A stretch of 64,000 nt of DNA, taken from positions 1 to 64,000 of the forward strand of contig JBDKTA010000004.1 in NCBI GenBank assembly GCA_039680605.1. Direction: 5' to 3'. Every line of letters begins with the position of its first letter. The stretch's first letter is position 1. The position numbers and the translations under genes are program-made. Positions 1 to 64,000 of the stretch are shown piece after piece. Below the pieces are notes generated by a model. The model did not search any database, had not been told where the DNA came from, and saw only the letters and a list, made by a program, of their open reading frames with translations. Origin of the DNA: Planctomycetaceae bacterium. GTDB taxonomy: Bacteria > Planctomycetota > Phycisphaerae > SM23-33.

Positions 1-97
1 AACCTGCCGTCGAGGATGAAGATCATGCCCCCGCCGCTGACTGCTTCGTAGCGATGTAGTGAAGACTTTCAGGGCGCTGCCCTTGATAATAAAGCAC

Positions 98-634
98 TTA
101 CGTCGCCAACTGCGGAAGTTGGGCTAATGTGTTGGCACCGCTAGCCCCTGCCATTATGCCGCCGGCAAATGTTAATGTGTTTACAGAATCTTGCACAACA
201 CTGACTGTATTACCTGTGCCCAGGATGACATTGGCGTTAAACAGTTCATCGTTGGCCACTGCGGCGCCCATCACGATCCTGGCGCGACCTGCCGAATAGA
301 ACGTGAGGTTCTGTACCCCAACTCCGCCGCTGCCGATTGTGTACGCAGCGGCGTTGGCCGTATCGAAAATGATGTATTCCGCTGTCGCACCTGTGCCAAG
401 ATCAATGGTCGTATTTCCGTTGCCGCCGTTGATGAAAGACGGCGCGTTGAAACGGGTTATGGGAACGGCACCGCCGCTCCAATTGCCCGTATTCGACCAG
501 ACGTTGTTCGTTGCGCCGGTCCAGTTGATGGGCGTAAAATCCCAAGCACTGCCGGCCTGAGCCCCGCAAGCCAGTCCCAAAGCCACAGTCAAGAATGCAG
601 CTAACGATCTTATTGCCGCTCGTTTCATTTTCAT
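98..634 (-). CDS. short autotransporter-like secreted protein, probably truncated
   Basis: The 178-residue product has a clear signal peptide (basic start MKMKRAA, hydrophobic core, AQA cleavage region near residue 27). It is followed by Gly/Asn/Thr-rich sequence of the kind found in passenger domains with autotransporter-associated beta-strand repeats (WSNTGNWSGG, then alternating short hydrophobic beta strands). Full members of this class run for many hundreds of residues and usually end in a PEP-CTERM or beta-barrel anchor. This one stops at a TAA (98-100) right after a typical repeat segment and has no anchor. I infer a truncated or decayed copy; a frameshift near 100 is possible, but no clear continuation is visible in bases 1-97. 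Codon use is less GC-biased than in its neighbours. Confidence 0.55.
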   Translation of the reverse strand: MKMKRAAIRSLAAFLTVALGLACGAQAGSAWDFTPINWTGATNNVWSNTGNWSGGAVPITRFNAPSFINGGNGNTTIDLGTGATAEYIIFDTANAAAYTIGSGGVGVQNLTFYSAGRARIVMGAAVANDELFNANVILGTGNTVSVVQDSVNTLTFAGGIMAGASGANTLAQLPQLAT

Positions 635-1084
635 CCTCGTTTTTCTTCCAGTACCAGCAGGTGTTACGGATCGCTCTCAAACAGAAATGCCCGCCTCCGC
701 CTCTGCTGACCCAGCCGAAAATATAACGGCTTCTCCCGGGTACAAAACGGGGCAATTACCGGCGTATGATAATCGCATAACCCAAATGCGCCAATGGACT
801 AAATCTGGAAACGGTTGGTATATATCTGGAAGCCTTCAGTTGAGCGCCGGATGCATTGTCTGGCCAAAAGGGCGGACAATGACTCTGTTAACATAAGTCT
901 TTATGAAATAGATGCTTACAAGAATACGGTTTTCCGAATCTCACGAAAAACAGACAAGAAAAGACAATTGTTACCCGAGCCGGGTGTCTTTTGGACCCGA
1001 GAATCTGCTGTGAAAAGTGCAACAATGTGCAACAAATGTGCAACGTCCCAAGGGTTGATGACCGGCACATCTACAGCTAAATAT
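635..1084. other. 450-bp intergenic gap, AT-rich, no supported gene
   Basis: The stretch upstream of the autotransporter-like ORF is clearly more AT-rich than the genes around it, especially 890-1000. Short open frames exist on both strands but lack ribosome-binding sites and recognisable sequence. It probably holds the promoter of the leftward gene at 634; I cannot fix a convincing -35/-10 pair. Confidence 0.4.
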
Positions 1085-1118
1085 AAGAGCAGGATCATCC
1101 CAAGACGATCCTGCTCTT
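1085..1118 (-). terminator. hairpin terminator downstream of phnX
   Basis: A perfect 12-bp inverted repeat (AAGAGCAGGATC at 1085-1096 and its complement at 1107-1118) encloses a 10-base loop, 29 bp beyond the phnX stop codon. On the minus strand it is followed by an A/T-rich run rather than a pure T tract, so termination is likely but not certain to be factor-independent. Confidence 0.7.
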
Positions 1119-1146
1119 AATCCCAATCCTATTCCCCCCGTAATCG

Positions 1147-1983
1147 TTACGGCCGGTCGCCCATCTTCAGGCGCAGGTTGATCTCTTCGATCAGCGGCAG
1201 GACCTGCGAGATCTCGTCGACGACGTAGTGGGCGCCCATCATCGCCAGGCTTTCGCGGGCCTTGGCGACTTTGCGCTCGAGCACGTCCTTGGGCAGGGCG
1301 TTGATCTCTTTCTCGTTGAGGCCGACTTCGTTGCCGGTCTTGGCCAGGCCGATCGTCCACGTGCCGGCGTTAATGCCTTCGGAAATGTCGGGCTTGGTGT
1401 CGCCGACTTTCACGACGGCCTCGGGCGGGTAGATGCGGGCCTGGCGCATGTTGTCCAGCACCATCCAGGGCTCCGGGCGGCCGTACGGTACGCCGGGGGC
1501 GGTGGCCCAGGAGTTGGTGTCGGGCTCGAAACCCTGCTCCTTGGCGCGGATGAAGTTGATCTCCATCGCCTCGGTGAAGTAGCCGCTGGAGGAGCCGATC
1601 TTGATGCCCATCTTGCGCAGGGCGTTGGTCGTCTCGACCGTGCCGGGGATGATGTCGGCGTAGTCGCCGATGCACTTGACCTGCAGCGGCTGGAAGACCT
1701 CGAACATCTTCTGCACGTCAGCGTCGGAGCAAGGCTTGCCGTGGACGGCCTTCCACTGGGCGGCCACTTCGTCGATGCGCGCAATGGCCTTGATGTGCTC
1801 GTTCTTCTGCAGACCCATCGGGGCGCGGGCCTGGTCCATCGTGATCTCGACGCCAAACTGCTTGAAGACCTCGATGAACACTACGGCCGGGGCGTAGCAG
1901 CCGTAGTCGACGGTCGTGCCGGCCCAGTCGAAGATGACCATCTTAACGGGCCCGCGGTATGTCCTCTTGTACACGAAGTCCAT
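1147..1983 (-). CDS. phnX: phosphonoacetaldehyde hydrolase (phosphonatase)
   Basis: This 278-residue HAD-superfamily enzyme hydrolyses the C-P bond of phosphonoacetaldehyde to acetaldehyde and phosphate, the second step of 2-aminoethylphosphonate breakdown. The nucleophile motif DWAGTT starts at Asp19. The family Schiff-base lysine is Lys60, in MGLQKNEHI. The acidic HAD motif is KVGDTKPDI, with Asp195 and Asp199. Length and order match known PhnX proteins end to end. The start ATG at 1983 has AAGGAG seven bases upstream. It lies downstream of phnW on the same strand, separated by a repeat-filled spacer of about 200 bp, so the two are probably co-transcribed. A strong hairpin follows the gene. 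Confidence 0.95.
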   Translation of the reverse strand: MDFVYKRTYRGPVKMVIFDWAGTTVDYGCYAPAVVFIEVFKQFGVEITMDQARAPMGLQKNEHIKAIARIDEVAAQWKAVHGKPCSDADVQKMFEVFQPLQVKCIGDYADIIPGTVETTNALRKMGIKIGSSSGYFTEAMEINFIRAKEQGFEPDTNSWATAPGVPYGRPEPWMVLDNMRQARIYPPEAVVKVGDTKPDISEGINAGTWTIGLAKTGNEVGLNEKEINALPKDVLERKVAKARESLAMMGAHYVVDEISQVLPLIEEINLRLKMGDRP

Positions 1984-2025
1984 TGTTGGCTCCTTTTCAG
2001 TCAGTGATATCTTCTCTGTTTATCT

Positions 2026-2180
2026 CACCGCAGAGTTCGCAGAGGACGCGGAGATGTCGGAAGGATGGAATAATGGAATGTTGGAATGGTGGGAAAGAAA
2101 GTCCATCAGACCCCCCAATATTCCATCCTTCCATCATTCCTTCTTTCCTTTCCTCTGCGTTCTCTGCGATCTCTGCGGTG
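2026..2180. repeat. long hairpin with CGCAGAG-type arms between phnW and phnX
   Basis: The outer arms at 2026-2055 and 2151-2180 pair at about 27 of 30 positions and are themselves made of degenerate CGCAGAG units spaced 9-10 bp apart. Inner arms (GGAAGGATGGAAT at 2059-2071 and its complement at 2120-2132) also pair exactly. A closely similar element occurs at 15139-15318. It sits in the spacer of a likely operon and would fold in the transcript. Confidence 0.85.
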
Positions 2181-2188
2181 AATCGCTT

Positions 2189-3319
2189 CTACAGCTTCAC
2201 GCCCATCTGGGCGATCGTCTCGCGGATCACGCCCAGCAGGTCTTGTACGTCCGAGGGGAAGATGCGGCCGATATTTCCGATGCGGAAACAGTCGGCGTTG
2301 GAGACCTTGCCGGGATAAATCACGTAGTCGCGCTCGTTGAGCTTTTCGTAGAAGGCCTCGAAGTCGAAGTTCGGGTCCTTGGGGTACACGAACGAGGTGA
2401 TGATGTAGCCCTGGTCAGCGGCGGGCAGGTATTCCTTGAAGCCCATCTGCCGCATGCCGGCCACCAGCGTGTCGTAGTTGGACTTGTACCGCGCCGCGCG
2501 TCCGGGCACGCCGCCCTCGGCTTCGAGTTCGGCCAGCGCCTGCCGGAAGGCGATCATCGCGTGGGTCGGGGGCGTGAAGCGGAATTGCCCGTTCTTCTCG
2601 AAGCCCTGGTACTGGTCGAGCAGGTCCAGGCTCAGGCTGCGGGCGTAGCCCTTGGTCGCCAGCAGGCTCTCGATGCGGCAGACGGCGAAGGAGAAGCCCG
2701 GCACGCCTTCGATGCACTTGTTGGCCGAGGAGACCAGGTAGTCGATCTGGCATTCTTCCAGCGACAGCGGGACGGCGCCGAAACTGCTCATGCCGTCGAC
2801 GAAGTATTTCGCGCCGGCCTTCTTGACGACCGCGCCGATTTCCTTGATAGGGTTGATGATGCCGGTGGTGGTCTCGCAGTGGACGACGGCCACGTTCGTC
2901 ACGCCGGGGTTGGCCTTGAGGGCTTCGGCGACCTTGACCGGGTCGACCTTAATGTTCTCGGGGAACTCGACGGGGATCGTGTCGATCTTGAGGACCTTAC
3001 CCATCTTGGCGATACGGTGGCCGTACGCGCCGTTGATGAGCACCATGAACTTGCCGTTTGGCGGGGTGGTCGAGCCGACGACGGCCTCGAGGGCGAACGT
3101 GCCGCTGCCCTGGACAATGACGGTGGTGTACTTGTCGGTGGACGCCTGCCCGACGGCGACGAGCCCGTCGCGGATGTCCTTGATGAGGCTGATGAATTCG
3201 AAGTCGCGGCTGCCCAGGTCGCGCAGCAGCGCCTGCTTGACGGTGCGGCTGGTGGTCAGTGGTCCTGGCGTGAAGAGGATTTTGTCTTTCCAACCCGAGA
3301 TTGATTTCCGGCTCTGCAT
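2189..3319 (-). CDS. phnW: 2-aminoethylphosphonate--pyruvate transaminase
   Basis: This PLP-dependent class V aminotransferase converts 2-aminoethylphosphonate and pyruvate to phosphonoacetaldehyde and alanine, supplying the substrate of PhnX. The N-terminal LFTPGPLTTS motif, the QGSGTFALEA segment, the VDGMSSFG aspartate region and the PLP lysine in SSANKCIEG are all typical. The frame opens at a TTG (3334), but I choose the ATG at 3319, which has GGAGAG seven bases upstream and gives 376 residues, close to the usual family length. The gene is divergent from the MFS transporter at 3484 and precedes phnX. Confidence 0.95.
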   Translation of the reverse strand: MQSRKSISGWKDKILFTPGPLTTSRTVKQALLRDLGSRDFEFISLIKDIRDGLVAVGQASTDKYTTVIVQGSGTFALEAVVGSTTPPNGKFMVLINGAYGHRIAKMGKVLKIDTIPVEFPENIKVDPVKVAEALKANPGVTNVAVVHCETTTGIINPIKEIGAVVKKAGAKYFVDGMSSFGAVPLSLEECQIDYLVSSANKCIEGVPGFSFAVCRIESLLATKGYARSLSLDLLDQYQGFEKNGQFRFTPPTHAMIAFRQALAELEAEGGVPGRAARYKSNYDTLVAGMRQMGFKEYLPAADQGYIITSFVYPKDPNFDFEAFYEKLNERDYVIYPGKVSNADCFRIGNIGRIFPSDVQDLLGVIRETIAQMGVKL

Positions 3320-3359
3320 GTGCGATCTCTCCAAAGCAGTCTTGGGCGACTGACGACGG

Positions 3360-3377
3360 GTGCCAGCATACTGGCGC
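3360..3377. promoter_or_regulatory. dyad between divergent phnW and transporter genes
   Basis: A short symmetric sequence (GCCAG, four-base centre, CTGGC, with partly matching flanks) lies in the only spacer shared by phnW and the divergent transporter. A regulator binding here could control both, but no regulator gene is adjacent and the dyad is short. Confidence 0.25.
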
Positions 3378-3483
3378 AGATTTGAGCAGGCAAATGATTT
3401 CGGCGTCGGATTGCCCTTTACGGCAGCGAGCGCCCTGGCTATCGTAGGGCGGCATTTGCGGGCACAGGAAGAGGAGACGTCTT

Positions 3484-4926
3484 TTGAACCACAACGTTCC
3501 CCGCGCCACTCTCCGAGCCAAAGGCCTTCATCCCAAACAGGGGCTGGCCTTTTTCAGCATGGCGATCCTGTACCTGTTCTATTATTTCTGCAAGTACAAC
3601 CTCGGCCCGGCCACCGATGACATTCAAAATGAGTTCGGCATCAGCAGTGCGGCGTTCGGGTGGGTAATGACCACGTTCACACTGGTCTACGCCGGCGGGC
3701 AGTTCATCAACGGGTTCCTGGGCGATCGGTACGGACCCAAGAATATCCTGATCCTGGGCGGGCTGGGCAGCGTGATCGCCAACTTGTATTTCGGCATCTC
3801 GGCGTCGCTGACATTCTTTGTGCTCTTCTGGGCGATGAACGGCTATTTCTCTTCCTGCGGATGGGCGCCGGGCTCCCGCATCCTGTTCAACTGGTTCCCC
3901 GAGAAGCGATGGGGAACGTACATGGGCATCTACAACGCCCTGTGCTACACCGGTGGAGCCATCGTGACCATCGTGGCGGGTTTCGCCATTTCCTATCTCG
4001 GTTGGCGCGGCGCGTTTTCCATCCCAGCCGCCTTCCTGCTGGTCATGACGCTGGTGTTCATGATTGTCGGCAAGAACAAACCTCAGGACGCGGGCCTCCA
4101 GCCGGAATGGGAGCAACCGCACAGCGGCGACCAACCGGTTCGGCGAACCGGGGCGAAGGAGTACTGGGCGGCCTTCAGTAATTACAGGATGATTCTGGCT
4201 TACGTATCGGGGTTCGGTGCGAATTTCGTGCGGTGGGGGATCATCACGTGGATGGTCAAGATCCTCAAGGTGCATGTCAGCGAGGGCGGGTTCGGCATTC
4301 CTCTGATCATCGCCGGCATCATCGCCTCGCTGGCTCATTGGGGCGGGGCTTTCTTCTCGATTGTCCTGGGCGTGGTCACCGACCGGGTGTTCAAAGGCAT
4401 GCGATGGCAGACGATCACCATTGGATTTGTTCTGGCGGCCCTTCCCTTGTTCTATATCGCCCAGGGGCCCAAGACCATCACCGGCGCGACGCTCTGGACC
4501 GTCTGGGTGCCGCCTGAGAAAGCCAAAACAGTCGCCCGGAAGCCGCAGACGGCGCCGGCGACGCCCAAGACCGCCCCTGCCGCCACCGCCATGGCCGCGA
4601 CCGAGAGAACTGCCGCGACGGAACCCGCCAAAGTTCCCGTGCCCATCACCACCGGAATCTTGCTGCTGTCGCTGGCGATGTTCCTCTCCGGCGGGCTGAT
4701 TCAGGCCGTGCAGACGCCGCTGTTCGACTTGCCCGGCGACATCCTGGGCAAGGAACTCAGCGGCACGGGCGTGGGGATTCTCGACGGCTGGATGTATGTC
4801 GGAGCGTCCTTTGCCGGGGTATTCCTGGGATGGTGGCTGGATTCCTTCGGGTTGCTCGCCGGCGTGACGCTGATGGCGTTTGTCAGCGTCGCCAGCGGAC
4901 TGGTGATCATCCCGATCCGGAAATAG
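3484..4926 (+). CDS. MFS transporter, organophosphate:phosphate antiporter (GlpT/UhpT-like) type
   Basis: The 480-residue protein has about 12 predicted membrane segments and the signature loop GDRYGPKN (GxxxDRxGxxx/R pattern) after the second segment. The opening region YYFCKYNLGPATDDI resembles the Y-x-RxN-x-x-P region of glycerol-3-phosphate and hexose-phosphate antiporters. An unusual Ala/Pro/Thr-rich insert of about 45 residues (roughly residues 340-385) interrupts the C-terminal half between membrane segments and probably forms a flexible loop. The start is a TTG with GAGGAG upstream. Because it diverges from phnW, uptake of a phosphonate or phosphate ester is a reasonable guess, but the substrate is not shown by the sequence. 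Confidence 0.8.
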   Translation: MNHNVPRATLRAKGLHPKQGLAFFSMAILYLFYYFCKYNLGPATDDIQNEFGISSAAFGWVMTTFTLVYAGGQFINGFLGDRYGPKNILILGGLGSVIANLYFGISASLTFFVLFWAMNGYFSSCGWAPGSRILFNWFPEKRWGTYMGIYNALCYTGGAIVTIVAGFAISYLGWRGAFSIPAAFLLVMTLVFMIVGKNKPQDAGLQPEWEQPHSGDQPVRRTGAKEYWAAFSNYRMILAYVSGFGANFVRWGIITWMVKILKVHVSEGGFGIPLIIAGIIASLAHWGGAFFSIVLGVVTDRVFKGMRWQTITIGFVLAALPLFYIAQGPKTITGATLWTVWVPPEKAKTVARKPQTAPATPKTAPAATAMAATERTAATEPAKVPVPITTGILLLSLAMFLSGGLIQAVQTPLFDLPGDILGKELSGTGVGILDGWMYVGASFAGVFLGWWLDSFGLLAGVTLMAFVSVASGLVIIPIRK

Positions 4927-4993
4927 CTGCCGGGTTGGTTGAATCGTTACCCTTGTTTCTGGGGCGCGTGCTTCTTGTATCGAAAGGGAAGCT

Positions 4994-6160
4994 ATGAATG
5001 AGCCACCACCTCGTCCACCTGTCCCGCCTGCACTTCCTTCAGAAGTATGGCCGCCACTGCCGCCATCGGCTCTGCCGCCGCCGCTACCGGGGATGGCAAA
5101 GAAACGCAAACGCTGGCCGTGGTTGATTGCCGCGGCGGGCGTCGCGGCGCTGGTGGCGATTATCGTCTGCCTTTTTCCCTCTGCTGATGAGCGCCGGGCA
5201 ACCTTCCTCGTCAATAGAATGCGAACCATCGACCGCCACGACTGGTCGGCCACACTGGGCGATATCCCCGTCAACGACAGCAACGGACAAACCTTCCGCC
5301 AGGCCTTCGAGGCGCTGGGGCCCAAGGCGGTCCCGATCCTGGTGCAGACGCTCGAGGGCGGCTGCGACGATCAGGAACAAGAGGTGATCTTCGCGGCGCT
5401 GAGGAAGAACGGTCCTGCCGCCGCGGCGGCCGTGCCTTACCTCAAGAGCGTGCTGGAAGATCCCAATCCGATGGCTCACTACCAGAAGATGCAGGTCATC
5501 GAGACGCTCAGCGCGATGGGGGACGCCGCAACGCCTGCCCTGCCGGCGGTGGCGGCGTACTGCCAGCAGGACCAGGTGGCAATCTTCGATTCGGACAAGG
5601 AGAAGCTGGCGGCAGTGCTGGCGGGCTTCGGCGAGCCGATCATCCCGCACATGATCAAGCTGATGTGCAACGGGGGTTTTCAAGGGCAGAATCTCGCATA
5701 CAGAACCGTAGGCAAGATCGGACCGGCAGCTTTGCCGCGGATGATCCTGCTGCTGAGGAATCCTGATCCCAGTTTTCATCTCCATGCAGCCCACTGCCTG
5801 TCATACATGGATTCCAAGACGTCGCCTCTGGCTGGCGTCACCGAGTCCCCGGCGCATCTGGCTGAAGCAATTCGTTCTGACTGGGACTCAAAGCCCGCGG
5901 ACCCTGACAAGATCTTCTGGCTGCGCGCGCAATATCTGGCCAAGCTGATAGTCGCCAACGGCGTTTCTGCCGTTAAGGGCACGGCCGCTTTGCTGGACGA
6001 TCCGGACTGGCGGATGCGCACGTTTGCAGCCAACACGTTAGGCAGGATCGGCCCTCGCGCCAAAGGAGCCCTTGTCGCACTTGAAAAATGCCGTAAGAAG
6101 GCGACCCAGAAGGAAGAATGCTACATGCTCGATGAAGCCCTCAGGAAGATACGTCCGTGA
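4994..6160 (+). CDS. membrane-anchored HEAT-repeat protein (copy 1)
   Basis: The 388-residue product starts with a Pro-rich cytoplasmic leader (about residues 1-32), then a single membrane segment near residues 38-57. The rest is a long alpha-solenoid with HEAT repeats recognisable as GPKAVPIL, GPAAAAAVPYL, GDAATPALPAV, GPAALPRMILLL, DWRMRTFAANTLGRIGPRA. HEAT solenoids bind other proteins; no catalytic motif is visible. It is followed after 27 bp by a paralogue of the same design, so the pair arose by tandem duplication. The extracytoplasmic side is inferred from the basic residues before the membrane segment. Confidence 0.75.
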   Translation: MNEPPPRPPVPPALPSEVWPPLPPSALPPPLPGMAKKRKRWPWLIAAAGVAALVAIIVCLFPSADERRATFLVNRMRTIDRHDWSATLGDIPVNDSNGQTFRQAFEALGPKAVPILVQTLEGGCDDQEQEVIFAALRKNGPAAAAAVPYLKSVLEDPNPMAHYQKMQVIETLSAMGDAATPALPAVAAYCQQDQVAIFDSDKEKLAAVLAGFGEPIIPHMIKLMCNGGFQGQNLAYRTVGKIGPAALPRMILLLRNPDPSFHLHAAHCLSYMDSKTSPLAGVTESPAHLAEAIRSDWDSKPADPDKIFWLRAQYLAKLIVANGVSAVKGTAALLDDPDWRMRTFAANTLGRIGPRAKGALVALEKCRKKATQKEECYMLDEALRKIRP

Positions 6161-6187
6161 TGTGCGAACGCCCTAAAGGAACATGAC

Positions 6188-7360
6188 ATGACAAGCCAAC
6201 CGGTCTTGACTCCCCCACCGCCGCCTGCCTGGGCTCTGCGCCCGCAGCCGTGGTCAAGGCGGCGCAAGCTTGTGGCGATCTTCGCGCCGATAGCACTGAT
6301 CGCCGCAGTGGCAACTGCGACCATCTGTTACTTCACCAGCGATGCCGTCCGCGCTGCGGAGCTCATCCACGAACTGCGCCATCCTCCTGAACAAGGCGCG
6401 CTGTCGCGCCTGATGGGCGAGGACCCTCCTGCGGCCAGACCCGACGGCGTGATCGTGGCGGAACTAGGCGGCCTGGGCAGCGGGGCCGTCAGCGTGATTA
6501 TCGAGGCCATCGAGCGCGAGGATACGCCCCAGGCCGTTGCCGAGGAAGACGAGTTCTACCGGCAGATGCACGGTCGCCTTGTCCGGCAAGGACGCCGAGA
6601 CCTTCTGATCCGGGCACTGGGCCTGATAGGTCCCCGAGCCAAGGCCGCAGTCTTGCCGATGGTAAAGTGGCTGCAACTTCCCCAGTACCGGTACAGCCGG
6701 TATGAAATTGTCGCGGCTTTGGGGAATATTGGTCCCGATGCCGCTGCGGCCATGCCGTTGATTCTGAAGGTCCTGGACGAGCAGGAAGATTTCAGGCAAG
6801 GTCAGATGGTCATCCGCGCGTGCGGGCAACTCGGTCCGGCCGCCGTCGGCGCGGTTCCGTTCTTCATCAAGGCCATCGAGGGCAAACGATCTTACATGGA
6901 CGACCGCGACATGGAGATCTATATCGAAGCCATCGCCGGGATAGGCCAGCCGGCGCTGCAGCATCTGGACCCGCTGATGAGCGACGAAGAGGACAACCTG
7001 CGAAGGCTGGCCTGGCAGTCGATGGCCCGGATGGGACCGGCAGGGCTGACGGCGCTGGTGCAACATCTGGAAAGCCCCTCCCGCCGCGCCCGTGCGTGCG
7101 CGGCCTTGGGGCTCGAAAAGCTGGGCGCCAAAGCCGCCCCGGCCCTGAAGGCTATCGTCGCGGCCACCAATGCCGAGAATAATCAGATCAGCACCAACAG
7201 CCGACATGCTACCGTATCCGGAAGCCTGATCAGCGTGCTGATCGAGATCGGCCCTGCCGCCGAACCGGGCCTGCAGGAAATCGCCAGGATCACCACAGAC
7301 GACATGCTCAAATCATGGGCCGAGGATGCCCTGAACACCATTCGAGCATCCAAGCCGTAG
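6188..7360 (+). CDS. membrane-anchored HEAT-repeat protein (copy 2)
   Basis: This 390-residue paralogue has the same layout: a Pro-rich leader, basic residues WSRRRK, one membrane segment (about residues 29-48) and a HEAT solenoid with units such as GPRAKAAVLPMV, GPDAAAAMPLIL, GPAAVGAVPFFIKAI and GPAGLTALVQHL. No enzymatic motif is visible. It follows the first copy closely in the same direction and presumably shares its transcript. Such secreted-face solenoids are common in planctomycetes and are usually of unknown function. Confidence 0.75.
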   Translation: MTSQPVLTPPPPPAWALRPQPWSRRRKLVAIFAPIALIAAVATATICYFTSDAVRAAELIHELRHPPEQGALSRLMGEDPPAARPDGVIVAELGGLGSGAVSVIIEAIEREDTPQAVAEEDEFYRQMHGRLVRQGRRDLLIRALGLIGPRAKAAVLPMVKWLQLPQYRYSRYEIVAALGNIGPDAAAAMPLILKVLDEQEDFRQGQMVIRACGQLGPAAVGAVPFFIKAIEGKRSYMDDRDMEIYIEAIAGIGQPALQHLDPLMSDEEDNLRRLAWQSMARMGPAGLTALVQHLESPSRRARACAALGLEKLGAKAAPALKAIVAATNAENNQISTNSRHATVSGSLISVLIEIGPAAEPGLQEIARITTDDMLKSWAEDALNTIRASKP

Positions 7361-7375
7361 GCGGCTGGGCAGAGG

Positions 7376-7597
7376 TTACCCGCCCATCGCCGGGCAGGCT
7401 TTGCAGGCCTTCTGACGGCCGCACGGCGGGGCCTCGCCGCCGGACTTCTTCATGTGGATGCCCTTGGCGGCCGTGAGCTGCCGCTGGGTCTTGCTGCCGC
7501 ACTCGGGGCATTTCTGGGCGGCCGTGGTGTTCATGGTCTTGTGGAAGACTTCAAAGACGTGCTGGCACTTGCTGCACTTGTATTCGTATGTCGGCAT
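7376..7597 (-). CDS. FmdB-family zinc-ribbon protein
   Basis: A 73-residue protein that opens with MPTYEYKCSKCQHVFEVF and carries a second Cys pair in KCPECGSK, the paired CxxC knuckles of the FmdB/zinc-ribbon family. Two more Cys occur in the C-terminal tail (ACKACP), which is variable in this family. The family is often annotated as putative regulatory protein, but its role is not established. It converges on the HEAT-repeat gene, with only 15 bp between the stops. Confidence 0.85.
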   Translation of the reverse strand: MPTYEYKCSKCQHVFEVFHKTMNTTAAQKCPECGSKTQRQLTAAKGIHMKKSGGEAPPCGRQKACKACPAMGG

Positions 7598-7653
7598 AGC
7601 GTTGGCTCCTTAGCACACTATACCACTGCCGAAAGAATTACGCCCACGAACTT

Positions 7654-7905
7654 GTCCGCCGTAGCGCAGCGAAGGCGGACGTCACGAACCTGTCCACCGT
7701 AGCCTTGGCGAAGGCGGATGACACAAATGGGAAGAAGATCGAGCACGTTGTTGTTGGCGGTCCATATCGCTCGACAGGTCTTGCGATGCTCGAAACGCGC
7801 CGGGCAAGCCCCGCCGCTAACGGTCCTCTGCATTCGTGTCATTCGTGACATTCGTGGACGTAACCTCCCGTTTTTAGAAATCGTCGAGCGGCCTCGACCG
7901 CTAAC
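7654..7905. repeat. cluster of short palindromic repeats
   Basis: The gap of about 370 bp before the Gfo/Idh gene holds several distinct repeats. Two copies of a GTCCGCCGTAGC...GAAGGCGGA palindrome lie at 7654-7680 and about 7690-7723. A GGGCAAGCCCCGCCGCTAAC unit lies near 7803-7822, and a run of CATTCGTG units at 7831-7857. A GTCGAGCGGCCTCGACCGCTAAC unit lies at 7883-7905. The CGCTAAC-ending units recur at 25096, 26035 and 56886. I see no gene in this gap. Confidence 0.75.
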
Positions 7906-7974
7906 GTTCGCAGATGGTACACTACCGGTTCTGGAGCACTACCCAACGAAAAACTGTTGAACTGAGGAAGGATC

Positions 7975-9030
7975 ATGAAGCGATACAAGGCAGTCGTTCT
8001 GGGCGCGGGGCAGCGAGGGCGGGCGCATACTCTGGCGTTTTTGAAGAACGCGGACCGGTTTGATCTGGCGGCCGTATGCGATCTGGATACCGACCGCATG
8101 AAAGCGATGCTGGCGGGCATCAATGTCTCGCTGCCGATCTACGCCTCGGCCGACGAGATGCTCGCCCGCGAGAAGCCTGACGTGTTCTGCTTCGTCACGC
8201 CGCCGGCGATCCGGCTGGAGCTGGTGAAGCTGGGCATTCGCCACGGCGTCAAAGCCATCGCCTACGAGAAGCCCATGGCCACCACGCTGGGCGAGGCCAA
8301 GGAAATCTGCGACGCCTGCGACGCCGCCGGCATCAAGCACGTCATCTGCCATCAGCATAAGTACGGCGGGCACTGGCAGGCGGTCAAGCGGATCGTCGAG
8401 TCCGGCCGCATCGGAAAAGTGCGGTCCGTCCACGCCACCTCCAAGGGCTGGTTCTTCCACTACATCACGCACCTGGTGGACTACGCGATGTGGTTGATGG
8501 ACTACCCCAAGCCGCAGTGGGTCGTCGGCCACATTCACGGCCGCGGGAAAGTCGCCGACAACCACCCCTCGCCGGACTACATCATGGGTCAGGTGGGTTT
8601 CGCCGGCGCGGTGCGCGGGTTCTTCGAGTGCGGGACGCTGGCCCCTTCGCGCGGGATGCCCGAGCACTTCTGGTACGACGCCGGCGCGACGGTCCTGGGC
8701 ACGCACGGCTACGCTGAGGTGGTCGTCGGCAAGGGCTGGCGCGCGGTGACGGCCGACGGCGGATACATCGAGGACAACAGCGTCAGCTTCGACGAGAGCG
8801 GCGACACGGCCCCGTACATCACCGACCTGGCGAAGTGGATGGACGACCCGTCGCAGCCGCACCCGTGCCGGGGCGAATTGGCGTACCGCGGCTTTGAGGT
8901 GTCGATGGCGATGCTGCAGAGCGGGCTGGACCCGCGGACGATCGTGCTGCCGATGGACCTCTCGGCGCCGACGCTGGATCGCATGGTGGCTGAACTGCCC
9001 GAAGACAACTACCAGTTGGAGACCGAGTAA
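7975..9030 (+). CDS. Gfo/Idh/MocA-family oxidoreductase
   Basis: The 351-residue protein begins with a nucleotide-binding beta-alpha-beta fold (VVLGAGQRGRAHTLAF) and continues with the family sequence VCDLDTDRM and the EKPMATTLGEA motif around the conserved lysine. The second domain carries HQHKYGGHW and HYITHLVDYAMWL, where the catalytic histidine is expected. Members oxidise or epimerise sugars, inositols or their derivatives with NAD(P). The ATG is preceded by GAGGAAGG. It overlaps the next gene by one base (TAATG), so the pair is translationally coupled and probably acts on the same sugar. Confidence 0.9.
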   Translation: MKRYKAVVLGAGQRGRAHTLAFLKNADRFDLAAVCDLDTDRMKAMLAGINVSLPIYASADEMLAREKPDVFCFVTPPAIRLELVKLGIRHGVKAIAYEKPMATTLGEAKEICDACDAAGIKHVICHQHKYGGHWQAVKRIVESGRIGKVRSVHATSKGWFFHYITHLVDYAMWLMDYPKPQWVVGHIHGRGKVADNHPSPDYIMGQVGFAGAVRGFFECGTLAPSRGMPEHFWYDAGATVLGTHGYAEVVVGKGWRAVTADGGYIEDNSVSFDESGDTAPYITDLAKWMDDPSQPHPCRGELAYRGFEVSMAMLQSGLDPRTIVLPMDLSAPTLDRMVAELPEDNYQLETE

Positions 9031-9872
9031 TGATACGCCTGGGCGCCCCCGTATTCTTACCGCAGGATGATCTGGAACAGCTGGCCCGTGCGCATCGCCA
9101 ACAGGGCTACCGCGCGGCGTACTGCCCGTACACGGATCTGAGCGACACCACGCGGATCGCCGCGATCCGCAAGGAGTTTGCGGCGCAGGATGTCGTGATC
9201 GCCGAGGTTGGCGCCTGGTGCAACATGCTGGCCCCAGACCCGCAGAAGCGCAAAGCCAACCAGGAGAACGTCAAGCGGCAGTTGACGCTGGCCGACGAGG
9301 TCGGGGCGCGGTGCTGCGTGGACTACCTGGGCACGCTGGACCCGGACTCGGACTACGGTCCGCACCCGGCGAACCTGACCGCCGCCACGTTCGATCTGGC
9401 CGTCGAGACCGTGCGGTCCATCATCGACGCCGTCAAGCCGCGCCGGGCGAAGTTCGGCCTCGAGATGATGCAGTGGGTTCTGCCCGACAGCGTCGATGCG
9501 TACCTGGACCTGATCAAGGCCGTCGACCGCCCGGCCTTCGGCGTACACCTGGACCCGGTGAACATCATCCTGACGCCTCGGATGATGTACGACACTGCCT
9601 CGCTGCTGCGCGACTGCGTTGCGCGGCTGGGCCCGTGGATCGCCTCCTGCCACGCCAAGGACATCGTCCTGCGGGGCGCCCTGGCGATGCACCTGGACGA
9701 AGTGCCGCCGGCCACCGGCTACCTCGACTACCGCACGTACCTCAGCGAGCTCAACCGCCTGGACAACTCGCCGCCGCTGATGCTCGAGCATCTCGGCAGC
9801 GAAGAAGACTACCGCGCCGCCGCCGGCAGACTCTTCGCCATCGGGGCGGAGTTGGGCATCGACATGGGATAG
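9030..9872 (+). CDS. sugar phosphate isomerase/epimerase family TIM barrel
   Basis: A 280-residue xylose-isomerase-like TIM-barrel protein. The strand-end motifs GLEMMQW, FGVHLDPVN, SCHAKDI and MLEHLGSEEDY supply the acidic and histidine ligands expected for a divalent metal. It is coupled to the Gfo/Idh gene upstream; this pairing is frequent in carbohydrate and inositol catabolic clusters, where the two enzymes act in sequence. The exact substrate cannot be read from the sequence. A REP-like palindrome cluster follows within 10 bp of the stop. Confidence 0.85.
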   Translation: MIRLGAPVFLPQDDLEQLARAHRQQGYRAAYCPYTDLSDTTRIAAIRKEFAAQDVVIAEVGAWCNMLAPDPQKRKANQENVKRQLTLADEVGARCCVDYLGTLDPDSDYGPHPANLTAATFDLAVETVRSIIDAVKPRRAKFGLEMMQWVLPDSVDAYLDLIKAVDRPAFGVHLDPVNIILTPRMMYDTASLLRDCVARLGPWIASCHAKDIVLRGALAMHLDEVPPATGYLDYRTYLSELNRLDNSPPLMLEHLGSEEDYRAAAGRLFAIGAELGIDMG

Positions 9873-9875
9873 TGA

Positions 9876-9960
9876 AGTAGCACGGGCGTCTCGCCCGTGA
9901 GTAGCATGGCCGTCTCGGCCATGTCCCCGCAATTTGCATGGGCAAGATGCCCATGCTACT
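9876..9960. repeat. three REP-like palindromes before the GH95 gene
   Basis: Three GTCTC-centred or related palindromes stand in a row: CACGGGCGTCTCGCCCGTG (9881-9899), CATGGCCGTCTCGGCCATG (9905-9923) and GCATGGGC...GCCCATGC (9936-9956). They belong to the same family as the arrays in etfB and after topA. Confidence 0.85.
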
Positions 9961-9983
9961 TCTGGATTTGGAGCTTCGCGTTT

Positions 9984-12221
9984 ATGACCACCACAGACAA
10001 CCCCTCCACTAACTTGACGCTCTGGTACGCCCAACCGGCGCAGGCTTGGATGACCGAGGCGCTGCCTGTCGGGTGCGGGCGGCTGGGTGCGATGGTCTTT
10101 GGCGGCATCGAGCGGGAGCGGATCCAGTTCAACGAGATCAGCCTCTGGACCGGCACGGGCAGGGGAACAGAAGCATATAACGAGTTCGGGGCGTACCAGG
10201 CCTTCGGCAATATCGCCATCGCGTTGGAAGGCCACGGCGATGCGACCCAGTATCGCCGCGATCTCGACCTGGGCACCGCTGTGGCGGGCGTGCGGTACGC
10301 CGCCGGCGGCGTGCAGTACCGCCGGGAACTATTTGCCAGCTATCCAGACCAGGTGATCGTGGCGCGCTTCACGGCCGACAAGGGCGGCTCGTACAGCGGC
10401 GCGATCGAGCTGACGGGCGAGCATGATGACACCCCCCGCCCGCTGGCGGGCAGAACCGGCTTGATGTTCGCCGGCAAACTGCCCAACGGCGAACTGTATG
10501 AAGCACAGCTTGCGGTGCTCAACGCCGGCGGCACAGCGACGGTCTCGGGCGATAGGGTGGAATTCAGCGGCTGCGATTCGATCACGCTGATCCTGGCGGC
10601 GGGGACGAATTACGTACCGGATCACAGCCGCGGCTGGTTTGGCGACGATCCACACGAGGCCGTCACCCGGCAGATAGCGGCCGCGGCCGCGAAACCTTAC
10701 GAGACGATGCTGGCCGATCACGTGGCGGATTACCAGGCGCTGTTTGGGCGCGTGAGCGTCGACTTGGGCCACACGCCGCCGCAGCGGAGCGATCTGCCGA
10801 CCGACCAGCGGTTGATCGCTGCCGCCAGGGACGACGCCGACCCGGGCCTGGTCGCGCTGTACTTCCAGTTCGGGCGCTACATGCTGATCTCATGCTCGCG
10901 GCCGGGGTCGTTGCCGGCGAATCTCCAGGGCGTGTGGAACGACAGCAACTCCCCGCCCTGGACGGCGGACTACCACACCAACATCAACATCGAGATGTGC
11001 TACTGGCCGGCCGAGTCGACCAACCTGCCCGAGTGCCACATTCCGCTGCTGGACTTTGTCCGCTCGCAGGCGCCGGTCTATCGCAAGAACACGCAGGCGG
11101 CGCCGGAGTTCCAGCACGCCGACGGTCGGCCGGTGCGGGGCTGGACGGTGCGGACCATGTCCAACCCCTTCGGCGGGCAAGGCGCGTGGTGGAACACGCC
11201 CGTCAACGGGTGGTACTGCCAGCATTTCTGGGAGCACTACGCCTTCACCGGCGACGTCGAGTTCCTGCGCGACACCGCGTATCCGCTGATGAAGGAGAGC
11301 GTCGAGTTCTGGCAGGATCAACTGCGCCCGCTGCCGGACGGGTCGCTGATCGGTCCGCCTGGGTTCTCGCCCGAGCACGGGCCCACCGACGCGACCGGCC
11401 TGGGCTACGACCAGACGATCGTCTGGGACCTGTTCACCAATTACATGGCCGCCGCCGACGCGCTGGGCGTGGACGGCGACTATCGCAAGACCGTCAGCGA
11501 CCTGCGCGACCGCCTGCTGGTGCCCCGGATCGGCCGGTGGGGGCAGTTGCAGGAGTGGCTCAACGATGTGGATGATCCCCAAGATCATCATCGCCACGTC
11601 TCGCATTTGTTCGGCACGTATCCCGGCCGCCAGTTCAGTGGCACAGGCTTTCCAGCCTGTGGGGCACAGCCTGGAAAGGCTGTGCCACCGCGGCGCTACG
11701 TCGAGGCGGTGAAGACCTCGCTCAACGGCCGCGGCGACGGCGGCACGGGCTGGTCGCGTGCGTGGAAGATCGCGCTGTGGGCCCGCCTGTGGGACGGCGA
11801 CCACGCCTACCGCCTGCTCAAGAATCTGCTGGATCCGGTGACGGCCACGCACACCGATTACGAAAACGCCGGCGGGACGTACGTCAACCTGTTCGACGCG
11901 CACCCGCCATTCCAGATCGACGGGAACTTCGGCGCCGTGGCGGCCATCGCCGAGATGCTGGTGCAAAGTCACGACGGCACGATCGTGCTGCTGCCGGCGC
12001 TGCCATCGGCATGGCTTGACGGTTGCGTGCGCGGCCTCAAGGCCCGCGGCGGATTCGAGGTCAGTATCGCCTGGCGCGACGGCGCCCCGATTGAGGTAAC
12101 TGTCCGCAGCGTCCGCGGCGGGCAGTGCGACCTGCGGTGCGCGAAGACGGGCAAGAGCGTTTATCTGACACTTTCCGCCGGCGAGGCAGCGGTTCTGGAC
12201 GGGCAGTTGCAGCGCACATAA
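9984..12221 (+). CDS. GH95 alpha-L-fucosidase-like glycoside hydrolase
   Basis: The 745-residue protein matches family GH95 throughout. It has the N-terminal LWYAQPAQAWMTEALPVGCGRLG motif region (residues near 7-30), FGGIERERIQFNE, the (alpha/alpha)6 barrel segments NLQGVWN and YHTNINIEMCYWP, the SPEHG motif with the expected catalytic Glu, and the C-terminal QIDGNFGAVAAIAEML. Family members remove alpha-1,2-L-fucose or L-galactose from glycans. No signal peptide is seen, so action may be intracellular. The ATG at 9984 (GGAG upstream) is preferred because the upstream extension runs through repeats. A 51-bp palindrome interrupts the barrel in frame at 11638-11688, between GTYPGRQF and RRYVEAVKT. 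The upstream dehydrogenase and isomerase may handle the released sugar. Confidence 0.9.
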   Translation: MTTTDNPSTNLTLWYAQPAQAWMTEALPVGCGRLGAMVFGGIERERIQFNEISLWTGTGRGTEAYNEFGAYQAFGNIAIALEGHGDATQYRRDLDLGTAVAGVRYAAGGVQYRRELFASYPDQVIVARFTADKGGSYSGAIELTGEHDDTPRPLAGRTGLMFAGKLPNGELYEAQLAVLNAGGTATVSGDRVEFSGCDSITLILAAGTNYVPDHSRGWFGDDPHEAVTRQIAAAAAKPYETMLADHVADYQALFGRVSVDLGHTPPQRSDLPTDQRLIAAARDDADPGLVALYFQFGRYMLISCSRPGSLPANLQGVWNDSNSPPWTADYHTNINIEMCYWPAESTNLPECHIPLLDFVRSQAPVYRKNTQAAPEFQHADGRPVRGWTVRTMSNPFGGQGAWWNTPVNGWYCQHFWEHYAFTGDVEFLRDTAYPLMKESVEFWQDQLRPLPDGSLIGPPGFSPEHGPTDATGLGYDQTIVWDLFTNYMAAADALGVDGDYRKTVSDLRDRLLVPRIGRWGQLQEWLNDVDDPQDHHRHVSHLFGTYPGRQFSGTGFPACGAQPGKAVPPRRYVEAVKTSLNGRGDGGTGWSRAWKIALWARLWDGDHAYRLLKNLLDPVTATHTDYENAGGTYVNLFDAHPPFQIDGNFGAVAAIAEMLVQSHDGTIVLLPALPSAWLDGCVRGLKARGGFEVSIAWRDGAPIEVTVRSVRGGQCDLRCAKTGKSVYLTLSAGEAAVLDGQLQRT
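11638..11688. repeat. in-frame palindromic repeat inside the GH95 gene
   Basis: Two 24-bp arms (11638-11661 and 11665-11688) pair at 22 of 24 positions around a three-base loop. The 51 bp equal 17 codons and keep the frame, adding a Gly/Pro/Cys-rich peptide at a point where GH95 proteins normally have a short variable loop before the RRGDEGTGWS-type segment. Confidence 0.85.
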
Positions 12222-12228
12222 CAGCGAC

Positions 12229-12289
12229 GCTTGCGGCTTGGCAGCTTCTGACGCGTTGAACAACTGCTAAGCCGCAAGCGGCGGAGCGT
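12229..12289. terminator. hairpin between convergent GH95 and rnfD-like genes
   Basis: CGCTTGCGGCTT...GCAG and CTGC..AAGCCGCAAGCG pair over roughly 14-16 bp around a loop of about 25 bases. The hairpin lies seven bases after the GH95 stop, between convergent genes. It lacks a T tract, so it may be a REP-type repeat that also ends transcription. Confidence 0.5.
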
Positions 12290-12334
12290 TCGGTAGTGCG
12301 CGCAAGCTGTTAGCTGATCGCTGAGACCTGATCG

Positions 12335-13204
12335 CTACGCGGGCAGGCGTTTGAGGCGCCAGGCGAAGACGGCGTTGTCCAGCAGGGGCGAGAGGAGGTT
12401 GCCCAGCAGGAACGCCAGCATGGCGGCGTCGGGGAACCCCAGTGCCTCGCGCAGAGCGACCACCGAAATGCCGACGATGGTGCCGCAGATCCATTTGCCG
12501 CCGGCCGTGATGGGACTGGTCAGGCGGTCGGCGGCGATGAACAGCGTTCCCAGCAGCAGCCCGCCCCCCAGATGATGCCACAGTGGCGCGGCGGCGCCAT
12601 GCTGCCAGTGCAGCAGGCCCGACAGCACCAACGCCCAGAACAGGCACGTGGCGACCATGCGCCAGTTCGTCACGCCGGCCGCCAGCAGCAGCGCCCCGCC
12701 CAAGGCGGCAGCCATCAGGAACAATTCATCCGGAGCCCCGCTGGGGGTCTGGAGAGTCTTTGGCCACAGCAGCGCCAGCAGCGCCCAAGCCACCAGCGGA
12801 CCGTTGAGCCGGTTGCGCCCCACGTCGTTGAGCAGGACCTTGCCTTGCAGGACGGCCACTGCCGCGGCCAGGGCCACCATCCACAGCGGCGTGGAATGAG
12901 GCAGCAGCAACGCCAGGAGCAATCCGGCCACCAGGATGCTCTCGTCGATCACGCGCCGGCGCAGGAGGGTATCGGCGGCTTCCACTGCGGCCATCGTCGC
13001 GTACGACGCCGCAACGACGGCGGCCATCCGCCAGCCGCCCTCGTACAGCCGCGCCAGCAGGCAGGGCACCAACGCCATGGTCGTCAGCCACATGTGACGT
13101 GCAACGCTGGCCGGATCGCGCACGTGCGGGGCGCCGGGCGCGCACAACGTCGGGCGCAGAACGCTCGAGGGATTCACCATCGACCACGCCCAGGGCGTCC
13201 TCAT
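12335..13204 (-). CDS. RnfD/NqrB-like membrane subunit
   Basis: The 289-residue protein has 8-9 hydrophobic segments and the RnfD/NqrB-type opening SPHVRD-like PHVRDPASVARHMWLTT, plus a late GKWICGTIVGI and PDAAMLAFLLGN region. In Rnf and NQR complexes this subunit carries a covalently bound FMN on the Thr of an S/TGAT motif. Here the matching loop reads PSGAPDEL, so the Thr appears to be Pro. Its ATG (13204) overlaps the stop of the RnfC-like gene by four bases, showing translational coupling. No RnfA, B, E or G gene is adjacent, so the pair may work with subunits encoded elsewhere or as a reduced complex. Confidence 0.8.
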   Translation of the reverse strand: MRTPWAWSMVNPSSVLRPTLCAPGAPHVRDPASVARHMWLTTMALVPCLLARLYEGGWRMAAVVAASYATMAAVEAADTLLRRRVIDESILVAGLLLALLLPHSTPLWMVALAAAVAVLQGKVLLNDVGRNRLNGPLVAWALLALLWPKTLQTPSGAPDELFLMAAALGGALLLAAGVTNWRMVATCLFWALVLSGLLHWQHGAAAPLWHHLGGGLLLGTLFIAADRLTSPITAGGKWICGTIVGISVVALREALGFPDAAMLAFLLGNLLSPLLDNAVFAWRLKRLPA

Positions 13205-14580
13205 GGCCGCACCTCCGGCGGCGCCGCCGCGGGGGCACGGCGGGCGGCGACGAACTGCTGCATCAGCTCGATCTTGGCCGGGCAGACGTAGCTGCACAAC
13301 CCGCACGAGACGCACAGGTCCACGCGGCTGCGGGCAGCCGCGGCGGCGTTGCCCCGCCGCAGGTGGCGGTGGATCAGGTACGGCATGATGCCGGCGGGGC
13401 AGACGCGTTTGCACTGCCCGCAGGAGATGCACGCCTGCGGGCGCCCGTGCAGCGCGTCGTTCATTTCCTGAGGAACGAGCTTGCCCCGCAGATGTCCCAG
13501 GAACGATCGCCCGTAGGAGATCGTGCTGCGCCCGGGGCCCAGTTCGGCCAGCCATCCGCCGGGGCGGTCGCACTGGGGCAGGATGGTGAAGCCCGTGCAT
13601 TCGCTATCGATGCCAAGGTAGCCCGCGCCGCAGGCGGCGCCGGTGAGCACCCCGTCGCGCACGACGCGCATGGGGCCTTCCTTGAGGCGCCCGGCCAGCA
13701 GCTCCCGCAGCGGGTAGCCCGGTTCGATCAGCACGTGGAGGCACTTGGAAGCCCCGGGCCCGCCCAGGCTGATCAGGCGCCGCACGGACGGTCGCGAATA
13801 GGTCAAGGCGCGGTCGACAGCCAGCAGGCCCTCGATGCGCACGCCCCAGACGGGCCCGTCGGCGCTGCGAGGCAGGCCCAGTTCCCGCGCCAGCAGGGCG
13901 AAGTTGTCGGCGGGGTACCGCAGCGGTACCTCGACGAGGTTCAGCCACGTGTGCCCGCGCAGGCTCTCGAGCACGCCGCGGGCGAAGACCGACCGGATCT
14001 CGGGCAGCACCAGGAAGACCGGGCGGTCGTCCATCAGACCCTGCAGATGCTCCAGCGCGCGCGTGGCGTGCGTCAGACGCCGGCGCAACTGGATGGCCCC
14101 GCGGGCGGTGAAGGGTTCGAGGTTCAGCGTCGAGACGATCAGGGCCGACGCCTGGCCGAACGGGTCGGGCAGCAGTCCACTGTGGGCGTCGCAGAAGAAC
14201 TGCCAGGCCCCCAGGGCGAGCATCTTCTGGCGCTTCAGGGCGCCGCGGACGTTGCGGTGCGGGATGTGCGGCTGGTCCTGGCGCACTTCCCAGGGCTGCT
14301 CCTGCTGGCGACGGAGATCTTCCAAAACGATGTGGCCGGGGACCTGGCCGAGCCTGACGACGCCGGCTCGCGGGGCCAGGAGCGGGACGGCGTAGTTGTC
14401 TTCGTCGCGGGCCAGCACGTGCCCCTGGGCGGTGCATTGACCGTCGCTGACGAGAATGTTGGAGAAGTGGAAGCGGCGGCTTTTGAGAGGCAGATAGAAC
14501 GCCGGCGGGTCGTCGGGCACCTCGACGCGCGACGAGGGTCTGCCCGCCAGGGGAACGTCATATCCTCCGGTCATCCTCAT
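13201..14580 (-). CDS. RnfC/NqrA-like 4Fe-4S electron-transfer subunit
   Basis: The 459-residue protein begins like NqrA/RnfC (GGYDVPLAGRPS) and has the lipoyl-like segment APRAGVVRLGQVPGHIVLED. A central NqrA-like domain follows, then two C-terminal [4Fe-4S] motifs, CISCGQCKRVCPAG and CVSCGLCSYVCPAK, near residues 390-440. The typical RnfC NADH/FMN glycine-rich signature is not obvious, so this is closer to the NqrA-like variants with added iron-sulfur clusters. It is encoded just after an Rrf2-type regulator and overlaps the RnfD/NqrB-like gene. I infer membrane-associated electron transfer between a soluble donor and quinone or ferredoxin. Confidence 0.75.
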   Translation of the reverse strand: MRMTGGYDVPLAGRPSSRVEVPDDPPAFYLPLKSRRFHFSNILVSDGQCTAQGHVLARDEDNYAVPLLAPRAGVVRLGQVPGHIVLEDLRRQQEQPWEVRQDQPHIPHRNVRGALKRQKMLALGAWQFFCDAHSGLLPDPFGQASALIVSTLNLEPFTARGAIQLRRRLTHATRALEHLQGLMDDRPVFLVLPEIRSVFARGVLESLRGHTWLNLVEVPLRYPADNFALLARELGLPRSADGPVWGVRIEGLLAVDRALTYSRPSVRRLISLGGPGASKCLHVLIEPGYPLRELLAGRLKEGPMRVVRDGVLTGAACGAGYLGIDSECTGFTILPQCDRPGGWLAELGPGRSTISYGRSFLGHLRGKLVPQEMNDALHGRPQACISCGQCKRVCPAGIMPYLIHRHLRRGNAAAAARSRVDLCVSCGLCSYVCPAKIELMQQFVAARRAPAAAPPEVRP

Positions 14581-14595
14581 GCGGTTTCCATCGAA

Positions 14596-15042
14596 TCAGT
14601 TCCGGGTCTTGTTTCGCGCCGCTTTGGGGTCGCAGAGGGTCTGCTGCTCGAGCAGCTCCTGCAGCGTCACGTCGGTGAGGAACTGGGATATCTGCGACGT
14701 CAGTTGGCGCCACTTGACGCACACCGGGCACGCGGCGCTGCGCTGGCAGAAATCATGGTCCAGAACGCATGGGCTGACCGCGATGGGCCCCTGGAACACT
14801 TCCATGATCTGGCGCAGCGAGATGTCGGCCGCGGGCTTGGCCAGGCGGAACCCGCCCGGGCGTCCGGGGCGGCTTTCGGCCAGCCCCTGGACGACGAGCT
14901 TCCGCAGAATCTTGTAGGCGAAGCTCTCGGGGATGCCGTACTGGCGGGCGACCTGCCCGCAAGGGACGACCGTCTGGGGTTGCTGCGCCAGGCACAGCAG
15001 GGCACGGATGGCGTAGTCGGTGTGGCGAGGGATGATTTCCAT
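14596..15042 (-). CDS. Rrf2-family transcriptional regulator
   Basis: A 148-residue winged-helix regulator of the Rrf2 family (TDYAIRALLCLA opening, recognition region PESFAYKILRKL, wing SRPGRPGGFRLAK). Four Cys follow in CVLDHDFCQRSAACPVC, a spacing suited to an iron-sulfur cluster as in IscR or NsrR, so redox or NO sensing is plausible. It is encoded 15 bp upstream of the RnfC-like gene on the same strand and probably regulates that pair and itself. Confidence 0.9.
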   Translation of the reverse strand: MEIIPRHTDYAIRALLCLAQQPQTVVPCGQVARQYGIPESFAYKILRKLVVQGLAESRPGRPGGFRLAKPAADISLRQIMEVFQGPIAVSPCVLDHDFCQRSAACPVCVKWRQLTSQISQFLTDVTLQELLEQQTLCDPKAARNKTRN

Positions 15043-15138
15043 AGTCGGCGCTTCCGGGGTCGGGCATGTCCATTAAGCGGATAAACTATATCCACATTCT
15101 GCCCACCGCGCCGCCGCGTGTCAATAGCGAGGAAGATT

Positions 15139-15318
15139 CACCGCAGAGGTCGCAGAGAACGCAGAGGAAGCTTCGAGGAAGAAACGGAAGATTGGAATGT
15201 TGGAAGAATGGAATGCTGGAATTGGGAAGATTGGAGATGGGCGGACACCCAATCTCATTCCACCCTTCCACTATTCCATTCTTCCTCCCCCTCTGCGGTC
15301 TCTGCGATCTCTGCGGTG
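15139..15318. repeat. long hairpin with CGCAGAG-type arms, second copy
   Basis: Outer arms at 15139-15168 and 15289-15318 pair over about 28 of 30 positions and are built from CGCAGAG units. Inner GGAAGAATGGAAT-type and ATTCCATTCTTCC segments also pair. The layout matches the element at 2026-2180, with outer arms nearly the same and a diverged loop. It lies between the Rrf2 gene and the 3' end of the prepilin-like gene. Confidence 0.85.
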
Positions 15319-15332
15319 AGACGCTAAGCAGA

Positions 15333-16820
15333 TCACGGACCCCAGAAGGTCGCGTAGTTCGACGGGATCGTCGGGTTGATGTCGGCGGGATAGAAGGACC
15401 GCACTTCGCCGCTGCGGAAGACAGCGTTGACCTTGCCGTTATGGCGGGCGAAGGGAACCGTGGCGTTGGCCCAGTCGGCCTGGTCGGCGGCGTTGTTCTT
15501 GTCGACCACCAGGTGATTGTAGTCGATCGCCAGGATGCGGTTGGCGGGCAGTCCGGCGCTGCTGGTGATCAGGGGGTTGATCCCGTAGCTGACGACGTAT
15601 TCCTTGACGTCGGGTTCTTCCGCCCCGCCACCGCCGCCGCTGGGCGTGCCGATGATGACCCTCTCATACAGCTCCGGATCATTGGCCGTCCACTTATCCT
15701 TGCCTTGATCTGTAGCCACAACGACCGTGTCGGCGCTTGGGACCGAGGCCTTCTTCACGATCGTGGGGCAATAGCCGTCATAGCCAACCTCCGCGCTATA
15801 GGCGTAGTTTCGCTCGTTGGTGCGGATCGAGATCTCGGTGGTGGCTTCGGGCGTGTGAATGATGCGCAAGCAGGAGTCGCGGTTGGGGCTTTCGGGGAAG
15901 TTGTAGCCGCCGGCCTCCCAGGTGTACCAGCGGTCGGATCCGGCGCGGGTGGCGCCGCTCATGTTGTAGGTTGCGGTCTGCCCGGAATATCCCCATCCCG
16001 AACCGGCGCCGCGGCAGTCGCTGGTGGCCAGGTTGATGTTGGCGTCGGGCGGAATGATGTTGACTTCGCTGTACATCCAATACTGGTAGGGGTTGCTGTC
16101 GGGCGTATACGACATCACCACACACTGCTGGGGTCTCTTGTCTGAGCGGGGCGAGCCGTCGGAGTTCTTCTGATCCACCAGTTGCGTCAGCAGGAAGGTG
16201 TTGTACACGCCGCGATACCAGAACACATTCCCGCTGGCATCGAGGTACGGTTGGTTATAGAGGGTGTTGCGCCCGGTTTCGGAGACGCGGCGGACAAAGT
16301 AGCTGCCGTCGATCGGGAAATATTGCCAGGGCGTGCTGAAACCCCATCGCTCCTGGGCGCTGATCTTGGTGCCGTCGGGATTGGTCCAGAACATCCACGT
16401 GAAGGCCCCGATGCGGTAGCGGTAATCGCGAAGGAAGTTTCGCATGGTCTCGTCGGCGGCACCGGGACCGCTGCCGCCCGAGCCGGCAGAGCGGCCATAC
16501 GTGTCGGCGCCGCTGCCTTCGGTACAGAGCAGAACGGACGTGGCATTATCAACGTCTTTGAGCACGGCGATGTGCCAATCCTGCGGCTGCGCGAGAGCCT
16601 TCTTGGCCGCGGGGTCGCTGTCTCGGTTCTGCAGGGTGGTCGTCTGGGCGATGCGGGCGAGGTTCGACTGGCATCGCACATTGCTGACGCGCTGCATCAG
16701 GTTTCCGACCGGAGCGATCAGCAGCGTCACCAGAATGGTCAGAACGGCTACCACCACCAGCAGTTCCGTAAGTGTCATCGCCCGACGTGATCCAATGCTA
16801 TAACGGCGTGAGGTGGTCAT
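15333..16820 (-). CDS. type II secretion/prepilin-like protein with long C-terminal domain
   Basis: The 495-residue product has a class III signal sequence, RRAMTLTELLVVVAVLTILV (residues about 13-32), the prepilin cleavage/methylation motif with the conserved Glu at +5. A long soluble region follows, with Tyr/Trp/Asn-rich beta-like sequence and near the end a LAIDYNHLVVDKNN...FARHNGKVNAVFRSGEV segment. That segment resembles the HxGxxNxxFxDGHV region seen at the end of planctomycete and Lentisphaera prepilin-like proteins. The ATG at 16820 has GAGG six bases upstream and is preferred to upstream starts. Its role, pseudopilin or secreted surface protein, is unknown. Confidence 0.85.
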   Translation of the reverse strand: MTTSRRYSIGSRRAMTLTELLVVVAVLTILVTLLIAPVGNLMQRVSNVRCQSNLARIAQTTTLQNRDSDPAAKKALAQPQDWHIAVLKDVDNATSVLLCTEGSGADTYGRSAGSGGSGPGAADETMRNFLRDYRYRIGAFTWMFWTNPDGTKISAQERWGFSTPWQYFPIDGSYFVRRVSETGRNTLYNQPYLDASGNVFWYRGVYNTFLLTQLVDQKNSDGSPRSDKRPQQCVVMSYTPDSNPYQYWMYSEVNIIPPDANINLATSDCRGAGSGWGYSGQTATYNMSGATRAGSDRWYTWEAGGYNFPESPNRDSCLRIIHTPEATTEISIRTNERNYAYSAEVGYDGYCPTIVKKASVPSADTVVVATDQGKDKWTANDPELYERVIIGTPSGGGGGAEEPDVKEYVVSYGINPLITSSAGLPANRILAIDYNHLVVDKNNAADQADWANATVPFARHNGKVNAVFRSGEVRSFYPADINPTIPSNYATFWGP

Positions 16821-16949
16821 GATGCGTCCTCTTTTCCGAGACAAATTAGGCGCTGTCCGCTCCTTCAACCTATCTATTATATGCGGTGCGGTCAATCTAA
16901 TTATCGGCATTTTCCGCTTCCCGAATTGCTCTGATAGCGGGGAAAAACC

Positions 16950-17702
16950 TTAGACACGGTCCAGGACGACGATGGATTCGTCGTCGCTCTGGCGGGCGCG
17001 GCCTCGGAATTGTTCGACATCCTGAAAAACCACCTCAGCGCACCGGCAAGGCGTACACTCTTTGCAGCGGCTGATCGTGTCGTACAGGCGGGGCTCGCCG
17101 TAGAAGTCGTGGGAATCGTTGACGGCCTCGACCAGTCCGTCGGTGAACAGGACCAGTCGCTCGCCGGTGGTGAAGGTGTGGCAGTCTTCCTCGGGCTGGT
17201 ACTCCTGCACGCCCAGCAGGATGTTGCGGTTCATCAGGTGCAGGGGCACGCATGCTCCGTCGCTGCAGAGGTAGGGGCGCGGATGTCCGGCGTTGACGAA
17301 GAACCCGATCCCCGTCGGGGCGTCGATGACGGCATAGAACAGCGAACAGGGCATGACCGACCCGGTGCGGTTGCCCAGGTCGACGAGCATCATGTTCAAC
17401 TCTGAAACCACCTCCACCGGGCGGCTGCGGCGCTGCGGTTCGCTGCGGAGGAAGCCCATGATCTGGGCCATCATCAACGCCGCGCGCACGCCGTGGCCGA
17501 CGACGTCGCCGATGACGACGGCGAACTGCTCGTCGTTGATCCGGATGAAGTCGTAGAAGTCGCCGCCGACCGTCCCGCACATGCGATTGAGTGACGCCGC
17601 CGCCTCGTGCGGCCAGTTGGTAGGACAGGCCTTGGGCAACAGCGCCGCCTGCAACTCGGCGGCCAGCGCCAAGTCTAGTTCCTGTTCGGTTTCGTCAACC
17701 AT
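16950..17702 (-). CDS. SpoIIE/RsbU-type PP2C protein phosphatase
   Basis: The 250-residue protein is almost only a PPM phosphatase domain: GGDFYDF and [15 protein letters not shown] hold the metal-binding aspartates and glycines, with LFTDGLVEA and [11 protein letters not shown] near the C-terminus. Such enzymes dephosphorylate anti-anti-sigma factors in partner-switching pathways. An N-terminal [12 protein letters not shown] segment matches the usual linker helix of stand-alone RsbU-like proteins; no sensor domain precedes it. I take the ATG at 17702; a GTG at 17711 is possible. No anti-sigma or STAS partner is encoded nearby. Confidence 0.85.
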
Positions 17703-17717
17703 ATGCAGCACGTTTCA

Positions 17718-18785
17718 TCATAGGCCCCCCGCCGCCGGCAGACCCTCTTGCGGCGGGGAAACTGTGGTCGCCGGTTGCGATCGGGCGCTCTGGCGAATCG
17801 CCTCGATCAGTGCCGGCACGACGGTGAAGAGGCTGCCGACGATGCCGATGTCGGCCACCTGGAAGATCTGGGCGTCGGGATCGATGTTAATGGCCACGAT
17901 GGTCTGGGCGGTCTGCATCCCGGCCAGGTGCTGGATCGAACCGGAGATGCCCAGGGCGATGTAGAGCCGCGGGCTGACTGTCTTGCCCGAAAGCCCGACC
18001 TGGTGAGAGTAGCTCAGCCACCCGCGGTCGACGACGTCGCGGCTGGCCCCCAGCGCCGCGCCCAGCGCGTCGGCCAGCGACTGCGCCAGCGGGATGTTTG
18101 CGGCCTTCTTGATGCCCCGCCCCACCGCCACCACCGCCTGCGCTTCGGCCAAGGCGCATCGGTCAGTCTGAGGGATGAAGTCCACGCGCCGCACGCGGCT
18201 GGCCAGCGACGCCGCCGGCGGCGCGAGGCGCTCGATCCTGCCGCAACGCCCCGCCACCGCTACGGCGGCCGGTCCGCTGTGCGGCCGCACGGTCGCCATC
18301 TGCGGGCGGTGGTTGGGCGTCTGGATCGTCGCCAGGATGTTGCCACCGATGGCAGGGCGCGTCTGGAGCAGATTGCCGGTGGCCGCGTCGATCTCCAGTT
18401 GCGTGCAGTCGGCGGTCAGACCCGCGTTGGCCTTGACGGCCACGAACGGCATGAGCGTGCGGCCGGTGGTTGTCGCGCCGGCAAGGATAATCTCAGGCCG
18501 CCGCCGCTCGATCAGGTCCAGCAGGCACGCCGCGTAAGGTTCGATCAGGAAATGCTCCAGCTCGGGCGCCTCGACGGCCAGCACTGCGTCGGCGCCGCGG
18601 GCGATGAGGTCCTGCAGCGGGTCCTGGGCCATGCGCGCGCCAATGAGCACCGCCGTCAACTCCGTGCCGCGCGCGTCGGCCAGGGCTCGCCCGCGCGTCA
18701 GCAGTTCGTGGCTGACGCGCTGCAGGCGTCCGCCGTCCTGCTCGGCGATGATCCACACGCCCTTGTATTCCCCGGCTGCCATCAT
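17718..18785 (-). CDS. etfA: electron transfer flavoprotein alpha subunit
   Basis: The 355-residue ETF alpha subunit binds FAD through its C-terminal domain, seen as [47 protein letters not shown]. Together with EtfB it carries electrons from dehydrogenases to a quinone reductase or bifurcating partner. The ATG at 18785 overlaps the etfB stop in ATGATGA, so it is coupled to etfB and an upstream in-frame extension is rejected. The C-terminal tail is Pro/Ala-rich and dispensable-looking. No ETF:quinone oxidoreductase or acyl-CoA dehydrogenase is next to it. Confidence 0.93.
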
Positions 18786-20410
18786 GGAATCAACTCTCGC
18801 TGCCGCAGCAGTTGCACGAGCTGTTCGACCGCCCTGGCGGCTGAGGCGTCGTCGCCGGCGGGGAGCTTCTGGCACTGGCGGGCGACCTTGGGCTTGAAGA
18901 TTTTCACCACGCGCGTGGGCGAGCCGGCCAGCCCCAGCCGCGCCGGATCGACATCCAGATCCGCCGCCGTCCAGACCGGAATCTCCAGGCTCTTGGCCCG
19001 CAGTTTTCCCGCCAGCGTCGGAAGGCGCGGGTCACCGATCTCCTTGACGACCGTCAGCACCGCCGGGGTGTCGGCCTCGAGCACCTCGTGGCCGTTCTCG
19101 ACCAGCCGCCGCACCCGCACGAAACCATCGGCGGGGTCTATCGACGAGACATACGTTACTACCGGCAGATCGAGCCAGGCCGCAATCGCCGGCCCCACCT
19201 GCCCCGTGTCCCCATCGGTCGCCCGCTCGCCGCAGAGGATCAGTGTGGCATGGGCGTCTCGCCCATGCTCTTGCTGTGTGGCATGGGCGTCTCGCCCATG
19301 CTCTTGGCTCTGTTCCTCATACTCCTGCCAGTTGATCTTTTCTCTCCATTTCCACTCCTGCAGTCCCGCTTTGTCCGGGTTCTTCCAGGCATACTCGATC
19401 GAATGCCACAGGTCCTCCTCGTCGCGAATGAGATGATCGTAATACTCGCTCTGCCAGAAGGGACCTTCTCGTCCAAGCAATTCATTAGCCTTGTGCGCCG
19501 TAAACGACTTTAAGGAGTGGAGCGACTTGGACAATTCGAACTCCGCCGACGGCCTGACAACCAAATGCACGTGATTGGGCATGATGCACCAGGCCAGCAG
19601 TTGGTAGCGGATGCCGTCGAAGTGTTTCAAAGCATCGGCAACGATAGCCGCCACCTCTGGCCTCCGCAGGTGGCAGTCCCCATGCCCCGCGTCGAGATAG
19701 GCCTGGACCTTTTCGGAATACAGCGCGTCCAAATCCTCCTGTTCCTGCCGCGTCAACTGTCTCCCTTTGGCAGCGGCGCGTTTAACTATCTCCTCGCGTT
19801 CGTTCTGCCATGCTTCCAGGACCGATTGAGGCATCGAGTCAGCCAGCCGAAAGTTCACTGCGTATGCCGCTTCGTCACGAGTCCAATGTGGCAGACAGGC
19901 CCCTTGTCGCTGCTGGATCAGTTCGTAATCCGCCCCCTTTGTGGGCGGGACGCCTGTGCCATCGGGGAGCATGGGCGAGACACCCGTGCCACAGGGGGAG
20001 CATGGGCGAGACGCCCATGCCACACGGGGAGCATGGGCGAGACGCCCATGCCACGCGGGAAGCATGGGCGGGACGCCCATGCCACACAGCTTCCTGATGG
20101 CGGCCGCGAGGACGTAGCTCGTCGCCCAGGTGTCGGAGCCGGCGAAGGCTTTGTCCGACAGCAGGACGGCCGCATCGGCGCCCATGGCGACGGCTTCTTT
20201 CAGGGCGGTGGCGGCTTTGGGCGGACCCATCGAGACGACGACGACCTCGCCGCCACACTGGGCCCGCAGGGCCAGTGCGGCCTCGATGGCGTACAGGTCC
20301 AGCGGGTTGACGATGGCCTCGAGCCCCTCGCGGATCATGGTCCCGGTAACCGGGTCCATGCTGACCTTGGAGGTCTCGGGCACTTGCTTGATGGGAACGA
20401 TAATGCGCAT
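18782..20410 (-). CDS. etfB: electron transfer flavoprotein beta subunit interrupted in frame by a RAYT transposase
   Basis: The frame encodes 542 residues, about twice the usual 255-265. The first 108 residues are ordinary EtfB (MRIIVPIKQVPETS start, NPLDLYAIEAALAL, DTWATSYVLAAAIRKL). The sequence from base 19243 leftward is also ordinary EtfB, resuming at LILCGERATDGDTGQVGP and running to the C-terminus through RRLVENGHEVLE and FKPK. Between them are 843 bp (281 codons) of REP palindromes and a RAYT transposase. In typical EtfB the two flanks are joined by a four-residue GDYD-like turn, which is absent here. Neither half shows a frameshift or stop. The fusion could be translated whole if the insert sits in a surface turn before the central beta strand. 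I prefer the ATG at 20410 to a GTG two codons upstream. It is coupled to etfA. Confidence 0.88.
   Translation of the reverse strand: MRIIVPIKQVPETSKVSMDPVTGTMIREGLEAIVNPLDLYAIEAALALRAQCGGEVVVVSMGPPKAATALKEAVAMGADAAVLLSDKAFAGSDTWATSYVLAAAIRKLCGMGVPPMLPAWHGRLAHAPRVAWASRPCSPCGTGVSPMLPDGTGVPPTKGADYELIQQRQGACLPHWTRDEAAYAVNFRLADSMPQSVLEAWQNEREEIVKRAAAKGRQLTRQEQEDLDALYSEKVQAYLDAGHGDCHLRRPEVAAIVADALKHFDGIRYQLLAWCIMPNHVHLVVRPSAEFELSKSLHSLKSFTAHKANELLGREGPFWQSEYYDHLIRDEEDLWHSIEYAWKNPDKAGLQEWKWREKINWQEYEEQSQEHGRDAHATQQEHGRDAHATLILCGERATDGDTGQVGPAIAAWLDLPVVTYVSSIDPADGFVRVRRLVENGHEVLEADTPAVLTVVKEIGDPRLPTLAGKLRAKSLEIPVWTAADLDVDPARLGLAGSPTRVVKIFKPKVARQCQKLPAGDDASAARAVEQLVQLLRQRELIP
19245..19301. repeat. two REP palindromes at the 3' end of the RAYT insert
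   Basis: Two identical 24-bp units (19245-19268 and 19278-19301; GTGGCATGGGCGTCTC then GCCCATGC) stand 33 bp apart. They read as repeated HGRDAHAT peptides in the etfB frame. Confidence 0.9.
19939..20085. repeat. REP array with 31-bp period at the 5' end of the RAYT insert
   Basis: Four units start at 19969, 20000, 20031 and 20062, exactly 31 bp apart, each a GCATGGGCG..CGCCCATGC-type palindrome. A fifth, decayed unit lies at about 19939-19962. Because 31 is not a multiple of three, each unit is read in a different frame, yet no stop codon appears in the etfB reading direction. Confidence 0.9.
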
Positions 20411-20418
20411 CTTCACAA

Positions 20419-20587
20419 CCTAAATCCTAAATCCTAATTTCTAAATCCTAGACAAATTCGAAACAAATCCAAAATTCAAATGCTTAAAACCACCGAGGAC
20501 TCGATACAAGAGCACCGAGCAGATGGTTTGGCGCTTTGAGACTTTGAATTTCCATATTGTTTAGAATTTAGTGTTTAGTGCTTAGAG
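20419..20587. repeat. AT-rich hairpin with CTAAATC-type tandem arms
   Basis: The spacer between etfB and the dehydrogenase gene is sharply AT-rich. Its left arm is a run of CCTAAAT-like units (about 20419-20450) and its right arm a run of TTTAGTG-like units (about 20560-20587). The arms can pair at roughly 20 of 26 positions. Inner AAATTCAAA and TTTGAATTT segments also pair. The two-tier layout is the same as in the CGCAGAG hairpins, with different arm sequence. I see no gene here. Confidence 0.65.
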
Positions 20588-20592
20588 TTTGT

Positions 20593-21669
20593 CTATCGCG
20601 GCGTGGAGTCCGGCAGGCCGCCATCGACGGGAATCGTCGCGCCGGTCGTGGGCGTCTGGCGGGTGATGAAGAACATCGCCGCGTTGGCCACGTGGCGGGC
20701 GGTCACCTTGGCCTTGAGCAGGTTGCGGCCGCGGTAGTATTCCTCCAGCCCTGCCTCGTCGAGACCTCGGGCCTTCATGCGGTCGGGCCCGACCGCCGCC
20801 CAAAGTCCGCTGCGATACGGTCCTTCGCCGAAGATGGCGTCGGGGGCGACCATGTTCACCCGCACGTCGGCGTCGGCCAGTTCCAGGCTGGCGATGCGCC
20901 CGAGTTGGTGACTGGCGGCCTTGGTGGCGCTGTAGGCCCCGAAGCCCGCGCCGGGGCAGAAGACGTTCTTGGTCGAGACCAGGACGATATCGCCGCCGGT
21001 GCCCTGGCGGCGCATCAGGCGCCCCGCCTCGGCCAGCGTCAGCAGCGTTCCGGTGGCGTTGACTTCCTGCGTGCGGCGGTACTTCTCGACGTCCATCTCG
21101 GTGAGCTTGGACACCATCGCGATGCCGGCATTGACGATGACGATATCGACGCCGCCCCAGACGCCCGCGGCCTTGGCGAACGCCGCAGCCACGCTCGCCG
21201 CGTCGGTCACGTCCATCGCTACGGCCAGCACGCGGTCGGGATATCGAGCGGAGAAGTCGGCGGAGAAGGCCTGGAACTTCTCGCCGCTCAGGTCGGTGAC
21301 GACGACCCGCGAGCCCTTGTCCAGCAGCGCCGTACACAGCCCGGCGCCGATGGCCCCGGCCGCCCCGGTCACCAGCGCCACTTCGTTCTCCAACGGACGG
21401 GCGTCGGAAGCTTCTTGGCGCTCAACCGCGAACGTGCCAACGCCCTCGACCTCAATTGCCGCCGGAGCGGCGGATTGAGCTTTGATCACCTCCCGCAGCT
21501 TGGACACATCCGCGCAGTCGGCGTCAGAGACACGCACAACGGAGTTGTGCGTGGCACCCTCGGGCGCGGGGGTGAGGATCACGCGGTTCCAGGGGCGGTC
21601 GGCGTCGCCGCTTGGCCTCGCCAGCGCGCCGCGGATCATGGGAGCGATTGTCGCGATATCGAGTGTCAT
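20593..21669 (-). CDS. short-chain dehydrogenase related to the rhamnulose aldolase/dehydrogenase fusion family
   Basis: The 358-residue protein has a classical SDR domain from about residue 93: TGAAGAIG nucleotide loop, DVTDAASV, NAGIA, catalytic STKN...YSATK with Tyr and Lys, and GATIPVDGG at the end. The details (TKNVFCPGAGFGAYSATKAA, NMVAPDAIF, RNLLKAKV) resemble the dehydrogenase half of bifunctional rhamnulose-1-phosphate aldolase/lactaldehyde dehydrogenases. The first 90 residues lack the aldolase zinc histidines and look like a leftover linker (IEVEGVGTFAVER). A palindromic repeat is inserted in frame at 21522-21557. The start overlaps the stop of the epimerase-like gene by four bases. 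Confidence 0.8.
   Translation of the reverse strand: MTLDIATIAPMIRGALARPSGDADRPWNRVILTPAPEGATHNSVVRVSDADCADVSKLREVIKAQSAAPAAIEVEGVGTFAVERQEASDARPLENEVALVTGAAGAIGAGLCTALLDKGSRVVVTDLSGEKFQAFSADFSARYPDRVLAVAMDVTDAASVAAAFAKAAGVWGGVDIVIVNAGIAMVSKLTEMDVEKYRRTQEVNATGTLLTLAEAGRLMRRQGTGGDIVLVSTKNVFCPGAGFGAYSATKAASHQLGRIASLELADADVRVNMVAPDAIFGEGPYRSGLWAAVGPDRMKARGLDEAGLEEYYRGRNLLKAKVTARHVANAAMFFITRQTPTTGATIPVDGGLPDSTPR
21522..21557. repeat. in-frame palindrome inside the dehydrogenase gene
   Basis: A 23-bp palindrome (CACGCACAAC..GTTGTGCGTG at 21531-21553) with matching flanks is read as ATHNSVVRVSD in the N-terminal part of the dehydrogenase. About 35 bp are nearly identical to an intergenic copy at 29019-29055, which marks it as a mobile repeat. 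Confidence 0.85.
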
Positions 21670-22379
21670 GATCGAACGGCCTCCAGCATGAACGCGGCGT
21701 TGGCGGGGGCGGCTTTGCCATCGAAGACGGCGCTGCCGGTGACGACGAGGTCGGCCCCCATTGCCGCGACGGCTTTGACGTTGTCTTTCTTGATCCCGCC
21801 GTCGACGCAGACGATCACGTCGCGCCCGCTGCGGTTGATTATTTCGATAAGCTGCTCCACGCGTGCGGCCGTGGCGTCGATAAAGCTCTGCGCGGGGAAG
21901 CCCGGATTCACCGCCAGCAGCACGACCATCTCGAGTTCGTCGATGACCGGCTCGACGGCCGACAGCGGCGTGCCGGGGTTGAGCCCCAGCCCGCGCACGA
22001 TCCCGCGGGCGGGGTCGTTGACGTTGGTCATCTTGCCCAGAGCCTGCAGCGAGCGGTGTACGTGCGGGGTTTCGGCGTGGACGGTGACGATGTCGGCCCC
22101 GGCCGCGACGAAGCTTTCGAGCTTGTCGACCGGGTCGGCGATCATCAGGTGTACATCCTTGAGCAGCGGCGTCTTGAGGGCCTTGATGAACCCCGGCCCC
22201 ACCGTCATCTGCGGGCAGAAGACGCCGTCCATCACGTCGATGTGCACCAGCGGAACGCCCGCCTGTTCAAGCACCGCCAGTTCGCCGCCAAGGTTAAGCA
22301 GGTCGGCCGTCAGGACGCCGACGCTGACAGTCGGGCACGCAAGCACCAGTTGTTCTTTGGTGGTCATGGGCGAGATCAT
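21666..22379 (-). CDS. rpe: ribulose-phosphate 3-epimerase-family protein
   Basis: The 237-residue TIM-barrel protein carries the epimerase family motifs in order: VHIDVMDGVFCPQMTVG, DVHLMIADP, VTVHAE, LLAVNPGFPAQSF and VCVDGGIK, which provide the metal-binding His/Asp residues. It interconverts ketopentose 5-phosphates at C3 or acts on a related ketose phosphate such as allulose 6-phosphate. Because it is coupled to a sugar-type dehydrogenase, a specialised role in a sugar catabolic pathway is as likely as the pentose phosphate housekeeping one. Either of two in-frame ATGs (22379 or 22367) could be the start; neither has a strong ribosome-binding site. Confidence 0.85.
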   Translation of the reverse strand: MISPMTTKEQLVLACPTVSVGVLTADLLNLGGELAVLEQAGVPLVHIDVMDGVFCPQMTVGPGFIKALKTPLLKDVHLMIADPVDKLESFVAAGADIVTVHAETPHVHRSLQALGKMTNVNDPARGIVRGLGLNPGTPLSAVEPVIDELEMVVLLAVNPGFPAQSFIDATAARVEQLIEIINRSGRDVIVCVDGGIKKDNVKAVAAMGADLVVTGSAVFDGKAAPANAAFMLEAVRS

Positions 22380-22542
22380 ACGGGCAAACAGAGCCGCTGT
22401 CAGCTATCAGCTTTGGCGCTATTGCGGATCACCGCGGAGGTCTGTGAGGGCTGGGAAACTCTTGCGGGCGGTTGTGACGCAGCCGAAACAACTCGGCGTC
22501 AGCCATTTGCTGTGAACGCACCTTGAACTTGAGTTGTTGACA

Positions 22543-24348
22543 TCACGTCGTGTCAACGATGAGCGCGCCCCGGAGCGCCCCAGTGTCGGACGATATCAGG
22601 AACAGGTAGGCATACCCGCCCCCGCCCCAAGCAGTCTGCTCGCCAAGCATCCAATCCAACTGCCCGATGAAGTAGAGTTGTTCGTCTGGCTCAACGGCTG
22701 GAGGCCTTGGCGAATTGACCCAACTTGGCCAACCACCTACCTTACTGGCCTTAACGTGGATAAGGCCGGGATAGATGTTCTCGTCGAAATCATCCGTCCC
22801 CTGTGGGTAGTCGTCAGGCACCCCAGAGTACATGGCCATGGTATCTTCGAATCCCGGCACCTCCATCACATCGCGAAAACTCACACTGTGCGGGTCAATA
22901 GTCCCTTCGGCGACCACGCCTCGTCGATCGGGGTCCCGGGCAGCGACCTCTGTAATGACCGACACGTCGCAGCCGGATTCATTCGAGCCTTGTGTGCCCC
23001 ACGACATGTTCCCATCGTAGGCGCACCGACTGCAGTAGTGGAAAGATACAAGCGAATCCTTGTGCGTTTCAAACCCGGGGACATCCGACAGCCGAATCTG
23101 GGCCATGAATGCCATTGTATGCCCGTGCTCGCACGTCGGACGCGGCAGGTCGGCTGGCCACCACGGGGCCCCTGATATCTTGGTGACCGGTTCGCACCCC
23201 TCGTTAGCAGGCCCGACGATGATCTGGCGAGTTGGCTTCTTCTGTTCAGAAAGCTTCTTGCGGAATGCCCCCGGTGATCCTGCGGGCACCCGCTTTGGCG
23301 AGTCCCAGGTAACAATGTCCCAGTTGTCCAAGATGTCCTTGGCCAGGCGCTCCGTGCGAGGGTTCGGGTCCGCAGTTACGTATTCCCTCAGAGTCGCCTT
23401 GGCCTGTTCAAACGTTGGTGGGGCGCTCAAGTGCGGGTTAATTTCCTGGACCACTCGCCACACGTTTGGCGAATGGCAGGCATTCAGGGCGTACAACGCC
23501 ACCAGTGAAAGTGGCGGCCCTGCAGCAAGCCATTTCTCGGCCCGAGCCCAATCGAAGGCTGATGCGGCCGCGAGGTCACCCCACATGGCCCCCGCTGAGC
23601 CGCGGTCATCACCCCACGTTTCATCATCCAGGCTGGCGACATCGTCCCACGTAGAACCACCCAGGTCGGGGACGACCTCTTCCATCCAGTCCAGAACGCG
23701 CGGCTCCCGGAGGCTAGCAAGAAAGATGGCGTTACAAACACGGCTGTCCAGCGGACAACTCTTCAGCGCAGAAAACGCTGCCGTCAACGCCTCTGTTTCT
23801 GGCAGACAGTTCCAGGCATCCTTGAGAACCGCCAGTTTCTGCTCTGCTGTCACTGCCTCACGCAGTTCGCTGCGGATCCATTCCTCTGCCCGTCGCCCAA
23901 GGACTTCGTTGCACAACGTGTGGTATCTGCGGATGAACCAGTCATTCGCAGTTCGCTGCCTTCTGGAAATGAGACCAGCTAGCAGAGCCTCGGGGGGATG
24001 AGCCGTCAGCGCGTCAGCTACCTTCCAGTCTGTGAAGACGCCGGCGTATTCGAGCAGGCGATCCAGGTCGGCCGCGACCTCCGTTAGCTTGGGCACTGGG
24101 AACCTGCGGGGATTGACGACTTTGGACTTGGGCGTGCGAGCATTGCCACGATCCGAATAGAACTTTTCTCCAATGAAGTCTGCCGATGGCCCATGGATTG
24201 CCCGAAGGTTGTACCACTCTCGAGGACGCAAACAGAGGCCTTGCAGTCTGTCGGCCGCCCCGCGAGAGAGTCGGTAACACCCATCCGGCCCCCCTGAGGG
24301 AACCTCCACCTCAACCGGTTCTGTCCGCGTTGCCTGGCAGCAGTCCAT
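22543..24348 (-). CDS. large protein with C-terminal DUF1963 (YwqG-like) domain
   Basis: The 601-residue product has an N-terminal alpha-helical region of about 330 residues that I do not recognise (Trp- and Asp-rich, WDDVASLDDETWGDD). A C-terminal domain follows with the DUF1963/YwqG pattern: ISGAPWWPADLPRPTCEHGHTM (broken at a Cys), FMAQIRLSDVPGF, FHYCSRCAYDG, KVGGWPSWV, LYFIGQLDWML and GGGGYAYLFL. DUF1963 proteins are of unknown function and are often found near polymorphic toxin or immunity genes, but no toxin is visible here. The start is uncertain (ATG 24348 or GTG 24366). Base composition is lower in GC than its neighbours, hinting at transfer. Confidence 0.65.
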   Translation of the reverse strand: MDCCQATRTEPVEVEVPSGGPDGCYRLSRGAADRLQGLCLRPREWYNLRAIHGPSADFIGEKFYSDRGNARTPKSKVVNPRRFPVPKLTEVAADLDRLLEYAGVFTDWKVADALTAHPPEALLAGLISRRQRTANDWFIRRYHTLCNEVLGRRAEEWIRSELREAVTAEQKLAVLKDAWNCLPETEALTAAFSALKSCPLDSRVCNAIFLASLREPRVLDWMEEVVPDLGGSTWDDVASLDDETWGDDRGSAGAMWGDLAAASAFDWARAEKWLAAGPPLSLVALYALNACHSPNVWRVVQEINPHLSAPPTFEQAKATLREYVTADPNPRTERLAKDILDNWDIVTWDSPKRVPAGSPGAFRKKLSEQKKPTRQIIVGPANEGCEPVTKISGAPWWPADLPRPTCEHGHTMAFMAQIRLSDVPGFETHKDSLVSFHYCSRCAYDGNMSWGTQGSNESGCDVSVITEVAARDPDRRGVVAEGTIDPHSVSFRDVMEVPGFEDTMAMYSGVPDDYPQGTDDFDENIYPGLIHVKASKVGGWPSWVNSPRPPAVEPDEQLYFIGQLDWMLGEQTAWGGGGYAYLFLISSDTGALRGALIVDTT

Positions 24349-24378
24349 TTCCGTTTTCCCAATCACATTGTTGTTCTT

Positions 24379-25071
24379 TCAGATGTAATTCCACACCGGC
24401 ACGTTCAGGAAGACGCCCATCAGTTCGGCGTCTTCGATGAGCTTGGTTTTGTTGCCGTGGTCGATCACGTTGATGCGCTTGCCGTCGTGCGTGATCAGGT
24501 TCAACTCGTAGCTGTAATAGCTCGACTTGTTTCCGTGGATGTATTCGCTGAGGAGCTGAATGGCGTGGATGTCGGTCAGCTTGGTGAACTTGTCGGCCTG
24601 GATCTCCATCTCGCCGGCAAGCATGTTCGACGGCGAGATGCGGCCCTTCCAGTAGAAGCCGCTGTCCTTGTCGAACACGCGCGGGATGGACATGAAATAC
24701 AGCATGCCTCCGCCGACGCCGCCGAAGACCAACCCAAACAGCGGCAGCATGATCATCGGCGCCCAGTCGGTGCCTCCGTCTTTTTGAAACGCTCCCGCGA
24801 GTAAAGCGGCAATTCCTCCGATCATCGTGGCGGCGCCGATGGTGACGAAGAGCCCGCCGAACAGCTTGGCCCCGGCCGTCAGGCGGAACTCCAGCCGATG
24901 AGGCCCGGCAGCCCGGAGCTTGTGCGTGCGGAAGTTCGTCCCGCCGCCTTTGGCGGGCGTCCAGTCGATCTGAGCGGCCAGGGGGTCGTTGAATAATTCC
25001 GCCGGCGCCACGCGCGGCTGGTTCGCCTGCTGGATCAGATCCTTCACCTTGTTGACCAGGTTTTCGAACAT
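24379..25071 (-). CDS. membrane protein of unknown function
   Basis: The 230-residue product begins with a soluble helix (MFENLVNKVKDLIQQ) and has two membrane segments near residues 80-101 (FGGLFVTIGAATMIGGIAALLAG, broken for length) and 110-130. The soluble C-terminal half has beta-rich sequence (MEIQADKFTKLTDIHAIQLL, KSSYYSYELNLITHDGKR). This layout resembles DUF3592- or PH-like-domain membrane proteins, but I cannot assign a family. The ATG at 25071 has GGGAAA upstream and avoids a longer extension that runs through a REP unit. It shares direction with the DUF1963 gene 30 bp downstream. Confidence 0.6.
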   Translation of the reverse strand: MFENLVNKVKDLIQQANQPRVAPAELFNDPLAAQIDWTPAKGGGTNFRTHKLRAAGPHRLEFRLTAGAKLFGGLFVTIGAATMIGGIAALLAGAFQKDGGTDWAPMIMLPLFGLVFGGVGGGMLYFMSIPRVFDKDSGFYWKGRISPSNMLAGEMEIQADKFTKLTDIHAIQLLSEYIHGNKSSYYSYELNLITHDGKRINVIDHGNKTKLIEDAELMGVFLNVPVWNYI

Positions 25072-25095
25072 GAGCGTTTCCCTGACCCAACAACC

Positions 25096-25120
25096 GCGCG
25101 GGGCAAGCCCCGCCGCTAAC
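25096..25120. repeat. REP-like unit of the CAAG-loop family
   Basis: GGGGCAAGCCCC forms a short hairpin preceded by CGC and followed by GCCGCTAAC. Units with the same loop (CAAG) and tail (CGCTAAC), but different arms, lie at 7803, 26035 and, on the opposite strand, 56886. Confidence 0.75.
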
Positions 25121-25127
25121 AAAACTG

Positions 25128-25964
25128 TTAGTCCTCGAACTTCAATATCCCAAACTGCCGCGGGATGTGGAACGCCGGGGCCTTCCAGACGATCGGCGAC
25201 CAGGTCAGCCAGTGCGGGCGGCTGGTCTCGTCGGCGCACTTGTAGAAGTTGGCCCGCCAGGTGACGCCCTTGGCCGGGCGCAGAAATTTCCCGTTGCTGT
25301 GTTTAGCCATCGTCTCGATGGGCAGGCGATACTCCAGCGTCCAGACGGTGGGGCCGACCATTTCCTTTTCGATGGGGCCTTTGAGCGACGAGGCGATCTC
25401 CACCGTCGCCAAGTCGTCGGCCGCCAGCATCACTGCAGGTTTGCCGGCTGGGTGCGCGGAGAGCCACATCACGCCGGTGGCGCTCATCTCCAGGTTGTAA
25501 TAGCCGTACTGCTGCCAGTCCTCGCCGGGGGTGAAGAAGAACTCGGCGCAGCTATCGAGGCAGACGGGCTCCTGATGCTTGGCGCGCTTGGCCAGCACGT
25601 AGTGGTCTTCGACGAGCCAGATGATGTAGAGGTTCTTGTCGTCCCAGAGCATCTTGGCCTGCACGCGCGGGGCGAAGGCGGGCTTGTCGCCCATGTAGTA
25701 TTCCAGCGTGACGGCTGGGACGTCTTTCCAGACGTCCTTGTTCCAGTCGGCGTCGATCTTGACCGGTCCCTTGGGCCGGTGGATCACGTGCGTCAGCAGT
25801 TTTCGCACTGCGGGCTTGGGGTCGATGCCGATCGCGGGTTTGGAGGCGGCGGGTTGGGTTTGGGGCATGGATTTTTCCTTTGCGGTATCGCTGGCGGTCA
25901 GCACGCACGCCCAGGCGCCCAGCGTCACGGCGGCGGCGATACAGATAAGCATGGTACGTTTCAT
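25128..25964 (-). CDS. secreted CBM9-like carbohydrate-binding domain protein
   Basis: The 278-residue protein has a signal peptide (MKRTMLICIAAAVTLGAWACVLTA, broken by a possible lipobox-like LGAWAC) and a spacer rich in Pro/Ala. A single domain follows that matches family 9-type carbohydrate-binding modules: VKIDADWNKDVWKDVPAV, AKMLWDDKNLYIIWLVED, DSCAEFFFTPG and a late WRANFYKC. It most likely binds sugars or heme-like ligands outside the cell; no catalytic domain is attached. AAGGAG lies a few bases before the ATG. REP units flank it on both sides. Confidence 0.8.
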   Translation of the reverse strand: MKRTMLICIAAAVTLGAWACVLTASDTAKEKSMPQTQPAASKPAIGIDPKPAVRKLLTHVIHRPKGPVKIDADWNKDVWKDVPAVTLEYYMGDKPAFAPRVQAKMLWDDKNLYIIWLVEDHYVLAKRAKHQEPVCLDSCAEFFFTPGEDWQQYGYYNLEMSATGVMWLSAHPAGKPAVMLAADDLATVEIASSLKGPIEKEMVGPTVWTLEYRLPIETMAKHSNGKFLRPAKGVTWRANFYKCADETSRPHWLTWSPIVWKAPAFHIPRQFGILKFED

Positions 25965-26034
25965 TGCTGCTCCTTCGTCTGGGGCGGATTATATCACGAC
26001 GGCGACGATGATACGCCTGTTCGATCAGGGAAAC

Positions 26035-26122
26035 AACCGCGTCGAGCAAGCTCGACCGCTAACATTGCCTCCGTTGATTTTTACTCAAATTTTCTCAGCG
26101 TCCTCAGCGACCTCAGCGGCTA
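26035..26122. repeat. REP unit followed by a solo CTCAGCG arm
   Basis: At 26035-26063 lies a CAAG-loop unit (GTCGAGCAAGCTCGACCGCTAAC). At about 26090-26122 a run of CCTCAGCG-like units matches one arm of the hairpin at 52771-52850, without a partner arm nearby. The rest of the 310-bp gap before topA holds its promoter. Confidence 0.7.
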
Positions 26123-26196
26123 ATTTCACATCCCCCGAACACCGAGGCCGGCGCCGCCGTAGGGAGGCTGTATATGATGATGGGAACAAGTGAGGC

Positions 26197-26227
26197 TTGA
26201 CAGTGCATCGGGGCGGGAGGGTATAAA
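26197..26227 (+). promoter_or_regulatory. probable topA promoter
   Basis: TTGACA at 26197-26202 and TATAAA at 26222-26227 form a sigma-70-type pair. The 19-bp spacing is slightly long. The expected start of transcription lies about 45 bases before the topA ATG. Confidence 0.55.
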
Positions 26228-26278
26228 GGTTCAGGTTCTCCGGCCGGCGTGCCGATGACAGCGGTGCTTCAGGTATTC

Positions 26279-28861
26279 ATGGCGACACAAAAAAAGACAA
26301 CTAAACGAACCCCACGCAAGGCCGCCCCGCGGTCCACCGGTGGCGGCAGCGCGGGCGTGGGCAAGAACCTGGTGGTCGTCGAGTCCCCCGCCAAGATCAA
26401 GTCCATCAGCAAATATCTGGGCCCGGGGTACGTGGTCAAGGCCTCGATGGGCCATGTCCGAGACCTGCCCAAGAAGAACATCGGCGTCGACGTCGACCAC
26501 GATTTCGCGCCCGCGTACGAACCGGTAGCCGGCAAGGAACGTGCCATCACCGAACTGCGCAAGTTCGTCAAGGCCGCCCCGACGGTTTACCTGGCGACGG
26601 ACTTAGACCGCGAGGGCGAGGCGATCGCCTGGCACCTGTCGGAACTGTTCCACCTGCCCCCCGAGCGGGTGCGCCGCGTGGTATTCAACGAGATCACCGC
26701 CTCGGCGATTCGTGCGGCCTTTGAGCACCCGCGCGAGGTCAACATCAACAAGGTCAACGCCCAGCAGGCCCGGCGCATCCTCGACCGCCTGGTGGGCTAC
26801 GAAGTCTCGCCGCTGCTGTGGAAGAAAGTTTCGCCCGGTCTTTCCGCCGGGCGCGTGCAGACGGTGGCCGTGCGGCTGATCGTCGAGCGCGAGCGCCAGA
26901 TCGAGGCCTTCACGCCCGAGGAGTACTGGCGCGTCGGGGCGATCTTCTGCCTCGACGGCGCCAAGGCCGCCGCCCTGACGCGCGACTGGCAGGCGTTCAT
27001 GGCCCAGCGCGATGAAAAGGGCAACGCCCCCACGCGCGACGCCCAGCAGGAGTTCCTGACCAAACGCGGCGGCTTCCGCGCCGAACTGGCGACCTGGAAG
27101 GGCAAGAAATTCTCGGCCGACAACGAGCAGCAGGCTCTGGAAGCGGCCCGGGCGATGGGCCTGGCGGTCAGAGACATCCTCCGCAGCACCGACCCGCAGG
27201 GCAAAGGCCCCGCGAGCAGCCGCGTGGAGGTTGTCGGCGCCCCCGACGCCAAGGGTCCGGTCTTCACCGTCGGCGAGATCCAGCAGCGACAGACGCGCTC
27301 GCGACCGCCGGGGCCCTTCACCACCGCCTCGCTGCAGCAGGCCGCCAGCGTGCAGCTTCGCTTCGGCGCCGCCCGCACCATGCGAATCGCCCAGGGCCTG
27401 TATGAGGGCGTCGAGGTCCCCGGCGAGGGCTCGGTCGGACTCATCACCTACATGCGCACCGACAGCACCAGTCTCTCTGCCGAGGCGCTGGACAACGTGC
27501 GAAAGTTCGTCGGCGAGAAGTTCGGCCCCAGGTATCTGCCCGACAAGCCCAACTTCTACGGCTCGACCAAGCGCACGCAGGAGGCCCACGAGGCCATCCG
27601 CCCCACCGACGCCAACCGCCGCCCCGAAGACCTGCAGGGCTGTCTCACGCCCGAGCAGTACCGCCTGTATCAACTCATCTGGCGGCGATTCGTCGCCTGC
27701 CAAATGTCGGCCGCGGAGTGGCTGGTGACCGAGGCGGCCATCTCGGCCGCCACGCCCGCCGGCGAGGCGGTCTTCAAAGCGATGGGGCGGCGGCTGGGCT
27801 TCGACGGATATCTGCGCGTGGCCGGCCTGCCCAAGAGCGGAGACCAGATCCTGCCCCCGCTGCAGACGGGCAACCGCGCCTGGCCGGTCGAGCTGCTGCC
27901 GACGCAGCACTTCACGCAGGGTCCGCCGCGGTACACCGAAGCCTCGCTGGTCAAGGCCCTCGAAGCCGACGGCATCGGCCGCCCCAGCACGTACGCGGCG
28001 ATCATCGGGACCATCCAGGACCGCCAGTACGTCGAGCTGCGCGACCGGAGCTTCTACCCGACGCACCTGGGCGTGGTCGTGACCGACAAGCTCGTGCAGG
28101 CCTTCACCGATATCTTCGACGTGCGATTCACCGCGGCGATGGAAGACCGCCTGGACAAAGTCGAAGAGGCCCAGGTCGACTGGGTGCGCGTCCTGCGCGA
28201 TTTCTACAAGCCCTTCCAGCGCGAGCTGAAGAAGGCCTTCGACGGCATGGTCCATGCCAAGGCCGAATCGCAGCCCAGCGACTACACCTGCGATCAGTGC
28301 GGCAAGGGCATGGTCTACCGCTTCAGCAAGACCGGGCGGTACCTGGCATGCACGGGCTACCCCGAGTGCAAAGCCACGCACCCCGTCGACGAGAACGGGC
28401 AGATCGCCCGGCCGAAGATGGTCGACGTGGCCTGCCCGCAGTGCGGCAAGGAGATGCAGTTCCGCAAGGGGCGGTTCGGTCCTTTCCTGAGCTGCTCGGG
28501 CTATCCCGACTGCAAGGGCATCGTGAACCTCGACCGCAAGGGGCTGGTCAAGCAGCCTTCGCCGCCGGCGCTGGTGGTTGAAGAGGTCAAATGCCCCAAG
28601 TGTTCGGCGCCGCTGAACCTTCGCCGCGGAAAACGCGGACCTTGGCTGGCGTGCTCGGCATTTCCCAAGTGCCGCGGGCGGTTCCCCTGGGCCGACCTCG
28701 ACCCCGCCCTGGCCAAGCGCCTCGAAGCCGCCTTGGTCGAGCACGAAAAAGCCCACCCGCAGAAGATCATCACCGATATGGCCGGCCAGCCCCTCTCACC
28801 CACGTTCAAGCCCCAGACCGCAGGCGCCGCGGAAGAACCCGCTACGGAAGTCCAAGAGTAG
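26279..28861 (+). CDS. topA: DNA topoisomerase I
   Basis: The 860-residue type IA topoisomerase relaxes negatively supercoiled DNA. The TOPRIM domain opens with LVVVESPAKIKSISKYLG and holds the DLDREGEAIAWHL acidic motif. The active-site Tyr is Tyr391 in GLITYMRTDS. Three C-terminal four-Cys zinc ribbons follow (CDQCGKGM, CPQCGKEM, CPKCSAPL, each with a later CxxxPxC pair). A basic Ala/Thr/Lys leader precedes TOPRIM. I choose the ATG at 26279; an in-frame GTG at 26249 would add 10 residues. The TAG stop lies inside the first unit of a REP array, so the extreme C-terminus has been shaped by the repeat. Confidence 0.95.
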   Translation: MATQKKTTKRTPRKAAPRSTGGGSAGVGKNLVVVESPAKIKSISKYLGPGYVVKASMGHVRDLPKKNIGVDVDHDFAPAYEPVAGKERAITELRKFVKAAPTVYLATDLDREGEAIAWHLSELFHLPPERVRRVVFNEITASAIRAAFEHPREVNINKVNAQQARRILDRLVGYEVSPLLWKKVSPGLSAGRVQTVAVRLIVERERQIEAFTPEEYWRVGAIFCLDGAKAAALTRDWQAFMAQRDEKGNAPTRDAQQEFLTKRGGFRAELATWKGKKFSADNEQQALEAARAMGLAVRDILRSTDPQGKGPASSRVEVVGAPDAKGPVFTVGEIQQRQTRSRPPGPFTTASLQQAASVQLRFGAARTMRIAQGLYEGVEVPGEGSVGLITYMRTDSTSLSAEALDNVRKFVGEKFGPRYLPDKPNFYGSTKRTQEAHEAIRPTDANRRPEDLQGCLTPEQYRLYQLIWRRFVACQMSAAEWLVTEAAISAATPAGEAVFKAMGRRLGFDGYLRVAGLPKSGDQILPPLQTGNRAWPVELLPTQHFTQGPPRYTEASLVKALEADGIGRPSTYAAIIGTIQDRQYVELRDRSFYPTHLGVVVTDKLVQAFTDIFDVRFTAAMEDRLDKVEEAQVDWVRVLRDFYKPFQRELKKAFDGMVHAKAESQPSDYTCDQCGKGMVYRFSKTGRYLACTGYPECKATHPVDENGQIARPKMVDVACPQCGKEMQFRKGRFGPFLSCSGYPDCKGIVNLDRKGLVKQPSPPALVVEEVKCPKCSAPLNLRRGKRGPWLACSAFPKCRGRFPWADLDPALAKRLEAALVEHEKAHPQKIITDMAGQPLSPTFKPQTAGAAEEPATEVQE

Positions 28862-29110
28862 CACGGGCGTCCCGCCCGTGAGTGGCATGGGCATCCCGCC
28901 CATGCTCTTGCTGTGTGGCACGGGCGTCCCGCCCATGCTCCCGCTGTGTGGCATGGGCGTCCCGCCCATGCTCTTGCCGTGTGGCATGGGCGTCTCGCCC
29001 ATGCTCCCCGACTTTACGGTCAGGGACACGCACAACGGAGTTGTGCGTGGCACCTGTCCCGCGCCCAGTTCCCCGATCTCCTGCATGGCCGAGACGGCCA
29101 TGCCACACAA
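28857..29110. repeat. REP array after topA plus two other palindromes
   Basis: After a CACGGGCGTCCCGCCCGTG unit that overlaps the topA stop, four units begin at 28882, 28915, 28948 and 28981, exactly 33 bp apart. These are followed by the CACGCACAAC palindrome (29019-29055, also found inside the dehydrogenase gene) and a CATGGCCGAGACGGCCATG unit near 29085-29103. No gene is supported in this 340-bp gap. Confidence 0.9.
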
Positions 29111-29205
29111 CATGGCCCCCTTGGCGGGGCGCAAGCGGCCGATACGCCTGTCCCATCCGCCAGTTCCCGCGCCTACCATGATTTGAGAGGGAAGGGGGCA
29201 GTTAC

Positions 29206-29715
29206 ATGAATACCAAGATGACCTTGGGCGCTGCGGTTATCACGGTCCTTTTCTGCGCAGGATGGGCACTTGCCCAGGCCGACCAGTCGCCCCGGCAGGA
29301 GTTGCCCGCGCCCGTCAGGGCGGCTATCGACAAGGCGTATCCCGGCAACGTCATCGTGGACGTCAAGAGGGAACTGCGTAACGGCGTTGAGGTCTACACG
29401 ATCATTTTCGCAACCCAAGAAGGGGAGAAGATAAAGGCCGTCGCCGGCGAGGACGGGACGATGCTGGCCGAGGCTCGGCGCATCTCGCCCGACGCCATGC
29501 CCGAGGCGGTCAAGCGTTGCATCCAGAAGGAGGTTCCTGCCGGCGCCGTTCTGGACGCGCTGAAGTACCGCACGACACATGAGGCCCTTAACGGGCGGAC
29601 CGTGAAACTCGACGCGCCGCGATTGCAGTACGAGGCGATGGTCCAGAGCGACCTGGGCGTCACCGTGCTGCTGATCGACGCCGACGGCACGCTCATTCGA
29701 AAAGACGGGGCTTGA
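29206..29715 (+). CDS. secreted PepSY-like protein (copy 1)
   Basis: The 169-residue product has a signal peptide (MNTKMTLGAAVITVLFCAGWALAQA, cleaved near residue 24). Two PepSY-like units follow: a helix such as LPAPVRAAIDKAYPG, then paired strands VDVKRELRNGVEVYTIIFA and ADGTLI. It is the most divergent of the three tandem copies and lacks their Lys-rich tail. GGAAGGGGG precedes the ATG. PepSY-like domains in periplasmic proteins are thought to be inhibitory or sensory; binding partners are not known here. No copy of the direct-repeat site found before the other copies is visible upstream. Confidence 0.75.
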   Translation: MNTKMTLGAAVITVLFCAGWALAQADQSPRQELPAPVRAAIDKAYPGNVIVDVKRELRNGVEVYTIIFATQEGEKIKAVAGEDGTMLAEARRISPDAMPEAVKRCIQKEVPAGAVLDALKYRTTHEALNGRTVKLDAPRLQYEAMVQSDLGVTVLLIDADGTLIRKDGA

Positions 29716-29731
29716 TAGCAAAATTCGCCGT

Positions 29732-29765
29732 TCTCATAATCCTCTCATGGGGAAGAGGCTATCGT
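29732..29765 (+). promoter_or_regulatory. direct-repeat operator and promoter, PepSY-like copy 2
   Basis: TCTCAT half-sites at 29732-29737 and 29743-29748 are 11 bp apart. A -10-like TATCGT lies at 29760-29765, 17 bp from the second half-site start. The same arrangement precedes PepSY-like copy 3 and the response regulator. Confidence 0.65.
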
Positions 29766-29807
29766 TCCTGCGCTGGAATGTTCGCCGACATAACCAGGAG
29801 CATGGAC

Positions 29808-30410
29808 ATGAACGGCATGGTGAAGATAGCGGCTGTATTCTGCGCGGTGGCGGTTTTGGCGTTGGGCGCAGGTGCGATGGCCGCCCCCAAAGGCAAGAAG
29901 GGCAAGTCGCCGCGCATCGAGTTGCCCGACGCCGTCAGGGCCTCGATGAACAACGTCATCCCCGGTAGCGCTATCACCCGTATCACTCTGCAAACCCGTG
30001 ACGGCGTTGAAGTCTATCACGCCCTGCTTACCAAGAGCCCCGCCGAATGCCGCGTAGCTGTCGCCGCCGACGGCACACTCATTGCCGTTGTGACCCCTGT
30101 CAAGGAAGCCGACCTGCCCCAGCCGGTCAAGGATACTCTGGCCGCCCAGGCCAAGGACGCGGTCTTGCTCGAGACCGCCAAGGCAGAAATCTCAGCCGAA
30201 ATCAAAGACGCAAAGGTGACCGTGCTCGACAAGCCAAAGACCCGGTACGAGGCAGAAGTCAGGCCTACAGCCGGCGCGGCGATCGCTCTTGAAATCGCTC
30301 CGGACGGCACGCTGATCAAAAAGGAACAGTCCAAGCAGACCCAGAAGCCCGCCAACGCCGCCAAGAAGAGCAAGGCCGCCCGGAAGCAGCCCGCCGCTGC
30401 CGGCGAATAA
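29808..30410 (+). CDS. secreted PepSY-like protein (copy 2)
   Basis: The 200-residue product has a signal peptide (MNGMVKIAAVFCAVAVLALG, then AGAMA) and two PepSY-like units: LPDAVRASMNNVIPG with RDGVEVYHALLTK and ADGTLI, then LPQPVKDTLAAQAK with ADGTLIKKE-like strands. It ends in a Lys/Ala-rich tail (NAAKKSKAARKQPAAAGE). I take the ATG at 29808 because AGGAG lies seven bases before it; longer frames are unlikely. It is a close paralogue of copy 3, with the same signal peptide and tail, and has its own direct-repeat operator. Confidence 0.8.
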   Translation: MNGMVKIAAVFCAVAVLALGAGAMAAPKGKKGKSPRIELPDAVRASMNNVIPGSAITRITLQTRDGVEVYHALLTKSPAECRVAVAADGTLIAVVTPVKEADLPQPVKDTLAAQAKDAVLLETAKAEISAEIKDAKVTVLDKPKTRYEAEVRPTAGAAIALEIAPDGTLIKKEQSKQTQKPANAAKKSKAARKQPAAAGE

Positions 30411-30445
30411 GGACTCAACCTGTGTGGCGACAGAAAAACCGTCTC

Positions 30446-30479
30446 TCTCACAGTTCTCTCACATGGCGAAATGTATGCT
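30446..30479 (+). promoter_or_regulatory. direct-repeat operator and promoter, PepSY-like copy 3
   Basis: TCTCAC half-sites at 30446-30451 and 30457-30462 are 11 bp apart, with a -10-like TATGCT at 30474-30479. This repeats the geometry of the sites at 29732 and 31318. About 100 bases of leader precede the ATG. Confidence 0.65.
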
Positions 30480-30579
30480 CCTTCTCATTCAGGCGTCTCA
30501 TGCGGTGCCCCGAGACGCCGATCCCGCTGCCGATGCAGGCGGCGGGCAATACGCGGGCGCCGGAAAAGGAATCGGAACT

Positions 30580-31188
30580 ATGAACAGCGTACTGAAGTTT
30601 GCGGCGGCCCTGTGTGCGGTGGTGGTGCTCGGACTCGGCGTCGACGCGATGGCCGCCCCCAAAGCCAAGGCGGGCAAGGCCAAGGTCGAAGTGCCCGAAG
30701 CCGTCAAGGCGACCATGGACAAGGCCGTCGAAGGCGGCAAAGTCGGCAAGGTCGAGAAAGAGACTGAAGACGGCGTGGACGTCTACGAAGCCGTCATCAC
30801 CAAGGACGGCGCCAAGTGCGAAGTCTCCGTCGCCGCCGACGGCACGCTGATCGAGATCGAAAGCGTCGTCAAGGAAGCCGACCTGCCCCAGGCCGTCAAG
30901 GACGCCGTCGCCAAGGAAATCAAGGACGGCAAGATCATCAAGGCCGAAAAGGAAGAAGTTCACGCCGAGATCAAAGAGGGCAAGGTCACCAAGCTCGATG
31001 CCCCCAAGACCGAGTATGAAGTGAAGGTTCGCGCCGCCGGCAAGGTCACTGAGATCGAGCTCTCTGCCGACGGAACCGTGATCAAGAAGGAAGAGATCAA
31101 GAAGGATGACAAGCCCGCCAAGGCTGGCAAAAAGGGCAAGGCCGGCAAGAAGACCGAAGAAGCCGCTCCCGCGGCCGCTGGAGAATAA
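30580..31188 (+). CDS. secreted PepSY-like protein (copy 3)
   Basis: The 202-residue product has a signal peptide ending near DAMA and two PepSY-like units (VPEAVKATMDKAVEG with EDGVDVYEAVITKDG; LPQAVKDAVAKEIKDG with KTEYEVKVRAAG), each ending in ADGTLI or ADGTVI. The tail is strongly basic (PAKAGKKGKAGKKTEEAAPAAAGE, broken at KK). Lys and Glu are far richer than in neighbouring genes. The ATG at 30580 follows AAGGAA. A strong hairpin terminator follows, separating it from the two-component genes. Confidence 0.8.
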   Translation: MNSVLKFAAALCAVVVLGLGVDAMAAPKAKAGKAKVEVPEAVKATMDKAVEGGKVGKVEKETEDGVDVYEAVITKDGAKCEVSVAADGTLIEIESVVKEADLPQAVKDAVAKEIKDGKIIKAEKEEVHAEIKEGKVTKLDAPKTEYEVKVRAAGKVTEIELSADGTVIKKEEIKKDDKPAKAGKKGKAGKKTEEAAPAAAGE

Positions 31189-31216
31189 CGCGCGCTCGTA
31201 GTGCTTGAACCATCAT

Positions 31217-31255
31217 CGCCGGCTGGGACAGAGCATGTCCCGGCCGGCGGTTTTT
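31217..31255 (+). terminator. rho-independent terminator after PepSY-like copy 3
   Basis: Arms at 31217-31230 and 31236-31249 pair over 14 bp (one G-U) around a five-base loop. They are followed at once by G and a run of five T, the classic intrinsic terminator form. Confidence 0.9.
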
Positions 31256-31317
31256 ACGCGCAGCCGCCTCGTGCTCCCTGCCCTGTGGCACGAGCGTCTC
31301 GCCCATGCCACTGGGAC

Positions 31318-31350
31318 TCTCATGCTACTCTCATGCGCGGCGGGTATAAT
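31318..31350 (+). promoter_or_regulatory. direct-repeat operator and near-leaderless promoter of the response regulator
   Basis: TCTCAT half-sites at 31318-31323 and 31329-31334 are 11 bp apart, and a perfect TATAAT stands at 31345-31350. The ATG at 31359 is only eight bases after the -10 box, so the mRNA should be leaderless or nearly so. The same site before two PepSY-like genes points to autoregulation by the encoded regulator. Confidence 0.75.
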
Positions 31351-31358
31351 CGCCGGAT

Positions 31359-32033
31359 ATGAAGTTGCTCCTGATCGAAGACTACGCCCCGCTGCAGAAA
31401 TCGCTGGCCCGGGGTCTGCGCGAAGCCGGCTATGCCCTGGACGTCTCCGGCGACGGTAAGGAAGGGCTCTGGCTAGCCACGAGCAACGACTACGACGTCA
31501 TCATCCTGGACCTGATGCTGCCGGGCCTGGACGGGCTGAGCCTGCTGACGCGCCTGCGGGCGGCGGGCAAGAAGACCCACGTGCTGATCCTGACGGCCAA
31601 GGACGGCCTGGGCGACAGAGTGCGCGGGCTGGACCTCGGGGCCGACGATTATCTCGTCAAACCCTTCGCCTTCGACGAGCTGCTGGCCCGCCTGCGGTCG
31701 CTGGTGCGCCGCGGGTACCAGGAGAAGAACCCGCGGCTGGAGATCGGACCGCTGGCGATCGACACCACCGCCCGCAGCGTTCGCTGCCGCGGGCAGGACG
31801 TGCCCCTGACCGCCCGCGAGTTCGCCCTGCTGGAATACCTGGCCATGCGGACCGGACAGGTCGTCTCTCGCAGCGAGATCTGGGAGCACCTCTACGAGTT
31901 CAACGACGACGCCACCAGCAACGTCGTCGACGTCTACGTCGGATATCTGCGCCGCAAACTCGACGATCCCGGCGGCGCCTCGCTCATCCGCACCGTCCGC
32001 GGGGCCGGCTATATCCTGGAAGATCCGGAATGA
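31359..32033 (+). CDS. OmpR-family response regulator
   Basis: The 224-residue regulator has a receiver domain (acidic pair ED near residue 8, phospho-acceptor Asp51 in ILDLMLPG, Lys in DDYLVKPFAF) and a C-terminal winged-helix DNA-binding domain (LTAREFALLEYLA, NVVDVYVGYLRRKLDD, TVRGAGYIL). Its sequence is nearest to the QseB/PmrA/CusR group. Its stop overlaps the kinase start in ATGA. OmpR-type regulators bind direct repeats about 11 bp apart, matching the sites found upstream of this gene and of two PepSY-like genes. Confidence 0.95.
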   Translation: MKLLLIEDYAPLQKSLARGLREAGYALDVSGDGKEGLWLATSNDYDVIILDLMLPGLDGLSLLTRLRAAGKKTHVLILTAKDGLGDRVRGLDLGADDYLVKPFAFDELLARLRSLVRRGYQEKNPRLEIGPLAIDTTARSVRCRGQDVPLTAREFALLEYLAMRTGQVVSRSEIWEHLYEFNDDATSNVVDVYVGYLRRKLDDPGGASLIRTVRGAGYILEDPE

Positions 32034-33475
32034 TCCGATCGCTCAGAACCCGTCTGCTGGTGGGAGTGCTGCTGGCCGTCGCCTGCCTGCTGACGCTGTT
32101 TGGCCTGGGCGTGTACGAGTCGTTCCGCCGCGCCCTGCTGGCCGAGTTCGACCAGTCGCTGCTGAGTACCGCCCGCACGCTGATGGCGGCGATCGAAACC
32201 GAAGGCAAGAAGACCGAACTGGAGCTGGACCTCAAGAAACTGCCCCAGTTCGCCCCCGGCCAGGAAGACGCTTATTTTCAGGCCTGGCTGACCGACGGCA
32301 AGTCCCTGATCCGCTCGCCGTCGCTGGGCAGCGGCGACCTGCCGATCATCCACGCCGGCAGCGGCGAAGCGATCTTCGAGAACATCGTCCTGCCCAGCGG
32401 TCGACCCGGACGCGCCGTCGCCCTGGCCGACGAGTCGCGCCTGGGCGGGCAGCGCCGCCCGGCCCCCAAGAAGAAGCCGCTTCCCATGATCACGCTGGTG
32501 CTGGCCCAAGGCACCGCCGCCATGCAGGCCCGACTGGCGCTGCTGGCGGTGCTGCTGTCGGCCGGCGGGGGCGCCACGCTGGCGGCCGCCATGGCGGTGA
32601 TGCTCATCGTGGTGCGGCGCGGGCTGGCGCCGCTGAACACGATCGCCCACGAGATCTCCGCCGTCACCAGCGACGACCTGACGTATCGCATCTCCGCCGC
32701 GGGCATGCCCGCCGAAATGACGCCCGTGGCGCACAAGCTCAACGATCTGCTGTCGCGCCTGGAGGATGCCTTCAAACGCGAACGCGGATTCACCTCCGAT
32801 GTCGCCCACGAATTGCGAACGCCGCTGGCGGGAATGCTCGCGACCCTCGAAGTCACCCTCTCGCGCAGCCGCACGGGCAAGGACTACGTCCAGGCGATGG
32901 AAGACTGCATGACCATCGCCGCCCAGATGCAGGCCATGGTCGAAAGCCTTCTCATGCTCGCGAGGCTCTCCAGCGGCAGCCTCGCCCTCCAGCGGCAGGA
33001 GGTGGATCTGGCCGGCGTGGCTGACAACTGCTGGAAGCTGCTATCGGCCCCGGCCGACGCGGCGCCGCCGGTTTTTGAAAACCGCTTGGGCGAACTGCGA
33101 TGCATCGCCGACGCCGACTGCATGGGCATGGTCTTCACCAACCTGCTGAACAACGCCATCACGTACAACCGCCCCGGCGGGCGCGTCTGGACCGACGCCC
33201 TGGCCGAAAACGGTCACGTGCATATCAGCGTCTCGAATACCGGATGCACGCTGCCCGCCGAGGCCGCCGAGCAGGTCTTCGTCCCGTTCTGGCGCGGCGA
33301 CCAGTCGCGCGCGATGACCGGCGTACACGCGGGCCTGGGTCTCTCGCTCGTCCAGCGCAGCATCGAAGCCCAAGGCGGGTCCGTCAAAGCGATCATCAAC
33401 GAAGACGACGGTATCTTCACGATCCGAATGACCTTGCCGGGGGGAGAACAGCAGGCCCTCGATCCTCGCCCCTGA
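32030..33475 (+). CDS. sensor histidine kinase
   Basis: The 481-residue membrane kinase has an N-terminal membrane segment (LLVGVLLAVACLLTLFGLGV), a periplasmic region of about 130 residues, a second membrane segment (about residues 165-200), a HAMP linker and the H-box SDVAHELRTPLAG with phospho-acceptor His260. The N-box NLLNNAITYN and G-box GLGLSLV form the ATPase domain. It is coupled to the response regulator and likely senses an envelope signal. The neighbouring PepSY-like proteins, secreted to the same compartment, could act as outputs or as modulators of its sensor region. Confidence 0.93.
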   Translation: MIRSLRTRLLVGVLLAVACLLTLFGLGVYESFRRALLAEFDQSLLSTARTLMAAIETEGKKTELELDLKKLPQFAPGQEDAYFQAWLTDGKSLIRSPSLGSGDLPIIHAGSGEAIFENIVLPSGRPGRAVALADESRLGGQRRPAPKKKPLPMITLVLAQGTAAMQARLALLAVLLSAGGGATLAAAMAVMLIVVRRGLAPLNTIAHEISAVTSDDLTYRISAAGMPAEMTPVAHKLNDLLSRLEDAFKRERGFTSDVAHELRTPLAGMLATLEVTLSRSRTGKDYVQAMEDCMTIAAQMQAMVESLLMLARLSSGSLALQRQEVDLAGVADNCWKLLSAPADAAPPVFENRLGELRCIADADCMGMVFTNLLNNAITYNRPGGRVWTDALAENGHVHISVSNTGCTLPAEAAEQVFVPFWRGDQSRAMTGVHAGLGLSLVQRSIEAQGGSVKAIINEDDGIFTIRMTLPGGEQQALDPRP

Positions 33476-33517
33476 TACGACAGCGGCTGTCGCAAAGAAT
33501 CAAGGGCTGATTCCCGC

Positions 33518-35362
33518 CTACTTGTTCGTCTGCGGAGGGGTCTTGGGCATCTCGGGGTTGAGGCTCTTGTACATCTCGGCCTGGGCCGCGCCGGTGGCGG
33601 GGGCCTGGCGTCGGGCGGCGCGGGCGTCTTCGAACTGGGCCTGGCCGGCGGGCATTTTGCCGTTGAGCGTCACGACCAGGCGGAACAGGTTGGTCTGCTC
33701 GCTCTTTTCGTTGTTGAAGACAGCCTGATTGAGCGGGTTGAGAACGCGGGCTTCCTGGGCGGCGATCTTGTCGAGCTGTTTGGTGACGGCGTCGCGCGGG
33801 GCCGGTTGCGTCGCGGAGGGCTCTTTCTTTTTCAAATCCTCTTGCGGCTGTGCCTCAGCCACCTGCGTCAGGGGCATGGGCGGGGCGTCGGCGATGGGTT
33901 CGCCAGCCGGGGCTTTCGCCTGGGCCGCCTGCGTCTGGGCGCTGTTGTTGAGCGAGTTGAGGCGGTTGGCGGCGGCGCGCGCGGCGTCGTTGTTCCAGTA
34001 GTCGTAAGAGTTCCGGTCGTTGAAATCCTGCCGCAGCTGGGACGCCTGGGCCGCCCGGGCCGCGGCGGGGGCGGCTTCAACGGGCACCTGCGCCACGTCC
34101 TGCTGGGCGCGGATGACGCTCAACTCGCCGCGCAGGCGCCCGAGCTGGTCTGCGGTGACGAAGGCCTCATATTGCACCTGGCTGTCGTTGTTGACGTTGG
34201 TGAGGTAGTAGTTGCCGATGGTGGCGGCGCCGAGGCTGCGCTGCTCCTTGACCACCAGCGGCCGCACGCCGTTGCGGACCATGGCGTTCTCGATGTCGCG
34301 CTGGGCCACGGCCAGGCTCGAGGTATTGATGACAACGTTGCTGGCCGTCAGGGCGTCGCCCTGCTCGGCGGGGGCGCCCGGCGCGGGGGCGGTGCGTTCA
34401 TCATCGCCATGTCGCTGGGCAACGGTCTGCGGCGGGGCGACAGAGGGCTCGTCCTGCCAGTTCTCGCCGCTGCGGGGCTGGGACTTTTTTTCCAGCACGG
34501 CGACCTGCTGCTCTTGAGCTTTCTCGCCCGCGCGCCGCGGCGGAGTTTCCCGCGGACCGCCCTTGGCCTGGGCCCGCGCCGGTCCGGCGGGCGCCGCGCC
34601 GGCCGCGGTGTCCGCGGGCGCGGGAGCCTTGGCGATGGGCTGCATGTCTTTGGAAGCCTTCTCCACGCTCTTGGGCGCCGGTCGCGCGGATTCGGCGGCG
34701 GCGTACCCGTCTGAAACGCTCTTCTTGCGGAGGCCCGAACTGTCTTCGCCCGAGGCGCGTGCATGGGCCACATCGCGGTTCAGATCGTTCTTCACCTGCC
34801 CGCCCTGAGCGGGAAGCGCGGGGGCGGCCTGAGGCGCTTTGAGGGCTTCGACGGTTCCGTCCTTGCCGGCCAGTTCTGTCTCGCGGCGGGCTTTGCCGTC
34901 AGGGGTTTGGGCATGCTCTGTGTCCGGCGTGGCCGCGGGGGCGCCGGGTTTCTCCGGCGCCTGTTCCGGCGCGCGGGCCAGTTCGCCCAGCTTGTGCGGG
35001 CCTTGCGGTGTGGCATATTTGACGGCATTGACCATCATCACCCCGGCCGCCCCGACGGCCAGCAGCACCACCGCGGCGGCGGCATAGGAGATCCAGCGCA
35101 TCGAGCGGTAGGCTCGTGCCGCCGGCGCCGGCAGCAGGTGGGTGCGTTCAGTGCGGGCCAGCACGTGGCGGACGAAGTCGTCCGCCGTCCGCTCGCGGGG
35201 CAGTTGCCGCAGCAGGTTTCGCGTGGCCTTGAGGCGTTCGAGCTCGCCGGCAAGGTCCTTGTCGTACGCCAGCACTTCGTCGATCTGCCGCACCCGCGAG
35301 GGGCTCAGTTCGCCGTCGAGGTACGCCGACAATTCGTTCGAGATTTCATCACGCTTGTTCAT
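33518..35362 (-). CDS. anti-sigma factor with long extracytoplasmic region
   Basis: The 614-residue protein has an N-terminal anti-sigma domain (ELSAYLDGELSPSRVRQIDEVL...) without the HxxxCxxC zinc motif, one membrane segment near residues 93-112 (ISYAAAAVVLLAVGAAGVMM) and about 500 extracytoplasmic residues. These are mostly Ala/Pro/Gln-rich and low in complexity, with one ordered stretch (about residues 340-430: VVINTSSLAVAQRDIENAM, NYYLTNVNNDSQVQYEAFV) that may be a sensor domain. It is coupled to the ECF sigma gene (overlap of four bases) and should hold that sigma factor at the membrane until an envelope signal releases it. Confidence 0.8.
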   Translation of the reverse strand: MNKRDEISNELSAYLDGELSPSRVRQIDEVLAYDKDLAGELERLKATRNLLRQLPRERTADDFVRHVLARTERTHLLPAPAARAYRSMRWISYAAAAVVLLAVGAAGVMMVNAVKYATPQGPHKLGELARAPEQAPEKPGAPAATPDTEHAQTPDGKARRETELAGKDGTVEALKAPQAAPALPAQGGQVKNDLNRDVAHARASGEDSSGLRKKSVSDGYAAAESARPAPKSVEKASKDMQPIAKAPAPADTAAGAAPAGPARAQAKGGPRETPPRRAGEKAQEQQVAVLEKKSQPRSGENWQDEPSVAPPQTVAQRHGDDERTAPAPGAPAEQGDALTASNVVINTSSLAVAQRDIENAMVRNGVRPLVVKEQRSLGAATIGNYYLTNVNNDSQVQYEAFVTADQLGRLRGELSVIRAQQDVAQVPVEAAPAAARAAQASQLRQDFNDRNSYDYWNNDAARAAANRLNSLNNSAQTQAAQAKAPAGEPIADAPPMPLTQVAEAQPQEDLKKKEPSATQPAPRDAVTKQLDKIAAQEARVLNPLNQAVFNNEKSEQTNLFRLVVTLNGKMPAGQAQFEDARAARRQAPATGAAQAEMYKSLNPEMPKTPPQTNK

Positions 35363-36027
35363 GATGGTTCTATCAGCCAGGTCAACCGGTTCCGCAGCAG
35401 GCAGCGGGCCCGGTGCAGGCGGCTCTTGATCGTGCCCACCGGCAGCTCCAGCACCTCGGCTATCTGCGCGTAATCCAGGTCTTCAACATCTCGCAGCACC
35501 ACGACCACGCGGTACTCGTCTTCCAACTCGTCCACCGCCGCCGCCACGATGCGGTGGATCTCGTCGCCGGCGGCCCCGTCGTGCGGGTCCAGCACGCGCC
35601 GCCCGGCGATGGCGGCCGTCAGCTCCTCGGCCTGGGCGGCCTCTCCGTCATCGTCTCGCCGCGTCAGCGACTGAAACTTCACCCGCCCGTCTCGGCGTCG
35701 ATGGGAGATCGCCAGGTTCGCCGCGATACGAAACAGCCAGGTATAAAATTTGCTTTGCCCTCGAAATTGGCTCAGCCGTTCCATCGCCTTGAGGAACACA
35801 TCCTGGGCCAGTTCCTCGGCATCGGCCCTCCGGCCAACCATGCGAAAGATCACGTTAAAAACACGGTGCTGGTACTTCGTCACCAGCAAGCCGAAGGCTT
35901 CCATGTCGCCCTTGCGGCTGCGGGCCACCAGGTCCGCATCCTCGAAAGAGATCGCCTCGTCGCTCGCCGCGGCGAGAGGTTCGGCGGAAATCTTTCCGGC
36001 CAATATGTCCGACGCGTGATCTGCCAC
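35359..36027 (-). CDS. ECF-family RNA polymerase sigma factor
   Basis: The 222-residue sigma-70 family factor has region 2 (DAFGLLVTKYQHRVFNVIFRMVG-like, with DAEELAQDVFLKAMERLSQFRG) and region 4 (YRVVVVLRDVEDLDYAQIAEVL and GTIKSRLHRARCLLR). A variable acidic linker joins them. It is coupled to the anti-sigma gene. The group resembles SigE/RpoE-like planctomycete ECF factors, whose usual role is envelope stress or a cell-surface programme. Confidence 0.95.
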   Translation of the reverse strand: MADHASDILAGKISAEPLAAASDEAISFEDADLVARSRKGDMEAFGLLVTKYQHRVFNVIFRMVGRRADAEELAQDVFLKAMERLSQFRGQSKFYTWLFRIAANLAISHRRRDGRVKFQSLTRRDDDGEAAQAEELTAAIAGRRVLDPHDGAAGDEIHRIVAAAVDELEDEYRVVVVLRDVEDLDYAQIAEVLELPVGTIKSRLHRARCLLRNRLTWLIEPS

Positions 36028-36115
36028 AATGTTCCCGGAATCTTATGGACCGCCCGAAGAAAATGCAGCGGTCTCCCAAGGCCCCATGATACCGCGCCCC
36101 GCGCAAGGAGGCCAT

Positions 36116-36203
36116 ATGGAGTGCGGCAGCCTTAGCTGCCGCTTTAAGAGTTACTCTAAACCCAACAACTCAAATAGCGCCAGCTAAGGCTGCCGCACTC
36201 CAT
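36116..36203. repeat. 88-bp hairpin element with perfect 23-bp arms
   Basis: Arms at 36116-36138 and 36181-36203 are exact complements, starting ATGGAGTGCGGCAGCC. The 42-bp loop is AT-richer than the surroundings. It lies between the ECF sigma gene's upstream region and the clpC terminator and has the form of a small palindromic mobile repeat. Confidence 0.85.
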
Positions 36204-36238
36204 AAAAAAGGCACGGGCTTCTGGGGCCCGTGCCTTTT
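36204..36238 (-). terminator. terminator of clpC, possibly bidirectional
   Basis: GGCACGGGC (36210-36218) pairs exactly with GCCCGTGCC (36226-36234) around a seven-base loop. On the minus strand the hairpin is followed by six T, 17 bp past the clpC stop. The plus strand also has a four-T run. Confidence 0.9.
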
Positions 36239-36254
36239 GTGCAATCAGGACGAT

Positions 36255-38789
36255 CTACTTAGCGGCGGGCTGCTCGACCGGCTTTTCCTGTGGCTCGCGC
36301 TGGCCGGCGCCTTCGAAGTACAGGTGTTTGTCTTCGGGCTTTTCGCCCTCGGCCACCGTGACGAGGATCTTGGTCTTCTCACCGTAAACGCCTCGGAGGA
36401 TGTCCTCGCTGATGGGGTCCTCGACGAACTGCTCGATGCTCCGCCGCAGCGGGCGGGCGCCGAAGTCGGGGTTGTAGCCCTTCTCGATGAGGAACTCCTT
36501 GGCCTGCTCGGTCAGCTCGAGTTCGAGCCCGCGCTCGCCCAGGCGGTCGCGCACCTTGCGCAATTCGTACTCGACGATCGTCTCGAGGTCCACGCGGCTG
36601 AGGCTCTTGAAGACGATGATGTCGTCGAGGCGGTTGAGGAACTCCGGGCGGAAGTGGCGTTCCACTTCCTTGTGGAGCATGTCCTTCATCTTCTCGTACG
36701 TCGTTTCCTCGTCGCGCTTGGCAAAGCCGAAGCCGCCGCGGTTCTTGATCATCTCGGCGCCGATGTTGGTCGTCAGGATCAGCACCGTGTTGCGGAAGTC
36801 GACCCGCCGCCCGAACGAGTCGGTGAGCTGGCCTTCTTCCATGATCTGCAGGAGCATGTTGAACACGTCGGGGTGGGCCTTCTCGATCTCATCGAGCAGC
36901 ACCACCGAGTACGGGCGGCGGCGGATGCGCTCGGTGAGCTGCCCGCCTTCTTCGTAACCGACGTATCCGGGCGGGGCGCCGATCAGGCGCGAGATATTGT
37001 GCTTCTCCATGTACTCGGACATGTCGATCTGCACAATCGCCTCGTCGTCGCCGAACATGAACTCGGCCAGCGCCTTGGACAGCAGCGTTTTGCCCACGCC
37101 GGAGGGTCCGGCGAAGATAAAGCTGCCCATCGGCCGGCGCGGGTCTTTCATGCCCGAGCGGGCGCGGCGGATGCTCTTGGAAACGATCTTGATGGCCTCG
37201 TCCTGGCTGACGACGCGCTTGTGCAGTTCGTTTTCCAGTTCGAGCAGGCGCTGGGCCTCTTCTTTTTCCAGGCGCGTCAGGGGCACGCCGGTCATTTTCG
37301 AGACAACCTCGGCGACGACTTCTTCGTCGACGACGCCGGCCGTCTGGCTGGCGCGGTGTTCCCATTCGCTCTGCGTGCGTTCGACGGTCTCGCGGAGCTT
37401 TTCGGCCTCGTCGCGCAGTTCAGCCGCCCGCTCATAGTCGGCGCTCTTGACGGCCTCGTCTTTGGCGCGCTGCAGGTTGCCGATCTGCTCTTCGAGACCC
37501 TTGAGATCCGGCGGCTTGGTCATGGTCTTGAGTCGCACGCGGGCGCCGGCCTCGTCGATGACGTCGATGGCCTTGTCGGGCTGGACGCGTCCGGTGATAT
37601 AGCGGCCGGACAGTTCGACGGCCTGCTCGAGCGCGCGGGTGGTGAACTCGACGCGGTGGTGCTTCTGGTATCGGTCGCGCAGGCCCTTGAGGATCTCGAG
37701 GGTCTGGTCCTTATTCGGCGGGTTGACGATGATGGTCTGGAACCGCCGCTCGAGAGCGCCGTCCTTCTCGATATGCTTGCGGTACTCGTCCATCGTGGTG
37801 GCCCCGACGCACTGGATCTCGCCGCGCGACAGGGAGGGCTTGAGCACGTTGGCCGCGTCGATGGCGCCTTCGGCGCCGCCGGCCCCGACGAGCGTGTGCA
37901 TCTCGTCGATGAACAGGATGACGTTGTGCGCGCGGCGCACCTCGTTCATGACAGCCTTGATGCGCTCCTCGAACTGCCCGCGGTACTTGGTGCCAGCGAC
38001 CATCATCGCCAGGTCGAGGGCGACGATGCGTCGGTCGGCCAGGATGTCCGGGATGTCGCGGCTGACGATGCGCTGGGCGAGTCCTTCGACGATGGCGGTT
38101 TTGCCCACGCCCGCTTCGCCCAGCAGCACGGGGTTATTCTTGGTGCGGCGGCAGAGCACCTGGATGACGCGTTCGATCTCATCGCTGCGCCCAATGACCG
38201 GGTCGAGCTTGCCCTCGACGGCCAGTTCGGTCAGGTCGCGGCCGAAGCTGTCCAGCGCGGGGGTTTTGCTCTTTCCGCCGCGGGGGCGTGTTCCGCCCTC
38301 GCCGGCGGCGCCCTGGGGCGCCTGGGCCTGAGCTTCCTCTTCGGGCTCCATGCCCGCGCCCAGCAGGTGCAGCACTTCGTCGCGCACTTCCTCGAGCTTG
38401 AGCCCGAGGTTCAGCAGCACCTGGGCGGCCACGCCTTCCTGCTCTCGCAGGAGGCCCAGCAGCACGTGCTCGGTGCCGACGTAGTTATGGTTGAGGTTGT
38501 GGGCCTCTTCAATGGCGTACTCGATGACCTTCTTGGCCTTGGGCGTCTGGGGGAGCTTGCCCATGGTGACCATGTCCGGCCCGGTCTTGACGAGCTTCTC
38601 GACTTCCATGCGGACCTTGGCCAAGTCGACGCCGAGGTTCTTGAGCACGTTAGCCCCGACGCCCTGGCCTTCCTTGACCAAGCCCAGCAGGATGTGCTCG
38701 GTGCCGATGTACTCGTGGTTGAAGCGCTGGGCTTCCTGGTTGGCCAAGGCCATCACTTTTCTTGCGCGTTCAGTGAACCGTTCAAACAT
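36255..38789 (-). CDS. clpC: ClpC-type AAA+ protease ATPase subunit
   Basis: The 844-residue HSP100 unfoldase has the two Clp N repeats (residues about 1-145), AAA+ domain 1 with Walker A GEAGVGKT (224-231), and the middle UVR-type coiled coil ([17 protein letters not shown], about 450-467). AAA+ domain 2 carries Walker A GPSGVGKT (561-568), then the C-terminal D2-small domain. It delivers proteins to ClpP. A -10-like TACAAT is visible on the minus strand at 38840-38845, upstream of the start. A strong terminator follows, so it is probably monocistronic. Confidence 0.97.
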
Positions 38790-39201
38790 TTCGTATGTTT
38801 CCGGCGCCGTTGAGGCCCCGAATTCTCCTATACATAGTCATTGTACACACAAACCACCCGCCTTGCCTCCCTTCTTATCGGCAACTGAAGGCATTCTATG
38901 CACCTGCTTGGGATATTGACGCGGCATTGTGCATCCCCATCAGCAGCGGCGGCCGGGCATAGGTTTCTTACGATGGGCGGCGATTGCAGTTCGACTTCAA
39001 TTGACGGCGATGGCACCAAGCGGCAAAGATACGTCAAAGAAGTTGATGGTGCCCTTAACTTCTCCCGACTCTGTGAGCCCTGTGTCTGAACAATTTGCAC
39101 TATTCATCCTTCAGGAGTTTTGGCCCCGGAGGGGCCTTCGTGCTTAGCCAAGGGCGCGGGGGGAGCGAAGCGAGCCCAAGCCCTGGGGATGATGCAAAGG
39201 T
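38790..39201. other. intergenic region with palindromic repeats
   Basis: The right-hand part (about 38790-38850) should hold the clpC promoter. From about 39110 a repeat-rich patch contains the GGCCCCGGAGGGGCC palindrome (about 39122-39136) and a GAGCGAAGCGAGCCC-type segment. It continues past 39201 to a second GCCCCGGAGGGGC near 39210, which forms the end of the polyprenyl synthase gene. I see no gene in 38850-39100. Confidence 0.55.
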
Positions 39202-40086
39202 TCAATGAGCCCCGGAGGGGCGGCCGTGAGACGCGCCCTGACCGCTTATCAGCGGGGCGATGTCTTTTTCCAGGAACTCGGCCAGGGCCACTGCAGCGGC
39301 CGGCCATGGAGCGACAGCCGCAAATGCATCGCGCAGCGTCTGGTCGAGATAGCGCCGGGCCAGGCCGGGATCGATGGCGGCCAGGGTGGGTTTCTTGCGT
39401 GCGGCGTCGGTGCCCAGGGTCTTGCCGCATTGCCGCTCGCTGCCGGTGATGTCCAGCAGGTCGTCGCCGAGCTGATAGGCGGTGCCCAGGCAGTAGCCCA
39501 CTTCGGTCAGCGCCGCCGAGAGCGCAGGGTCGCCGCCGCCGGCGAGCGAGGCGGCAAAAGCGAAGAACGCCCCGCTCTTGCCCCGGGCCAGGTGCAGGCA
39601 CGTCTGCACGTCGCCGGATCTATTGCGGCAGAGCAGTTCCTGCCGGGCTTCGGCGGCGCAGGTTTCGGCCACCGCGTCAATGAAGGGTCCGACCAGCCGC
39701 CCGCCGTCGATGGCGGCGATCAGGGCGATCGCCCGGCACAGCAGCAGGTCGCCGATGAGCACGGCGGCAGAGCAGCCGCTCTGCTGCCACAGCGTGGGCA
39801 TGGAGCGGCGGATCACGCCGGCGTCGATCACGTCGTCGTGGCAGAGGCTGGCGGTGTGGACGAGTTCCACCGCCGCGCAGGCCGGCTGAAGCGCCGCTGA
39901 AGCGGTGTCGAGCGTTTCACTCAGCCGCGCCACCAGGCGCGTGCGGAGCATCTTGCCCGGCAGGAGGCACTGCCAGTTGGCCTCAGCCGCCAGCGGCGTC
40001 AGCGCCAGCTTGAGCTGATGGACGACCGTCGCGCGGGTGGCGACGACCAGGTCCAGCGTCCGCGGGGCTGCGGCAGTCTCGGTCAT
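39202..40086 (-). CDS. polyprenyl diphosphate synthase
   Basis: The 294-residue trans-isoprenyl diphosphate synthase carries both aspartate-rich motifs, LCHDDVIDAGVIRRS (first DDxxD) and YQLGDDLLDITGS (second DDxxD), and builds the side chain of menaquinone or ubiquinone-type quinones. The frame stays open upstream, but I choose the ATG at 40086 with AAAGGAG seven bases before it. Its last residues (GQGASHGRPSGAH) overlap a REP-type palindrome. It follows the respiratory operon on the same strand by 34 bp, which suggests coordinated supply of quinone to the Act/cbb3 chain. Confidence 0.9.
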   Translation of the reverse strand: MTETAAAPRTLDLVVATRATVVHQLKLALTPLAAEANWQCLLPGKMLRTRLVARLSETLDTASAALQPACAAVELVHTASLCHDDVIDAGVIRRSMPTLWQQSGCSAAVLIGDLLLCRAIALIAAIDGGRLVGPFIDAVAETCAAEARQELLCRNRSGDVQTCLHLARGKSGAFFAFAASLAGGGDPALSAALTEVGYCLGTAYQLGDDLLDITGSERQCGKTLGTDAARKKPTLAAIDPGLARRYLDQTLRDAFAAVAPWPAAAVALAEFLEKDIAPLISGQGASHGRPSGAH

Positions 40087-40120
40087 GTGCGATGCTCCTT
40101 TCATGGGCGTGAAATTATAG

Positions 40121-40651
40121 TCACCGCCCGGGATTCGGTTCCCTCGCGGGTCTCGTGGCGGTAGCGAAGCTGCGAACGTACAGGACCAGCGGCCAGCGGT
40201 GCTCGGCCGGCACGACGCGTTCGAGCACGGGCTGGTGACCAGTTCCTGTAAGCATGCGGCGCAGGAGTTCGCCATCGCCGAGTTGCTGCACGGACGGGCG
40301 GCGAAGGTCCGCCGGGGTGGGCACGTAACTTTCGCCGACGGGTCCGGACCCGCCGCCGTCGCTCCCGTGGCAGAACGTGCAGTAGTAGTCGTAGTACGTT
40401 CTTCCGCGTCGGAGCTGCTCGCCCGTCGCGGGCAGAGGGTTGCGCTGGGTGGCCGCCTCTTGCGTGGTCGGGGCCGGCGCGAAGGCCTCGTGCTGGGGTC
40501 GCGCGGCGGCGGGCATGGGCGGCATCTGCGCCTGGAAGGCCTGCACGGCGGGCTGGGTTCGCATCCGTGGGCCTGGCAGAAATGCCAGAACGCCCCAGGT
40601 GAACATGCCCGCCAGGACGGCGCCAGCCAGAGTTCGGATCAGCCATTTCAT
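40121..40651 (-). CDS. monoheme c-type cytochrome, ActE-like candidate
   Basis: The 176-residue protein has one N-terminal membrane anchor or uncleaved signal (LAGAVLAGMFTWGVLAFL), a Pro/Gln-rich spacer and a c-type heme motif YCTFCHGSDGGGSG, with a later Met region for axial ligation. It is the last gene of a coupled respiratory operon and matches ActE in size and type (one membrane-anchored heme c in alternative complex III), although its position differs from the usual order. Role as electron carrier from the Act complex to the oxidase is inferred. Confidence 0.8.
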   Translation of the reverse strand: MKWLIRTLAGAVLAGMFTWGVLAFLPGPRMRTQPAVQAFQAQMPPMPAAARPQHEAFAPAPTTQEAATQRNPLPATGEQLRRGRTYYDYYCTFCHGSDGGGSGPVGESYVPTPADLRRPSVQQLGDGELLRRMLTGTGHQPVLERVVPAEHRWPLVLYVRSFATATRPAREPNPGR

Positions 40652-40926
40652 GGCGGCGTTCCTTTGTCAGCGATATCGTGAGCCGCGGGCAGCGTCTCGA
40701 TCTGCCGCGGGGCGTGACGGTTTTGCTCATTGCTGGGGCGGCTGGAAGAATAGACCGACTGAGCGGGCACATCGGGCATGGCGCCGAAGTCCCACAGGCG
40801 GGGGACGTCGGGCATGAACATGTGGAAGATCATGCACCAGGTCACCACGCCCAGCGTCAGCCCCGCCGCCAGCAGCCATCCCCAGACCGGCCGGGTATGA
40901 TGATATTGTTCGTATTTGTTGAGCAT
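40648..40926 (-). CDS. small single-span membrane protein of the respiratory operon
   Basis: The 92-residue protein has one membrane segment (WGWLLAAGLTLGVVTWCMIF, residues about 15-34) and a polar C-terminal tail. I do not recognise a family. It overlaps the cytochrome gene by four bases and lies 7 bp after the next small gene, so it is made together with the Act/cbb3 proteins and may be a small structural or assembly subunit. Confidence 0.65.
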   Translation of the reverse strand: MLNKYEQYHHTRPVWGWLLAAGLTLGVVTWCMIFHMFMPDVPRLWDFGAMPDVPAQSVYSSSRPSNEQNRHAPRQIETLPAAHDIADKGTPP

Positions 40927-40933
40927 GGGTCCC

Positions 40934-41194
40934 TCACCAGTTGGGCGGGTCGATGAACCGCACCACGGCGTAGATCAGCCCGTAGACGAGCATGCCCACA
41001 TACGTCAGGATCAGCACCCAGGGCATGTAGCCGATCACGTTGCGCCAGCCGACCTGCGTCTCGACCCGGCCCTGGCGCTTCACGCGCGGGTGCTTGAGCA
41101 TGTAGAACGTCAGGCACGTCACCGCCACCAGGCCCAGGCCGGCGGCCACGGCGATGATCAGCCACTGGGCGTATCGGGTCATCTGGGGAATCAT
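40934..41194 (-). CDS. small two-span membrane protein of the respiratory operon
   Basis: The 86-residue protein has two membrane segments, LIIAVAAGLGLVAVTCLTFY and VLILTYVGMLVYGLIYAVV, joined by a basic loop. The start overlaps the ccoS stop by four bases. No family is recognised; a subunit of the cbb3 oxidase or of the Act complex is plausible by position. Confidence 0.65.
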   Translation of the reverse strand: MIPQMTRYAQWLIIAVAAGLGLVAVTCLTFYMLKHPRVKRQGRVETQVGWRNVIGYMPWVLILTYVGMLVYGLIYAVVRFIDPPNW

Positions 41195-41385
41195 GGTTTG
41201 TCTTCCTTGGGGCGGGGCGCGGGTTCGTCGTCGTCGGGAATTCCGCTGCGCAGGGGCAGGCGCGCCGCCCGGTCCTGACGCGAAAACTGCTTGTGACGGA
41301 TGGCCCAGACCAGCGCCGCCGCGATTGCTATCAGCGCCAGTGCGGCCATCACGATCCAGATGTACAGCAGCGACACGGCGATCAT
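41191..41385 (-). CDS. ccoS: cbb3-type cytochrome oxidase maturation protein CcoS
   Basis: The 64-residue protein matches CcoS: one membrane segment (YIWIVMAALALIAIAAALVW), then the short HKQF..Q motif and a tail ending in PDDDEP. CcoS is needed for cofactor insertion into cbb3 oxidases. The ATG at 41385 has AAAGGAG upstream and overlaps the ccoO stop. CcoG, H and I partners are not in this window. Confidence 0.8.
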   Translation of the reverse strand: MIAVSLLYIWIVMAALALIAIAAALVWAIRHKQFSRQDRAARLPLRSGIPDDDEPAPRPKEDKP

Positions 41386-42374
41386 GGGCGGCTCCTTTGG
41401 GTCGTCGGCGGCGTGTCGGTGTGAGGCCACGGCGGCTCGAAAGCCGCATCGATCCCGCGCGGTTCCTTGTTGGCGTCGGTGTATCCGATGAAGTAGACGG
41501 CGATATAGTTGGACACGTCCCAGATCTTCTCGCTCTCGAGGTCGCGCTTGAAGTACGGCATGGACGTGCCGGTGACGCCGTTCATGATCTGGTAGTAGAG
41601 CAGCCCTCCGATGTACCGCCCCTCGACGAGGTGCTTGCGGAGGATCGTGAAGTTCAGCGGCGGCGGGTCGAGGTAGGGTACGGCCGGACCTTGCCCGTCA
41701 CCGATGGCCCCGTGGCAGCCCAGGCAGTTGTCCTGGTAGATCTTGTGCCCGCGCAGCAGCGCCGCCTCCAGGGGCGGGTAGGGATTGGGCATGGCCCGCC
41801 AGACCGGCGGAACCTGCGCGTGGAGCCACTCGACGTTGGCGTCGAACCCGCGGCGATACGCCGCCCGGGCCTCCGGGCCGTAGCGCAGTTGCCGCTGCAT
41901 TCGCTCGTCGGCGGCCTTGAGGCCCTGAGCCTGGATGAACGCGGTGAGCTTGCGCAGGTCGCTTTCGCCCAGGAACGCCCACGAGGGCATCAGCGACAGG
42001 GGGCGCGTCCAGCGGGGGTTGTTGAAGTGGGCGATGTGCCAGTCGTCGGGGTGCTCGCCGCCGGCCTGCGAGAGGTCCGGTCCGGTGCGTTCGGTGCCCA
42101 GGATCGCCACGCGCTGCTGGTGGTAGTCGCCGGCCTGGGCAATGCGTTCGGCGCCCAGGCCCCAGTCGTTGACGCGGATGAAGAGGCTGTGGCAGTAGTG
42201 ACAGCCGTTGCTGACCCACAAGTCGTTGCCTTCCTGTTCCTGCGTCGTCCAGGGGCGCCAGATCTCCGAGGGCGTCTGGGGCATCGTGGCGATGGGCAGG
42301 ATAACCATGACGAAGACGGCCGACCAGAAGACCAGCAGCCCGCCGACGATCAGCAGCGCGGGGGTCATCTTCAT
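41382..42374 (-). CDS. ccoO: cbb3 oxidase diheme cytochrome c subunit (CcoO with an added CcoP-like heme)
   Basis: The 330-residue protein has one N-terminal membrane span and a CcoO/FixO domain with heme motif GCHYCHSLF (about residue 58). A second c-type domain follows with NCLGCHGAIGDGQG (about residue 230). Standard CcoO carries one heme and is 200-240 residues; here a CcoP-like heme domain seems to be fused, and no separate ccoP is present. It overlaps ccoN and ccoS by four bases each. Confidence 0.85.
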   Translation of the reverse strand: MKMTPALLIVGGLLVFWSAVFVMVILPIATMPQTPSEIWRPWTTQEQEGNDLWVSNGCHYCHSLFIRVNDWGLGAERIAQAGDYHQQRVAILGTERTGPDLSQAGGEHPDDWHIAHFNNPRWTRPLSLMPSWAFLGESDLRKLTAFIQAQGLKAADERMQRQLRYGPEARAAYRRGFDANVEWLHAQVPPVWRAMPNPYPPLEAALLRGHKIYQDNCLGCHGAIGDGQGPAVPYLDPPPLNFTILRKHLVEGRYIGGLLYYQIMNGVTGTSMPYFKRDLESEKIWDVSNYIAVYFIGYTDANKEPRGIDAAFEPPWPHTDTPPTTQRSRP

Positions 42375-43768
42375 TCGAGTTCCTCCAGGTCGGGTTCTTC
42401 GATGGGCCTGGGCGTGAAGCGTTGCCCGCGCGTCAGGGTCAGGATGAGGTTGACGAATCCGACGATCGCCCCGGTGACGATCAGCACGCCCAGCACCGCC
42501 CGCAACACCATGTACGAGGTGATCGTCGGCAGCATGCGGTAGACCGTCTCGCCGTTGTTCCATCCCTGCCCCTGGATCAGCCCGGCGATGGTCAGCACGA
42601 TCAGGAAGCCCGTCAGGCCGAAGGTCACCAGCAGGAACTGCAGGTTCACCAGGCGCTGCGACCACACCTGCCGCCGCGTCACGTATGGCAACACGTGCCA
42701 CAGCGCCCCCAGGGCGATGAAGCCCGAAAAGCCCAGCACCGCGATGTGCGAGTGGCCGATCGTCCAGTTGTTGAAGTGCGTCACGCGCTGGATCATCGGC
42801 AGCGACTGGATCGACCCCTGCACCGTCACCAGCAGATACCAGATGATGCCGACTGCGACCAGACGCCCCGCCGGGTCGGCCAGCAGGCGCCCACCCCGCC
42901 CGCGCGACGTCAACCACAGGTTGGCGATCACCGTGAAGACCGGGATCAGCATCGCCATCGAGTCGACCACCGAGATGGCCTTGAGCCATGCGGGGATCGG
43001 GGCCTGGAGCAGGTGGTGCCCGCCGATGTGGGAGTACAGCGTCACCAGCGTCCAGAACCCTATCAGCGACAGCGTATGCGAGTACAGCGGCGTGCGCGTC
43101 ACACGCGGGATGACGAAGAACGCCGCCCCCGACGACAGCGGCGTCAGCAGCAGTCCGGGCAGGTTGTGCCCGTAGAACCACAGGAACAGCGAGTCGATCA
43201 GCCCGGGCATGGCCCCGGTGGACGGGCGCCACATGACGTTGCCGATGGGGTAAAACGTCGCCGTCCACAAAAACGTGCCCATGAAATACCACACCGAGAT
43301 GTACAACTGCCGCTCGCGCCGCACGGCGATGGTCATCACCAGGTTGACGGCCATCACCGCCACCGACGCCGTCAGCGCCACGTCGGCCCACCAGGGGAAC
43401 TCGCAGTACTCGCGCCCCTGGCTGACGCCGACGGAAAAGAAGACCGGCCCGCTCAGCAGCGCCACGTTCCACAGCACCGCGCTGAGGTGCCCCAGCGGTT
43501 CGGACCACAACCGCGTGCGCAGGACGGCCGGCACGTAATACAGGCCCGCCCCGATCAGCGTGGTGGTGGCGAACCCGAACAACACCGCGTTGACGTGGAT
43601 GGGCCGGGTGCGCCCGAATACCAGCGCCGGGATGTTGTTGAACGCCTCGGGCCAGACCAGATGGATCGCAGAGGTCATGCCGTACAGCGTGCCCAGGACG
43701 AACCAACCGGCCCCGGCGACCAGGAAGACCAACGCGGCGCTGGAAGGTTTTCGGATAAACGCGATCAT
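42371..43768 (-). CDS. ccoN: cbb3-type cytochrome c oxidase subunit I
   Basis: The 465-residue heme-copper oxidase subunit has about 12 membrane spans. Histidine ligands are visible in RPIHVNAVLFGF (low-spin heme b), FLWFYGHN and YSHIGGHHL (CuB), and NNWTIGHSHIAVLGF (hemes). It reduces O2 with high affinity in the cbb3 family. It lies 7 bp after actA and is coupled to ccoO, so oxidase and quinol oxidoreductase are one transcript. Confidence 0.95.
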   Translation of the reverse strand: MIAFIRKPSSAALVFLVAGAGWFVLGTLYGMTSAIHLVWPEAFNNIPALVFGRTRPIHVNAVLFGFATTTLIGAGLYYVPAVLRTRLWSEPLGHLSAVLWNVALLSGPVFFSVGVSQGREYCEFPWWADVALTASVAVMAVNLVMTIAVRRERQLYISVWYFMGTFLWTATFYPIGNVMWRPSTGAMPGLIDSLFLWFYGHNLPGLLLTPLSSGAAFFVIPRVTRTPLYSHTLSLIGFWTLVTLYSHIGGHHLLQAPIPAWLKAISVVDSMAMLIPVFTVIANLWLTSRGRGGRLLADPAGRLVAVGIIWYLLVTVQGSIQSLPMIQRVTHFNNWTIGHSHIAVLGFSGFIALGALWHVLPYVTRRQVWSQRLVNLQFLLVTFGLTGFLIVLTIAGLIQGQGWNNGETVYRMLPTITSYMVLRAVLGVLIVTGAIVGFVNLILTLTRGQRFTPRPIEEPDLEELE

Positions 43769-43775
43769 GTGCTCC

Positions 43776-44339
43776 TCAGTGGTGGCAGACCATGCAATCG
43801 ATCGTGGCGTTGTTGTCGCGGTGGCACTGGACGCAAAAACCCATCTTCAGGTCCCAGGGCATGAACACGCGGTCCATGCTCTTGACGTCTCCATGGCAGC
43901 GGCTGCAGTCGACCCCGCGCCTCAGGTGCGCCTGGTGGTTGAACTGCACGTACTCGGGCAGATTGGTCACCCGCTCCCAGGCGATGGGCCGGCTGGCCGC
44001 ATGCGCCTGGCGCACGCGGAGAACCTGCGGGTGCGTAATGATGATGTGCTCGTGGCAGAGCATGCACGTCTGCAGCGGGGGCATGCCCGCCCGCGCCGTG
44101 TCCTGGGCGCCCTCGTGGCAGACATAGCAACTGATCCCCTTGACCGCGGCGTGGACGTGATGGCTGAACGACACCGGCTGCTCCGGACCGGGCGCCTGGG
44201 CCGTCAGGGCAAAATAGACCCCGATGAACATCATCGCCGCGATGGCCGCCGTCGCCAGCGCCAGGCTGATCAGCGCCCCCGGGCGGCCGGAGTGCTTCTC
44301 TTGCGGACGGGCCGGGATGTCCTCGGGATACGCGTTCAC
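43776..44339 (-). CDS. actA: pentaheme cytochrome c, alternative complex III subunit A
   Basis: The 187-residue protein has one N-terminal membrane anchor and five CxxCH motifs: CYVCH, CMLCH, CSRCH, CVQCH and CMVCH. Five hemes are the hallmark of ActA. Extra histidines (SHHVHAA, NHQAH) supply axial ligands. It collects electrons from the ActB clusters. It overlaps actF by four bases and is fourth in the operon, not first as in the usual act order. Confidence 0.9.
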   Translation of the reverse strand: MNAYPEDIPARPQEKHSGRPGALISLALATAAIAAMMFIGVYFALTAQAPGPEQPVSFSHHVHAAVKGISCYVCHEGAQDTARAGMPPLQTCMLCHEHIIITHPQVLRVRQAHAASRPIAWERVTNLPEYVQFNHQAHLRRGVDCSRCHGDVKSMDRVFMPWDLKMGFCVQCHRDNNATIDCMVCHH

Positions 44340-45472
44340 AGGTCTTGGGCCCCCTGTCCGATGCGCGGCGGCACCAGGGCGGTGAAAACCTCGATCCCCA
44401 GCGCCAACACCCCCCCCAGGGCCGCCAGCGGACCCAGTTCAGCCAGCCCGATCGCCAGGCGCAGTTGGTCCGGCTGCATCGCCGGCGGAGCGGTCCACTG
44501 GACCGTGGGCGTCACCAGCCAGCATCGTTCAAGCCACATCGCCGACAGCACCAGCAGCGCCACGGCCGCCAGAAACCACCGCGTGCGCTTGGCCCGGATC
44601 GTCAGCAGCAGCACCAGCGGTCCCAGGTACGCCGCCGCCACGATCGCCACGCTGACCGACCGCCAGGGCTCGAAGTTCATCCGCGGCACGAGGAACCGCG
44701 TCTCGTGCGGAATGTTGCCGTACCACTGCACCAGCACATGCGCGTATGCCAGGTAGGCCGTCAAAATCGAAAACGCCACGATCAGCTTGGCCAGGTCGTG
44801 CATGCGGTCGCGCGTGCCGCCGGGCGACCAGATCGCCAGCAGCGTCCAGACCGTCACCGCGGCGTACAGGCCCGAGATGAAGAAGTACCCGCCCCAGAGC
44901 GTGCTGTACCACTTGGGGTCCAGCGCCATCACCAGGTCGAACCCCAGCAGCGACATGACCAGGCAATACGTCACGATGAGCCATCCGCCGGCGACGCGCC
45001 CGTCGCCGCTTGTGCGGCGCCGCACGTACCATGCCGCCAGCGCCCACAGCACAATCAGCGCCCCCAGGTCGCGGGCGAAAACGAAATGGCGGTTGAGCCA
45101 GACGCCCTGCGAAAGCTCCTTGCCCGACCAGGGCAGCCACGTGCCGCTGCCCATCCACAGCAGCGCCAGCACCACCAGAGAGGGAACCGCAAAGGAAAAC
45201 CCCGACAACGCCGCCCGTTCCAGCCGCCCGATCCACCGCCCGTTGGACAGCAGCACCGCCGCCGACCAGACCACCAGACCCGCCGACAGCGGCGTGAAAA
45301 ATATGAAGCTGATCAGCAGCCCGCGCCACGCCCGCGCCGCGCCGCCGCCGCCGCCGAAACTGATCAGCCACACGATAACGCCAGCGATCAGCACCGCCAG
45401 CCAGATAGCTTGGCGCAGCAGGTGGCGCTGGACCGGCCGCGGCGGCGAAGGATGGGCGTCATCGGATGACAT
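44336..45472 (-). CDS. actF: alternative complex III subunit F
   Basis: The 378-residue membrane protein has about 10 spans and the ActF/ActC-like pattern: HFVFARDLGALIVLW, LGFDLVMALDPKWYSTLWGGYFF-like segment, AHVLVQWYGNIPHETRF and LERCWLVTP. ActF is the second quinone-binding membrane subunit. Its start overlaps the actCD stop by 14 bp, and its end overlaps actA. Confidence 0.88.
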   Translation of the reverse strand: MSSDDAHPSPPRPVQRHLLRQAIWLAVLIAGVIVWLISFGGGGGAARAWRGLLISFIFFTPLSAGLVVWSAAVLLSNGRWIGRLERAALSGFSFAVPSLVVLALLWMGSGTWLPWSGKELSQGVWLNRHFVFARDLGALIVLWALAAWYVRRRTSGDGRVAGGWLIVTYCLVMSLLGFDLVMALDPKWYSTLWGGYFFISGLYAAVTVWTLLAIWSPGGTRDRMHDLAKLIVAFSILTAYLAYAHVLVQWYGNIPHETRFLVPRMNFEPWRSVSVAIVAAAYLGPLVLLLTIRAKRTRWFLAAVALLVLSAMWLERCWLVTPTVQWTAPPAMQPDQLRLAIGLAELGPLAALGGVLALGIEVFTALVPPRIGQGAQDL

Positions 45473-47360
45473 GGAGTTCCTCCGGCGCCGTGGCGGCCAG
45501 ATCCGACCGCGCCTGGTTGATGCGCTCCAGCTCGCAGGCGATGAACAGGCCGAACCTGTCGCGGCTGAACCGGGCGTCGTAGACCTGCGGCAGGCGGCCG
45601 CCGGGCTTGAGCCGCGCGTGAAAGAGCATGCCCAGGAGATTGAAGATCGCCCCCAAGAGAATCATGCCCTCGAAGGCCACGACGCAATACGGCACGATCG
45701 ACATCACCGGCGGTTTGCCGCCGGCGATGAGGTTATTGACGGCCGCCGAACCCATCGCCAGGGCGAACCCGCCGCCCAGGCCCAGCAGCGCTCCGGCGAG
45801 CGTCCAGAAGCGCACCGGCCCGTGCGGCAGGCCCAGCGCGTGCGAGAGTTCGCCCAGCTTGAGCGGCGAAAAGACCTCCAGCTCTTTGAGGGTGGAGTTT
45901 CGCCGCACGTGCTTGAGGGCCTCGAGCAGCGCGTCGGGGCGGCTGAAGACCGCCATCACGCCGCAGGCCGAGGCGGCGATTCTGCCGCCCGGGTCGCGCG
46001 GCAGCGGTTGACCGAGAGCACGGTCCTTGTGATGGCCGACGCTCTCCTTGAGTTCAGTCATCGGCAGCACCGGAAGCAGCTTGGCGAAGGCCGTGAAGAA
46101 CAGCAGGAACAGCGTGAAGGCGCCGGCGGTGATGGCGATCTCGACCCAGGTCATCGAGTACCAGCCCCAGTTGTGCGGCAGAAAGTCGTGCGCCGTGGCG
46201 GCGGAGATGATCTGGTAGCGCTCGATCCACATGCCGGCGTTGACCAGCAGCGAGAGGATGAACAGCCACAGGACGTTCCGCCGCGCGGCGCGAAACACCA
46301 GCGTCAGCGGCGCCAGCACGTTCAGGGCGATCATCAGGTAATACAGCGGCGCCCGCTCCCCCGTGGACACCCACCAGAACCACTGCTTCTCGAACACGTT
46401 GCCGCCGTACCAGGCGATGAACGGCTCGATGACGTACGCGTAGCCGACGATCAGCGTCGTAACGATCATGGTTTTGGCTACGGACTCAAAGTGCTCGACC
46501 TTCACGAGGCGCCCCAGCCTGAGCAGCCGCCGCAGCGGGATCATCAGCGTCAGGACCATCGCCAGGCCCGAATGGATGGCCCCGGCGACGAAGTACGGCG
46601 GGAAGATCGTCTCGTGCCAGCCGGGCAGAATTCCCACGGCGAAATCCCACGACACCACCGAGTGTACCGAGATCACCAGCGGCGTGGCCAAGGCGGCGAA
46701 ATACAGATACGCCCTGCCGTAGTGGTTCCACTGGCTGGCGGCCCCGCACCAGCCCAGCGCCATGATCCGGTAGAGACGCGCCCGCCAGTGGTTGGCCCCG
46801 GACGTGGCGGCGATCCGATCGCGCGCCGACGCCAGATCGGGGATCATCCCCACGTAGAAGAAGATCATGCTGACGATCAGGTACGTGGTGATGGCCAGCA
46901 CGTCCAGCACCAGCGGACTGAGGAAGTCCGGCCAGATCTGCCTCTGCGAAGGATAGGGCAGGATGTAATAGAACGTCCAGAACCGCCCCAGGTGGATCAG
47001 GGGGAAAAGCCCCGCCGTCATGACCGCGAAGATCGTCATCGCCTCGCTGGCGCGACTGACCGCGTCGCGCCACTTGCTGCGCAGCAGGTGCAGGATCGCC
47101 GAGATGAACGTCCCGCTGTGGGCGATCCCCACCCAGAAGACGAAATTGCCGATGTACGCCCCCCAGCCGACAGGATGGCTCACGCCGGCCACCCCCATGC
47201 CCACCTGGATCTGGTATTGCCAAGTGATGAAGAACACGCCGACACCCGTCGCCAGCACCGCCAGGAAGGCGAAGTACGCCGCCGGCGGTTTCTTCATCGC
47301 CCCCAGCACATCGTCGTCGATCTGGGCATAGGTCAGGTTGGCCGCTTCAGTGTCCGCCAT
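45459..47360 (-). CDS. actC: fused alternative complex III subunits C and D
   Basis: The 633-residue protein joins two subunits normally made from separate genes. Residues 1 to about 433 are ActC of the NrfD/PsrC type (QIQVGMGVAGVSHPVGWGAY, IAHSGTFISAILHLLR, VGILPGWHETIFPPYFVAGA, FVNAG-like LLVNAGMWIERY). Residues from about 434 (MTELKES) are ActD (AVFSRPDALLEALKHVR, PVRFWTLAGALLGLGGGFAL, VPYCVVAFEGMILLGAIF). No stop, frameshift or ribosome-binding site separates them. It sits 1 bp after actB. The fusion should fix the 1:1 ratio of the two membrane subunits. Confidence 0.9.
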   Translation of the reverse strand: MADTEAANLTYAQIDDDVLGAMKKPPAAYFAFLAVLATGVGVFFITWQYQIQVGMGVAGVSHPVGWGAYIGNFVFWVGIAHSGTFISAILHLLRSKWRDAVSRASEAMTIFAVMTAGLFPLIHLGRFWTFYYILPYPSQRQIWPDFLSPLVLDVLAITTYLIVSMIFFYVGMIPDLASARDRIAATSGANHWRARLYRIMALGWCGAASQWNHYGRAYLYFAALATPLVISVHSVVSWDFAVGILPGWHETIFPPYFVAGAIHSGLAMVLTLMIPLRRLLRLGRLVKVEHFESVAKTMIVTTLIVGYAYVIEPFIAWYGGNVFEKQWFWWVSTGERAPLYYLMIALNVLAPLTLVFRAARRNVLWLFILSLLVNAGMWIERYQIISAATAHDFLPHNWGWYSMTWVEIAITAGAFTLFLLFFTAFAKLLPVLPMTELKESVGHHKDRALGQPLPRDPGGRIAASACGVMAVFSRPDALLEALKHVRRNSTLKELEVFSPLKLGELSHALGLPHGPVRFWTLAGALLGLGGGFALAMGSAAVNNLIAGGKPPVMSIVPYCVVAFEGMILLGAIFNLLGMLFHARLKPGGRLPQVYDARFSRDRFGLFIACELERINQARSDLAATAPEELHVIR

Positions 47361-47361
47361 G

Positions 47362-50202
47362 TCAAGCAGGCCCTTCCTGACTGACGCGCCGCAGGTATGT
47401 GACGGCGGGCTTGGTGTTGAGCTCTTCCAGCACGTGGTAGCGCCGCGGGTCTCGCCGCGTCAGGTTCGAGACCCGAGAGTCCGGATCGAGCAGGTCGCCG
47501 AAGGTGTACACCCCCGCCGGGCACGACTGCACGCAGGCGGGCTGAATCTCCCCGTCGCGCACCGCCCGCCCCTCGCGCGTCGCCCGCAGCTCGACCGACT
47601 TGATGCGCTGGATGCAGAAGGTGCATTTTTCCATCACGCCGCGGCAGCGCACGGTGACGTCGGGGTTGAGCTGGAGGTCCAGCGGGTAAGGCCACTTCGG
47701 GTCAAACCACCCGAACCGCCGCACTTTGTACGGGCAGTTGTTCGAGCAGTACCGCGTGCCGATACAGCGATTGTAGACCTGGGCGTTGAGCCCTTCCTCG
47801 TTGTGTACAGCCGCGTACACCGGGCAGACCGGTTCGCACGGGGCGGCGTCGCAGTGCTGGCAGAGCATGGGCAGCCACCCCAGTCGGCGGCGGTCGCTCT
47901 CATGGCGGTAGGGCACCACTTTGAGCCAGGCCATCTCGCGGCCGCGCGCGACGCGGGCCTTGCCCATCACGGGGATATTATTCTCGGCGTAGCACGCCAC
48001 CGCGCAGGCGCCGCAGCCGATGCAGCGATGCAGATCGGCCACCATTGCCCAGCGGTGCTTGACGTGCGCGTGCGGCGGGTACATGTCGCGCTTGGGGTCG
48101 TACCCCTCCGGCAGGGGCAGGATCAGATCGTCGCCCTGGCCCGGGCGCATGGCCGCCACCGTCGAACGCTCGACCCACTGCAGGATCTCGCGATGGTGCT
48201 GGTCCTGCGTGGGCGAGGTGTACGTGGGCTCTTCGCTGCGCCCCGTGCCGGCGATCGCCGCGATGCCGAAAAGCCCCGCCTGCGGCGACGCCGCCAGCAA
48301 CCCAAAGGCGTTGGCGCCCAGACCGGCGGCGTTGACGCCCAGGGCGGTATGCCCTTGCCCAAACGCAATGGCCACCGTCTGCGGATCGATCTCCTCCGTC
48401 AGCCGCACGGGCGCGGCGGCCTTGCCGGCGGGGGTCGAAAGCTCGACCACGTCGTTATTGCCCAGCCCCAAACGCCCCGCCAGCGTCGGGTGCATGTCGA
48501 CCCAACTGCTCCACGTCGCGTAGCTGATGGGGTCGGGCGACTCCTGGAGCCAGCCGCGGTTAGCGGTGCGGCCGTCGAAGAGCATGATCGAGGGGTACAG
48601 CCACAACAGCGCCTGCCCCTGCGGCGCCGAGGCGGCGGGGGCCTGGGGCGCCAGGCGAACCTTCGAGACATCGACAGGCGTTTCCCCGGCGCCGTCCCTG
48701 ACGATGAATCCTCGCACGAGCGGGTCGGCGTGGTCGGCGGCGCTCTGCGTTGCCGGGGCGGGTGCGGAGGCCTGCGTTGCCGCGGGGCCATCCTGAAGTT
48801 CCCGTCCCGCCTGTTGGGCGATCTCCCTGAGCACCTCGCCGGCGGCGCGCGTGTCGAAGAGGCGGCCCATCGTCGGCTGGAGCAGTCCGGTGATGCCCGA
48901 CCAGGGCTCGTAGTCGCCCCAGGTTTCCAGCGGCGAGTCGATCGGCAGAACCCAGTGCGCCAGGCTGGCCGTCTCGTCCATCATCGTTCCCAGGCAAACC
49001 ACCAGGCCCGCACGGGCGATCGCCGCCTGAGCGCCGACGAGGCTGAAGGCGGGGTTGGTGCTGTGAATGATCAGCACGTCCTTGGGCGTGAGGTCCTCCA
49101 ATGCCGCCAGCACCGCACTGGGGGCGGCGCAATCGCTGAGGGCATGGCGGCGGGACGTGTCGACGGTCTGCCCCAGCCGGCCCGCGGCTATGTTAAGCAG
49201 CATCGCCGCCAGGGCGGCGTCGCCGGCGGCGGGGCTTTCGTTGGCGGCCGCTCCGCCCAGCGCGAGGCTGCCTTGGGCGTCGGCGAAGCGCCGCGCCAGG
49301 ACGGCGATCTGATCGGCGCTGACGCCGGCGGCCTGGCGGGGGCGCTGCTCCGCCAGCGCACGAAGCTGCGCAACGTCCCCCTTGGCGCGGCCGGTGCGGA
49401 TCAGCTCGTGCAACATCGCCCAGGCCACGCCGGCCTCGGCGCCCGGCGGCGTCAGCAGCAGCGAGTCGGCGTTGGCGGCGGTCATCGACTGGCGAGGGCC
49501 GACGTAGACAAACCCGCCCATGCGACCGTCGCGAAGGGCCCGCATCTGGGCGAAGTCATGCGTGAACTCCACCGGCGAGAGCCACGTCTCCAGAAAGTCC
49601 ACGGCGAAGCTGATGATGAAGTCGGCCCGGTCCAGGCGGTATCGCGGGATACCGCCCAGGCCCAGCGACGTGCAGGCCGCCGCCAGGGGGTGATAGTGTA
49701 CGGCTTCGTAGAACATCGCCCGCCCGCCGAAGGCCCGGGCGAAGGAGTTCATCGTAGCGGACAGCGTTCCGGTCTGCAGGTCGCTGATGAGCAGCACCTT
49801 GGCGCCGCCGCGGAGTCGGGCGGCGATGTCGGCCAGGGCGTCGGTCCACTGCGGCTGACCAGCGCCGCCGCGCTGAATAACCTGCCGCACGCGGTCCGGG
49901 TCGTAGTGCCCCTGGAGCGACGACTGCCCCCGCGCGCAGAGACCGCCGCGGTTGACGGGGTGATCGGGATTGCCTTCGGCCTTGTTGATGCGCCCCTCGC
50001 GGTGCCAGATGTGCATTCCGCACCCGGCGGGGCACTCGCGGCAGGTGGTGGCGTAGACGGTGACTTCTCCCGGGCGGCTGTGGGGGATCGGCTCAGCCGG
50101 CGAGAGCAGGTGGTCGAAGGACTTGAGACCCCAGGCCGCCGCTCCGCCGGCGGCAGCGCCGCCAGCCATGTGAAGAAACATACGACGGGATACATGATCC
50201 AT
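47362..50202 (-). CDS. actB: alternative complex III iron-sulfur/molybdopterin-like subunit B
   Basis: The 946-residue protein has a Tat-type start (VSRRMFLHMAGG). An N-terminal molybdopterin-oxidoreductase-like domain follows, with CRECPAGCGM and CARGQ cluster ligands but no evident cofactor-binding essentials. The C-terminal ferredoxin part has CIGCGACAVACYAENN, CQHCDAAPCEPVCP, RYCSNNCPYK and CTFCIQRI for up to four clusters. ActB is the core electron-transfer subunit of alternative complex III, with the Mo site lost in the family. It is the first gene of the operon, and its start lies opposite the divergent phosphoketolase gene. Confidence 0.93.
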   Translation of the reverse strand: MDHVSRRMFLHMAGGAAAGGAAAWGLKSFDHLLSPAEPIPHSRPGEVTVYATTCRECPAGCGMHIWHREGRINKAEGNPDHPVNRGGLCARGQSSLQGHYDPDRVRQVIQRGGAGQPQWTDALADIAARLRGGAKVLLISDLQTGTLSATMNSFARAFGGRAMFYEAVHYHPLAAACTSLGLGGIPRYRLDRADFIISFAVDFLETWLSPVEFTHDFAQMRALRDGRMGGFVYVGPRQSMTAANADSLLLTPPGAEAGVAWAMLHELIRTGRAKGDVAQLRALAEQRPRQAAGVSADQIAVLARRFADAQGSLALGGAAANESPAAGDAALAAMLLNIAAGRLGQTVDTSRRHALSDCAAPSAVLAALEDLTPKDVLIIHSTNPAFSLVGAQAAIARAGLVVCLGTMMDETASLAHWVLPIDSPLETWGDYEPWSGITGLLQPTMGRLFDTRAAGEVLREIAQQAGRELQDGPAATQASAPAPATQSAADHADPLVRGFIVRDGAGETPVDVSKVRLAPQAPAASAPQGQALLWLYPSIMLFDGRTANRGWLQESPDPISYATWSSWVDMHPTLAGRLGLGNNDVVELSTPAGKAAAPVRLTEEIDPQTVAIAFGQGHTALGVNAAGLGANAFGLLAASPQAGLFGIAAIAGTGRSEEPTYTSPTQDQHHREILQWVERSTVAAMRPGQGDDLILPLPEGYDPKRDMYPPHAHVKHRWAMVADLHRCIGCGACAVACYAENNIPVMGKARVARGREMAWLKVVPYRHESDRRRLGWLPMLCQHCDAAPCEPVCPVYAAVHNEEGLNAQVYNRCIGTRYCSNNCPYKVRRFGWFDPKWPYPLDLQLNPDVTVRCRGVMEKCTFCIQRIKSVELRATREGRAVRDGEIQPACVQSCPAGVYTFGDLLDPDSRVSNLTRRDPRRYHVLEELNTKPAVTYLRRVSQEGPA

Positions 50203-50323
50203 CTTCGCGGCCCCTGGTTGTACAGACCTCCGGCGTCCGCCATCACAAATCGGCCGTGCCGGCTGAACTCGCCCCGGTCAGAGCGGTAGAATTATAGACC
50301 TCAACCATCAGATGGGAGACATC

Positions 50324-52729
50324 ATGAGCACGTTGACTGGAAAACCTGAAACCAAAGCCTCCGCGCCCGAACTGCTTTCGCCCCAGGCCGTCGAGCGCTA
50401 TCGCCGCGCGGTGGACTACCTGGCCGCGGCCCAGATCTACCTCAAGGACAACGTGCTGCTGGAAAAGCCGCTGCGCAGCGAGCACATCAAGGACCGCCTG
50501 CTGGGGCACTGGGGCACCGCCCCGGGCATCAACCTGATCTACGCGCACCTCAACATGCTGATCACCCGCACGTCGGCGAGCATCCTGTTGATCACCGGCC
50601 CCGGGCACGGCGCGGCGGCGAACCTGGCCAACATGTACCTCGAGGGCGCGCTGAGCGAGTTCTTTCCGGAACTGACGCGGGACCGCCAGGGTCTGGCGAC
50701 GTTCGTGCGGTGGTTCAGTTGGCCCGACCGCTTCCCCAGCCATCTGTTCCCGGGCTATCCGGGCGTCATCCATGAAGGCGGGGAGTTGGGTTACGCCCTG
50801 GCGACGGCCTTTGGCAGCGTGCTGGACAATCCCGGCCTCATCACCGTCTGCATCGTCGGCGACGGCGAAGCCGAGACCGGCCCCACGGCCGGGGCGTGGC
50901 ACTCGACGAAGTTTCTCAACCCCGCCACCGACGGGGCAGTCCTTCCGATCCTGCACCTCAACGGGTTCAAGATCGCCCAAGCGACGATCTTCGCCACGAT
51001 GACCGACGACGAACTCCACGCCCTGTTCCGCGGCTACGGATACCATCCGCGCCTGGTCGATTACGGCCCGAGCCTCGACCGGGACGTCCAGGAGGCGATG
51101 GACTGGGCTTACGAGACGATCCGCTCGATCCAGGACCAGGCCCGCGCGGGCCGCCCGCCCGTCCGCCCCGCCTGGCCGATGATCATCCTGCGCACGCCCA
51201 AGGGCATGGGCGGCATCAAGGAGCAGGACGGCCACGCCGTCGAAGGCTCCTTCCGCTCGCACCAGGTGCCCTCCAAGGACGCCAAGACCAACCCGATGCA
51301 CCTGAGAGAGCTCGAGCAGTGGCTGCGCTCGTATCGTCCGCAGGAGCTGTTCGACAAGAACGGCTGCGTGGCGTGCGACATCCTGTCGCTGTGCCCGCAC
51401 GGCGACCTGCGCATGAGCATGAACCCCCACGCCTTCGGCGGGCGCCTGCGCGTGGCACTTAAGCGCCCCGATATCCACGACCATGCCGTGAACGTCGACG
51501 ACGCCGGAGCGGCCAAAGACAGTTCGATGATCCGCCTGGGCGGCTACCTGCGCGACGTCATCGAGCTCAATCGGGACCAGCGCAATTTCCGCATCGTCTG
51601 CCCCGACGAGCTGGAGTCTAACCGCCTCGGCGCCGTCCTCGACGCCACCGACCGCCAGTACACCTGGCCGATCAGCGGGCCCGCCGACCACATCGCCCGC
51701 GACGGGCGCGTGATGGAGGTCCTCAGCGAGCACAACTGCCAGGGCTGGCTGCAGGGGTACCTTCTGACGGGGCGCCACGGGTTGTTCCCGTGCTACGAGG
51801 CCTTTCTGCCCATCGTCGACGGGATGATGAATCAGTACGCCAAGTTCCTCAAAGGCGCGCTGGAGGTGCCCTGGCGCAAGCCGATCTCCTCGCTGATCTA
51901 CATCCTGACCAGCGAGACGTGGCGCCAGGACCACAACGGCTATTCGCACCAGGGGCCCGGGTTCATCAACAACGTGCTGACCAAGAAGGGGCACATCTAC
52001 CGCATCCACCTGCCCCCCGACGCCAACTGCACCATCAGCACCGTCGACCACTGCCTGGGCAAGTGCGACGAGATCCACCTGATCATCGCCGGAAAACAGC
52101 CGATGCCGCAGTGGCTGTCGATGGACGACGCCATCGACCACTGCCGCGCCGGCGCGTCGATCTGGCGGTGGGCCTCGGCCAACGACGGCGAAGACCCCCA
52201 GGTGCTGCTGTGCGGGATCGGCGACAACCTCACGATGGAAGTGATGGCCGCGGCGCAGCTCCTGCGCGAGGAGGCGCCGCAGTGGCGCATCCGCGTGGTC
52301 AACGTCACGCGCCTGATGGTGCTAGGCATTCCGCAGAAATACCCGCCCGGGATCGACGAGCAGTCCTTCCAGCGGCTCTTCCCGATCGGGTGCCCGACGA
52401 TCATCAACTATCACGGGTACACCGCCGGTCTCAAGCAACTGCTCTGGGAGCGCCCCGGCAACGACCGCTTCGACATCAACGGCTATCGCGAGGAGGGCAC
52501 CACGACCACGCCCTTCGACATGCACGTGCATAACCGCACCAGCCGCTACCACCTGGTGGTGCAGACGGCCCGCAAGATCGCTGCCGCCCACCCCGGCACG
52601 GCGGCGCTGGCCGATGCGCTCATCCGCAAGTACGACAACAAGCTGCGCGAGCATCAGCAGTACATCCTCGACAACGGCGTGGACCTTCCCGAGGTGGCCA
52701 ACTGGTCCTGGCAGCGAAACGCGTTTTGA
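50324..52729 (+). CDS. xfp: xylulose-5-phosphate/fructose-6-phosphate phosphoketolase
   Basis: The 801-residue TPP enzyme cleaves xylulose 5-phosphate or fructose 6-phosphate to acetyl phosphate and a C3 or C4 aldose phosphate. Signature segments are all present: YPGVIHEGGELGYAL, GDGEAETGPTAGAWH, LPILHLNGFKI, SHQVP, QDHNGYSHQGPGF and YPPGIDEQSF-like. I choose the ATG at 50324, with GGGAGA upstream; an ATG at 50312 would add four residues. It diverges from actB across about 120 bp. Confidence 0.95.
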   Translation: MSTLTGKPETKASAPELLSPQAVERYRRAVDYLAAAQIYLKDNVLLEKPLRSEHIKDRLLGHWGTAPGINLIYAHLNMLITRTSASILLITGPGHGAAANLANMYLEGALSEFFPELTRDRQGLATFVRWFSWPDRFPSHLFPGYPGVIHEGGELGYALATAFGSVLDNPGLITVCIVGDGEAETGPTAGAWHSTKFLNPATDGAVLPILHLNGFKIAQATIFATMTDDELHALFRGYGYHPRLVDYGPSLDRDVQEAMDWAYETIRSIQDQARAGRPPVRPAWPMIILRTPKGMGGIKEQDGHAVEGSFRSHQVPSKDAKTNPMHLRELEQWLRSYRPQELFDKNGCVACDILSLCPHGDLRMSMNPHAFGGRLRVALKRPDIHDHAVNVDDAGAAKDSSMIRLGGYLRDVIELNRDQRNFRIVCPDELESNRLGAVLDATDRQYTWPISGPADHIARDGRVMEVLSEHNCQGWLQGYLLTGRHGLFPCYEAFLPIVDGMMNQYAKFLKGALEVPWRKPISSLIYILTSETWRQDHNGYSHQGPGFINNVLTKKGHIYRIHLPPDANCTISTVDHCLGKCDEIHLIIAGKQPMPQWLSMDDAIDHCRAGASIWRWASANDGEDPQVLLCGIGDNLTMEVMAAAQLLREEAPQWRIRVVNVTRLMVLGIPQKYPPGIDEQSFQRLFPIGCPTIINYHGYTAGLKQLLWERPGNDRFDINGYREEGTTTTPFDMHVHNRTSRYHLVVQTARKIAAAHPGTAALADALIRKYDNKLREHQQYILDNGVDLPEVANWSWQRNAF

Positions 52730-52770
52730 GGCGCAGGCCTTTGCACCAGTTGGTCCAGGGATCCTATCAG

Positions 52771-52850
52771 CCGCTGAGGTCGCTGAGGTCGCTGAGGCAA
52801 GAGTGTGTTTTATCTTCCAACATCCTCAGCGTCCTCTGCGACCTCAGCGG
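52771..52850. repeat. hairpin with CGCTGAGGT-type tandem arms
   Basis: Arms of 27 bp at 52771-52797 and 52824-52850 pair at 24 positions and are tandem CGCTGAGGT units. The 26-bp loop is AT-rich. It is a variant of the CGCAGAG hairpins and lies between xfp and the MFS gene. Confidence 0.85.
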
Positions 52851-52996
52851 CTTATGTATCGGCCGAAGGTTCATGTTCGACTGCGCTGATACAGCAGGCG
52901 GCGCATAATCTGCTGGAAATCTCCCGCGGGCAGTTCTAAGCTGAAGTTTCTCAAAAGGACCTGGCGCGTGACGCGCCTAAAAGGAGGTCTGCTTTG

Positions 52997-54409
52997 ATGA
53001 GTGATGCACGTATTGCGCCCCCTGTGGGCAACCGCTGGCTGATCGCCATCATGGGTACGCTTCTGCAATTGTGCCTGGGCACCGTCTACGCCTGGAGCTA
53101 TTTTCAGAAGCCCCTGGCCAAGGCTTACGGATGGAGCAACACCGAGGTCATGATCGCCTTCAGCGTGGCGATCTGCTTTTTGGGACTGGCGGCGGCCTGG
53201 GGCGGGATCAACCTGGCCAAGTACGGCCCGCGCAAGCTGGCGATGATCGGCGGGGCGCTGTTCGGCCTGGGATATCTCCTGGGCGCCGCCGGGCTGTACT
53301 GGCATAGCCTGTGGATTCTCTGGATCGGTTACGGCGCCATCGGTGGCGCGGGCCTTGGCCTGGGATACGTCACGCCCGTGGCCACGGCTGCCAAGTGGTT
53401 CCCCGACAAGAAGGGGCTCATCACCGGAATGGTGATCATGGGTTTCGGTCTGGGCGCGTTGCTGATGAGCAAGGTTCTGGCGCCGGCGCTGTTTGAGTTG
53501 ACCGTCAAGATCACCGGCGACTCTGCCGGGCACTACGACCTGCTCTTTGCGATGCTGGGCGGAATCTTCCTGGTCGTGACGCTGATCGTGGCGTCGTTCC
53601 TGAAGAATCCGCCGGCCGGATATGTGCCGGCCGGTTATGCGCCGTCGGCCTCGGCTTCGGCGGCCAACTCGCTTTCGGACATCAAGCACGAATCTCTGTG
53701 GTGCGTCTTTTCGGGGCGGTTCGGCGCCATGTGGGCGGTGTTCTTCTGCAACATCGCCGCGGGCATCTCGATCATCAGCCTGCAATCGCCGCTGATCCAG
53801 GACCTGTATCGCAAGACGATGGCCTCGACGCTGGCGGGGCTGGCCGAGGCGGACGCCACCACGCTCCTGGCCGGGTACGGCGCCACGCTGGTGGCGATCA
53901 GTTCGCTCTTCAACGGCGCCGGGCGGTTTTTCTGGGGTGGGCTGTCCGACCGCATCGGGCGCGTGCAGACCTTCCGCATCATGCTCGTCACGCAGATTGC
54001 CGCCTTCGCCGCCCTGATGTTCACCGGCAACCCCTGGATCTTCGGGGCCTTGATCTGCTACGTGCTGCTCTGCTACGGCGGCGGATTCGGCACGATGCCC
54101 TCCTTCGTGACCGACGTCTTCGGACCCAAAATGATGGCCGTCGTCTACGGCGTGATCCTGACGGCCTGGTCTGCCGCCGGCATCGTCGGACCGATGCTCT
54201 TCGCGGCCGTCAAAGACAGCTTCAGCGACGACGCGGCCGGACGAGCCTCGGCCTCGTGGTATTCCTACATCATCGCCGGCTCGTTTCTGCTGCTGGGCCT
54301 GGTCTGCTCGATGATATTCCTGAGCAACAAACCCTTCCGCTGCGGCCGCGCCCAACGCGCTCCCAAGTGCAACGCGCCGTGCCTTGAAACAGTAGCCAGT
54401 ACCCGGTAG
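52997..54409 (+). CDS. MFS transporter of the oxalate/formate antiporter (OFA) family
   Basis: The 470-residue protein has 12 membrane spans and the OFA pattern: GTVYAWSYFQKPLAKAYGWS, GLGLGYVTPVATAAKWFPDKKGLITG, GRFFWGGLSDRIGR and YVLLCYGGGFGTMPSFVTDVFG. It exchanges or imports small carboxylates such as formate, oxalate or lactate. AAGGAGG precedes the ATG strongly. The last 25 residues (CGRAQRAPKCNAPCLETVASTR) are Cys/Arg-rich and unlike the family; they border a repeat region and may be a repeat-derived extension. Confidence 0.88.
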   Translation: MSDARIAPPVGNRWLIAIMGTLLQLCLGTVYAWSYFQKPLAKAYGWSNTEVMIAFSVAICFLGLAAAWGGINLAKYGPRKLAMIGGALFGLGYLLGAAGLYWHSLWILWIGYGAIGGAGLGLGYVTPVATAAKWFPDKKGLITGMVIMGFGLGALLMSKVLAPALFELTVKITGDSAGHYDLLFAMLGGIFLVVTLIVASFLKNPPAGYVPAGYAPSASASAANSLSDIKHESLWCVFSGRFGAMWAVFFCNIAAGISIISLQSPLIQDLYRKTMASTLAGLAEADATTLLAGYGATLVAISSLFNGAGRFFWGGLSDRIGRVQTFRIMLVTQIAAFAALMFTGNPWIFGALICYVLLCYGGGFGTMPSFVTDVFGPKMMAVVYGVILTAWSAAGIVGPMLFAAVKDSFSDDAAGRASASWYSYIIAGSFLLLGLVCSMIFLSNKPFRCGRAQRAPKCNAPCLETVASTR

Positions 54410-54788
54410 CCCGTCAAAACAACGCTGCTCCGCGCTGCCCACCGTCTACCGGGCACAAGTTCGGCTGCGTCCCAACGGGACGCTTGGGGTCTAGCCGGGG
54501 GCGAAGCACCCGGAGCAGGTCGGTTTCTTTCGATCCCGCCGCGAAGCGGCGGGCGGGCTGTAGCGCGAGATAAGCCCCGCCGCCCCGTTGGGGCGGCATA
54601 GCAGAGAAAAGCCGACCGGGGGCTGCGCCTTCGACTCGCTCCGCTCGCTCAGGACTTGCCCCCGGCTAGAGTCCCGGCGTCCCTCTGGGACGCCGAACAA
54701 GGGGCTCCCGTTATTCTCACATGGCCACCCCCTCTATACTTCACCAGTAGACCAGACGGTCCGTTCTCACAACAAAGGGAGAGTGACC
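54410..54788. repeat. nested palindromic repeat region
   Basis: Arms CTAGCCGGGGGC (54491-54502) and its complement (54658-54669) enclose a second pair (GTCGGTTTTC-like at about 54519 and GAAAAGCCGAC at 54605-54615). Shorter hairpins lie in the middle (CGCCGCGAAGCGGCG and GCCCCGTTGGGGC). Outside is a further CGTCCC/GGGACG pair. The whole looks like a composite of several repeats and carries no gene. The phasin promoter probably lies at its right end. Confidence 0.75.
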
Positions 54789-55145
54789 ATGCTCGAATCG
54801 GTGGAGAAACTGATGGCGGCGGGGCTGGGGATGTTATCCATGACTCGCGAGAAAGCCGAGGAGGTCTTCGACGACCTCGTCCGGCGCGGCGAAGCGGCCA
54901 AAAGCAGCCGCGAGGGATTTGTCAACACGATGGTGAACGCCGCCGATGACGCCCGAAGAGACCTGAGCACGATGGTGCAGCGGCAGGTGGACGCCGCCGC
55001 CGAGCGCCTCGACCTGGCCACCCGCAAGGACCTGGCCCGCATCGAGCGCAAGATCGACCAACTGAACCTGCGGCAGAACCACTCGCCGCAATCGGCACGG
55101 AAAACCGCCGCCCCGCGACGCCGAAAGACCGCCCTCGCGCGATAA
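54789..55145 (+). CDS. phasin-like (polyhydroxyalkanoate granule-associated family) protein
   Basis: The 118-residue protein is highly helical: LESVEKLMAAGLGMLSMTREKAEEVFDDLVRRGEAA in the first half, then coiled coil (VQRQVDAAAERLDLATRKDLARIERKIDQLNL) and a basic tail. This is the pattern of PhaI/PhaF-like granule or phasin proteins. AAAGGGAG precedes the ATG. It is followed after 6 bp by an AarF-type kinase, a frequent neighbour of such helical proteins; a role in lipid or quinone metabolism is also possible. No PHA synthase is present here. Confidence 0.7.
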   Translation: MLESVEKLMAAGLGMLSMTREKAEEVFDDLVRRGEAAKSSREGFVNTMVNAADDARRDLSTMVQRQVDAAAERLDLATRKDLARIERKIDQLNLRQNHSPQSARKTAAPRRRKTALAR

Positions 55146-55151
55146 ACGTGT

Positions 55152-56813
55152 ATGGCATTATTCTCCTTCAGCCTGACCCGCACGGTCGAGCACCTGCGGC
55201 TGTACCGCCACATCCTGGCGGTGCTGGCCAAGTATGGGCTGGGTGAGATCTCCACCGCCGGCGACCGCCTGCGACGCCGCAAGCCAACCGCGCACAGCCT
55301 CTCGCGCCCCCAGCGGGCCCGCCTGGCGCTGGAAGAGCTGGGTCCGACCTTCATCAAGCTGGGGCAACTGCTCAGCGGGCGGCCGGACCTGATCCCCGTC
55401 GAGTACGCCGTCGAGTTCGAACGCCTCCAGGACCAGGTGGCGGCGGTGGATTTCGAGACCATTCGCATCGAGGTCGAGCGCGAGCTGGGCAAGCCCCTGG
55501 GCGACTACTTCCGCCAGTTCGACCGCTCGCCCATCGCCGCCGGGAGCATCGCCCAGGTGCATCGCGCCGTGACGGTCGAGGGGGACGTGGTGGCCGTCAA
55601 GGTGCGCCGCCCGGGCGTGGCGGCGGCCCTGCGCAGCGAGTGCGAGGTGCTGGAGAAGATCGCCGTGATGTTCCGCTCGCGTTGGGGGCGCAGCGCCGGG
55701 GCCGACCCCGTTCGGATCGTGCGGGAGTTCACGCGGGCGGTTTCTCGCGAGGTGGACCTGGCCAGCGAGCGCCTCAACATCGACCGCTTCGCGCGGCTCT
55801 TCAAGAGCGACCCGACGGTTCACATTCTGCGAACCTACCCGGCGTACTGCACCAAGGCCGTCCTGACGATGGAGTACGTCGACGGGATCAAGCCCACCGA
55901 CGCCGCGGCGCTGCGCCAGGCGGGGCTGGACGCGCGGGTGATCGCCCAGCGCGGGGTGGACTTCGTGCTGCGGCAGATCTTCGACTTCAGCTTCTTCCAT
56001 ACCGACCCGCACCCGGGCAACTTCTTCATCCTGGCTGGCAACGTCCTGGCCCCGCTGGATTTCGGCCAGGTCGCCCACCTGGGCGACCAGGAGCGCGTGC
56101 TGTTCGGGCAGTTCGTCCAGTCGATCCTCGACAACGACCCCAGCGGGCTCATCCACGACTTCGAACGCTTCGAGATGATCGACGAGAGCACCGACGTGCG
56201 CGAGCTGGCCCGCGACGCCGGCGAAATGCTGGGCATGTACCACGCCCTGCCGGTCAAAGAAATCCCCTTCGGCGAAATGATGATGCAGACCTTCGACCTC
56301 TTCCGCCGCCACCGCCTGCGCCCGCCCGCCGAGTTCACGCTCATGCTCAAGGCCGTTATGGCCATCGAGTCGATGGCCACCTCGCTCGACAGCGAGTTCG
56401 GCCTCGAAGAGCATTTGCGCCCGTACGCGCGGCGGGTCTCGCTCGAACAGGTCAGCGGCGCGTCCCTCTGGCGACGCGCCCGCCGGGCCGCCCTCGATGC
56501 AATGAACCTCGCCACCGATCTGCCCAGCGACCTGGCCGCCATCGTGCGCCATCTCAAGCACGGCCGCCTGCAGGTCCACGTGCAACACGAGCACCTGGAG
56601 CAACTCGTACGCACGGTTCATACCAGCTCGGACCGGATCAGCTTCGCCCTGATCATCGCCGGGCTGCTGGTGGGGTCGAGCCTGCTGGTGACGCAGCGGG
56701 AGGGAACGGTCCTGGGCATCATCAACTTGCAGACGCTGGGCGTGCTGGGATATCTCACCGCCGCGGTGATGGGGCTGTGGTTGCTGGTGTTGATTATTCG
56801 AAAGAAAGAGTGA
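55152..56813 (+). CDS. ABC1/AarF/UbiB-family atypical kinase
   Basis: The 553-residue protein has the UbiB family marks: FIKLGQLLSGRPDLIP (KxGQ), the Ala-rich AAGSIAQVHRA nucleotide loop, VAVKVRRPG, the catalytic DPHPGN, LDFGQVAHL and two C-terminal membrane segments (about 500-550). UbiB relatives support quinone biosynthesis or lipid homeostasis, with ATPase activity. It is co-transcribed with the phasin-like gene. Confidence 0.92.
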   Translation: MALFSFSLTRTVEHLRLYRHILAVLAKYGLGEISTAGDRLRRRKPTAHSLSRPQRARLALEELGPTFIKLGQLLSGRPDLIPVEYAVEFERLQDQVAAVDFETIRIEVERELGKPLGDYFRQFDRSPIAAGSIAQVHRAVTVEGDVVAVKVRRPGVAAALRSECEVLEKIAVMFRSRWGRSAGADPVRIVREFTRAVSREVDLASERLNIDRFARLFKSDPTVHILRTYPAYCTKAVLTMEYVDGIKPTDAAALRQAGLDARVIAQRGVDFVLRQIFDFSFFHTDPHPGNFFILAGNVLAPLDFGQVAHLGDQERVLFGQFVQSILDNDPSGLIHDFERFEMIDESTDVRELARDAGEMLGMYHALPVKEIPFGEMMMQTFDLFRRHRLRPPAEFTLMLKAVMAIESMATSLDSEFGLEEHLRPYARRVSLEQVSGASLWRRARRAALDAMNLATDLPSDLAAIVRHLKHGRLQVHVQHEHLEQLVRTVHTSSDRISFALIIAGLLVGSSLLVTQREGTVLGIINLQTLGVLGYLTAAVMGLWLLVLIIRKKE

Positions 56814-56831
56814 CCGCTGGGAGAAAGAAGA

Positions 56832-57039
56832 AACCGACGACGAGGACGAGGACGACGACGAGGACGAGAATGTCGTTCATCACTCGTTAGCGGCGGGGCT
56901 TGCCCCGCGCGTTCGGGGAAGAAACCGCGTCGAGCAAGTCGAAGATCCGCCGTGGCGGGCTCGACCGGTAATGCGGCGCAACACGATCTGGCGACGCGTC
57001 CTATCGTCCTCGTCGTCGTCCTCGTCCTCGTCGTCGGTT
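56832..57039. repeat. 208-bp hairpin with perfect 36-bp GACGAG-type arms
   Basis: Arms at 56832-56867 and 57004-57039 are exact complements and are made of GAC/GAG triplet-like units. The loop holds two CAAG-type REP units (about 56886-56915 and 56926-56975). The element ends 18 bp before the stop of the convergent GH67-like gene. Confidence 0.9.
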
Positions 57040-57056
57040 GTTTCCCCCTCTGGGAG

Positions 57057-58520
57057 CTATCGATAATACGGACTCATCGCCTGCCTGAGGATCTCGCCGT
57101 CGTCGCGGCGGGGGTCCCACAGGATCTGTCCCAGCAGCGCAGCGCTGGATTGGATCCTGGCCTCGAAGACGCCGTCCTCGATCAGTGCGGTGGCTGTGAT
57201 CTTCGGCGGTTTGCACGCGAGCATCTCGCGGTAGAAGCGCGCGGCCAGCGGATAATTCCGCAGCCACGCCGAGTTGGCGGCGTCCCACCAGCGCTGGCGG
57301 CGCTGGAGCCGCGACGCCACGAACGTCTCGTCGCGCTGGCCCAGGATGAACGGGCCGTGGTGCTCGAACTCGCAGTCCCATCGCAGGGCGGTCCAGCCCT
57401 TGGGCACCAGGGCGAACTCCGTGCCGGGGCGAAACGTCGCCAGCTTGCGGCTGTACTCGATGGTGCCCTCCGGGGTGCGCGGGAAGCCGGGCTCGTCCAC
57501 AGCGTCGGGGTTCACCTCCGCGCCGTAGGTATATGGCAGGGCGCCGGCGTCTTCCCAGACGATCGTGACGCGGTGATCCAGGTCCGCCAGATCGCCGAAG
57601 CGGTCCTGGATGCTCGTGGCGTGCAGACCGAACTGGATGTATAGATCGCCCTGCTCGTCCAGAAGCTCGCGGGCGGTTTCGTTCACGAGCATGCAGGCCG
57701 CCTTGGCGGTCGTGACGCCGTCCCTGGCCGTGGTGGTGTGCTCGGTGCTGGTCTGGAAGTAGATCCCGTCAGCCTTGAGGTGGGCGTAGTTGCGGCGGTA
57801 GTTCTCGACCACGCCTCGGCGGATCTCATCGCGCTGGGGCTTGCTGAAGATGTCGAACTTCTCCAGCCCCCAGCCCCAGTGGAAGCCCAGCACGATCTTG
57901 ACCCCGCGGCTGTGGGCGTACTCGATGATCTGCGGGGCGTTGAGCGGCGGCTGGTCGTTCCAGATCGTCAGCATGTTCATCCGCAGCCGCGCCATGTTGT
58001 CGATGAACCGCTGGTAGTCGTAGATCACGTACCCCCACGTCCAGATGCCGCGGTTGTCGATCGCCGCAGCGGTGGCGTATCTCACCTCGGCCAGCCGGTC
58101 CAGCGCCGCCTGCTGCAGATCGGGCTTTTCCTCGACGACGCCCAGGCCCAGGACGCGGCCGCAAAAGTCCATCGCCCCATGCAGCACGCCGCCCTCGTCC
58201 GCCCCGGCGATGACTGCCGTGCTCGCCTCGCCCTTCTTGAACACCGCGATGGAGTACGCCCCTGCGCCCTGAGGCTTGTCAACGTGCCCGCGCGCCATGC
58301 ATTCCGCCACGCCCGCATGGCCGGCGGCCGTGCCGATCAGGATGCGATGCACGTCCGCATCCGGTCGCTCCGTCCCCGCCGCCCGCACCGCGACGACATA
58401 AGGAAGATACCGCTGGAGCGTGCGCTGGAGTTCATCGACGGCGAACTGTTGCACGCCCTCATAGCGCGCGTAGACAATCTCCCACCGCCGCCCGGAATAT
58501 CGCAGGGCATATTCTTCCAT
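57057..58520 (-). CDS. GH67/GH20-like glycoside hydrolase family protein
   Basis: The 487-residue protein has an N-terminal alpha/beta domain like that of alpha-glucuronidases and hexosaminidases (FAVDELQRTLQRYLP, IAGADEGGVLHGAMDF). A TIM barrel follows (AAIDNRGIWTWG, NMARLRMNMLTIWND, GVKIVLGFHWGWG, YFQTSTEHTTT, VTIVWEDAG). The Glu of TSTEHT and the acidic pair WEDAG are the likely catalytic candidates, but I cannot name the exact family. There is no signal peptide. The ATG at 58520 has AGGAG upstream. It follows the ABC cluster on the same strand by 87 bp. Confidence 0.6.
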   Translation of the reverse strand: MEEYALRYSGRRWEIVYARYEGVQQFAVDELQRTLQRYLPYVVAVRAAGTERPDADVHRILIGTAAGHAGVAECMARGHVDKPQGAGAYSIAVFKKGEASTAVIAGADEGGVLHGAMDFCGRVLGLGVVEEKPDLQQAALDRLAEVRYATAAAIDNRGIWTWGYVIYDYQRFIDNMARLRMNMLTIWNDQPPLNAPQIIEYAHSRGVKIVLGFHWGWGLEKFDIFSKPQRDEIRRGVVENYRRNYAHLKADGIYFQTSTEHTTTARDGVTTAKAACMLVNETARELLDEQGDLYIQFGLHATSIQDRFGDLADLDHRVTIVWEDAGALPYTYGAEVNPDAVDEPGFPRTPEGTIEYSRKLATFRPGTEFALVPKGWTALRWDCEFEHHGPFILGQRDETFVASRLQRRQRWWDAANSAWLRNYPLAARFYREMLACKPPKITATALIEDGVFEARIQSSAALLGQILWDPRRDDGEILRQAMSPYYR

Positions 58521-58607
58521 GGGTTCTCCTATGTGGATATCTTCCGGCATCCGCTATTCCCGGACGTCTTGATCCGTTTCCGCGCTGCCCGCTGCCCGTG
58601 CGGCGGG

Positions 58608-59339
58608 TTATACCACCTTGCCGACGCGGATTTCGATTTCGTCGCGGTTCTGGATCTTGTCCTTGGTGCCGTCCTTGATCCAAAGAATGCGGTCGGACTT
58701 GTCGAGCATCTTGTGGTCGTGAGTGGCCGTGATCACCGTCACGCCATGCACGTCGCAGAGTTGGCGCAGGGTATGGATGATCTCCTCGCCGGTGTGCAGG
58801 TCGAGGTTGGCGGTGGGCTCGTCGGCCAGCATGATCGTCGGGTTCATCGACAGTGCCCGGGCGATGGCGACTCGCTGCTGCTGTCCGCCGGAGAGTTCGT
58901 CGGGGCGGTGGTTGAGGCGGTGGGCCAGGCCCACTTCCGTCAGCACCTCGGTGGCCCGCTCGGTGGCATTATGCGTCGTCATGCCCGAAAACAGCAGCGG
59001 GAGCATCACGTTGCGCAGGGCGGTCAGCGAGGGGATCAGGTTGAACGCCTGAAAGATGTACCCGATGTGGCGGTTGCGCAGGTACGCCAGCTCGAGGCTG
59101 CTCAGCTTGGTCAGGTCGATCTGCCCGATGCTGACGGTTCCGCCGGTGGGCTTGTCCAGCGCCCCGATCATGTTGAACAGCGTGCTCTTGCCCGAGCCGG
59201 AAGGACCCATGACCGAGAGATATTCGCCGCGATAGACGTCCAGGTCGATGTCGCGCAAGGCGTAGACCAACTGGCCGCCCATCTTGTAGACCTTCTCGAG
59301 GTCCTTGCAGACAATGATGGTTTCGCGTGTTGATACCAT
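58608..59339 (-). CDS. ABC transporter ATPase (LolD/MacB type)
   Basis: The 243-residue ATPase has Walker [10 protein letters not shown], the signature [15 protein letters not shown], Walker [13 protein letters not shown] and the H-loop THDHKM. The [19 protein letters not shown] segment is typical of the LolD/MacB/FtsE group that partners FtsX-type permeases. The FtsX-type permease two genes upstream is the evident partner. The start ATG 59339 follows GAGGAA. Confidence 0.95.
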
Positions 59340-59347
59340 GGTGTTCC

Positions 59348-61390
59348 TCAGAACGGAATCTTGATCACGGATTCGGCCAGGAACTTCACGCCCAGGCAGA
59401 AGATGGTGATCAGTCCGATGCCGCACCCGAACCCGGCGGCAACCACCGGGATGTACTGTCGCCACAACTGCTCGCCGTACTTGCGCTGGAAGTAATAGCG
59501 TCCGATCAGCGCCCCGATGAACTGCGGCAGCACGCCATGAGGCGTGGTCTGGTTGAGACCGCCCAGGATACCGTAGATCAACAGGATGGGCAGCTTGAGG
59601 CCGTACAGGATGGTAAAGAGGATCGTGGCCACGCCCGTACCGTAGGTGAGGTAGTCCCAGCGGAAGCTCTCATTGAACTGGCTGAAGCGTCCCAGCGTGG
59701 CGGTGTACATGATGCACGAGTTGGCGGCGTTCATCTCCCACATCTTCTGGGCGAAGGGGTACTCCGGACCAGGCACCTCGGCCAGGCTCCAGATAAACTG
59801 CGCGAAGAAGATCGACGAGAGCAGGATGATCGGCGTGAGCAGGATTTCGGACTTCCAGATCGACCAGAACTTCGTGCCCGTCAGTTCCGCCTGGCGCCAG
59901 AAGGTCACGCCCGCGCCGAAGTTGTCCATCGGCACCGGAAGGAACCACAGCTTGATGCCGCCGGTATAGCCCGAGAGCAGGAACGCCGCCTCGCGCACCA
60001 TCGGGATGTTTACCGACATGCCCGACAATCCCTGCAGCCGGGCGGTGACGTAACTGATCAGCGGCGTGTACAAAAACGCGAAGAAGAACAGGCAGACCAT
60101 GACTCCCGGGTGCCAGTCGATCAGCCAGCCGCACATCAGCACGTACGTCAGACTGGTAACGACGTACGTGGCGATGATGATCGGCGTGGGAATATCGCCT
60201 CGCTGCACCTTGATCGCCGAGAGGCGGTCGGCGTCTTCGGCGTCGAGCTGGATGCGCATCTGCTGCTTGTGTTTGGCCTCGGCCTTGGACGCCTGGAAGC
60301 TCTTGTACACCTGCCAGAAGCCCGCGATGGCGATGGCGATCGAGATGCCGATGCTGAAGCTGAAGTAGAAGTCGATATTGTTGACGAAGGTGGTGCGGAT
60401 CGTGTCGTCGCCGGGCGACCAGCTCGGCAGCATGTTCAGGCGGTACAGCACGAAGGGATTGACGATCGCCGTGATCACCAGGCCGGTGAAACTGCCCACC
60501 ATCGCCCAGAAGGGCATGACCATTCCGCCCAGGAAGTTGCCCAGGTCCAGACTGATCCCGGTAGCGAAAGCCGGCAGCAGGTCGGAGGTCTTGTTCGTCC
60601 AGTCGACGAAGGGGATGGGAAAGATGATGATCGGTTTAGCCAGCACCGCCGAGGACAGCACCGGCAGTCCGGCGTACAGGGCGCCGAAGCTCAGACCCAG
60701 GATGCCTCCGATGCTGAAGATCCGCCATCGCCAGTTCTCAGGCTTGCCCTCAGCGTCGCCGACGGCCTCGGCGTCGGTGCTTTCGGTCTGCTGCTCGGCC
60801 AGAGCCATCAGACCCTGTGCCCCGACCGGGGCCATGGGGAAGGGGAGCTTTTCGATGTCGCTGGCGATCCGGAAGAGGCCGTATCCCAGGATGGTTCCCT
60901 TGATGCGCCCGATGAAGGTCTGGAAGACGATCATGCCGATGACGGGCAGCCAGGCGACGTGAAAGAACGTGCGCTGGGCGAGCACTTCCGGGTCAGTCGG
61001 GGCGTACCACCAGATGTCGGGCATGTACTGGGCGATGCCCATCGACGCGACGCCCTCGGACTGCACGAAGAACTGGTTCCACAGCAGACCGCCGAAGGGG
61101 TTGCCCATCGCCGCGCCGGTCATGTAGAACAGCACGAACAGCTCGCTGCGCTTGAGGTGCTTGTGCGCGCGGCGGGCCACCTCGATGAACAGAATCACCG
61201 TCACCCACTGCGCGGGCATCGAGCCGCCGCCCATCAGCAGGCCCATGTACATCGCCCCGGGAACCATCAGCAGGGCGATGAACAGCGAACCAAAGAAGGT
61301 CGGCCAGGTAAACCCATCCTCGAAGGTGCTGGGCACCTTCATGAGGCCGCGGAAGAGTTCGAGTTCTTTATCCAGTCGCACGGAACTCAC
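59348..61390 (-). CDS. large OPT-like polytopic membrane protein
   Basis: The 680-residue protein has about 14-16 membrane segments and resembles oligopeptide (OPT)-type transporters (AMGNPFGGLLWNQFF, DLGNFLGGMVMPFWAMVGSF-like, SGMSVNIPMVREA, GGLNQTTPHGVLPQFIGALIG). It lies between an FtsX-type permease (overlap of four bases) and its ATPase (8 bp), which is unusual, since OPT transporters are normally secondary carriers with no ABC partner. I infer a combined system in planctomycete-type genomes; substrate unknown. Confidence 0.7.
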   Translation of the reverse strand: MSSVRLDKELELFRGLMKVPSTFEDGFTWPTFFGSLFIALLMVPGAMYMGLLMGGGSMPAQWVTVILFIEVARRAHKHLKRSELFVLFYMTGAAMGNPFGGLLWNQFFVQSEGVASMGIAQYMPDIWWYAPTDPEVLAQRTFFHVAWLPVIGMIVFQTFIGRIKGTILGYGLFRIASDIEKLPFPMAPVGAQGLMALAEQQTESTDAEAVGDAEGKPENWRWRIFSIGGILGLSFGALYAGLPVLSSAVLAKPIIIFPIPFVDWTNKTSDLLPAFATGISLDLGNFLGGMVMPFWAMVGSFTGLVITAIVNPFVLYRLNMLPSWSPGDDTIRTTFVNNIDFYFSFSIGISIAIAIAGFWQVYKSFQASKAEAKHKQQMRIQLDAEDADRLSAIKVQRGDIPTPIIIATYVVTSLTYVLMCGWLIDWHPGVMVCLFFFAFLYTPLISYVTARLQGLSGMSVNIPMVREAAFLLSGYTGGIKLWFLPVPMDNFGAGVTFWRQAELTGTKFWSIWKSEILLTPIILLSSIFFAQFIWSLAEVPGPEYPFAQKMWEMNAANSCIMYTATLGRFSQFNESFRWDYLTYGTGVATILFTILYGLKLPILLIYGILGGLNQTTPHGVLPQFIGALIGRYYFQRKYGEQLWRQYIPVVAAGFGCGIGLITIFCLGVKFLAESVIKIPF

Positions 61391-64000
61391 GCTGACTCTC
61401 CTATCGTCTGGCCGTCAATAAGCTTGACGCTGAGACCGTCCCAGCCCTGAAGGGTCTTGCGGCGGTATTCGTCCATGATCTCCGGCGTAAGCGATCGCCA
61501 GATGAGCAACTGCTTGCGCAGGTCGTTGATAAAGACGCGGTTGGCTCGCTGCCAGTCGCCTTGGCTGCCGCTGACGCGGTAGATCATAATGCGCACCTCG
61601 TCGATGCCCTCGATGTCGCTGGGCTGGCTCAACAGGGCAAACTTCTGGTTGACGCCCAGGTCGAACGGCGCCAGGGCGACGGCGGCCTCAAACCCCAGCA
61701 TGTCGTTGTTCGACTGGCGGATGATGGCGCTGGAGGTCGTGGCAAAGACGCCCATCGAGGTGTCGGAGAAGTTGTCAAAGTGCTCCTTGAGGAAGCTGAC
61801 CACGCCGGTGATGTCATACGACGAGACGGTAAAGGGGAAGACCAGGTCGTAGAGATTGTTGAGCGGCTTGGGGATGCGCCAATGCCTCTGGATGCCGGGG
61901 TTGGCGCTTCGGGAGGCCTTGACGGCGGGATAGATCGTCGAGACCAGCACCGTGCCCATGACGATCAGGATCGTCACGATGGCGTTGGTGGAGCTGTAGT
62001 TCATGTCCAGCGGCGGGACGATCCCGTATCCGCTGAGGATGCCCAGGATGCGGGCGACGATCTGCCCCAGCAGGTACCCGCCCATGCCGCCGATGATGGC
62101 GTACATGCTGGCCTCGGCGAAGAACAGGCTGGCCACGTGCGGCGGGGCCAGGCCCAGCGAGCTGAAGGTGTAGATCTCGCGCTCGCGGTCGCTGACGCTT
62201 CCGAGCATGGTGGCGAAGATAATCAACCCGCCCAGGATCACCGGGATCAGCAGATCCTTGACGCCGCTGGCCTTGGTCAGCGAGGTGAAGATCAGGCGGT
62301 ACACGCCGCCGCCCTCGCCGTAGTACACCGGAAGGGGCAGGACGTAAGCGGCCAGTTTCGCCGCCGCCTGCGTCTGCTCGGCTTTGTGGGGGTAAATGGC
62401 CATCGAGCGGATCAGCCCGCCCATCTTGCGGGCGGTCTCGGGCGAGACGACCACCACGCGGTCGACGTTGAAATGGACGAACTGGGCGCTCTCGATGTCG
62501 GGCGTTTCGGCCAGGGCGTCGTCAGTCTTGGTGCGGGTGAAGTCCTGGGTGTTGGCGCCGCCGGAGGCCTCGTAGTCCACCGGGAGCATGCTCGAGCCTT
62601 CGAGCATGGTGAAGTTCTGCATGGCGTCGCGGACAACGCCGGCGTAGACCAACTCCACGCCGCGCAGCAGCACGATCGTCTTGCCGATGTCTTCGTTCTC
62701 CAGGCGCAGTTCCTTGCGCACGGCGTCGGTCAGGAAGATCCCGTTGCCCTTGAGCAGTTCGAGCTTGGCCCCGGAAGCAAACATCTCCGCCAGCATCGGT
62801 TGGCGGTCCAGGTCGGTCTTCTCCAGCCCGATCGCCGCGGCCACGGGAGTGAGCTTCTGGGTCGAGAGGTCGCTCAGGAGCATTTCGCTGCTGCTGGAGG
62901 AACCCTGGGCGGCGGCGGCCTGGGCGCCGGCGGCAGTCGGGGCTACCCAATAGCGCGGGACGGTCAGGGCCTGGCCGGACAAGGCCCCGCGGACGCTGTC
63001 ATAGCTGCCCTGGTCGATGGGGCTCCAGAGCGGATGGTGGATCAGGATGCGCTCGGGCCCGCCGCTCATGGGTCCTTCGTACGTGCTGCGCAGGTCCCAG
63101 CTGTTGCCGAAGGACGCGAAGGTCAGGATGGTGAAGGTCAACAGCAGGACGGTGGTCGCCGTCAGGGCCGTTCGCAACGGGCGGCGCCGCATGGTGGAGA
63201 TGCCCATGTTGACTGCCGCCATCATCGTCGAGAGGCGCGACACGTCCGCGCTGTGGACGGTGCTGGCCAGACCCTGCATCTTCTTGATCTCGGTCTGCAG
63301 CTTGCGAACCATGATCACGATGACCAGCGTGCTCAGAATGATGATCGAGAACGCCAGGAAGATGATGATCGGCGTGCTGGCCAGCTTGAACGCCGGATTC
63401 ACCAGGTACAGCACCGCAAAGGTCGTGATAAAGAACACCGAGAACCAGGCGATCTGGCGGTAAATGTGCGGCGTGCCGATCAGCAGGCGCTCCAGGGCGA
63501 AGGCGAAAGGCATCGCCAGCAGCAGCAACAGCACCACGGCCGTCACCAGGTCGTTCATGACGTCCTTGAGCGGACCGTAGGGTCGCCGCGCCACGCCGGC
63601 GGCGGCGGCCATCAGGCCGTAGTACCGGTCGGTCGAGGCGGCGATACCGCCCTTGCGGGCCTGCTCTTCCAGGTCGAGGGCCTTTCCGTTGAGGACTTCC
63701 AGCGATTCCTGGGTGATGCGGTTGTCTCGCAGGAGTTTGAGGCGGTACTCATTGAGGATTCGCATGTCCTGAGCCGAACACAGGCTCGTCGGCGGGTGGG
63801 CGAACGGGTCGGACAGCGGGATGCCCCGCCCGTAGTACTCCTTGGCCGTGGGGGCATTGTTGAGCAGCACCACGCCGTAGGGGTTGAACAGCTTGATGCC
63901 CCGGGTGTCCAGGGGAGCGTAAAGCGTCAGGATGCTCCCGAACTCGGCGGTCAGGCTTCGCGTGGGATCAAACCCGGAGGTCGACAGCGCCCGCATGGCG
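61387..64000 (-). CDS. FtsX-type ABC permease, partial (5' end beyond the window)
   Basis: At least 870 residues are present. The frame stays open to the right edge, so the start is not in the window. Membrane segments cluster near the middle (ILSTLVIVIMVRKLQ, TALTATTVLLLTFTILTFASFG) and near the C-terminal third (LLIPVILGGLIIFATMLGSV, SLFFAEASMYAIIGGMGGYL, GTVLVSTIYPAVKASRSANP). A large extracytoplasmic domain lies between them, as in MacB/FtsX permeases. Its stop overlaps the OPT-like start by four bases. Confidence 0.85.
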   Translation of the reverse strand, partial: AMRALSTSGFDPTRSLTAEFGSILTLYAPLDTRGIKLFNPYGVVLLNNAPTAKEYYGRGIPLSDPFAHPPTSLCSAQDMRILNEYRLKLLRDNRITQESLEVLNGKALDLEEQARKGGIAASTDRYYGLMAAAAGVARRPYGPLKDVMNDLVTAVVLLLLLAMPFAFALERLLIGTPHIYRQIAWFSVFFITTFAVLYLVNPAFKLASTPIIIFLAFSIIILSTLVIVIMVRKLQTEIKKMQGLASTVHSADVSRLSTMMAAVNMGISTMRRRPLRTALTATTVLLLTFTILTFASFGNSWDLRSTYEGPMSGGPERILIHHPLWSPIDQGSYDSVRGALSGQALTVPRYWVAPTAAGAQAAAAQGSSSSSEMLLSDLSTQKLTPVAAAIGLEKTDLDRQPMLAEMFASGAKLELLKGNGIFLTDAVRKELRLENEDIGKTIVLLRGVELVYAGVVRDAMQNFTMLEGSSMLPVDYEASGGANTQDFTRTKTDDALAETPDIESAQFVHFNVDRVVVVSPETARKMGGLIRSMAIYPHKAEQTQAAAKLAAYVLPLPVYYGEGGGVYRLIFTSLTKASGVKDLLIPVILGGLIIFATMLGSVSDREREIYTFSSLGLAPPHVASLFFAEASMYAIIGGMGGYLLGQIVARILGILSGYGIVPPLDMNYSSTNAIVTILIVMGTVLVSTIYPAVKASRSANPGIQRHWRIPKPLNNLYDLVFPFTVSSYDITGVVSFLKEHFDNFSDTSMGVFATTSSAIIRQSNNDMLGFEAAVALAPFDLGVNQKFALLSQPSDIEGIDEVRIMIYRVSGSQGDWQRANRVFINDLRKQLLIWRSLTPEIMDEYRRKTLQGWDGLSVKLIDGQTIGESA

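Follow-up and report, generated by a model that had tools for sequence, protein, structure and literature searches.

A response regulator (RR) and a sensor kinase lie here behind three genes for exported PepSY-like proteins, and three of the gaps between these genes carry the same paired hexamer. It is common for PepSY proteins to accompany a two-component system, and most such cases lack an explanation. We asked which protein reads the paired hexamer and whether it ties the PepSY-like genes to the two-component system. The window, by which we mean the whole 64,000-nucleotide stretch that was analyzed, was read together with the rest of its genome and the genomes of relatives.

Three paired half-sites and the genes around them

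The letters of the window give the consensus TCTCAY-N5-TCTCAY at three sites, each in its own intergenic gap (P1-P2, P2-P3 and P3-RR; Table 1). The first-pass annotation had placed pairs of TCTCAT/TCTCAC half-sites, 11 bp apart, upstream of PepSY-like copies 2 and 3 and of the response regulator, and both the positions and the placement are borne out. The 16-17 bp that it gave to a -10-like box was also correct, since the start of the second half-site precedes the start of the hexamer by 17, 17 and 16 nt for boxes 1, 2 and 3. The longer search form that it offered, CTCTCAY-N4-CTCTCAY, describes boxes 2 and 3; box 1 opens with T and matches with one mismatch. The start codon of the RR was set by full-length alignments. 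Because the -10 hexamer of box 3 is so close to this ATG, the RR mRNA is predicted to be leaderless or nearly so. A REP-like palindrome, GTGGCAYGGGCGTCYCGCCCATGC, occurs 15 times in the window (0 expected), at 28858-29106, 31285-31308, 9877-9959 and 19245-20085, and one copy is directly 5' of box 3.

Table 1. Coordinates of boxes, -10 hexamers and genes in the window
Feature	Position	Strand	Details
P1, exported PepSY-like protein, 169 aa	29206-29715	+	ORF; without box upstream
Box 1	29732-29748	+	TCTCAT-N5-TCTCAT; TCTCATAATCCTCTCAT
-10-like TATCGT	29760-29765	+	N11 after box 1
P2, exported PepSY-like protein, 200 aa	29808-30410	+	ORF and ribosome-binding site
Box 2	30446-30462	+	TCTCAC-N5-TCTCAC; TCTCACAGTTCTCTCAC
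-10-like TATGCT	30474-30479	+	N11 after box 2
P3, exported PepSY-like protein, 202 aa, two PepSY-type repeats	30580-31188	+	PF11396
GC-rich hairpin, then T run, in P3-RR gap (terminator or attenuator)	31214-31252	+	
Box 3	31318-31334	+	TCTCAT-N5-TCTCAT; TCTCATGCTACTCTCAT
-10 TATAAT	31345-31350	+	N10 after box 3, 8 nt 5' of RR start codon
OmpR/PhoB-family RR	31359-32033	+	Recognition helix SNVVDVYVGYLRRK, residues 187-200
Sensor histidine kinase	32030-33475	+	2CSK_N, HAMP, HisKA, HATPase

P3 is above the Pfam cutoff for PF11396 (30.3 bits vs 28.3, E 5.4e-7), and P1 (19.8 bits, E 9.8e-4) and P2 (19.3 bits) are under it. P2 and P3 are paralogues of ~50% identity, and P1 is 31-34% identical to them; a position weight matrix (PWM) scan upstream of P1 found no box. 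The AlphaFold model of P3 (core pLDDT > 90) matches five DUF2874/BLIP-like periplasmic structures (Z 14-15.6), those of the Bacteroides DUF2874/PepSY_like proteins 4k61, 4fr9 and 3u1w among its matches, and it scores Z 6.6 against UipA (7ath); sequence identity to these structures is only 14-18%. Structure comparison identified a double PepSY-type fold in P3 only (Z 14.2-15.6).

The RR combines a receiver domain (PF00072, 1.2e-25) with a winged-helix Trans_reg_C domain (PF00486, 1.5e-24). Within NCBIfam, RR and kinase both come closest to the models of the heavy-metal (CzcR/CzcS) types, and each score is under its cutoff: 240 bits against 279 for the RR on the CzcR/SilR/CopR model (cztR_silR_copR, TIGR01387) and 236 bits against 292.6 for the kinase (TIGR01386). 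The modelled periplasmic sensor of the kinase is PDC/PAS-like. Among solved sensors it best matches PhoQ (Z 10.1), with CusS at Z 8.1, a fold that is too general for naming a signal. Just past the kinase, the minus strand (33518-36027) encodes what is probably an ECF sigma factor, together with a long anti-sigma-like protein.

Distribution of the box

With two mismatches allowed, the window alone holds three boxes against 1.27 expected from shuffles, a difference too small to tell the motif from chance, and the tests were therefore widened to the whole genome and to other genomes. The first-pass annotation had held that many copies at random genomic positions would speak against its reading. 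The 5.23-Mb genome (95% complete) has three exact copies of TCTCAY-N5-TCTCAY, all inside 1.6 kb at this locus, and the reversed-pattern control gives 0. Since about one copy per genome is expected (an estimate from base composition), three within 1.6 kb are not due to chance. Relaxing the search to two mismatches plus a -10 adds one site, C64:26296 (one mismatch; control count 4). It is without a convincing gene after it, so we claim no further target in this genome.

Across 397 genomes of the class, the box with its -10 (box, N10-12, TANNNT) gives 64 matches, compared with 4 for the reversed control. An RR of this type is present in 37 of 47 box-bearing genomes and in 40 of 347 box-free ones (Fisher 1.5e-21; both fractions tallied by hand from the class-wide box matches and the RR set). 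In the remaining phylum, box matches are only mildly above control.

The search was also run from the protein side. Eighty-two RRs were picked by protein alone, and 2.5 kb upstream of each was scanned. The exact box stands on the coding strand in 28 of the 82, vs 1 on the other strand, and half-site spacings of 0-4 and 6-20 give 0-1 hits each. An unbiased hexamer scan at fixed spacing returned TCTCAT-N5 as the commonest direct repeat, and its runners-up are codon repeats for acidic tails. Although the -10 was not selected for, TAnnnT starts exactly 10 or 11 nt after the box in 29 of 30 sites. The exact box precedes only 26 of the 53 RRs of at least 59% identity. A PWM adds ~13 loci beyond the exact-box RRs, and for some close RRs with an identical helix no box was found within 2.5 kb upstream.

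The commonest layout in relatives is box, PepSY gene, RR and kinase in one operon. Relatives mostly have a single box, 5' of the PepSY gene, whereas P2, P3 and the RR each own one here. In 9 of the 53 near relatives a housekeeping-type promoter,.TGAC-N16-18-TANAAT, precedes the RR (0.04 expected; L157, L004, L161, L005, L175, L006, L160, L232 and L173). In most cases a GC-rich hairpin comes immediately after it, often carrying a T run and lying 15-25 nt 5' of the RR start; this hairpin could possibly be an attenuator that sets the PepSY to kinase ratio. The P3-RR gap of the window keeps a hairpin, and no.TGAC-N16-18-TANAAT promoter was found there. The PepSY-like proteins of L004, L006, L012 and L160 have long Asp/Glu-rich C-terminal tails after their PepSY repeats, which are absent from P1-P3 of the window and for which a metal-binding role is conceivable.

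Other genes behind candidate boxes were noted in relatives. Near the RR-kinase pair these are DUF347 membrane proteins at L005 (7997) and L010 (1683), and a PAP2 phosphatase and TolC-like genes at L007 (2574, 3562). Far from the RR locus, a box with a -10 precedes exported or membrane metallophosphoesterases in two genomes (L145:2826, L177:5012). The list also includes a YdjC protein (L143), a 7TM protein (L148), Spy-like small proteins, judged by eye (L152, L154), and an unnamed lipoprotein-like family (L146, L147, L184). Most of these genes encode envelope proteins, with every single site a candidate only.

Recognition helices and half-site letters

Each of the 28 exact-box RRs carries the recognition helix SNVVDVY[IV]GYLR. 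The GYLR helix pairs with TCTCAT, and His or Leu at residue 196 mostly with TTTCAT. A generic pattern that left half-site positions 1, 2 and 4 free found 55 sites, where 1.0 would be expected. At 37 of 37 loci with Tyr196, one or both half-sites have C as base 2, and 11 of 12 loci with another residue are without C there; in the His/Leu196 loci base 2 is not C in 10 of 10 and is nearly always T. The association of residue 196 with base 2 has a Fisher value of 4e-10, which, we stress, ignores ancestry. An RR tree built without the recognition-helix columns has only three to four changes, and two well-supported independent pairs agree, which is too few for significance. One clear sister contrast sets L243 (His, TTTCAT) beside L192 (Tyr, TCTCAT). 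Base 4 also varies: L230 has TCTAAT in both half-sites, together with V190T and G195L in the helix. For RRs with GCLR helices, no clear box was found under the fixed geometry.

RR homologues outside the first set have 28 related boxes against 4.8 expected, four of the loci being close to the first set. Three Clostridia-type homologues (L071, L073 and L078) have VYIRYLR helices and TTTAAT-N5-TTTAAT at the same -10 distance, pairs which suggest, from their letters, that a helix-operator code may reach other phyla. By eye alignment, Tyr196 falls at the position of PhoB Arg201, a base-reading residue that hydrogen bonds to a base, a guanine, in the half-site (PMC3973317). We lean toward a recognition code for this RR clade in which residue 196 would set the second base in each half-site (C for Tyr, T for His/Leu) and residues 190 and 195 would help to set the fourth (A for Thr/Leu), with period and promoter spacing fixed and with the code extending to other phyla.

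The reader of the box and the proposed circuit

We consider it very probable that the RR encoded at 31359 has the box as its operator, a putative binding site, because strand, spacing and -10 geometry are kept over dozens of protein-selected loci. The RR is very probably the reader of the box because recognition helix and half-sites change together. The claim of an OmpR-family operator for this RR is strongly supported by conserved geometry and correlated change.

Chance, or a recent duplication of one promoter segment, might also account for the three boxes, and two of them may share descent, given that P2 and P3 are paralogues; dozens of species nevertheless keep the box, the N5-only spacing and the fixed distance to the -10, which leaves this explanation a negligible probability. 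Another regulator, such as the genome's PhoB, might bind instead, with the neighbouring RR a bystander. The box does resemble the Pho box, CTGTCAY-N4-CTGTCAY, in its ~7-bp direct repeat, its 11-bp period, its -35 position and its lead of ~10 nt on the -10, and CTCTCAT differs from CTGTCAT by one base per half-site. A few of the box targets are phosphatases (the two metallophosphoesterases and the one PAP2 protein), and one site lies before an RR that looks PhoB-like (L170). Set against this, box-bearing genomes are strongly enriched for RRs of the present type, and box letters and RR helix vary jointly. The RR itself is not a PhoB by the NCBIfam cutoff (166 bits on TIGR02154, cutoff 296; Tyr at the Arg201 position), and the domain set identified in the kinase is not that of PhoR. 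Binding by another regulator is quite improbable.

The fixed distance to the -10 could also mark a promoter for an alternative sigma factor rather than an activator site, and the window does hold an ECF-like sigma gene (35359-36027) with an anti-sigma neighbour. Perfect direct repeats with a period of one helical turn are, however, typical of OmpR/PhoB regulators, TAnnnT is a -10 of the housekeeping type, and in relatives the box accompanies the RR and kinase and covaries with the RR helix; we find a sigma factor barely credible. It is unlikely, too, that the RR binds the boxes as a repressor and keeps the PepSY genes off while the kinase is active. A regulator seated over the -35 region can also block polymerase, and strand and position are compatible with this, but the 10-11 nt spacing stands in for a -35 hexamer, as at PhoB-activated promoters, and dbfQRS is positively autoregulated (PMC12714742). 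Activation with positive autoregulation is the likeliest reading, because the two half-sites, the second stopping 10-11 nt short of the -10 and the first lying 5' of it, together span the -35 position. A tandem site across that position is the arrangement of PhoB-activated promoters.

Under activation by the RR, the adjacent kinase would phosphorylate the RR, and two RR molecules would occupy the two 11-bp repeats in head-to-tail order; that binding depends on phosphorylation is something we infer. From a box spanning the -35 place, 10-11 nt 5' of the -10, the RR would activate RNA polymerase as PhoB does, and so raise transcription of P2, P3, its own gene and the kinase. In the M. tuberculosis PhoP structure, such repeats are occupied by a tandem dimer, and the spacing is strict (PMC4832192). 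The autoregulated regulon of kinase-regulator pair and PepSY genes proposed in the first-pass annotation gains support from position, with the box heading the PepSY-RR-kinase operon in relatives. In a negative loop, the secreted PepSY-like proteins would meet the periplasmic sensor of the kinase and turn it down, P2 and P3 damping the kinase that induces them. We somewhat favor such feedback by analogy with V. cholerae, in which the PepSY protein DbfQ binds the DbfS sensor and shifts DbfS to phosphatase (PMC12714742); contact and sign are carried over from that system. Judging by the kinds of gene involved, an envelope disturbance or a metal would be the likeliest guess for the stimulus.

Systems of this kind are already known. 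DbfQRS of V. cholerae (PMC12714742) and the related BqsRS with PA2658/PA2659 likewise have one or more small exported PepSY proteins encoded beside a membrane kinase and its OmpR-type partner, here within four genes of the pair, and such systems show positive operon autoregulation and, in some species, more than one PepSY copy. The present locus is unlike DbfQRS in its three PepSY-like proteins, in the two PepSY-type repeats of P3, in the separate box promoters of P2, P3 and RR, and in that PepSY-kinase binding is presumed. A DbfR box was not found in the text of PMC12714742.

Other operators share the architecture of the box and differ in letters. The PmrA box has head-to-tail half-sites 5 bp apart that bind tandem dimers, with half-sites CTTAAT/CTTAAG (PMC3973317); the M. 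tuberculosis PhoP box has 7-mers with a 4-bp spacer, also for tandem dimers, and the half-site TCACAGC (PMC4832192). For UzcR, compared together with the heavy-metal CzcR/SilR/CopR regulators, the motif is CATTAC-N6-TTAA (PMC8963506). As a protein, the RR is under the NCBIfam equivalog cutoff for PmrA/BasR (212 bits, cutoff 330) and under that for CreB (138 bits, cutoff 273). The CreB box, TTCAC-N6-TTCAC with period 11, resembles the TTTCAY variant of the His/Leu196 regulators, which is a resemblance only. In a literature search missing most subscription journals, with papers on the repeat judged by title or abstract, we found no description of the box, its taxonomic spread or the helix-operator correlation, and nothing relevant on an MprA box.

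The locus offers a testable, lineage-wide circuit with a defined operator, so that its regulon may be readable in uncultured planctomycetes from their genomes. Helix and operator changing in pairs would provide a natural data set on site choice by OmpR/PhoB regulators, a problem usually approached through mutagenesis.
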